From an uncultured Clostridia bacterium (GTDB taxonomy: Bacteria; Bacillota; Clostridia; Oscillospirales; Ruminococcaceae), in NCBI GenBank assembly GCA_947627945.1, contig CANQYC010000008.1, positions 1 through 32,202 on the forward strand: DNA of 32,202 nucleotides. The letters are read 5' to 3'. The notes under the pieces were generated by a model. The model ran no database searches and was not told the DNA's origin. It was given only the letters and a program-made list of their open reading frames with translations. The position numbers and the translations under genes were made by a program. Numbering within the stretch: the first letter of the stretch is position 1; the number at the start of each line of letters is the position of its first letter. Shown here in pieces: positions 1 to 32,202 of the stretch.

Positions 1-59
1 CGTTGCTTTTGCAGATATATAGCCAATTTTTGATACCTTCTAGGCTTATTTTTGCTTTT

Positions 60-757
60 TTATGTGGCAAAATTGGGGTATAGCGCAGTTTTAGGATGTT
101 GTCCAGGGAAAATCACAATCGGATGATCCGCATCATAGCGAAACTGAATCAGCTTTGCCTTGTGCGTCCGCTTGTTGCTGTACTTCACAAAGTATAAATT
201 ATACAACTTCCCTGCATTGACATTCAGTTTCAATGACAGCGTATTCGGCTTGATGTCAAGCTCCAATTTTTCGATCAGTTCGGTAGCCGTTCCCTCCCAA
301 GCCGGATCATCCACATTGATGAAATTGCCGATTGTTTCAAGCACGGGTTCAGGCGGTTCAGCGTAATTCGGCGACTGTTCTCCCTTGAGATCCCAGCAGA
401 GAGTTTCCCTGTTCCGGGAAATCGTGAATTTCCTGTCCGGCTGATCTCTGCCTGAAACTTCAATTGTTGCATCGCTGTCAGTGCGTTTTGATTTGTACAT
501 GATGAATGCTCCGTCAGCCGCACCGAGCAGACCATTTGTCCCCGAAATCCTGTCGAAATTGTCATCAGACTTCTGTTTTCGGGTATGGTGTACCAGTATC
601 AGACAGATACCTGTTCTGTCTGCAAATGCTTTCAGTCCGGCGATAATGTCATAATCTCTTGCATAACTATAAGTATCGCCCTCAGTTTCACGCACTTTCT
701 GCAAGGTATCAATAATCACCAAACTGGTATCAGGGTGATTTTTGAGGAATGCACAAA
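60..757 (-). pseudogene. 5'-truncated copy of RepA-like AAA ATPase
   Basis: This is a remnant of the same ATPase that is complete at 7975-9198. From about residue 182 of the intact protein onward the two copies are nearly identical. The Walker B stretch LVIID and the following VRETEGDTYSYARDYDI are kept, but the N-terminal half with the Walker A P-loop is missing. Similarity stops abruptly near 757, where the alignable sequence ends and an in-frame TGA follows a few codons upstream. The last 30 or so residues also differ from the intact copy. The longest ATG-started frame (60-722, 220 aa) has no convincing ribosome binding site, so I treat it as a broken gene left by an older element. Confidence 0.8.
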
Positions 758-770
758 CATCTCACACAAT

Positions 771-800
771 AAAAAGCTGCCTGAAATTTATCAGGCAGCT
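771..800 (-). terminator. Rho-independent terminator after the DUF262/DUF1524 gene
   Basis: A perfect 10-bp stem (AGCTGCCTGA at 775-784 pairing with TCAGGCAGCT at 791-800) closes a 6-nt loop. Read on the minus strand it is followed by a run of T. It lies about 50 bp beyond the stop codon of the gene at 848-2587. The other side of the stem is followed by AATTTTT, so it may also work for plus-strand transcripts. Confidence 0.8.
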
Positions 801-847
801 AATTTTTGTTTCATGAAATATCAACGTATCCGCTATTATGTTTATAC

Positions 848-2587
848 TTACTTTACCAATCCATTTTCGGAAATATACTGCATAAACGTGTCAATAATAT
901 CGTTGGTACGTCTGATAATATCGTTTTCAGTGAAATCATCATTTGTTTTGGCAAGATTCAGGAGTTCATTGATCCCTGTTCCTTTTTTCTCCTGATTTCT
1001 GCTGTTGATATATCCATTGTAATATTTCTTCTTATCTTCAAAGCGATAGTCGGAGGCACGGATATTGATGCGCTTTTCAAGCATAGCCTTGTTGCCGAGT
1101 GATTCGAGATTTTTTACATCTGTTAATGATTTTTCCTTATCCTGACGATTTTTTGCATAAATATGCTCAATTTCAAATACAGTTTCTAAAGAAAGAAGTC
1201 CCTGAGAATCATCAAGAAAAGCCCACCATGCCAGCATGGCTTTTGTGATCGGACGACCATTATTAAAACTGAAATTGAGGAATGCAGATCTTACAGAGTT
1301 AATGTCAAATTTGAAGTCACTGAAAGCCACAGGATTGTCATTCACAATATTCACCATTTCTGCATATACTGGCGTGCGAAGCATATTGACCCCCGGATTG
1401 ATTACCGCATAAGTCCAGATGAAAGCTGTTATCTTTTCAAGAAAAACAAAAAATGCATCATCATTCAGATCGCCTTCAGCATCACGGTTGTGCAGATAGT
1501 ATACAGATACAAAATAGTACCACATACCATTCGGGGCATAATTCAGAACAAACAATTTCCGCAATATTTTTTCAGAAAATCTGTCTTTACTCTGATTCGA
1601 TACATCATTCCAGAAATCCGCCAGATCACGCAAATTTTCAAACGTTTTCTCATTTTTCAGCAAGGCATAGGAATTTTTCTCATAAAATTTACGGAGAGCT
1701 TCTGTGGTGGAGCTTTTGATTCCTTGTTTTGCCCTTTCATAATACATATACCGGGTGAAAAGTTCATCCATGGGTGTGCCGGAAATTGGATGAAAGATCT
1801 TGTTGCAAAGTTCCTCTAAATCTTTCCACTTTCTGATAAAATCATCTTTTTTGCCCTGTGAGGAAAAGAATTTATAAAACTGTGCCTTGAAAATATCGGA
1901 ATCCGATAACGGCATACCCCTGTCATTCAGCGTTGAGAAAATGCGCAGGGCTGTATCCTGTGATTCCGCTTCAATTGGGAGCAGAATGCAGTTGTTGATA
2001 AGCCTTGCTGGTAGATAGGCAAAATATGTAGGATAGTCATTCAAAAAATCATTGATCTTCTCTTGAAAGAAACGATAATTTACCGCATACTGGCTTTTCA
2101 TATCTTCAGGAGCTTCTCCTGTTTTAAGAATGCTGAGAAATTCGTCTTTCTGTACATCTGTTGCAACTTCAGAGTCTATTTTCAGCTGTGTTTTGATGAT
2201 TGCTCCGAGTTCATCTTTTTTCCATATGCATTTTTCAACTCGCTCCTGTACTAATTTCGTATCTGAATCTTTCATTTTGCCGAAACGTGCATAAAATGCT
2301 CGTAAAAGGAGCATCAGCGTTGTCAGGCGTTGCTGTCCGTCGATGATCTCTTGTTTACCATCATCATTCTTGAATGTCACGATCGGACCGAGAAAGTATT
2401 CATCAGTTGTTCTGAATTTTTCACTATTATCATCAGGGAATGCAAAAGAAAATATATCGTCCCACAGTGTTCTGCATTCTGTTTCCGACCAAGCATAAGG
2501 ACGCTGATAATCCGGGATCAGGAAATCGGTTTTCGGGTCGCTGAAAAGCGATTCGATTGTTTTCTGGTCAATGTTCAACTTTGACAT
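848..2587 (-). CDS. DUF262/DUF1524 protein, GmrSD-like nuclease
   Basis: A 579-residue single-chain protein. The N-terminal DUF262 (ParB/Srx-like) domain shows IPDYQRPYAW at about 24-33 and the signature IIDGQQRLTTL around 81-91. The C-terminal third holds a DUF1524-type His-Me (HNH-like) segment with EIEHIYAKN around His475, followed by the conserved LGNKAML. This domain pair is that of the GmrSD type IV restriction enzymes and many phage-defence proteins, where DUF262 binds or hydrolyses nucleotide and DUF1524 cuts DNA. The start is an ATG preceded by GGAGG seven bases upstream. It stands alone in the remnant of the older guaA island, next to a truncated ATPase. Target specificity, and whether it is modification-dependent, cannot be read from sequence. 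Confidence 0.8.
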   Translation of the reverse strand: MSKLNIDQKTIESLFSDPKTDFLIPDYQRPYAWSETECRTLWDDIFSFAFPDDNSEKFRTTDEYFLGPIVTFKNDDGKQEIIDGQQRLTTLMLLLRAFYARFGKMKDSDTKLVQERVEKCIWKKDELGAIIKTQLKIDSEVATDVQKDEFLSILKTGEAPEDMKSQYAVNYRFFQEKINDFLNDYPTYFAYLPARLINNCILLPIEAESQDTALRIFSTLNDRGMPLSDSDIFKAQFYKFFSSQGKKDDFIRKWKDLEELCNKIFHPISGTPMDELFTRYMYYERAKQGIKSSTTEALRKFYEKNSYALLKNEKTFENLRDLADFWNDVSNQSKDRFSEKILRKLFVLNYAPNGMWYYFVSVYYLHNRDAEGDLNDDAFFVFLEKITAFIWTYAVINPGVNMLRTPVYAEMVNIVNDNPVAFSDFKFDINSVRSAFLNFSFNNGRPITKAMLAWWAFLDDSQGLLSLETVFEIEHIYAKNRQDKEKSLTDVKNLESLGNKAMLEKRINIRASDYRFEDKKKYYNGYINSRNQEKKGTGINELLNLAKTNDDFTENDIIRRTNDIIDTFMQYISENGLVK

Positions 2588-2650
2588 TTATAACACCTCC
2601 ATTACACCCATTTGACATTGTTCCGTAGTCACTTTATATGCTGATGCTAT

Positions 2651-2668
2651 GTTATCAATTTGTTATCA
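2651..2668. repeat. Paired GTTATCA repeats, probable integrase arm sites of older island
   Basis: GTTATCA occurs at 2651-2657 and 2662-2668, 11 bp apart (one helical turn). The two copies start 78 and 67 bp before the core repeat at 2729. The right end of the younger element has GTTGCCA pairs at exactly the same distances from its core. I infer arm-type binding sites for the integrase of the older, now partial element. Confidence 0.6.
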
Positions 2669-2683
2669 CGGGCTTGTACAGTA

Positions 2684-2718
2684 CCCTGAAAACCCCTGTA
2701 ATCAGGGATTTTCAAGGG
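2684..2718. repeat. Imperfect inverted repeat beside attL
   Basis: CCCTGAAAA-C-CCCTG pairs with CAGGG-A-TTTTCA-A-GGG around a 4-nt TAAT loop, giving a stem of about 14 bp with one mismatch and one bulge. It lies between the GTTATCA repeats and the core repeat. It may be a terminator at the old island edge or a structured part of the recombination site. No long T-tract follows. Confidence 0.5.
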
Positions 2719-2728
2719 GCTGTTTATT

Positions 2729-2738
2729 ATTCCCACTC
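2729..2738. other. attL core repeat
   Basis: ATTCCCACTC, identical to the 10 bp at the guaA 3' end (12002-12011). Extending left, TATTATTCCCACTC against TATCATTCCCACTC still matches at 13 of 14 positions. Sequence to the right differs, as expected where attL carries element DNA and attR carries guaA. Confidence 0.7.
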
Positions 2739-2742
2739 GCTC

Positions 2743-2770
2743 CTTGAACTGTAATCTTAACCAGTTCAAG
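2743..2770. repeat. Perfect 9-bp inverted repeat inside attL
   Basis: CTTGAACTG (2743-2751) and CAGTTCAAG (2762-2770) flank a 10-nt spacer just inside the core repeat. The right arm continues into CAAGTTAA, which also occurs at 10838-10845 in the xis promoter region. It may be a binding site for the integrase or excisionase. Confidence 0.4.
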
Positions 2771-2839
2771 TTAAGTTTTATCGCTTGTGGTATCTCAATT
2801 ATCTCAGTTGTCTGTCAGATTTGGAGTATCTGATTTTTT

Positions 2840-2857
2840 GTTGCCATTGTGTTGCCA
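2840..2857. repeat. Paired GTTGCCA repeats, probable left arm sites
   Basis: GTTGCCA at 2840-2846 and 2851-2857 are spaced 11 bp start to start. The same 7-mer with the same spacing occurs at the opposite end of the element (11924 and 11935). This is consistent with arm-type sites bound by the N-terminal domain of the element's integrase. Confidence 0.6.
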
Positions 2858-2867
2858 ATTCACATTT

Positions 2868-3764
2868 CTAAAAGAGCCCCATCATTTTAGCGTTTATTAG
2901 ATCAGCAGTGACATTTGCACCCAAACAAATTAAGTATTCTTTTAAACCTGATAAAGCGGATTTTATTAGTAAGGGACTTTTCTTTTCAATTATTTTCGTC
3001 TCAACTTCATCAACTAATTCGTTTGCATTAGCCATGTCATCTGAGGAAAGTGGTTCGTTTTTTAAGCTTTCTCTTATTTCATCAGCTAATTCAGTACTAA
3101 TATTTGTATTCATTGTAACAGTATTGTTATCTCCACTTGTTATCTGAGTTTTTTCTACATTTCCATTGATAACCGTCCCATAGTAATTATTGATTTGCTG
3201 CGGAATTTCTTTAGCCGCATCTGTTTCAGTTTGATTGAATATCATTTCATCACCTTTTATTCCTTGTTTTTCTAAAGTTAATGTCCATTCTAATAAGCAG
3301 TTTTTGACCTTATCGGTTATTTCATTCAATAAATGGAGACTAAAACTAATAATATAGCTTGTAGGGAATGGTGCAGTGCATATTTTATCAATAACTCGTG
3401 CTGCATCGGTTGAAATATTGATCTGAAAACTATTTGAATCTGATTTTGAACTCAACTCAATAATCGCACTAATCGAATCTTTCAACTTTCGGGTGCAAAT
3501 TGTTTCCTCCATTTTTCCATCCATGAATAATACACGTTTCCAACCATGATAAGGATTAAATGCTTTTAATACTCCCATAATTTGTCTGTATTCAGGTATT
3601 TCTTTCTCATCACATTTATATCCGTTTAGTTCAGAGAGTATCCAACTATCAAATTCTGTAAGATTTAATTTTGATGCTATAATATGTGCTTTACGTAATG
3701 CACTTACTATATCACAATTATTAACTAAAAGATCACGTTGTAGTTCTATAACTACACTGCCCAC
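2868..3764 (-). CDS. AbiTii-like abortive infection protein
   Basis: About 298 residues. The N-terminal 60 residues (IELQRDLL, SALRKAHIIASKL, FDSWILSELNGY) match the AbiTii domain pattern of a short helical segment ending in a WxxxELNGY-type motif, a family linked to abortive phage infection. The middle has no motif I recognise. Around residue 190 comes QINNYYGTVINGNV followed by an SGDNNTV stretch, a low-complexity linker often seen before effector-like C-termini, and then a helical tail. A TTG lies further upstream, but GTG at 3764 is better: AGGGAGG sits eight bases before it. It is the last gene of a probable operon with the methyltransferase and DUF262-HNH genes, only some 40 bp after the latter. 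The assignment rests on the N-terminal pattern. Confidence 0.6.
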   Translation of the reverse strand: MGSVVIELQRDLLVNNCDIVSALRKAHIIASKLNLTEFDSWILSELNGYKCDEKEIPEYRQIMGVLKAFNPYHGWKRVLFMDGKMEETICTRKLKDSISAIIELSSKSDSNSFQINISTDAARVIDKICTAPFPTSYIISFSLHLLNEITDKVKNCLLEWTLTLEKQGIKGDEMIFNQTETDAAKEIPQQINNYYGTVINGNVEKTQITSGDNNTVTMNTNISTELADEIRESLKNEPLSSDDMANANELVDEVETKIIEKKSPLLIKSALSGLKEYLICLGANVTADLINAKMMGLF

Positions 3765-3807
3765 AATAGATTCCTCCCTCAATTTTTCCTGATTTTTGCT
3801 AATTGTG

Positions 3808-4923
3808 TTATTCCTGTCCCGACTTCTTCAAATTACAATCCCTACACAGCATCTGCAAATTCTCCGGAACGGTCTTGCCGCCTGCGTGCCAAGGCTTGAT
3901 GTGATCTCCGTGCATCTGGGCAAACTCATAATGTTTATTACATATCGGACAAATACCTTTCTGACGTTCGTAGGCTTCACGCTTCTGCGTGTCGGAGAAT
4001 ACTCTGATACTAAGATTTCTCTCATCACCGTCAAGGACATATGTGTATATCCCTTTTTTGTTGCCAACATCATCGTCAGCCATAAGCCGTGTGATAGTAG
4101 CTTCAAGTGCATCAGGATCAAGCTCCGTATCCTTGTATATATTATAAAGCAGTCCCCACTCTATACCTTTCATTTCTTTGCGGTATACGGGGAAAATTGT
4201 TTCCACCCACTCAATCACTCGCTTGAAGTAGATCCATATCTGATTAGCATTTGCATCATGCTGGTGAAGTGCCATATACTTTTCAATTGTATCCAAGCCG
4301 TCACGGGCAGCAATCCACCTGATAGCGGTTTCGAGATATTCTTGCCTTATGGGAGAACCGGACACATAGTTCTTTGCCATATTATAGGCAGCACAGGTCG
4401 GCTTTGAGAAATGCAATTTTGCATCTGAAAGCCAAGTGCCTGTATAGGCGGTATTGCGAAGCTCCTGAGCTGTCAGTGGTTTACCTGCTATATTGATGAC
4501 CTTGAACCACTCATGCACTTCCGAGGGCGTACCGTCACATATATAAATATCGAGAACATAGTCATCTATCTGCTTTTGCAGGTCTTTTTCCAAATTAAAG
4601 TAATATTTTTCATCTACTGCAAATGTTCGCTCACTTTCAGCAGCGTAACGGCAGATTGAAATTGTTCTCTGCTGTCCGTCCATAAGTTCATAGCGTCCGT
4701 CATCGGTTTTTGCCCAGTACATTGTGTTCAGCGGAAAGCCTTTCTTGACAGTACGGATTACTTCATCACGCTCTTTCGGTGCATAGACATATTCACGCTG
4801 ATAAGGTGGTCTTACATCGAGCAGTCCGCCATAGGCGACAATGCCCTCTATACCGTCTGTTCCACGTTCTTCATAGCCTTGACACAACTCTGCTACAGAG
4901 ATTTGAATGCGTTCAATTTTCAT
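3808..4923 (-). CDS. DUF262 protein with C-terminal HNH nuclease
   Basis: 371 residues in two parts. The N-terminal DUF262 domain has RPPYQREYVY (about 38-47) and ELMDGQQRTIS (about 78-88), the ParB-like nucleotide-handling signature. The C-terminus is a classical zinc-bound HNH nuclease: CPIC (Cys325, Cys328), GDHIKPW with Asp340-His341, an NLQMLC stretch, and CRDC (Cys360, Cys363). It starts four bases after the stop of the upstream methyltransferase, which indicates translational coupling, and lies just before the AbiTii-like gene. The pairing suggests the nuclease of a restriction-modification-like system whose DNA is protected by the neighbouring adenine methyltransferase. It differs from the GmrSD-like protein at 848-2587, which has DUF1524 instead of HNH. 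Confidence 0.8.
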   Translation of the reverse strand: MKIERIQISVAELCQGYEERGTDGIEGIVAYGGLLDVRPPYQREYVYAPKERDEVIRTVKKGFPLNTMYWAKTDDGRYELMDGQQRTISICRYAAESERTFAVDEKYYFNLEKDLQKQIDDYVLDIYICDGTPSEVHEWFKVINIAGKPLTAQELRNTAYTGTWLSDAKLHFSKPTCAAYNMAKNYVSGSPIRQEYLETAIRWIAARDGLDTIEKYMALHQHDANANQIWIYFKRVIEWVETIFPVYRKEMKGIEWGLLYNIYKDTELDPDALEATITRLMADDDVGNKKGIYTYVLDGDERNLSIRVFSDTQKREAYERQKGICPICNKHYEFAQMHGDHIKPWHAGGKTVPENLQMLCRDCNLKKSGQE

Positions 4924-4927
4924 TTTA

Positions 4928-5974
4928 TCACTCTTTTCTTTTTCTTATAGCTATTCTCTTATATTTTGCTTTGCCATTTATTACAGGTTTTGCAAGGTCA
5001 AGTTCGTTTGTAACACTACCACCATCAAATTTACCGAGAATTTCAAATTGTTCATCACAATGTGATGCAAGATAAGTAATTGGTACACCCATTATCTTAT
5101 CAGTATCACAAGGTATTTCTGCTACAGTTTCAACGTGAATAGCATCATAGGTATCATATGTGGGGTACATCTCTGGCGTATAGTGTTTATAGAGGTCAAG
5201 TGGTTGGTGACGAATATCTATATCCATATTGGTAAACCAGCATATATTTCCGAGTCTTCGCCATTTTTGCCCGTCCTCGTCCTGCTTGTAGTCTGTATTC
5301 TTTGATTCATAATAATCGGGTACTTTGAACCAGAAATGCCCGGCATTATATCCAAGCCACATTTTATTTTCCCTGAAATAATGAAAAATTTCCTTAAATG
5401 TGATATGATTCATATTTCCAAGAACAAGAAATAACTTTCCACTTTCGGCAAGCAGTGGGATATACTCTTTCATCAGAGAAAACGGTGGATTTGTTACAAC
5501 AATATCGCATTCATTCAGTAGTTCAATACACTCTTCAGAACGAAAGTCGCCGTCCCCATCCAAAAGCGTGAGAGCGTTCTTTTGGTTTCTCAGCAGATAT
5601 TCCACATCGCTCAGATCAACTGTCGAATCACCGTTGGCATCTATAACTTCTGTAATTTCTATTTTATAGGGCTTTTTTCCGTTTCCTGATGAATATGTGA
5701 TTTCCTCATCGTCAAACAAAGAAAGCTGAGTATAAGTGATAGGAGAAGTTGCATAACAAGTTGTAATCAGCTTTTTAAGTCCAAGAGCATTGAAATTCAA
5801 AGCAAAATACTTGAAAAAATTGCTCTCATAGGGGTCATCACAGTTGCAAAGAACAATTTTTCCTTTGAAATACCTTCTGTAATGCCGCAGTTCTTCTTCA
5901 ATTGTGGATAGCTGCGTGTAAAATTCGTCAGTCTTTCCTGTTTTTGACATATGTAAATTGCTGTTGCCTGCCAT
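4928..5974 (-). CDS. EcoRI-family adenine-specific DNA methyltransferase
   Basis: 348 residues of the M.EcoRI-like family (adenine N6 methylation). Visible family marks are the N-terminal KTDEFYTQ, LCNCDDP (42-48) with SNFFKYF, GDGDFRS (140-146), and the catalytic TNPPFS (161-166) followed by LFLVLGNMNH. Between 112 and 123 lies DANGDSTVDLSD, which reads like a calcium-binding EF-hand/dockerin loop; I believe similar acidic loops occur in relatives. The ATG start has AGGAGG six bases upstream and a consensus promoter at 6012-6040. It is the first gene of the operon, so modification would be made before the nuclease. The recognition sequence cannot be inferred. Confidence 0.88.
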   Translation of the reverse strand: MAGNSNLHMSKTGKTDEFYTQLSTIEEELRHYRRYFKGKIVLCNCDDPYESNFFKYFALNFNALGLKKLITTCYATSPITYTQLSLFDDEEITYSSGNGKKPYKIEITEVIDANGDSTVDLSDVEYLLRNQKNALTLLDGDGDFRSEECIELLNECDIVVTNPPFSLMKEYIPLLAESGKLFLVLGNMNHITFKEIFHYFRENKMWLGYNAGHFWFKVPDYYESKNTDYKQDEDGQKWRRLGNICWFTNMDIDIRHQPLDLYKHYTPEMYPTYDTYDAIHVETVAEIPCDTDKIMGVPITYLASHCDEQFEILGKFDGGSVTNELDLAKPVINGKAKYKRIAIRKRKE

Positions 5975-6011
5975 ATTGCGCCTCCTGTAATCTGTTTATG
6001 TCTCATTATTT

Positions 6012-6040
6012 ATTATAACACATTTTTAGAATTATTTCAA
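6012..6040 (-). promoter_or_regulatory. Promoter of the methyltransferase-nuclease-AbiTii operon
   Basis: Read on the minus strand: TTGAAA, a 17-bp spacer, then a perfect TATAAT. It lies about 40 bp before the methyltransferase start. Confidence 0.75.
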
Positions 6041-6068
6041 GTATATTTTACAATTTTTTCATGTGTAA

Positions 6069-6108
6069 TGATACAGCTCACCCATTTTCAAACTGATGAG
6101 CTGTATCA
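6069..6108. repeat. 12-bp inverted repeat between relaxase and defence operon
   Basis: TGATACAGCTCA (6069-6080) pairs perfectly with TGAGCTGTATCA (6097-6108) over a 16-nt loop. It is downstream of the relaxase stop and upstream of the defence promoter. It may be a weak terminator for the mobilization transcript; the following bases are A/T-rich but not a clean T-run. The rest of 5975-6237 holds only the promoter and A/T-rich sequence. Confidence 0.5.
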
Positions 6109-6237
6109 ATGTCATCATTCTAAAGCATTTATATTTTGATTCATAAATTATCCCATTTAGTACATGTGTAATCTTATTATCTGTATTGCTATATTTTGGT
6201 CAATATGCCATTGAAGCAAACATATTAAAACGTCCTG

Positions 6238-7529
6238 TTATTCCAGTCCCCACGATTTTTTCTTTTTGGTGGTAGACTGCTGTTGTGTTTCCTGTTTTTG
6301 TTGACTGTGAACGTACTCCTGAACCTGTTTGATTTCAGCGTACTTCTGCGGTTCAAAGCGTTTCAGTAAGTCAATAAACTCTGTCAGACTGTCAACCGTC
6401 CTCTGCAAATCTGAATTATTACGAGTAAGTTCGTTAATTCTTCCGGATCTCTCCATACCTCTTTGCCATAATTCACTTCGTTCTTTTTCGCATTTGTCGT
6501 ACTGCTCACGCAGAGCATAAACCGTATCGGTTGCCTTGTCTGCTCTTGAATTGACCTTTTTGACAAGTTTGCAAAGTTTTTGCACATTGGCAATAATGTC
6601 GTCCTTGTACTTCATAATAGACAGTTTACTTTTCAGCATTTCAGTGAGTTCAGTAATGATTTCAGCACATTTATTCTTTAACTTTTCGTCCTTTTCCACA
6701 TCGGGCAAATAATTGAGAATTTCATTGACTTTTGCGACTTTGTCCGTAATCTGCCCGTCAAGATTTTGGCATTCAGATTTTTTCTGTTCAATTTCTGATT
6801 CTGCTCTATCATTTTCTGTTTTCAGTGCATCGGCTTTCTGCCGTTGCTCTTTGTATTCAGCGACTTCCAATGTTCCTCTGGATTTTTCCGGTGCAAGCGG
6901 TTCAATACCGTGTTCACGGCAAATCTGATTCAGCACTTCCACCTCAGCAGAACGCCAACGGGCAATTGCCTGTTTTCCCTCACCAAATCCCATTTCTTTC
7001 AGGGCTTGTGCAATGCCGTTTTGGGTATCTTGTCCACGCTTGTAATGCCCGATGGGAATGTAGTCGATGTGCAGGTGCGGAGTTGCCTCGTCCATATGCA
7101 AAACCGCATTGAAAACATAGAAGTTCGGATTGCGATTTTGGAATCCGTTCATATACTCTTTCAGGCATTCTGCAACAAGCTGAAAATCTTCCGTGCCGTA
7201 ACCTGAATCTTCCATTCTGCCGATTTGCACAACGTCCTCATAAAAACTTTTTCTTTTGTCAGCAGCAGTACGGACATTGTTGCACGGTTTCACACCGAAA
7301 AGATGTTCATAATAACTGCCGTGAATTTTTCGATCATTGCGTTTCTGTCCGGCATTGTAACGCTCCGTTGATTCTGCAAAAAGCTGTTCATATGCCTCAC
7401 CTATCGGCTGACACACGAAAGTAATATTTTCGTGTGTGCGGAACACATCAACATTGTCCGCAATGAACTTCCGGTTGTTGTGAGTAATCGAGCCTTTGCC
7501 CTGCCCGAATGAAACTCTTTTTTTTTCAT
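6238..7529 (-). CDS. MobV-family (Pre/Mob) relaxase, frameshifted at an A9 run
   Basis: The continuous frame from 7446 down encodes FRTHENITFVC and the MobV motif LHMDEATPHLHID, with the metal-binding HxxxxxxHxH histidines, then a long coiled-coil, Gln- and Lys-rich tail. The conserved start of the family (RVSFGQGKGSITHNNRKF) is present immediately upstream in the same frame but has no in-frame start codon, because a TGA precedes it. The plausible start is ATG at 7529, with AAAGG about 10 bases upstream; it is followed by nine A residues (7518-7526) and is in the wrong frame by one base. A -1 slip or a tenth A gives MKKKRVSFGQ and a protein of about 430 residues. It nicks oriT for conjugative mobilization. 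Expression therefore depends on slippage, or else the gene is inactivated. Confidence 0.85.
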
Positions 7530-7549
7530 TTTTTCAAGACCTTTCTTTA

Positions 7550-7811
7550 ATTGGATTTTCTTCTTTCTCTCTACGAAATCCAATCAGTTTTTACATCGAC
7601 AACAACTCCTTTCAAGACAGCAAAGATGAGCATTGCTAACCGCAAACGGATCGTTTCCGAATGATGACGGAGCATCACGGAAACAAAGCTGCGGAGCAGC
7701 AAATTACAAGCGAAGTGTCGCTTGTAACGCCATAGTACTTGTGATAGGGAATAAATCCCACATCACAAGTACATGGCGCCCTGCGGGGCAATCGGCTGAC
7801 GGAGCAGCCGA
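7550..7811. other. Palindrome-rich region, candidate oriT
   Basis: Non-coding DNA just upstream of the MobV gene, where MobV elements carry oriT. It contains a series of inverted repeats: ATTGGATTT/AAATCCAAT (7550-7584); GCTGC/GCAGC (7688-7700); TTACAAGCGA/TCGCTTGTAA with a 4-nt loop (7704-7727); a large hairpin CGCCAT-A-GTACTTGTGAT pairing with ATCACAAGTAC-ATGGCG (7728-7778), with an inner GGGA/TCCC stem; and TCGGCTG/CAGCCGA (7792-7811). I cannot identify a nick site. Confidence 0.55.
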
Positions 7812-7898
7812 AAAAATTTCAAAATCACCATTCAAAAAATGCTGAAAATCCGCATTACATTTTTGAAAAATCAACATTCTTTCCATAAAATTCTTCCC

Positions 7899-7972
7899 GT
7901 GACGATCCGTGTCGATGGTGACGGTCTTTTTGAGTCCTCACAAACATCGTCACGACCGTCACACATCGTCAC
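7899..7972. repeat. GTGACG iteron-like repeats, candidate replication origin
   Basis: GTGACGATC (7899-7907) and GTGACGGTC (7918-7926), with a related GTGTCGATG between them, face CATCGTCAC (7945-7953), GACCGTCAC (7954-7962) and CATCGTCAC (7964-7972) on the other strand. The 9-10 bp periodicity and inverted arrangement resemble iterons. They lie right at the 3' end of the RepA-like ATPase gene, between it and the oriT-like hairpins. Confidence 0.5.
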
Positions 7973-7974
7973 GC

Positions 7975-9198
7975 TTAATGCTTTTCTGCTTTATCAGTAT
8001 CCAATTCAGGTTCAACAATGATAGGATGATTGGCATCATAGCGGAGTGCGATTTTTCTTCCTTTGTGACTTCTGGAATTGCTGTACTGCACAAAATAAAG
8101 ATTGTACAGCTTTCCGGCATTGACATTCAGTTTCAATGACAGCGTATTCGGCTTGATGTCAAGCTCCAGTTTTTCGATAAGTTCGGTAGCCGTTCCCTCC
8201 CAAGCCGGATTGTCAGCATTGATGAAATTTCCGATTGCTTCAAGCACAGGTTCAGGCGGTTCAGCGTAATTTGGCGACTGTTCTCCCTTGAAATCCCAGC
8301 AGAGAGTTTCCTTGTTTCGGAAAATCGTGAATTTCCTGTCCGCCTGATCTCTGCCTGAAACTTCAATTGTTGCATCGCCGTCAGTGCGTTTTGATTTGTA
8401 CATAATGAAAGCTCCGTCAGCCGCACCGAGCAGACCGTTTGTCCCCGAAATCTTGTCGAAATTGTCATCAGACTTCTGCTTGCGGGTATGGTGTACCAGT
8501 ATCAGACAGATACCTGTTTTATCTGCAAATGCTTTCAGTCCGGCGATAATGTCATAATCTCTTGCATAACTATAAGTATCGCCCTCAGTTTCACGCACTT
8601 TCTGCAAGGTATCAATAATCACCAAACTGGTATCAGGATGATTTTCGAGGAATGCACCAAGCTGTTCAATTAAGCCGTCGTTCAGAGATTTTGAAGCAAC
8701 TGAAAAGAAAAGATTTGATGCTGTTTCCGTGCCAAACATTCTGTAAAGACGCTCCTGCAATCGGCGGTAATCGTCCTCTAAAGCGAGGTACAGCACCGTA
8801 CCCTTGCGGACGGAATAGTTCCACATCGGCGTTCCGGAACTGACATGATAGGCAATCTGGGCCATCATGAAACTTTTTCCGACTTTCGGTGAACCAACGA
8901 ACAGATATGTTCCCGGATAGAGAAAATGCTCAATAATTGGCGGTTTACCGGAATAAACCATTTCATACAGTTCCAGCATCGAAACCGTCTGCATAAATCC
9001 GGGAGAGTTTTCATACTCCGTCTTTGCTTGTGCCTGCATTTCCTGCTCGTACTCCTGTTGTGCAAGGAAAATTTCTTCTTTTGAGGAGTTGAAATTCTCC
9101 CCGTAATCTGGTATAATAGTAGGTGTTAAATCAGGTGACTGCCCGACCTCTGCGCCAACAGAGGTCATAGGGGCGGTCACTTTTCTTTCTTCGGTCAT
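7975..9198 (-). CDS. RepA-like AAA family ATPase
   Basis: 407 residues. Walker A is GSPKVGKS (102-109), followed by ALEDDYRRL (about 139-147), Walker B LVIIDTL (192-198) and LILVHHTRK. This is the RecA-fold AAA_25/RepA helicase pattern seen in plasmid replication and mobilizable elements. An Asp/Glu-rich leader of about 70 residues precedes the ATPase core, and the C-terminal 100 residues look like a winged-helix-type DNA-binding part. The ATG overlaps the stop of the preceding gene (ATGA), with AAGGAG upstream. Its position between the MobC-like gene and the oriT/iteron region suggests a role in replication of the excised circle or in processing during transfer. A truncated second copy lies at 60-757. 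Confidence 0.8.
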   Translation of the reverse strand: MTEERKVTAPMTSVGAEVGQSPDLTPTIIPDYGENFNSSKEEIFLAQQEYEQEMQAQAKTEYENSPGFMQTVSMLELYEMVYSGKPPIIEHFLYPGTYLFVGSPKVGKSFMMAQIAYHVSSGTPMWNYSVRKGTVLYLALEDDYRRLQERLYRMFGTETASNLFFSVASKSLNDGLIEQLGAFLENHPDTSLVIIDTLQKVRETEGDTYSYARDYDIIAGLKAFADKTGICLILVHHTRKQKSDDNFDKISGTNGLLGAADGAFIMYKSKRTDGDATIEVSGRDQADRKFTIFRNKETLCWDFKGEQSPNYAEPPEPVLEAIGNFINADNPAWEGTATELIEKLELDIKPNTLSLKLNVNAGKLYNLYFVQYSNSRSHKGRKIALRYDANHPIIVEPELDTDKAEKH

Positions 9199-9521
9199 TC
9201 TTTATCTCCTTTCAAGCCATTCAGCGTTGCTGTGATAAGCTGAATTGTAGACAACAGTTCGTCATTCACAACAGAGCTGTTTTCAATTCGTTTCAATTCA
9301 CCGAGGACTTCCGCAAGTTGATTTTTCAGAGCCTTGTAAACTTTCGGATTCCCCTGCACCACCACATCACGGCACAACAAGCGTTTTACGATGTAGTCCT
9401 GCTTGGTCAGTCCCGAAAGAGCCACTGCTGAATTGATCAGCTTTTCTTCTTCAGGCGAAACACGGAAACCGACTGTCCTCGCCCTGAATCTGCCCTTGCT
9501 GTCAAGATTCTTCGCTGACAT
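9195..9521 (-). CDS. MobC-like ribbon-helix-helix mobilization protein
   Basis: 108 residues. After a basic N-terminus comes TVGFRVSPEEEKLINSAVAL and SGLTKQDYIVKRL, the ribbon-helix-helix DNA-binding pattern typical of MobC/relaxosome accessory proteins, then a helical tail. I chose the ATG at 9521 because AAAGGAGG lies eight bases upstream; the longer frame to 9623 overlaps the integrase and lacks a site. The start overlaps the 3' end of the integrase gene by 20 bp, and the stop overlaps the ATPase start, so all three are coupled. The likely role is assisting the relaxase at oriT. A purely regulatory role is possible. Confidence 0.7.
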   Translation of the reverse strand: MSAKNLDSKGRFRARTVGFRVSPEEEKLINSAVALSGLTKQDYIVKRLLCRDVVVQGNPKVYKALKNQLAEVLGELKRIENSSVVNDELLSTIQLITATLNGLKGDKE

Positions 9522-10596
9522 CTGCATCACCTCCTTTCCGTAAGTTGTCCAGGTTGTTTGCCATTTCTTTCTGTTTCGATGGGAAAAGGTGAGCATAGCG
9601 ATAAGTAATATCAATACTCTCATGACCTACCCTGTCCGCTATCGCAACGGCAGAGAACCCCATTTCGATGAGAAGAGAGATATGCGAGTGTCTAAGGTCA
9701 TGAATGCGGATACGCTTCACACCTGATTTTTTCGCTCCTCTGTCCATTTCGTGATGCAGATAGCTTTTTGTTATCATGAACATTCGGTCATGTTCTCCGA
9801 TGCCGTAGAGCTGATTGATGAAATCCTGCATCTCCTGAGAAAGAAAGTCCGGCATCTTCACTACACGATTGCTCTTTGCGGTTTTCGGATCAGTGATAAT
9901 ATCCTGTCCCTTAATACGCTGATAAGACTTTGTAATAGATACTGTCTGTTTTTCAAAGTCGAAATCCGCAGGAGTGAGGGCAAGCAATTCTCCCAGACGA
10001 ATACCGCACCAGTACAGCATTTCAAAGGCATAGAATGAAACAGGCTTGTCCATCATCGCCTCTGCAAATTGCTTGTATTCTTCCTGCGTCCAAAACAGCA
10101 TTTCACGAGTTTTCGCTTTGCCCATATTCCCTGCTTTTGCGGCAGGATTGCTTTTAAGCCCGTAGAACTTAACCGCATAGTTGAACACAGCACTAAGCTG
10201 ATTGTGGAGCGTTTTCAAGTATACAGGCGAATAGGGTTTTCCTGTCTTGGTTGAACCTTCGAGCATTTCATTCTGCCACGCTATCACGTCTTTTGGCTGA
10301 ATATCGCACATCTTTCTTTTCCCGAAGAATGGAATCAGCTTTGTGCGGAGGATATGCTCTTTGGTGTGCCATGTGTTATCTTTCAGACGTTTCTTCATAT
10401 CCTCAAAGTAAATGTCCGAAAAACTCTCAAAGGTCATATCAAGGCTTGATTCTACCTTATTCATCTGCTCACGCTCCCACGCCTGAGCTTCTCTCTTTGT
10501 GGGAAATCCACGTTTCTGTGTCTGCTTGCGTTCTCCACGGCTGTCGGTGTAACGATAAATCACACGCCACTTGTTACCGTCTTTATAGACTGACAT
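9502..10596 (-). CDS. int: Tyrosine recombinase integrase
   Basis: 364 residues of the phage/Tn916-type integrase family. The N-terminus (MSVYKDGNKWRVIYRYTD) is the AP2-like arm-binding domain, followed by a SAM-like core-binding domain and the catalytic domain with Arg200 (CGIRLGE), His299 and Arg302 (HDLRHSH), His325 (VGHES) and the nucleophile Tyr334 (YRYAHL). The start is ATG 10596 with AAGGAAGG upstream; an ATG 13 codons earlier has none. It follows xis directly on the minus strand. The expected reaction is site-specific insertion at, and excision from, the 3' end of guaA through the ATTCCCACTC core, with GTTGCCA repeats as likely arm sites. Confidence 0.92.
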   Translation of the reverse strand: MSVYKDGNKWRVIYRYTDSRGERKQTQKRGFPTKREAQAWEREQMNKVESSLDMTFESFSDIYFEDMKKRLKDNTWHTKEHILRTKLIPFFGKRKMCDIQPKDVIAWQNEMLEGSTKTGKPYSPVYLKTLHNQLSAVFNYAVKFYGLKSNPAAKAGNMGKAKTREMLFWTQEEYKQFAEAMMDKPVSFYAFEMLYWCGIRLGELLALTPADFDFEKQTVSITKSYQRIKGQDIITDPKTAKSNRVVKMPDFLSQEMQDFINQLYGIGEHDRMFMITKSYLHHEMDRGAKKSGVKRIRIHDLRHSHISLLIEMGFSAVAIADRVGHESIDITYRYAHLFPSKQKEMANNLDNLRKGGDADVSEES

Positions 10597-10597
10597 T

Positions 10598-10804
10598 TTA
10601 TTCCTTCCTTTCTTGATTTCCCGATTTACTGCCATAGCAGGTTCTTTCGAGAAAGTACTGCTTGTTGATTCTGCCTGAAATTGTGATGTATCCCATATCT
10701 TCCAGTTCCTTATTCAGTCTTTGCACGACCTTATAGGCATACGATTTGGAAACATCAAGTTCTCTGGCAACATCTTCTACTCTCATAAAATTTTTATCTG
10801 TCAT
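10598..10804 (-). CDS. xis: Excisionase-like helix-turn-helix protein
   Basis: 68 residues: MRVEDVARELDVSKSYAYKVVQRLN is a MerR/excisionase-type helix-turn-helix, followed by KELEDMGYITISGRINKQYFLER, a short wing. It is very basic overall. ATG 10804 has AAAGGAG nine bases upstream; the longer frame does not. It ends one base before the integrase start codon, the classic xis-int arrangement, and is the first gene behind the minus-strand promoter at 10857-10885. The likely role is directing the integrase toward excision. Confidence 0.8.
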   Translation of the reverse strand: MTDKNFMRVEDVARELDVSKSYAYKVVQRLNKELEDMGYITISGRINKQYFLERTCYGSKSGNQERKE

Positions 10805-10856
10805 TATGAGTATCTCCTTTCTTAAGCTTAACTCGAACAAGTTAATTTATATTTAT

Positions 10857-10885
10857 ATTATACTAAACAAATCAAGTTATGTCAA
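10857..10885 (-). promoter_or_regulatory. Promoter of the xis-int-mob operon
   Basis: On the minus strand: TTGACA, a 17-bp spacer, then TATAAT, both perfect. It is divergent from the regulator promoter at 10921-10950. The leader contains TTAACT-6 nt-AGTTAA (10828-10845), a possible operator. Confidence 0.8.
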
Positions 10886-10920
10886 GAGAAAATTTAATAA
10901 ACTTTTTTATTTCTACTATC

Positions 10921-10950
10921 TTGACAAATACTAAGCGGATATGCTATAAT
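10921..10950 (+). promoter_or_regulatory. Promoter of the XRE regulator
   Basis: TTGACA (10921-10926) and TATAAT (10945-10950), 18 bp apart, about 60 bp before the XRE start. The back-to-back layout with the xis promoter suggests a switch region. Confidence 0.8.
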
Positions 10951-11008
10951 ATATTTGTGGAAAATGGCAGCGCAATCATTCTGCTGTCTGAAAATGGAGG
11001 ATAGAATT

Positions 11009-11491
11009 ATGGCAATTGGTGAAAGAATCAGGTTTATCCGAAACCTGAGAGGTATGACACAGAAATTTTTAGGCTTGCAGGTCGGGTTTTCGGAACGGAC
11101 GGCTGATATTCGTATGGCACAGTATGAATCCGGTTCAAGAGTACCCAAAGCGGAGCTCGTGGCACTGCTTGCCAATGCACTCGATGTGTCGACTGAGGCT
11201 CTGAATGTGCCAAATATTGACAGCTATACAGGACTGATGCACACATTATTTGCGTTAGAGGACTTGTATGGATTCAAAATTGACCGTCTGGACGGCGAGA
11301 TCTGCATTCGCATTAACAGACAAAACGGCTCAAATTTTGCAAAGATGACAGGTCTGCTTGAACCGTGGGAAGAAATGGCACAGAAATATCGCAACGGGGA
11401 AATCAGCCGTGAGGAGTACGACCGTTGGAGGTACAACTACCCAAAGTCAGAGGTGGAACGGAATGAAGATGCTCGCAAAGAAAATCACTAA
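11009..11491 (+). CDS. XRE-family transcriptional regulator
   Basis: 160 residues. The N-terminal 60 form a Cro/C1-type helix-turn-helix (IGERIRFIRNLRGMTQKFLG, then RMAQYESGSRVPKAELVALLA). The C-terminal 100 residues are mixed helix with an acidic/basic tail (EISREEYDRWRYNYPK), often found in element-borne Clostridia regulators. I chose the ATG at 11009 because GGAGG lies eight bases upstream. It is divergent from xis-int with its own promoter, so it probably represses or tunes excision and transfer genes. The ligand or signal is unknown. Confidence 0.85.
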   Translation: MAIGERIRFIRNLRGMTQKFLGLQVGFSERTADIRMAQYESGSRVPKAELVALLANALDVSTEALNVPNIDSYTGLMHTLFALEDLYGFKIDRLDGEICIRINRQNGSNFAKMTGLLEPWEEMAQKYRNGEISREEYDRWRYNYPKSEVERNEDARKENH

Positions 11492-11540
11492 TCTGTGAAT
11501 AATACTAAAAATATGAATACTTATTTGGATAAAATGTCAA

Positions 11541-11569
11541 TTGACAAATTTTGAGGTTTTCTGTATAAT
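11541..11569 (+). promoter_or_regulatory. Promoter of the small island-edge gene
   Basis: TTGACA (11541-11546), a 17-bp spacer and TATAAT (11564-11569), about 45 bp before the start at 11613. Confidence 0.8.
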
Positions 11570-11612
11570 GTAACTGTAAGTGTGTGTCTTAGTCTGCAAA
11601 GGAGGAATACAT

Positions 11613-11816
11613 ATGAAGAAGAATGAAATTGTACCAATTGAGGATAGCAGCTCATTCCCGGATGTTTTGCCTAAAAGACGTCGTGGATTCTTTGAAGAAG
11701 GAACTGATAAATTAGGACGTCCTTTTGAAAAGAAACTTGATGAAGATGGGCTATATACTAAAAAAGAAATCCTTAAAGATGGAACAAGGAAGTTAACAAT
11801 AAAGAAGAAGCCATAA
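11613..11816 (+). CDS. Small charged protein of unknown function
   Basis: 67 residues, rich in Lys, Asp and Glu: it begins MKKNEIVPIEDSSSFPDVLP, has KRRRGFFEEGTDKLGRPFEK in the middle and ends in KKP. It has no membrane segment or known motif. The ATG has AAAGGAGG seven bases upstream, a consensus promoter before it and a hairpin terminator after it, so it is very probably expressed. It is the last gene before the right end of the element and stands apart from the mobilization operon. I do not recognise the family. Antirestriction, inhibitor or regulator roles are conceivable but unsupported. Confidence 0.7.
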   Translation: MKKNEIVPIEDSSSFPDVLPKRRRGFFEEGTDKLGRPFEKKLDEDGLYTKKEILKDGTRKLTIKKKP

Positions 11817-11839
11817 TCCGAGACATAATATATACAAAA

Positions 11840-11884
11840 AGAGTTACCCGATTCAAATGCGAATCAGGTAGCTCTTATCTTTTC
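11840..11884. terminator. Bidirectional terminator at the island edge
   Basis: AGAGTTACCCGATTC (11840-11854) pairs with GAATCAGGTAGCTCT (11861-11875) over a 6-nt loop, with one mismatch and one G-U pair. TATCTTTT follows on the plus strand; on the minus strand the stem is followed by TTTTTG. It ends the small gene and could also stop transcripts leaving guaA, whose native downstream region was displaced by the insertion. Confidence 0.75.
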
Positions 11885-11903
11885 AGACAAATATTTTCAT
11901 ACT

Positions 11904-11941
11904 GTTGCCGATGATCGAGAACTGTTGCCAAATCGTTGCCA
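11904..11941. repeat. GTTGCC repeats, probable right arm sites
   Basis: GTTGCCG at 11904, GTTGCCA at 11924 and GTTGCCA at 11935. The last two are 11 bp apart and start 78 and 67 bp before the core repeat at 12002. They match the GTTGCCA pair near the left end (2840, 2851). Confidence 0.65.
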
Positions 11942-11959
11942 CTGTTATCATGATAACAG
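11942..11959. repeat. Perfect 18-bp palindrome in the right attachment region
   Basis: CTGTTATCATGATAACAG equals its own reverse complement. It sits directly beside the GTTGCCA repeats and contains GTTATCA in both orientations, the heptamer used by the older island's right end. It is probably a protein-binding site. Confidence 0.65.
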
Positions 11960-11999
11960 CAAAATCAACGTATTTATGCCGTTTCAGCAAGCATTTTTA

Positions 12000-13538
12000 T
12001 CATTCCCACTCAATCGTCGCCGGAGGTTTCGTCGTAACATCATACACCACCCGGTTGACCGACTTTACCTCTCCCACGATCCGGGATGCGGTCACGGCGA
12101 GTACCTCATAGGGGATCTGTGCAAAATCCGCTGTCATAAAATCACTGGTGGTCACCGCCCGCAGGGCAACGGTGTAATCATATGTCCGGAAGTCGCCCAT
12201 GACGCCGACCGAGCGCATATTCGTAAGCACCGCAAAATACTGGTTGATGTCCTTGTCCAGTCCAGCCTTTGCGATCTCCTCACGGAAAATATAGTCCGCA
12301 TCCTGCAGGATCTCCAGCTTCTCCTCCGTGATCTCCCCGATAATCCGGATCGCAAGCCCCGGTCCCGGGAACGGCTGCCGCCATACCAGTGCCGGATGCA
12401 GCCCCAGCTCTGTTCCGAGCTTGCGCACTTCATCCTTGAACAGCATCCGCAGCGGCTCGATGATCTCCTTGAAATTCACATGATCCGGCAGACCGCCGAC
12501 ATTGTGATGGCTCTTGATAACTGCCGCATCTCCCAGTCCGCTCTCGACCACATCCGGGTAGATCGTGCCCTGTACCAGAAAATCTACCTGTCCCAGTTTT
12601 TTTGCCTCCTGCTCAAATACCCGGATGAACTCCTCGCCGATCGTCTTGCGCTTTGTCTCCGGATCAGAAACGCCCTGCAGCTTTGCCATGAACTGTTCTT
12701 TTGCATTCACACGGATAAAGCGCATACCGCTGTCCCGGAACGCCGCTTCGACCTCGTCGCCCTCATTCTTGCGCAGAAAACCATGATCCACAAAAATACA
12801 TGTGAGCTGCTCCCCGACTGCCTTTGCCAGCAGTGCCGCAGCGACAGAGCTGTCCACGCCGCCTGACAGCGCAAGCAGCACCTTGCCGTCCCCGACCTTT
12901 TCCCGGATCTCTGCAATGGCGGTCTGTGCATAGCCTGCCATCGTCCAGTCACCGACACAGCCGCAGACATTTTTCAGGAAGCTGTCGATCATCCCCAGCC
13001 CCGCAAAGGTATGGTTCACCTCCGGATGGAACTGCACCCCGTAGAACTTCCGTGCAGGATCTTCAAAAGCCGCCGCCGGGCAGTCCGCCGTATGCGCCGT
13101 GACCGTAAATCCTTCCGGCAGCTCCGAGACATAGTCCGTATGGCTCATCCAGCTCGTTGCCGTCTCCGGCAGGTGGATGCCGCCGAACAGCACACTGGAA
13201 CGGTCATAGTGCGTCTCCGTCTTGCCATATTCTGAATTGACGCAGGAAGCCACCTTGCCGCCGAGGGTATATGCCATCAGCTGGCAGCCATAGCAGATGC
13301 CCAGGATCGGGATGCCCATGTCAAAGATCTCCCTGCCGATATGCGGAGAGCGTTCGTCATAGACGCTGTTGGGACCTCCTGTGAAGATGATGCCGGCAGG
13401 GGAGAGCGTGCGCAGCTCTTCGAGAGGGGTCTGATAACTTTTGATCTCGCAGTAAACGCCGCATTCCCGCACACGCCGTGCGATGAGCTGGTTGTACTGT
13501 CCGCCGAAATCAAGTACGATAACAAGCTGATGATCCAT
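12000..13538 (-). CDS. guaA: GMP synthase (glutamine-hydrolysing)
   Basis: 512 residues, full length. The N-terminal class I glutamine amidotransferase has Cys82 (GICYGC), His171 and Glu173 (QFHPEV). It is followed by the ATP-pyrophosphatase P-loop SGGVDSS (225-231) and the C-terminal dimerisation domain ending in the typical [10 protein letters not shown]. It converts XMP to GMP with glutamine and ATP. ATG 13538 has AAGGAG seven bases upstream; the longer frame to 13595 overlaps pyrB. It lies 19 bp after pyrB and is probably co-transcribed from the asnB promoter. The 3' end is the insertion target of the adjacent islands. Confidence 0.97.
12002..12011. other. attR core within the guaA 3' end
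   Basis: ATTCCCACTC covers the end of the guaA stop and the codons for its last three residues (Glu-Trp-Glu). Integration here rebuilds an intact guaA end, so the gene is not damaged. Confidence 0.75.
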
Positions 13539-13557
13539 AATGTTACTCCTTTTGGAA

Positions 13558-14640
13558 TCAATGTTCCAGTAATAATCTTTCATCACAATATTCACATGTC
13601 AGGGTCGTTCCCGTGCCGGTGAAGCTTTTGGGCAGATACGGCTCCGCATGCGTGATGCACTTCGGATTGCGACACACCACCCCCGGGTGGACACTGCCGG
13701 AGAGCAGCCGTGTTTTCTTTGTACTTTGCAGCATCGTGAGGATGAGTGCCATCCGCACATACATCCCGTACTTTGCCTGTTTGAAGTACAAAGCCCTCGG
13801 ATCGTCATCGACTGCGACGGCGATCTCATCCACACGGGGCAGCGGATGCAGGACGATCATGTCCTGCCGGGCAGCCTTCATCTTTTTCGGTGTGAGGATG
13901 TAGGTATCCTTCTGTGCCAGATACTCCTCCTCCGAGGCGAACCGCTCCCGCTGGATGCGTGTCATATAGAGCATGTCCAGCTCCGGGATGGCTTCCTCAA
14001 GGCTCCTGACCTCCGTGAAGCTGCATCCATGCGCCCGGATGATGTCCTTGATGTAGGACGGCATGGCAAGCTCCTTCGTGGAGATCATGATAAAATGGTT
14101 GTCCGGGTAGCAGCTCATCGCCTTGCAGAGGGAATGTACCGTCCGTCCGTTGAGCAGATCGCCGCAAAGTCCGATCGTCAACCCCGAAAGTGTGCCCTTT
14201 TCGCATTTCAGGGTCAGCATGTCCGTCAGCGTCTGTGTCGGATGCAGATGCCCGCCGTCTCCCGCATTGATGACCGGGCAGTCAGCCGTCAGTGCCGCCG
14301 CCTTGGCAGCACCGACAGTCGGATGCCGGATGACCAGCACATCCGAATAGCCGCTGACGATCTTAGTCGTATCTTTCAGATTTTCGCCCTTTGCGACCGA
14401 AGAAGTCTGCGGGTTGTCAAACCCGATGATCGTCCCCCCCAGCCGGAGCATTGCCGTCTGGAATGACATCTGCGTGCGGGTAGACGGTTCATAGAAAAGC
14501 GTCCCCATGATCTTCCCCTTGCAGCTATTGGCGTAGAGTACAGGATTTTGCAGGATCTCCTGTCCCAGATCCAGCAGCCCGTTCCACCAGCTCACCGGGT
14601 GGTCATTCAGATCAATCAGATGCGGATAGTCCGAAACCAT
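13558..14640 (-). CDS. pyrB: Aspartate carbamoyltransferase with fused PyrI-like zinc ribbon
   Basis: 360 residues. The catalytic chain has the carbamoyl-phosphate motif STRT (53-56), HPTQTLTD (133-140) and HPLPRVDE, and makes N-carbamoyl-aspartate in pyrimidine synthesis. Catalytic chains normally end near 305-310. This one continues with about 45 residues holding Cys323-x4-Cys328 and Cys349-x2-Cys352, the spacing of the zinc domain of the regulatory subunit PyrI, but without PyrI's nucleotide-binding domain. The start has AAAGGAGGG upstream. It sits between asnB (36-bp gap) and guaA (19-bp gap) in one operon. The fused zinc ribbon may replace PyrI in holding catalytic trimers together. Confidence 0.92.
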
Positions 14641-14676
14641 ATGCGCCCTCCTTTATTTTTGTTTGTGTCCTGTCTT

Positions 14677-16545
14677 TCAGTCCTGCACCTCAAAATACAC
14701 ATGGTACCACGTCAGGAACATGAACACCGTCCAGATCTTCCGGCTGTTGTCCGCCTTGCCGCTCCGGTGATCGTCGAGCAGTTTTACAAGCTGCTCCGTG
14801 TGGAAGAATTGTTTTGCTGATTCTCCCTCAAAGCTCGTTCTGACGATGTTGTAATATTTGTCCTCCTTGAGCCATACCCGTATCGGCACCGGGAAGCCGA
14901 GTTTCTTCTTGGCAGCGGTCTTTGCCGTGCCCTGCGGCGTATCCTGCTTTGCAGCGAGCCGCATGGCGTACTTGGTGATATAGGGCGTGTGTTCGTCCGT
15001 GACTTCCTTGCGTGTCACCCGGTAGCGTGTCGGGATCTTCTCCGCCAGCCCCATGACTTTTTTATCGAGGAACGGCACCCGCAGTTCCAGAGAATGCGCC
15101 ATGCTCATCTTGTCTGCCTTGAGCAGAATGTCGCCTGCCATCCACATATGCAGATCCAGGTACTGCATTTTGGTGACCTCATCCGCATCCTTGACACGCT
15201 TATAATACTTTGCTGTCAGTGCCTGCGGATCCGGTGCATCCGTCTGGATCTTCAGCAGTGCCTTGCGCTCTGCGGGCGTGAACATGTAGGCGTTCCCGAT
15301 AAAACGCTCCTCCAGATCCTTGCCCTTGCGGACAAAGAAATTCACCCCTCGTTTCGCCGGCAGATGCGATGCCGCATTGCCGATGGCACGCCGCAAACCC
15401 ATTGGCAGCTTGTCGTAGGCAGTCGCATTCGGTTCACTGTAGACATTATAGCCCCCGAAGATCTCATCTGCGCCCTCACCGGACAGCACGACCTTGAGCT
15501 GCTCCGCCGCAAGCCCGCACACGAAGTAGAGGGCGATGGCTGCCGGATCGGCAAGCGGCTCATCCATATGATACTGGATATGTTCCAATTCTCCCCAGTA
15601 CTCCTCCGGTGCAATGACCTTCGCATAATTCTTCTTGCCGATGGCTTTGGAGAAATCCTTTGCCCATCCGATCTCGTTGTAGCGTTCATCCTTGCCGAAC
15701 CCGACCGTAAATGTCTTATCCACGTCTGCGATCGCCGCCACATAGCTCGAATCCACGCCGGAGGACAGGAACGAGCCGACCTCCACATCCGCAATTTTAT
15801 GCGCCTTTACCGAATCATGGAACACTTCCGAGATCTGCTTCACCCAGTCCTCAAGAGACGGTGTTTCATCCGCCTTGAAATGCACATCCCAGTACCGCCG
15901 GATATGGAGTTTCCCGTCCTGATAGGTGAAATAATGCGCCGGCGGGAGCTTGTAGACATGTTTGAAAAACGTCTCATCCATTGCCGAATACTGGAAGGTC
16001 AGGTACTCCTCCAGTGCCGCCGTATTCAGTTCCTTCACGAACGCCGGATGTTTCAGGAACGCCTTGATCTCCGAACCAAACAGGAGCGTCCCGTTCATCG
16101 TTGCATAGTAGAGCGGCTTGATGCCGAAGAAATCCCTCGCACCGAACAGGGTCTTGGTCTCCTTGTCCCAGATGACGAAGGCAAACATCCCCCGCAGCTT
16201 TTCAAGCAGAGCCGTGCCATACTCCCGGTAGCCGTAGATCAGCACTTCCGAATCCGTATTGGTCGCAAAGTGATACCCTTTCCCGATCAGTTCGGCACGG
16301 ATCTCCTGATAGTTATAGATCTCTCCGTTGAAACACAGCACCAGTTTCCCGTCCTCACTGTAGAGCGGCTGGTTGCCCTGTGCGGAAATGTCGATGATGG
16401 AAAGCCGCCGGTGTCCGAGCGCAATGTCCGCATCCACATACTTTCCGCCCGCATCCGGTCCCCGGTGACGGATCGCCTCCATCATGTCCTCGATGACCTG
16501 TCCGGCATTATTGATATGATTCGTAAAGCCCACAAAACCACACAT
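14677..16545 (-). CDS. asnB: Asparagine synthase (glutamine-hydrolysing)
   Basis: 622 residues, the usual AsnB length. The N-terminal glutaminase starts with the nucleophile Cys2 (MCGFVGF), with RHRGPD at 26-31 and CFNGEIYNY at 71-79. The synthetase domain has the PP-loop SSGVDSS (261-267) and SGEGADEIFGGY. It makes asparagine from aspartate, glutamine and ATP. ATG 16545 gives the required Met-Cys start, since Met is removed to expose Cys, and GGAGG lies ten bases upstream. It is the first gene of asnB-pyrB-guaA, behind the promoter at 16672-16700, with a leader of about 120 nt that contains a short CCCGCA/TGCGGG hairpin. Confidence 0.96.
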   Translation of the reverse strand: MCGFVGFTNHINNAGQVIEDMMEAIRHRGPDAGGKYVDADIALGHRRLSIIDISAQGNQPLYSEDGKLVLCFNGEIYNYQEIRAELIGKGYHFATNTDSEVLIYGYREYGTALLEKLRGMFAFVIWDKETKTLFGARDFFGIKPLYYATMNGTLLFGSEIKAFLKHPAFVKELNTAALEEYLTFQYSAMDETFFKHVYKLPPAHYFTYQDGKLHIRRYWDVHFKADETPSLEDWVKQISEVFHDSVKAHKIADVEVGSFLSSGVDSSYVAAIADVDKTFTVGFGKDERYNEIGWAKDFSKAIGKKNYAKVIAPEEYWGELEHIQYHMDEPLADPAAIALYFVCGLAAEQLKVVLSGEGADEIFGGYNVYSEPNATAYDKLPMGLRRAIGNAASHLPAKRGVNFFVRKGKDLEERFIGNAYMFTPAERKALLKIQTDAPDPQALTAKYYKRVKDADEVTKMQYLDLHMWMAGDILLKADKMSMAHSLELRVPFLDKKVMGLAEKIPTRYRVTRKEVTDEHTPYITKYAMRLAAKQDTPQGTAKTAAKKKLGFPVPIRVWLKEDKYYNIVRTSFEGESAKQFFHTEQLVKLLDDHRSGKADNSRKIWTVFMFLTWYHVYFEVQD

Positions 16546-16671
16546 GAGAGCGCAGCCTCCTTGATAAGTAATGAAATGGGAAAGCATCGCCGTGCAGAGA
16601 CACTGCCATATCCAGACAATTCTGCACAAGACCCCACCCGCAGACCTGCGGGATCGCACCCATACATTTCT

Positions 16672-16700
16672 ATTATACTATAGTTTTCAGGAATTTGCAA
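16672..16700 (-). promoter_or_regulatory. Promoter of asnB-pyrB-guaA
   Basis: On the minus strand: TTGCAA, a 17-bp spacer, then TATAAT. The leader to asnB is too short for a typical T-box riboswitch. Confidence 0.7.
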
Positions 16701-16739
16701 CAAATTTTCAGGATTTTTTGAAAAATACAGAAAAACCAC

Positions 16740-16768
16740 TTGCAATGCGCCCTGTTTTCGGGTATAAT
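16740..16768 (+). promoter_or_regulatory. Promoter of the SGNH-like gene and cobalamin operon
   Basis: TTGCAA (16740-16745), a 17-bp spacer and TATAAT (16763-16768). It has the same -35 variant and spacing as the divergent asnB promoter. The predicted leader before the ATG at 16835 is about 60 nt and contains only a small GCTGTC/GACAGC hairpin. Confidence 0.7.
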
Positions 16769-16834
16769 AATAAAGGCAACACCGCAAAAGAGCTGTCCCC
16801 TCTGACAGCAGATCTCAAAAGGAGGCTTTCCCCA

Positions 16835-17581
16835 ATGGCAAAAAAGACAAAGCACGGAAAAGTAGAAGCACGGCAGCCAAGGCCCCGGCTTCGGTTCCGT
16901 CCCGGTATCCCGATCCTGATCATTCTGGTCTGCTTTATCGGCTGCTTTTCAGCATACATGGCATCTGCCCTGAATCAGGAAGATTACTGGGAAAAGGAGA
17001 TCGCCGCAGAATTTGCACAGGATAATGCACAAAACGCCGCCACAGAACATAATTCCGGCAGCAGCGTCGTCAATCCCGTGCCCTCCTCGGAACGTGCCGA
17101 TGAGAGCCGTTTTGCCGAATGTGCCTTTTTAGGGGACATCAGCGGGCTGAGTGCGAATTACACGACCACCCCCGGCATGGTGTTCACCGATGACCTTACC
17201 AGCATGTCCGAGTCCCGCATGCACAGCATTGCCCGAAGCCTCGAGTCCGCCTCCCCGAAGGCGATCTATATCTGGTATCCGTGTCCCTCGGACTCCAAGA
17301 GTGCCATCGCATCCCTGTCGCAGCTCGTGGACGTGCTTTCCGGACAGGCACCCATCTACTGCCTGACTGCGATCCCGTCCGAAGATGCCGCACAGAACCA
17401 GAGCATCGACACATGGAACGCTGCCCTTTTCTCTCTGGCAGATGAAAAAGGGCTGTACTATGTCGACATCAACACGAGCCTGAAATCCAATGACGGCACG
17501 TTGCAGGCAGATTATGCCAAGGATGATGCCCAGCTCTACAAGGCCATCGGCGACCTGATCCTCACGCATGTGGTATCCTGA
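16835..17581 (+). CDS. Membrane-anchored SGNH-like protein, catalytic residues apparently lost
   Basis: 248 residues: a basic cytoplasmic start, one transmembrane helix (about 24-46, IPILIILVCFIGCFSAYMAS), an Ala/Asn/Ser-rich linker, then a domain of about 160 residues facing outward. That domain follows the order of SGNH/GDSL hydrolases: AFLGDISGL where active members have a GDS motif, a helix then KAIYIWYP, PIYCLTAIPS, a helix, GLYYVDIN, and a final YAKDDAQLY where active members have a DGxHL-type motif. The Ser and the terminal His are not visible, so it looks like a pseudoenzyme. ATG 16835 has AAAGGAGG nine bases upstream. It is 39 bp before cbiL with no terminator between, so it is likely the first gene of the cobalamin transcript. 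The fold is inferred from the pattern only. Confidence 0.65.
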   Translation: MAKKTKHGKVEARQPRPRLRFRPGIPILIILVCFIGCFSAYMASALNQEDYWEKEIAAEFAQDNAQNAATEHNSGSSVVNPVPSSERADESRFAECAFLGDISGLSANYTTTPGMVFTDDLTSMSESRMHSIARSLESASPKAIYIWYPCPSDSKSAIASLSQLVDVLSGQAPIYCLTAIPSEDAAQNQSIDTWNAALFSLADEKGLYYVDINTSLKSNDGTLQADYAKDDAQLYKAIGDLILTHVVS

Positions 17582-17620
17582 GCGAAACGCAGCATCCGGG
17601 ATCCGGGGAAAGGAGACCGC

Positions 17621-18292
17621 ATGAAACATACCCTCTATGGCATCAGCACCGGACCCGGAGATCCTGAGCTTCTGACGCTGCGGGCTGTCCGGACACTCGA
17701 AGCATGCCATACCATTGCCGCCCCCGACAGCAGCACAGCCTTTGACATTGCAGAAAAAGCCGTCAGCTTAGACGGCAAAGTGCGTCTCCCCCTGCATTTT
17801 CCCATGACGGCAGAGGAGGAGACCGTCCGCACGGCACATGCGCAGATCGCCGATCTTTTGTGCCATGCGCTTGAAGAGGCGGACACCGCCCTGCTGTGTC
17901 TGGGCGATCTTTCCCTGTATGCCTCCTTTCCGCCGGTAGCCGCTTTAGTCGCAGAGAGTGGCTATCCTGTGCAGCGCATTCCGGGCGTCCCCAGTTTCTG
18001 TGCCGCCGCCGCACTTGCGGGCGTACCGCTTGCAAGCGGGAACCAGCCCCTCCAGATCCTGACATGGGACAGCCCCGATCTCGCATCCCGTCTCACACTG
18101 CCGGGCGGCAAGCTCCTGCTGAAATGCGGCAGCCGGATCCATGCACTGCGGGAGCTGCTCCGGGATCTGCATCTCCTTGACCGTGCCTACGCCGTTCTCA
18201 ACTGCGGGATGCCCGGAGAACAGCTCTGTCCGCAGCTCAGAGATCTGCCCGAAAGCTGCGGCTATTTCACCATCGTGTACATTGCCCCATGA
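17621..18292 (+). CDS. cbiL: Cobalt-precorrin-2 C20-methyltransferase
   Basis: 223 residues of the tetrapyrrole methylase family: YGISTGPGDPELLTLRAV at the N-terminus and LCLGDLSLYAS around 91-101, the SAM-binding GDxxxY-type loop, then RIPGVPSFCAAAA. It adds the C20 methyl to cobalt-precorrin-2, the first committed corrin step. The start has GGAAAGGAG upstream, and the stop overlaps the cbiD start (ATGA). The presence of cbiD and cbiG shows the anaerobic route, so I use cbi names. Confidence 0.93.
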   Translation: MKHTLYGISTGPGDPELLTLRAVRTLEACHTIAAPDSSTAFDIAEKAVSLDGKVRLPLHFPMTAEEETVRTAHAQIADLLCHALEEADTALLCLGDLSLYASFPPVAALVAESGYPVQRIPGVPSFCAAAALAGVPLASGNQPLQILTWDSPDLASRLTLPGGKLLLKCGSRIHALRELLRDLHLLDRAYAVLNCGMPGEQLCPQLRDLPESCGYFTIVYIAP

Positions 18293-19425
18293 CAGTACGA
18301 TATGTTGAAAAGGGGAGCCGGAGACTGCGCTGCGGCTATACGACCGGCAGCTGTGCCGCCGCCGCCGCCAAGGCAGCCGCACTTCTGCTCCTGCAGGGGA
18401 CAGCACCGGATGAGATCACCATTCCGCTGCCGGATGACAGCCGTCTGACGCTCCCCGTGGTATCCGCCTGCATGGAATCCGGCACAGCCGTCTGCGGTGT
18501 CCGCAAGGACAGCGGAGACGACCCCGATGTGACAAACGGCATCACGGTGCTTGCCCGTGTGCAGAAGCTGCACGCCGGCACAGAGATCACCGGGGGAGAG
18601 GGCATCGGCAGGATCACCCGCCCCGGACTTGACCAGCCTGTCGGTGCATGGGCGATCAATTCCGTTCCCCGCCGCATGATCACGCTCGCACTTGCCGAAG
18701 CAGCGGCACAATGCAGCTATACCGGCGGATTCCGGGCGGAACTGTCCGTGCCCGGCGGCAGGGAACTGGCAGAAAAGACCTATAATCCCCACATGGGCAT
18801 CGTCGGCGGACTTTCCATCATCGGCACCACCGGCATTGTGGAGCCGATGAGTACGGCAGCACTGGTCGATACCATCCGTCTGGAGGCACGCATGCACTAC
18901 GCCGCAGGGCAGCGCATCCTGCTGCTGACACCGGGCAACTACGGACGTGAATTCCTCCGCAGAAAGCTCCCCGCAAAACAGGCGGTACAGTGCAGCAATT
19001 TTATCGGAGAAGCCCTTGACATCGGCATTGCAGCGGGCTTTTCCGGCATCCTCATCGCCGGACATGCCGGCAAGCTCGTCAAACTCGGCGCAGGCATCAT
19101 GAACACCCATTCCGCCGTGGCAGACGGCAGGATGGAGACCCTTGTGACCTGCGGACTGCTTGCCGGAGCCTCTCCGGCAGTGCTGCGGCAGCTCCCGGAC
19201 TGTGTGACCGTGGATGCGGCACTTGCCCTGCTGAAAGAGGACGGCTCCCTCACGGAGACCATGCAGATCCTGACGGCACGCATCGACAAGTATCTCCGGC
19301 GGCGTGTCAAAGATGCCGTCCGGGTCGGTGCCGTGCTGTTTTCGCTGCAATATCCCGATATCTGGCAGTCCCCGGAGGGCGCAGCTCTGCTGCGTGAGCT
19401 GATGCAGCAGGGGGGCGGTGCCTGA
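18289..19425 (+). CDS. cbiD: Cobalt-precorrin-5B C1-methyltransferase
   Basis: 378 residues. The CbiD signature RCGYTTGSCAAAAAKAA is at the N-terminus (about 14-30), followed by VRKDSGDDPDVTNG, EGIGRITRPGL and LLTPGNYG further along. It methylates C1 of cobalt-precorrin-5B and is specific to the anaerobic cobalamin route. It overlaps cbiL by four bases and ends 15 bp before cbiF. The length is normal. Confidence 0.95.
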   Translation: MTVRYVEKGSRRLRCGYTTGSCAAAAAKAAALLLLQGTAPDEITIPLPDDSRLTLPVVSACMESGTAVCGVRKDSGDDPDVTNGITVLARVQKLHAGTEITGGEGIGRITRPGLDQPVGAWAINSVPRRMITLALAEAAAQCSYTGGFRAELSVPGGRELAEKTYNPHMGIVGGLSIIGTTGIVEPMSTAALVDTIRLEARMHYAAGQRILLLTPGNYGREFLRRKLPAKQAVQCSNFIGEALDIGIAAGFSGILIAGHAGKLVKLGAGIMNTHSAVADGRMETLVTCGLLAGASPAVLRQLPDCVTVDAALALLKEDGSLTETMQILTARIDKYLRRRVKDAVRVGAVLFSLQYPDIWQSPEGAALLRELMQQGGGA

Positions 19426-19440
19426 GAAAAGGAGAACACT

Positions 19441-20190
19441 ATGGTACATTTTGTCGGTGCCGGATGCGGTGCCCCTGATCTGATCACCGTCCGTGGACAG
19501 CAGCTCCTGCGGAATGCCGATGTGGTCATTTATACCGGATCTTTGATAGATCCGGAGCTGCTGACGCAGACAAGACCCGGCTGTAAGCTCCATAACAGTG
19601 CCCATATGACACTTCCGGAGGTCATTACCGTGATACAGGCAGCGGCGGATGCGGAGATCGTCCGGCTGCACACAGGTGATCCCTGTCTGTACGGTGCCAT
19701 CCGGGAACAGATGGACGCCCTCGATCGGCTTGGGATCCCCTATGACATCTGTCCGGGCGTGAGTGCCTTCTGCGGTGCGGCGGCGGCACTGCGGGCAGAA
19801 TACACTCTCCCGGAGGTCTCCCAGACAGTCATTATCACCCGCATGGCGGGCAGGACGCCCGTCCCCGCAAAAGAGAGCATCCGCTCCTTGGCGGCACACG
19901 GTGCCACCATGGTGATCTTTCTCAGCACCGGCATGCTCCCGGCACTGTCCGCAGAGCTGACCGCCGGCGGCTATCCGCCGGATACCCCTGCGGCGATCGT
20001 GTACAAGGCGAGCTGGAAAGATGAAAAAGTCTGCCGCTGCACGGTCGGCACACTTGCGCAGACCGCAGAGGATGCCGGCATCACCCGCATGGCACTCATC
20101 ACGGTCGGCAATTTTCTCGGTGACGACTACGCCCTGTCGAAGCTCTATGATGCACGGTTTTCCACGGGCTTCCGGGAAGCATCCCTATGA
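19441..20190 (+). CDS. cbiF: Cobalt-precorrin-4 C11-methyltransferase
   Basis: 249 residues of the tetrapyrrole methylase family: VHFVGAGCGAPDLITVRG at the start, VIYTGSLI, RLHTGDPCLYGAIREQM and CPGVSAFCGAAAAL, all typical of CbiF/CobM. It transfers a methyl to C11 of cobalt-precorrin-4. AAGGAG precedes the ATG. The stop overlaps the cbiG start by ATGA. Confidence 0.95.
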   Translation: MVHFVGAGCGAPDLITVRGQQLLRNADVVIYTGSLIDPELLTQTRPGCKLHNSAHMTLPEVITVIQAAADAEIVRLHTGDPCLYGAIREQMDALDRLGIPYDICPGVSAFCGAAAALRAEYTLPEVSQTVIITRMAGRTPVPAKESIRSLAAHGATMVIFLSTGMLPALSAELTAGGYPPDTPAAIVYKASWKDEKVCRCTVGTLAQTAEDAGITRMALITVGNFLGDDYALSKLYDARFSTGFREASL

Positions 20191-21224
20191 AGATCGCCGT
20201 CTTGTCCGTCACGGAACGGGGACGTCTGCTTTCCGCACGCATCGCCGCCTGCTGCGGGGAACATACCGTTCAGCGTTTCTGCCACACATCGCATACAGAT
20301 ACACAGGCACAGTCTTTTCAAAGCCTGTCCGACCAGACAGCCGCACTTTTTTCCGGGGTACAGGCACTTGTCTTTGTCTGTGCGGCAGGGATCGCCGTGC
20401 GGATGATCGCCCCCCATATCCGGAGCAAGGCGGCAGACCCGGCGGTGCTTGTCATGGATGATGGCGGAAAGTACATTATTCCGCTGCTCTCCGGACATCT
20501 CGGCGGTGCCAATGCCCTGGCAGAGCAGCTTGCCGCACGTCTTGGGGCATTGCCCGTGGTCACGACCGCATCGGATGGCAGCGGCGTCTTTTCGCCGGAC
20601 AGCTTTGCCGCTGCCAACCATCTGACAGTGACAGATCTTGCCATAGCGAAGCAACTCTCGGCAGCCCTGCTCGATGGCGCATCCGTCGGTCTGCAAACGG
20701 CGTACCCCTGCCGGCATGTGCCGCCCGCACTGACGGGGAAACACTGCCGCATGGGGATATACATCGGCACGGATCCTGCCGCACAGCCCTTTCCTGTCAC
20801 GCTGCGGCTCATCCCGAAAGATCTCGTCATCGGCATCGGCTGCAAACGGGACATCCCGCCCGCACAGCTTGAGGCAGTCATCCTGCGGACATTGCAGACG
20901 GCGGGACTGGATCTCTCCCGTCTGTATGCCGCAGCCAGCATCCATGCCAAGGCAGAGGAATCTGCCATTGTTTCATTCTGTGAAGCGTACCGCATCCCCC
21001 TGCGCACCTATTCCGCCGGGGAGCTGATGGCGGTACCGGGAAATTTTTCCGCATCGGCGTTTGTCATGGAGAAGATGAAAACGGATAATGTCTGCGAACG
21101 CAGTGCCGTACTGTGCAGCGGCGGGACACTGCTCCTGCCAAAGACCACAGCAAACGGTGCTGCCATCGCCGTGGCACAGCGTCCGGTCGAACTGGATTTT
21201 TCCAGAGAAAGGGAGCTGTCATGA
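20187..21224 (+). CDS. cbiG: Cobalt-precorrin-5A hydrolase
   Basis: 345 residues. The N-terminal domain carries CAAGIAVRMIAPHI (65-78), the conserved LSGHLGGANALA (101-112), and VVTTASD. The C-terminal CbiG domain has IGIGCKRDIP and the ASIHAKAEE stretch. It opens the delta-lactone of cobalt-precorrin-5A and releases the C20 two-carbon unit, a step unique to the anaerobic pathway. It overlaps both neighbours by four bases. Confidence 0.93.
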   Translation: MKIAVLSVTERGRLLSARIAACCGEHTVQRFCHTSHTDTQAQSFQSLSDQTAALFSGVQALVFVCAAGIAVRMIAPHIRSKAADPAVLVMDDGGKYIIPLLSGHLGGANALAEQLAARLGALPVVTTASDGSGVFSPDSFAAANHLTVTDLAIAKQLSAALLDGASVGLQTAYPCRHVPPALTGKHCRMGIYIGTDPAAQPFPVTLRLIPKDLVIGIGCKRDIPPAQLEAVILRTLQTAGLDLSRLYAAASIHAKAEESAIVSFCEAYRIPLRTYSAGELMAVPGNFSASAFVMEKMKTDNVCERSAVLCSGGTLLLPKTTANGAAIAVAQRPVELDFSRERELS

Positions 21225-21946
21225 AACTATATGTGACCGGCATCGGTGCCGGCAGCCGGGAGGGACTGACCCTACAGGCGCAGGAAGCCATCTGCCGGAG
21301 CGATCTGGTGGTCGGCTATACCGTCTATACGGCACAGGTGCAGCAGTGGTTTCCCGACAAGCCCTGCCTTTCCACAGGGATGCGGCAGGAGACGGATCGT
21401 GTGCGCCTTGCTCTGGAGCATGCCCGAAGCGGAAAGACGGTCGCACTGGTGTGCAGCGGCGATGCGGCTGTCTATGGCATGGCAGGACTGGCACTGACGC
21501 TCGGTGCAGATCTCCCGGAGGTGGATATCGAGATCGTCCCCGGCGTGACTGCCGCACTCAGCGGGAGTGCCGTGCTGGGGGCACCGCTGACACATGATTT
21601 CGCCGTTATCAGTCTGTCCGACCTGCTCACCCCGATGGAGAAGATCGAACGGCGGCTGCACTGTGCGGCGGCGGGAGATCTCGTCATCGTGCTGTATAAC
21701 CCGTCCTCGAAGAACAGAGCCGGGCATCTTCGCCGGGCATGTGACATTCTTCTGGCACATCAGGCACCGGAGACCGTCTGCGGCATCGTGCGGAATATCG
21801 GACGTGACGGGCAGGAGAGCCGCCTGACCACGCTTGCTGCGCTCCGTGAGACAGAAACGGATATGTTTACCACCGTGTTCATCGGAAATTCCGAAACACG
21901 GGTGATCGGCGGGCGCATGGTAACGCCCCGGGGGTATCATGTCTGA
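21221..21946 (+). CDS. cbiH: Cobalt-precorrin-3B C17-methyltransferase
   Basis: 241 residues: KLYVTGIGAGSREGLTLQAQ, VVGYTVYTAQV, ALVCSGDAAVYGMAGL and IVPGVTAALSGSAVLGAPL, followed by the ISLSDLLTPM and LYNPSSKNR motifs that set CbiH/CobJ apart. It performs C17 methylation with ring contraction. ATG 21221 overlaps the cbiG stop; an upstream frame start at 21113 lies inside cbiG. It overlaps cbiJ by eight bases. Confidence 0.95.
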   Translation: MKLYVTGIGAGSREGLTLQAQEAICRSDLVVGYTVYTAQVQQWFPDKPCLSTGMRQETDRVRLALEHARSGKTVALVCSGDAAVYGMAGLALTLGADLPEVDIEIVPGVTAALSGSAVLGAPLTHDFAVISLSDLLTPMEKIERRLHCAAAGDLVIVLYNPSSKNRAGHLRRACDILLAHQAPETVCGIVRNIGRDGQESRLTTLAALRETETDMFTTVFIGNSETRVIGGRMVTPRGYHV

Positions 21947-22670
21947 TCTGCTGCTGTTCGGCGGCACGACAGAAGCCCGGGAACTGGCAGAACTCTGTGT
22001 GCAGCACGGTATCGGGATACAGGTATGCGTAACGACACCGCTCGGTGCCTCACTGCTGCCGGAAGTACAGGTACATGTCGGGGCAATGGATGCCGCCGCC
22101 ATGACAGCTCTGCTGCGGACAGCGCAGTTCCGTGCCGTGGTGGATGCGACCCATCCCTATGCGCAGGAGGCGACCCGGAATATCCGCAGTGCCTGCAGGC
22201 AGACCGGGACGCCCTATCTGCGTCTGCTGCGGGAAAGTTCGGACATCGTGGGCGAAACTGTCCCCGATATGCCCGCACTGCTCGACAGGCTCAATGCCTG
22301 TCCGGATGTGGTGCTGTGTACCCTCGGGCGCAAAGCACTGCCCCTGCTGACACAGGTACATGACTATCCCGAGCGGCTCTGGGTGCGTCTGCTCCCGGCG
22401 GAGGATGCCGCCGCCTTTTGCCGTTCGCTTGGGTTTTTGCACTACATCACAGAAGCCCCGCCGTTTTCTGTTGCAGATACGCTCCGTCACATCCATTTGA
22501 GCGGGGCGAAACTGCTCGTGACCAAGGAGAGCGGCGCACCGGGCGGCTACCCGGAAAAGGCAGAGGCAGCCAGACGCAGCGGGATACGGATGCTCACACT
22601 GCTGCGCCCGCCGGAAGAGGGACTGACCTGCGGCGCACTGATGCAGCGGCTTGAGGAGGGAACGCTATGA
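21939..22670 (+). CDS. cbiJ: Cobalt-precorrin-6A reductase
   Basis: 243 residues: LLLFGGTTEARELAE near the N-terminus is the Rossmann-like nucleotide-binding start of CbiJ/CobK. VVDATHPYAQEATRNI (about 67-82) and VTKESGAPGGYPEK near the C-terminus are family hallmarks. It reduces the macrocycle of cobalt-precorrin-6A with NAD(P)H. It overlaps cbiH by eight bases and cbiET by four. Confidence 0.94.
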   Translation: MSDLLLFGGTTEARELAELCVQHGIGIQVCVTTPLGASLLPEVQVHVGAMDAAAMTALLRTAQFRAVVDATHPYAQEATRNIRSACRQTGTPYLRLLRESSDIVGETVPDMPALLDRLNACPDVVLCTLGRKALPLLTQVHDYPERLWVRLLPAEDAAAFCRSLGFLHYITEAPPFSVADTLRHIHLSGAKLLVTKESGAPGGYPEKAEAARRSGIRMLTLLRPPEEGLTCGALMQRLEEGTL

Positions 22671-23848
22671 AGATCACACTTGTCGGCACCGGCATGGACG
22701 GTATCGGCACACTCACACACGAGGCTGCCGATGCCATCGCACAGGCGGAGCTGCTTGCCGGTGCGGAGAGGATGCTGCGCCCGTACCGTGACAGCGGCAA
22801 GGCATTGCTCTGTTCCTATGACTGTGAGGAGATCGCTGCCCGTCTGCGCAATGGCACGGAACATACGGCAGCAGTGCTGCTGTCGGGTGACTGCGGCTTC
22901 TTCAGCATGGCAAAGAAACTGCGCCGCTATCTTGCCGGCATGGAGATACGCAGCATACCGGGCATCTCCGCACCGGTCGCCCTCTGCGCCGCTCTGGAGC
23001 TTTCCTGGGAACAGATGCGTTTTGTCAGCCTGCATGGAGCAGAAAGCAGCATTGCCGTGCATGTGCGGCAGAACCGGTACTGCTGTTTCCTGCTCGGCGG
23101 CAGGGTCACGGCAGCGGCACTCTGTCAGCGGCTCTGCGACTATGGACTTGGCAGCGTCACTGTCCATATCGGTGATGATCTGGGAGGCGATGCAGAGCGC
23201 ATCACCTCCGGGACAGCGGACACGCTGACATCACACCCGGCAGAAACGCTCTGCACCGTCATCACCGAGCATCCCGGCTTCTGTGAGGATCTGCATGTGC
23301 CGGATGATGTGTTCCGGCGCAGCAGTATTCCCATGACAAAGGCAGAAGTGCGCTGTATTGCGGCGGCTGCCCTTGCAATCCGCAGCACAGACATCTGCTG
23401 GGACATCGGCTGCGGGACGGGGGCAGTGTCCGCCGAACTGGCACTGCACTGCCCGGCGGGCAGCGTGTACGCCGTGGACAGGGATCCGGAGGCGGTACGC
23501 CTGACACAGGAAAATGCAAAGCTCCTTGGATGTGACAATATCATTGTGCAGGAGGGACTGTTCCCGGCATCGCCCGTACTTCCTGCACCGGATAAGGTCT
23601 TTATCGGCGGCAGTGCCGGGAAACTGCCGGAGATCTTCGCCGTGATCCATGAACTGCGTCCTGCTGCACGCATCGCTGTGACGGCGGTGTCCCTCGAAAC
23701 GCTCTTTGCGGCGCAGACAGCATTTGCCGCCTATGACATTCCCTGCACCGTCACACAGCTTGCCGTCACACGCACATGCCGCTGCGGTTCCCATACGATG
23801 TTCCATGCGCAGAATCCCATTTTTCTCTTGGTCGGTGGCGGCACATGA
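22667..23848 (+). CDS. cbiET: Fused CbiE-CbiT methyltransferase/decarboxylase
   Basis: 393 residues with two domains. The CbiE part (about 1-200) is a tetrapyrrole methylase with LVGTGMDGIGTLT, LLSGDCGFFS and SIPGISAPVALCAAL. The CbiT part (about 213-393) is a class I SAM methyltransferase with MTKAEVR and DIGCGTGAVS (246-255), then VYAVDRDPEA and FIGGSAGKLPEI. It methylates C5 and C15 and decarboxylates the C12 acetate of cobalt-precorrin-7/6B. This is the same order as CobL. Separate cbiE and cbiT genes occur in many other bacteria. Confidence 0.94.
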   Translation: MKITLVGTGMDGIGTLTHEAADAIAQAELLAGAERMLRPYRDSGKALLCSYDCEEIAARLRNGTEHTAAVLLSGDCGFFSMAKKLRRYLAGMEIRSIPGISAPVALCAALELSWEQMRFVSLHGAESSIAVHVRQNRYCCFLLGGRVTAAALCQRLCDYGLGSVTVHIGDDLGGDAERITSGTADTLTSHPAETLCTVITEHPGFCEDLHVPDDVFRRSSIPMTKAEVRCIAAAALAIRSTDICWDIGCGTGAVSAELALHCPAGSVYAVDRDPEAVRLTQENAKLLGCDNIIVQEGLFPASPVLPAPDKVFIGGSAGKLPEIFAVIHELRPAARIAVTAVSLETLFAAQTAFAAYDIPCTVTQLAVTRTCRCGSHTMFHAQNPIFLLVGGGT

Positions 23849-25185
23849 GAAGGCTCCTGATCGCCGGAACGAACAGCGGCTGCGGAAAGACGACCGTTAC
23901 CTGTGCCATTCTGGCAGCATTGCACCGGCGTGGCGTGCGGATCGGTGCGTTCAAGTGCGGACCGGATTACCTTGACCCGATGCTGCATGCCGCCATTCTC
24001 GGCAGACCCGCCCATAATCTTGACTGCTTCTTCTCTGCACCGGATACCCTGCGCTACCTGCTGCATACCTACGGGGAGGAGCTTGCCGTCATCGAGGGCG
24101 TGATGGGATTCTATGACAGCAATGCCAGCCCGCACATCCTCTCGGAACTCACAGAGACCCCGTCCGCACTCGTGATCGACTGTAAGGGGATGTCCGATTC
24201 CATCGGTGCGGTCATGCAGGGATTCCTGCACTACCGAAAGAACCGCATTGCGGGCGTGGTGTTCAACCGTCTCCCGGTGCGGCTCATCCCACAGGCAAAG
24301 GCACTCTGCCGCCAGATGCAGACCGCATATCTTGGCTGTCTGCCGCCGGATGCGCCCACACTGGAGAGCCGCCATCTCGGACTGATCACCGGATCGCCTG
24401 ATCTGCGGGACAAACTCCGGAAACTCGGCGCACTGGCAGAACAGTACCTCTGTCTTGACAAGCTGTCTGCACTGCCATGCGGTGAGATCCCAGCTTTCCG
24501 GACGCCTGATGTGCCGCATTGCATCGGTTCGCCCCGCATTGCCGTGGCAAGGGATGCGGCATTCTGCTTTCTGTATGCGGAAAATCTCGAACTGCTCAGA
24601 CAGCTCGGCTGTGAACTGGTGTATTTTTCGCCGCTCGAGGATGCAGAGCTTCCGGCAGCGGAGGGACTCTGGCTGCCGGGCGGCTATCCGGAGCTGTATG
24701 CCCGGACGCTGTCGGAGAACCGCTCCATGCGGGCATCCATTCTCTCGGCACTGCAGCATGGGATGCCATGTCTGGCGGAATGCGGGGGATTCCTCTACCT
24801 GCACCGCACACTGGATACGCCGGATGGCGAGACGTTCCCGATGGTGGGCTTCTTCCCGGCGGACGGCATCCGTGGTACAGGTCTGAAGCGGTTCGGTTAT
24901 GTCACGCTGACGGCTTCTCGGGACAATCTGCTGTGTCCGGCGGGCGGTCAGCTCCGGTCGCATGAATTTCACTACTGGGACAGCACCTCACCCGGCAGTA
25001 GCTTTACCGCACGGAAAGAGGATGGCAGGACGTGGCAGTGCGTCCATGCGGGTGCAGCACTTTATGCAGGCTTTCCGCATCTTTATTTCTACACGGATAT
25101 CCGCATGGCGGCACGCTTTGCGGATGCCTGTGCCGCCTATGGAGGACAGCATGGAACGGATCCGTCAGATCCAGCCGCCGGATGA
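23845..25185 (+). CDS. cbiA: Cobyrinate a,c-diamide synthase
   Basis: 446 residues. The N-terminal dethiobiotin-synthetase-like ATPase has the P-loop GTNSGCGKT (8-16), KCGPDYLDP (37-45) and IEGVMGFYD. The C-terminal class I amidotransferase has LPGGYPELYA (277-286) and the nucleophile Cys313 (AECGGFLYL), with SHEFHYW near the end. It amidates the a and c acetates of cobyrinate using glutamine and ATP. ATG 23845 overlaps the cbiET stop (ATGA); a longer frame starts within cbiET. It overlaps cobT by about 35 bp. Confidence 0.95.
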   Translation: MRRLLIAGTNSGCGKTTVTCAILAALHRRGVRIGAFKCGPDYLDPMLHAAILGRPAHNLDCFFSAPDTLRYLLHTYGEELAVIEGVMGFYDSNASPHILSELTETPSALVIDCKGMSDSIGAVMQGFLHYRKNRIAGVVFNRLPVRLIPQAKALCRQMQTAYLGCLPPDAPTLESRHLGLITGSPDLRDKLRKLGALAEQYLCLDKLSALPCGEIPAFRTPDVPHCIGSPRIAVARDAAFCFLYAENLELLRQLGCELVYFSPLEDAELPAAEGLWLPGGYPELYARTLSENRSMRASILSALQHGMPCLAECGGFLYLHRTLDTPDGETFPMVGFFPADGIRGTGLKRFGYVTLTASRDNLLCPAGGQLRSHEFHYWDSTSPGSSFTARKEDGRTWQCVHAGAALYAGFPHLYFYTDIRMAARFADACAAYGGQHGTDPSDPAAG

Positions 25186-26197
25186 ACGAGCCGCAGCGGC
25201 TGCAAAAGCACAGTGGGACAGCATTGCCAAACCCCTCGGCAGCTTCGGTCTGCTCGAGGAGGCAGTGCAGACCCTTGCCGCCGTGCAGGGTACCCCGCAT
25301 CCGGACATTTCCCGGCGCACGGCCGTGGTGCTTTGTGCCGATCACGGGGTCGTCTGCGAGGGCGTGAGCCAGACGGAGAGCCGGGTGACCGCATTGTGCG
25401 CCGGGGAGATCGCCACCGGACGCTCCAATGTCAATATGCTTGCAGATGCCTATAATACGCAGGTACTCTGTGTCGATATGGGTATGCTGTCCCCAGTGCC
25501 GCATCCGGCAGTGCTTGACCGCCGCATTGCGCCCGGCACCCGGGATCTTGCCCGCACCGAAGCGATGACAGAAGCGCAGACCTGCCGGGCAGTCTGCACC
25601 GGCATGGACATTGTGCGTGACCTGAAAGCACAGGGCGTGCAGCTCATCCTGACGGGAGAAATGGGCATCGGCAATACCACCGCCGCCGCCGCAATGGCTG
25701 CCGCTTTGCTCGGTCTGCCGCCGCAGGCAGTGACCGGCAGGGGAGCCGGGCTGTCAGATGCGGGACTGGCACGCAAGCAGCGGGCAGTTGCAGCGGCACT
25801 TGCCCTCCATCATCCCACGAAAGACGATCCCATGCGTCTGCTCCAGACTGTCGGCGGACTGGAGATCGCAGGCATGACGGGATTGTTCTTAGGCGGTGCC
25901 TTCTACCGGATCCCCGTGGTGATCGACGGCGTGATCTCGGCGGCAGCGGCAGCGGTCGCCTGCCTGCTTCAGCCATTGTGCCGGGGCTATCTGCTCGCCA
26001 GCCATACCTCCGGGGAACCTGCCGGGGAGGGACTGCTTGCCTTCATGGGACTGCGTGCGCCGCTGTCTGCGGGACTGCGGCTCGGAGAGGGCACCGGTGC
26101 CATGCTTTTGGTGCCGCTGCTCGATGGTGCATTGGCATTGTACCGGGGGGCGCACCGTTTTTCAGATCTGCCGATGGAGAGGTATCAGGCGTTATGA
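25151..26197 (+). CDS. cobT: Nicotinate-nucleotide:dimethylbenzimidazole phosphoribosyltransferase
   Basis: 348 residues: KPLGSFGLLEE near the N-terminus, VVLCADHGVVCEGVS, GEMGIGNTTAAAA with the phosphate-binding Gly-rich loop, and LRLGEGTGAML with the probable catalytic Glu near the C-terminus. It makes alpha-ribazole phosphate for the lower ligand. ATG 25151 has GGAGG five bases upstream; an in-frame ATG four codons earlier has none and is less likely. It starts inside the end of cbiA and overlaps cobU by ATGA. Confidence 0.95.
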   Translation: MERIRQIQPPDERAAAAAKAQWDSIAKPLGSFGLLEEAVQTLAAVQGTPHPDISRRTAVVLCADHGVVCEGVSQTESRVTALCAGEIATGRSNVNMLADAYNTQVLCVDMGMLSPVPHPAVLDRRIAPGTRDLARTEAMTEAQTCRAVCTGMDIVRDLKAQGVQLILTGEMGIGNTTAAAAMAAALLGLPPQAVTGRGAGLSDAGLARKQRAVAAALALHHPTKDDPMRLLQTVGGLEIAGMTGLFLGGAFYRIPVVIDGVISAAAAAVACLLQPLCRGYLLASHTSGEPAGEGLLAFMGLRAPLSAGLRLGEGTGAMLLVPLLDGALALYRGAHRFSDLPMERYQAL

Positions 26198-26715
26198 CCT
26201 ATCTGATCACGGGCGGGACAAAATGCGGAAGATCCCGCCTTGCCGAAACGCTTTTGCAGCAGCATGACGGCTGCAACTACTACATTGCGACGATGCAGCC
26301 CTATGGCACATCGGCACAGGAAGCCATTGCCCGGCACCGTGAACAGCGTGCAGGAAAGGGCTTTGTGACGCTCGAACGATATACCCGTCTGGACACTGTG
26401 CAGGTGACGGCAGGGTGCGGTGTGCTGGTGGAATGTCTTGGCAATCTGTGTGCCAATGAGCTGTTTGGCACAGAGGATCCGGATCATGCAGCAGAGCGTA
26501 TCCTTGCGGGCATCCGGCAGCTCCGGCAGCAGGCGGAACTGCTGATCTTGGTGACAAGTCAGGTCGGTGCGGATGGCATCGCCTATCCGCCGGAGACCAT
26601 GCGGTATCTGTCTTTGCTCGGCGAGATCAACTGCCGTGCGGCAGCGATGGCGGATACGGTCGTGGAGTGTATCTACGGGATACCGGTCGCCCTCAAGGGG
26701 GTGCTGCCATGCTGA
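26194..26715 (+). CDS. cobU: Adenosylcobinamide kinase/guanylyltransferase with variant P-loop
   Basis: 173 residues, normal CobU length. The N-terminus reads YLITGGTKCGRSRLAE: the P-loop Lys expected in GxxxxGKS is Arg13. The nucleotidyl-acceptor region IARHREQR (His48) is present, as are VLVECLGNL, ILVTSQVG and the C-terminal VECIYGIPVALKG. CobU phosphorylates adenosylcobinamide and transfers GMP to it. A second, shorter CobU-like gene with an intact P-loop but no ARHR motif lies at 27486-27869, so the two may share the work. It overlaps cobT by 4 and cobS by 7 bases. Confidence 0.85.
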   Translation: MTYLITGGTKCGRSRLAETLLQQHDGCNYYIATMQPYGTSAQEAIARHREQRAGKGFVTLERYTRLDTVQVTAGCGVLVECLGNLCANELFGTEDPDHAAERILAGIRQLRQQAELLILVTSQVGADGIAYPPETMRYLSLLGEINCRAAAMADTVVECIYGIPVALKGVLPC

Positions 26716-27461
26716 GATCGCTTTGCATCGCCTTTTCTATGTTCTCCCGCATCCCGGTGCCGCATGTGCCGTGGAAAGAGGAAAACCGGCGTTATGTGTT
26801 CTGCTTTTTCCCGCTGGTCGGTGCAGTGACGGGCGGACTGCTGCTCGGATGGCGGGTACTGTGCCGTGTGCTTGGCATGGGACAGCTCTGCTTCGGGGCG
26901 GTCGCAATGTTTCTCCCGCTGCTCGTGACGGGCGGCATCCATCTCGACGGCTTTGCGGATGTGACAGATGCGGCGGCAGCCTGCACGAGCCGGGAACGGC
27001 GTCTTTCGATCCTGAAAGATCCCCATATCGGCGCATTCGGTGCCATGCATCTGTGCGCCCTGCTGATCGTACAGACGGCACTGCTCTCGGAGCTGACCGG
27101 ACTGCGGCTGACGGCACTGACCGGATGCGGCTTCGTCCTGTCAAGGTGTCTTTCAGGGATGACAGCACTCTGTTTTCCCTGCGCCTCGGACGGTTCGCTG
27201 CACAGTCTCGTGCAGCCGGCAAATAAGACCGTCACAGCGGCAGTCCTCGGCATCCTGCTGCTGCTCACGGCGGCGGCGATGGTGTGGCTCCATCCGATGA
27301 CGGGCGGCATCGCCCTGCTGGCGTCCGGCTTGCTGCTGATATATTACCGTTGGTTTGCTTGCCGGCAGTTCGGCGGCATCACGGGCGATACCGCAGGCTG
27401 GTTCGTGCAGCTCTGCGAGACTGCCGTCATGGCAGCGGCGGCACTGGGCGGCTGCCTGTAG
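26709..27461 (+). CDS. cobS: Adenosylcobinamide-GDP ribazoletransferase (cobalamin synthase)
   Basis: 250 residues, an integral membrane protein with several hydrophobic helices. Family marks are FSMFSRIPVP at 9-18, the metal-binding GGIHLDGFADVTDA (75-88), LKDPHIGAFGAM and ITGDTAGW near the C-terminus. It joins adenosylcobinamide-GDP to alpha-ribazole (phosphate) at the membrane, completing the nucleotide loop. ATG 26709 overlaps the cobU end by seven bases; a longer frame lies inside cobU. Confidence 0.94.
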   Translation: MLRSLCIAFSMFSRIPVPHVPWKEENRRYVFCFFPLVGAVTGGLLLGWRVLCRVLGMGQLCFGAVAMFLPLLVTGGIHLDGFADVTDAAAACTSRERRLSILKDPHIGAFGAMHLCALLIVQTALLSELTGLRLTALTGCGFVLSRCLSGMTALCFPCASDGSLHSLVQPANKTVTAAVLGILLLLTAAAMVWLHPMTGGIALLASGLLLIYYRWFACRQFGGITGDTAGWFVQLCETAVMAAAALGGCL

Positions 27462-27485
27462 ATCATATAGAAAGGACAGATCGGC

Positions 27486-27869
27486 ATGATCCTCATCATC
27501 GGCGGTGCCGGACAGGGCAAAACCGATTTTGCAAAGACGGTACTGCATCAGACAGAGCTGCAAAGCGGCGCAGAATGCCCGCTCCCTGCGCTGATGCAGG
27601 CATCCTGCATCACAGACTATCATCTGCTCGTGCGCCGTCTGATGGCAGAGGGAAAAGCCCCCCTTGCCTTCACGGAGCAGCTTTTGTCACAGGATCCGGA
27701 GGTCGTTGTGATACTGAATGAGATCGGCTGCGGCATCATCCCCGTTGATGAGACGGAACGCCGCTGGCGGGAGGAGACGGGACGCTGCGGCTGTCTGCTC
27801 GCAGAACGGGCGAAAGCGGTCGTGCGGCTTTGCTGCGGCATCCCGACACTTCTCCGGGGGTCGCTGTGA
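27486..27869 (+). CDS. Short CobU-like P-loop protein
   Basis: 127 residues. It starts with an intact P-loop, IIGGAGQGKTDFAK (Lys12), and ends with VVILNEIGCGIIPVDE, RRWREETGR and CCGIPTLLRGS, which match the C-terminal half of CobU. The part corresponding to CobU residues 40-80, including the ARHR guanylylation motif, is missing. It is preceded by AAAGGA, lies 24 bp after cobS and overlaps cobC by GTGA, so it is an integral operon member and not debris. It could be a cobinamide kinase working with the P-loop-variant CobU at 26194, or a regulatory homologue. Confidence 0.7.
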   Translation: MILIIGGAGQGKTDFAKTVLHQTELQSGAECPLPALMQASCITDYHLLVRRLMAEGKAPLAFTEQLLSQDPEVVVILNEIGCGIIPVDETERRWREETGRCGCLLAERAKAVVRLCCGIPTLLRGSL

Positions 27870-28408
27870 GGGTGCTGCTCCTCCGGCATGGTGCCACGCA
27901 GGGGAACCTTGCGGGACGGTACATCGGTCGAACAGAGGAACCGCTTTGCGGGGTGGGTATCGCCGCCCTGCATCCCCTTGCGCCGTGTGAGCTGCTCGTT
28001 TCCAGTCCGATGCTGCGCTGTGTGCAGACTGCCCGTCTGCTGTTTCCGGAACAGGAGATACGGCTGTGTGACGGGCTGCGGGAATGTGATTTCGGCAGAT
28101 TTGAGGGAAAGACCTACAAAGATCTGACCGGAGATCCGGACTATCAGGCATGGATCGACAGCGGCGGAACGATGGCATTCCCCGGCGGGGAGCCTCCGCA
28201 GGCATTCCGGGAACGCAGTGTGCATGCCTTTTCCGCTCTTCTGCGGGAACCGGTGCAGAGTTTGGCGGTCGTTGCCCACGGCGGTACGGTCATGTCCGTT
28301 CTCTCGGCGTATGACGGCGGCGATTTCTATAGCTATCACGTGGAAAACGGACATGGCTATGCAGCAGAATTTGAAGGAGAACAGCTATTGCAATGGGAAC
28401 GCCTATGA
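27866..28408 (+). CDS. cobC: Alpha-ribazole phosphatase, histidine phosphatase family
   Basis: 180 residues of the phosphoglycerate-mutase-like superfamily: VLLLRHGATQGN with catalytic His8, SSPMLRCVQTA, the RECDFGRFEG stretch with Glu73, and VVAHGGTV with His138. It removes phosphate from alpha-ribazole phosphate or adenosylcobalamin phosphate. The start is GTG 27866, giving a 4-base GTGA overlap with the preceding gene and an RHG motif at the usual distance; the ATG-started frame from 27830 would add 12 residues inside the upstream gene. The family is broad, so the substrate is inferred from context. Confidence 0.85.
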   Translation: MRVLLLRHGATQGNLAGRYIGRTEEPLCGVGIAALHPLAPCELLVSSPMLRCVQTARLLFPEQEIRLCDGLRECDFGRFEGKTYKDLTGDPDYQAWIDSGGTMAFPGGEPPQAFRERSVHAFSALLREPVQSLAVVAHGGTVMSVLSAYDGGDFYSYHVENGHGYAAEFEGEQLLQWERL

Positions 28409-29370
28409 AATTTCTGATGCCTGTACTGCCCCTGCTGATCGGCGCATTGCTCGATAGTTTGCTCGGGGATCCGTACTGGCTCCCGCATCCCGTCCGCCTG
28501 ACAGGGCGGATGATCGCCATACTGGAAAAATTTGTGCGGCGGCACTTCCGGAAGCTCCTGCCGGGGGGCGGGCTGCTGACTGTTGTCATGATGCTCCTGT
28601 CTGTCGGCATGTCCGGCGGTCTGCTCTTGCTGGGTTACTGGCTGCATCCGGCTGTCGGCGTGATCACGGAGGGTGTGCTGTGTTACTATCTGCTGGCGGC
28701 AAGATGTCTGTACCGGGAGAGCGACAAAGTCCGGAAAGCCCTTGTCAGCGGCGATACCGAGGCAGCACGGCAGGCGGTCTCCATGATCGTCGGACGTGAT
28801 ACGGCGCACCTTGATGAAGCGGCGATCGCCCGTGCAGCGGTGGAGACAGTTGCCGAAAATACCTCGGACGGCGTGACGGCACCGCTGTTTTACATGATGC
28901 TCGGCGGTGCCGTCGGCGGGTGCCTTTACAAGACGGTGAACACAATGGATTCCATGCTCGGCTACAAAAGTGAGACATATAGAGAGATCGGCTGCATCCC
29001 GGCAAAAACAGATGATCTTTTCAACTATGTGCCATCCCGGCTGACGGCTCTCCTGATGATCGCCGCCGCAGGGATATGCGGGCTGGACAGCCGCAATGCG
29101 ATGCGCATCTGGCGGCGTGACAGACGCCGCCACGCAAGTCCGAATTCCGCACAGACAGAAGCCGTCTGCGCCGGGGCACTGCACCTGAGACTTGCGGGGG
29201 ATGCATGGTATTTCGGTGAGCTGCACAAGAAACCCTATATCGGCGACCCTGACCGTCCCATCGAACCGGAGGACATCCGGCGTGCTGACCGGCTGATGTA
29301 TGTCACCGCATTTCTGATGCTGGTGCTGTGCTGCGGGGTGCGTGCAGGTCTTGGGGGGTGGCTGCTGTGA
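28405..29370 (+). CDS. cbiB: Adenosylcobinamide-phosphate synthase
   Basis: 321 residues, a membrane protein. The start LIGALLDSLLGDPYWLPHPVR matches CbiB/CobD (LDxxxGDPxxxxHPV). Later come the conserved VAENTSDGVTAPLFY, YKTVNTMDSMLGYK and RLTALL. It attaches aminopropanol (phosphate) to adenosylcobyric acid. I chose ATG 28405, which overlaps the cobC stop by ATGA like most junctions here; an ATG four codons earlier (28393) is an alternative. Confidence 0.93.
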   Translation: MKFLMPVLPLLIGALLDSLLGDPYWLPHPVRLTGRMIAILEKFVRRHFRKLLPGGGLLTVVMMLLSVGMSGGLLLLGYWLHPAVGVITEGVLCYYLLAARCLYRESDKVRKALVSGDTEAARQAVSMIVGRDTAHLDEAAIARAAVETVAENTSDGVTAPLFYMMLGGAVGGCLYKTVNTMDSMLGYKSETYREIGCIPAKTDDLFNYVPSRLTALLMIAAAGICGLDSRNAMRIWRRDRRRHASPNSAQTEAVCAGALHLRLAGDAWYFGELHKKPYIGDPDRPIEPEDIRRADRLMYVTAFLMLVLCCGVRAGLGGWLL

Positions 29371-30398
29371 AACAGGAACATGGAGGAAACCGGTATTTAT
29401 ACCCGGATATGCTGGATCTTTCGGCGAATCTCAGTCCGCTCGGCATGCCGGAGGAGGTCATCTCTGCCGTTGTAGAGCATGCAGCGGAATGGGCATATTA
29501 TCCCGATCCGGACTGCACCGCTCTGGTCAGGAAACTATCGGAAAAATGGCATGTCCCGGCGGAACAGATCGTATGCGGAAACGGCGCAGCGGATCTCATC
29601 TACCGGATCGCCGCCGCATTCCGCCCGGCATCGGCAGTGCTGTGCGAACCGGGATTCAGCGAATATGAAAAGGCACTCACGGGGCAGGGCTGCCGGATAC
29701 GCCGCTTTTCACTCCGGGCATCGGAGGAGTTTGCACTGACCGACAGCTATCTTTCGGCATTGTCCCCACCGCCCGAAATGATATTTCTCTGCACACCGCA
29801 CAACCCCACGGGCAGATGCATCCGCACGCCGCTGCTGCTTGACATCGCAAGGCTTTGCCGCAGGCAGGGGACGGTGATGGTATGTGACATCTGCTTTCTG
29901 GCATTGTCGGACTGCCGGGACTTTCCGGCGGATGCACTGCTGCGGGAGGGGTGCATTTTGCTCGATGCGTTCACAAAGACCTATGCAATGGCGGGACTGC
30001 GCCTCGGGTATGCCGTGACGGGCGATGCACAGACGGCACAGCGCATCCGTCAGACAGGGCAGTACTGGAGCGTTTCAGCTCCGGCACAGGCGGCAGGACT
30101 GGCGGCACTCGATGCCGACGGATACCTGCGGCACGCCAGACGGCTGATCGCTGAGGAGCGTGTGCGGATGACCCGGGAACTGACTGCGGCAGGGCTGCAT
30201 GTATTCCCGTCGGATGCGAATTTTTTGCTGTTCCGGTGTCCGCCCGGTCTTGCGGAGGCTTTGCTTGCCGAGGGCATTCTGGTGCGGAGCTGTGAGAGCT
30301 TTCCGGGGCTGGGCAGCGGCTTCTGCCGCATTGCGATACGGCTGCCGGAGGAAAATGACCGCTTTTTGACGGCATTGAGGAGGGTCCTGCATGGCTGA
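29367..30398 (+). CDS. cobD: Threonine-phosphate decarboxylase
   Basis: 343 residues of the fold-type I PLP aminotransferase family: LDLSANLSPLGMP at the start, CTPHNPTGR (142-150), VCDICF, and DAFTKTYAMAGLRLGY with the PLP-binding Lys204. It decarboxylates L-threonine phosphate to (R)-1-amino-2-propanol phosphate for the cobinamide side chain. The start is GTG 29367 in a GTGA overlap with cbiB; the ATG-started frame adds 13 residues from within cbiB. It overlaps cbiP by eight bases. Confidence 0.92.
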   Translation: MKQEHGGNRYLYPDMLDLSANLSPLGMPEEVISAVVEHAAEWAYYPDPDCTALVRKLSEKWHVPAEQIVCGNGAADLIYRIAAAFRPASAVLCEPGFSEYEKALTGQGCRIRRFSLRASEEFALTDSYLSALSPPPEMIFLCTPHNPTGRCIRTPLLLDIARLCRRQGTVMVCDICFLALSDCRDFPADALLREGCILLDAFTKTYAMAGLRLGYAVTGDAQTAQRIRQTGQYWSVSAPAQAAGLAALDADGYLRHARRLIAEERVRMTRELTAAGLHVFPSDANFLLFRCPPGLAEALLAEGILVRSCESFPGLGSGFCRIAIRLPEENDRFLTALRRVLHG

Positions 30399-31854
30399 CA
30401 AGATCATGATACAAGGCACCATGTCCGGTGTCGGGAAAAGTCTCCTGACGGCGGCACTCTGCCGCATTTTCCGGCAGGACGGACATGCTCCGGCTCCCTT
30501 CAAGTCCCAGAATATGGCACTTAATTCTTTCATCACCGAAGACGGTGCCGAGATCGGCAGGGCACAGGCGATGCAGGCGGAGGCAGCCGGCATCCCGCCC
30601 TCTGCATGGATGAATCCCGTGCTTCTCAAACCCACGACCGACAGGGGTTCTCAGGTCATCGTGAACGGCAGGGTGCGTGGGCAGATGCAAGCGGCTTCGT
30701 ATTTCCGCTACAAAAAAACGCTGTTTCCGGAGATCCTGCAAGCCGCCGAAGCACTGGAGGCACAGCATGACATCCTCGTGATCGAGGGGGCGGGGAGTCC
30801 GGTGGAGCTGAACCTGAAACAGGATGATATCGTCAATATGGGACTGGCGAAAAAGCTGAAAACACCGGTGCTTCTGGTGGGAGACATCGACCGGGGCGGC
30901 ATTTTTGCACAGCTTCTCGGAACGCTGATGCTGCTCGAGCCGGAGGAACATGCTCTGGTAAAGGGGCTCATCGTCAACCGGTTCCGTGGGGACAGTCAGC
31001 TTTTCCGTGACGGCGTCCGGATGCTCGAGGAACGCAGCGGCATCCCCGTGCTGGGCGTTGTGCCGTATATTCCCTGTGACATCGAGGCAGAGGACAGCCT
31101 TTCGGACATTCCCCCGGCACGGGCAGATGCAGCAGTGGATATCGCCGTGATCCGGCTGCCCCGGATGTCAAATGTCACGGACTTTGATGTGTTCCGGCAG
31201 TATCCGCAGGTGTCTGTCCGTCTGGTCGGCGCACAGGAAATGCTCGGCATGCCGGATATGCTGCTGCTGCCGGGTACGAAAAATACCATTTCAGACCTGC
31301 AATGGCTGCGGGAGACTGGTCAGGCGCAGGAGGTGCTGCGCTGTGCGGCGCAGGGCATCCCGGTCATGGGGATCTGCGGCGGATACCAGATGCTGGGAGA
31401 ATGGATCTCTGATCCGTCCGGTGCCGAGGGCGGCGGTACGGTGAGGGGACTGGGGCTGCTGCCCTGTGAAACGGTCTTTGCGGAGGAAAAACGGCAGACA
31501 CAGGTAACAGGGCGATTCTGCGAAGTTCCCGGATGGTTCTCCTGTCTTGCGGGTGCAGCTCTCCATGGATACGAGATCCACCACGGCATGACGGAAACGG
31601 ACGGCGTGCCGCTCACGACCTGTGGCGGCACGGTGCGGGAAAATGTCTGCGGCTGCTATGTGCATGGCGTATTCGACAGTGCGGAGGTGTCCGGGCGGCT
31701 GGTGAAAAAGCTGCTGTCTCAGAAAGGCATTTCTTTCCGGGGCGGGATCGACCGTGCTGCCTACAAAGAACGGCAATTTGACATTCTGGCACAGGCTGTG
31801 CGTGAGAGCCTTGATATGGCGCAGGTCTACCGGATCCTGAGAGCGGGGATCTGA
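30391..31854 (+). CDS. cbiP: Cobyric acid synthase
   Basis: 487 residues. The N-terminal ATPase has GTMSGVGKSLL (9-19), KSQNMALNS and VLLVGDIDRGG (161-170). The C-terminal amidotransferase has the nucleophile Cys329 (MGICGGYQM) and His in GYEIHHG, plus CYVHGVFD. It amidates the b, d, e and g propionates of adenosylcobyrinate a,c-diamide. It has normal family length and overlaps cobD by eight bases. A 29-bp gap separates it from cbiC. Confidence 0.95.
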   Translation: MADKIMIQGTMSGVGKSLLTAALCRIFRQDGHAPAPFKSQNMALNSFITEDGAEIGRAQAMQAEAAGIPPSAWMNPVLLKPTTDRGSQVIVNGRVRGQMQAASYFRYKKTLFPEILQAAEALEAQHDILVIEGAGSPVELNLKQDDIVNMGLAKKLKTPVLLVGDIDRGGIFAQLLGTLMLLEPEEHALVKGLIVNRFRGDSQLFRDGVRMLEERSGIPVLGVVPYIPCDIEAEDSLSDIPPARADAAVDIAVIRLPRMSNVTDFDVFRQYPQVSVRLVGAQEMLGMPDMLLLPGTKNTISDLQWLRETGQAQEVLRCAAQGIPVMGICGGYQMLGEWISDPSGAEGGGTVRGLGLLPCETVFAEEKRQTQVTGRFCEVPGWFSCLAGAALHGYEIHHGMTETDGVPLTTCGGTVRENVCGCYVHGVFDSAEVSGRLVKKLLSQKGISFRGGIDRAAYKERQFDILAQAVRESLDMAQVYRILRAGI

Positions 31855-31883
31855 CCGGATGGCAGTTTTTTGGAGGGTCGGTG

Positions 31884-32202
31884 ATGGATATGGAACTGGA
31901 ATTTGTAAGACCAGATGAGATCGAGAGACGCAGCTTTGCGATCATCGAGGAGGAGCTGGGAGACCGTCCGCTGCCGGAGGCATTGCGTCCGGTGGTGCTG
32001 CGTGTCATTCACACGACGGCGGATCTTTCCTATTATGACATGCTCTATTTCTCGCCGGATGTCATAACAAAGGCACAGGCACTGCTGCGCCGGGGCTGTG
32101 TGATCGTGACAGATACCAATATGGCAAAGGCTGGCATCAATCGTGCCGCACTTGCCCGGCTCGGCTGCCGGACAGAATGTTACATGGCGGATGCAGATGT
32201 CG
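31884..32202 (+). CDS. cbiC: Cobalt-precorrin-8 methylmutase, cut by window end
   Basis: The first 106 codons of CbiC, running off the right edge of the window. It reads MDMELEFVRPDEIERRSF, then the catalytic His43 in RVIHTTADLSYY, followed by VIVTDTNMAKAGINR, all typical of CbiC/CobH. It moves the C11 methyl to C12, giving cobyrinate. ATG 31884 has TGGAGGG six bases upstream. In pathway order it acts before cbiA, but here it comes after cbiP. Confidence 0.92.
   Translation, partial: MDMELEFVRPDEIERRSFAIIEEELGDRPLPEALRPVVLRVIHTTADLSYYDMLYFSPDVITKAQALLRRGCVIVTDTNMAKAGINRAALARLGCRTECYMADADV

Follow-up and report, generated by a model that had tools for sequence, protein, structure and literature searches.

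How is a relaxase gene decoded when its start codon lies one base out of frame? This question is raised by a gut bacterium's MobV-type (Mob_Pre) relaxase gene in the window, by which we mean the whole 32,202-nucleotide stretch of DNA that was analysed. The features of the start region and the gene are the following, all on the minus strand.

7540-7547, minus strand: Shine-Dalgarno-like AAGAAAGG, ending 10 nt before the ATG; a similar AAGAAAGG is found in relatives
7527-7529, minus strand: ATG start codon, one base out of phase with the relaxase frame and equivalent to the conserved ATG of relatives
7518-7526, minus strand: A9 homopolymer directly 3' of the ATG, lacking one base for the phase found in relatives
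7471-7518, minus strand: conserved N-terminal motif RVSFGQGKGSITHNNR, which carries the invariant His and Arg and precedes the first standard start codon of the relaxase frame
7444-7446, minus strand: GTG 7446, the first standard start codon in the relaxase frame; a start here excludes motif I
7404-7529, minus strand: 42-codon open reading frame in phase with the ATG (MKKKEFHSGRAK...SCVSR), without relaxase sequence; its stop is at 7401-7403
6238-7533, minus strand: MobV-type (Mob_Pre) relaxase frame, from stop to stop, with no internal lesion

The minus strand reads ATG AAAAAAAAA GAG from 7529 to 7515, with exactly nine A directly 3' of the ATG, and the start region as a whole has the layout AAGAAAGG-N10-ATG-A9-GAGTTTCATTC. 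Translation from this ATG gives MKKKEFHSGRAK... and meets a stop after 42 codons. The relaxase frame opens after a TGA at 7536-7534, reads KNEKKRVSFGQGKGSITHNNR... and closes at the stop at 6238; it is uninterrupted but offset by one base from the ATG at 7529-7527. Upstream of GTG 7446 this frame is devoid of any ATG, GTG or TTG, and initiation at that GTG would drop the invariant His and Arg of motif I from the relaxase. Our reading of the strand agreed with the original prediction in its coordinates and phase, the A9 run, the Shine-Dalgarno-like sequence before the ATG and the placement of the invariant N-terminal segment in the relaxase frame. The predicted restored N-terminus, MKKKRVSFGQ, has the same length as MKEKRISFGQ or MKQKRISFGQ of relatives, which confirms the frame arithmetic. 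On this comparison we consider a base to be truly missing relative to the family, rather than the start to have been mis-chosen.

The start regions of relatives drawn from genus, family and GTDB genomes were compared, and 52 of them were distinct. An in-frame start (ATG, GTG or TTG) lies four to five codons before the conserved Ile/Val-Ser in 51 of these 52 relatives (exactly five codons in 47, four in the other 4), the sole exception being L045. The usual form is ATG-AAR-NNN-AAA-AGA, and the nearest full-length relatives carry the interrupted tracts ATGAAAGAAAAAAGA or ATGAAACAGAAAAGA. The window start has the layout of these relatives, with the third codon now AAA and one base absent. Comparison of A-run length, which the original prediction had proposed as a check, gave a longest run of at most six in relatives other than L045 (seven), against nine in the window. 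Because 51 of the 52 relatives start in frame and the exception is a decayed relic, frameshifted decoding is not a conserved trait of the family. The original prediction had left open expression control by slippage, phase variation, a disabling mutation or an indel error, and had named homologues with an alternative in-frame start as a refutation. Such homologues are the rule here, which speaks strongly against a conserved or programmed frameshift and leaves a lineage-specific one-base loss (genuine, and possibly leaky or reversible) or a consensus error. The A9 allele is known from one assembly only: near-identical start regions were absent from DNA searches of the genus, family and order, closer alleles were not found in IMG/VR (by a protein scan and two DNA patterns), and plasmid records held only relatives of less than 60% identity.

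L045 is the nearest relative having a start region and shares with the window a 14-nt offset from ATG to GTT. It retains the interrupting G, which leaves a run of A7, and its relaxase gene bears multiple lesions, consistent with a decayed relic. Windowed identity to our sequence is 95-97% over codons 41-100; over codons 1-20 it is 85-87%, and there L045 is equally near the in-frame L039/L051 class and the window, a pattern which indicates a mosaic. The ratio dN/dS between window and L045 is approximately 0.09 over 135 codons. Shared and independent loss of the base require similar numbers of changes; because L045 is both mosaic and wrecked, we lean towards independent loss. The offset could in principle predate the split of window and L045, with the coding sequence still under purifying selection at that time. 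It is highly improbable that the offset was inherited throughout a subclade of window and L045 in which the relaxase is under purifying selection and decoded solely via slippage at its own start; if true, poly-A slippage would set a low relaxase dose.

The relaxase protein matches Pfam Mob_Pre (PF01076) with 50.5 bits against a gathering cut-off of 25.5. The NCBIfam MobV equivalog NF041497 scores 33.5 bits, below its cut-off of 100, and the protein is therefore best described as a divergent Mob_Pre relative that falls outside the MobV equivalog in the NCBI sense. The window relaxase has the His and Arg of THNNR as well as the H-x-D-E-x2-P-H-L-H core of HMDEATPHLH, residues that do not vary among 24 aligned sequences. 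A profile of relatives aligned weakly (E = 0.015) with MobM of pMV158, the prototype of the MobV (Mob_Pre) relaxases found on plasmids and IMEs. This weak alignment puts HNNR over HNER (GAFKHNER), whose His we take to be the DNA-cutting histidine of MobM, and the HxDE-PHxH motifs coincide (HLDESTPHMH in MobM). MobM-type relaxases are known to cut DNA via a histidine (PMC5863519). A single-sequence search of the PDB with the relaxase gave no match. The protein thus shares with the prototype the Mob_Pre domain, the N-terminal HN-x-R and HxDE-x2-PHLH, but belongs to a divergent subfamily under the NCBIfam cut-off and has its start out of frame.

The element that carries the relaxase adjoins the 3' end of guaA. 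Upstream of the relaxase lie genes for a tyrosine integrase, an ICEBs1-Xis-like protein, a NikA-like mobilization protein and an AAA_25 ATPase; downstream are EcoRI-type methylase, GmrSD-like and AbiTii genes. This gene set (integrase, Xis-like, NikA-like, AAA and Mob_Pre) beside guaA would fit an ordinary mobilizable-type element integrated there, its far end lying off the contig. The junction with guaA falls within 11491-12020 (guaA stop near 12000) and is a likely integration site; a second copy of the 19-nt guaA 3' end, as would mark the other element end, is absent from the assembly, which holds one copy only. Besides the AAA_25 ATPase gene at 7975-9198 there is a second copy at 60-722, inside which the contig begins. 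Over 300 nt this copy shares 92% identity with 8078-8377, and the repeat suggests tandem elements or a duplicated module at which the assembly broke. The element's cargo at 848-5974 resembles a defence or restriction-modification cluster, with GmrSD_N/GmrSD_C, AbiTii, GmrSD_N with HNH, and an EcoRI-type adenine methylase. Between the ATPase and relaxase genes, 7610-7970 is very hairpin-rich (RNA fold z = -9.6, with an arm pair at approximately 7730-7775) and is a candidate oriT or leader structure. The leader at 7590-7612 contains a strong Shine-Dalgarno, AAAGGAG, followed by TTGTTGTCGATGTAA, which may be a start-stop upstream open reading frame of minimal size. An Rfam search of the contig gave no match.

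Past its start, the relaxase frame shows no lesion. Its dN/dS against relatives is approximately 0.05-0.3 in most alignments that allowed a calculation, and this part of the gene looks to be under selection at the protein level. With the remaining frame intact and dN/dS low, the loss would therefore be recent, leaky (through transcript slippage), reversible, or a consensus error. Independent lesions were observed elsewhere in the family, with at least four other damaged relaxase copies among the relatives: besides L045, the relative carried by the isolate Ruminococcus bicirculans 80/3 (L039:4986-6290) is frameshifted near codon 125, L046 lacks both its start and its C-terminal part, and an internal deletion in L123 takes out the PHLH motif. 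Relaxase loss thus appears to be recurrent in the family.

The T9/A9 run at 7518-7526 is the sole homopolymer of eight or more in the 32.2 kb contig, where a dinucleotide model predicts approximately 1.4 A/T runs of at least eight and 0.33 of at least nine. ATG followed by A9 occurs once in the 1.9 Mb assembly. Inspection of open reading frames placed eight of the 10 distinct A/T runs of at least nine in this assembly in intergenic DNA; of the remaining two, one is the A9 site itself and the other lies in frame towards the 3' end of an RsmD-like gene. For this genome, so long a run at the start of a gene is unusual; it fits a mutable tract that is normally removed by selection.

We consider it probable that a lineage-specific event removed one base from a derived poly-A tract, which stands at the 5' end of the MobV-type relaxase gene of an integrated mobilizable-type element; such a change would most likely be an ordinary slippage-type mutation of a known kind, not a new control system. 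The ancestral family form would have been MK(E/Q/Y)KR encoded with an interrupted A tract. In the window lineage the interrupting base would have mutated to A, creating a pure run that then dropped one A, in an order that we infer. The start codon would now direct a 42-codon nonsense peptide, probably leaving the relaxase silent or weakly expressed. By analogy, some leakage is plausible, with a few full-length molecules arising through addition of one A by RNA polymerase (the likeliest route) or a ribosomal -1 slip, and the same replication slippage could revert the tract, which would make it an accidental phase switch.

Precedents exist for the mutational pathway and for leaky rescue. In Listeria monocytogenes inlA, A2GA4 and A7 are in frame whereas A6 is frameshifted and truncated after 8 residues, and reversion from A6 to A7 was measured at approximately 5.5e-7 (PMC2831843). 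As in our case, the poly-A lies at the very start of the gene and occurs as an interrupted tract, as a pure tract in frame and as a tract one base short, the last of which truncates the product after a few residues; the inlA alleles, however, are found in many isolates and their reversion was measured, whereas ours comes from one assembly and a mobile-element gene, with an inferred intermediate. In transcript slippage at A/T runs, insertions predominate and increase with run length (PMC5574713), and rescue by E. coli RNA polymerase is undetectable below eight A (PMC6260861). The tssM genes of Citrobacter (A11) and Yersinia (A9) have pure A tracts of similar length whose frame can be restored by an added A, and the Yersinia tssM3 A9 tract gives 15-25% frameshifting (PMC4256274). 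For tssM both products were shown and are used, whereas for the window relaxase a rescued product is a prediction from sequence, and the offset is not conserved.

A consensus error, with an in-frame tract and a normal relaxase in the cell, is a possible but distinctly less likely reading. The assembly, 81% complete and in 137 contigs, resembles the MAGs among the relatives; indels are the error class typical of homopolymers, and the intact, apparently selected remainder of the gene is what this explanation expects. Yet other long genes on the contig are open and without frameshifts, and A/T runs of 10, 15 and 21 are present in the assembly, so there is no systematic collapse of long runs. Indels in short reads at nine or ten A are also uncommon.

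Maintained recoding, in which slippage during transcription or a -1 slip of the ribosome on A-AAA-AAA would deliberately keep relaxase expression low, we regard as improbable. The slippery tract is valid and in the right phase, a -1 slip on it or one added transcript A would restore the frame, and tight relaxase dosage would make sense; the offset common to L045 and the low dN/dS over their shared codons also fit. Against this, ordinary in-frame starts elsewhere in the family mean that the offset is not conserved among intact homologues, and L045 is a wrecked relic whose run keeps the interrupting G and whose first 20 codons are no closer to the window than to the in-frame L039/L051 class. Folding of the RNA 3' of the A9 tract revealed no stimulatory structure relative to shuffles (z = 0.15), and a full-text literature search for relaxases with programmed frameshifting returned no paper; programmed -1 frameshifting is thus without positive support. 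Unusual in-frame initiation is extremely unlikely. It could use the ATT of S-ITH-NNR, which would keep the invariant His and Arg, or the internal GTG 7446, which is in the relaxase frame at the cost of motif I. ATT start codons are very rare, a convincing Shine-Dalgarno at normal distance is absent for such starts, and all relatives but one have a standard in-frame start further upstream.

Read as a one-base loss in a derived poly-A tract, the locus carries modest weight as one more 5'-end homopolymer frameshift, here in the transfer gene of a mobile element. For annotation it serves as a warning: from the assembly alone, the relaxase should neither be called functional nor be given a start at GTG 7446. 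It also illustrates the ease with which an integrated element may lose or toggle its mobility.
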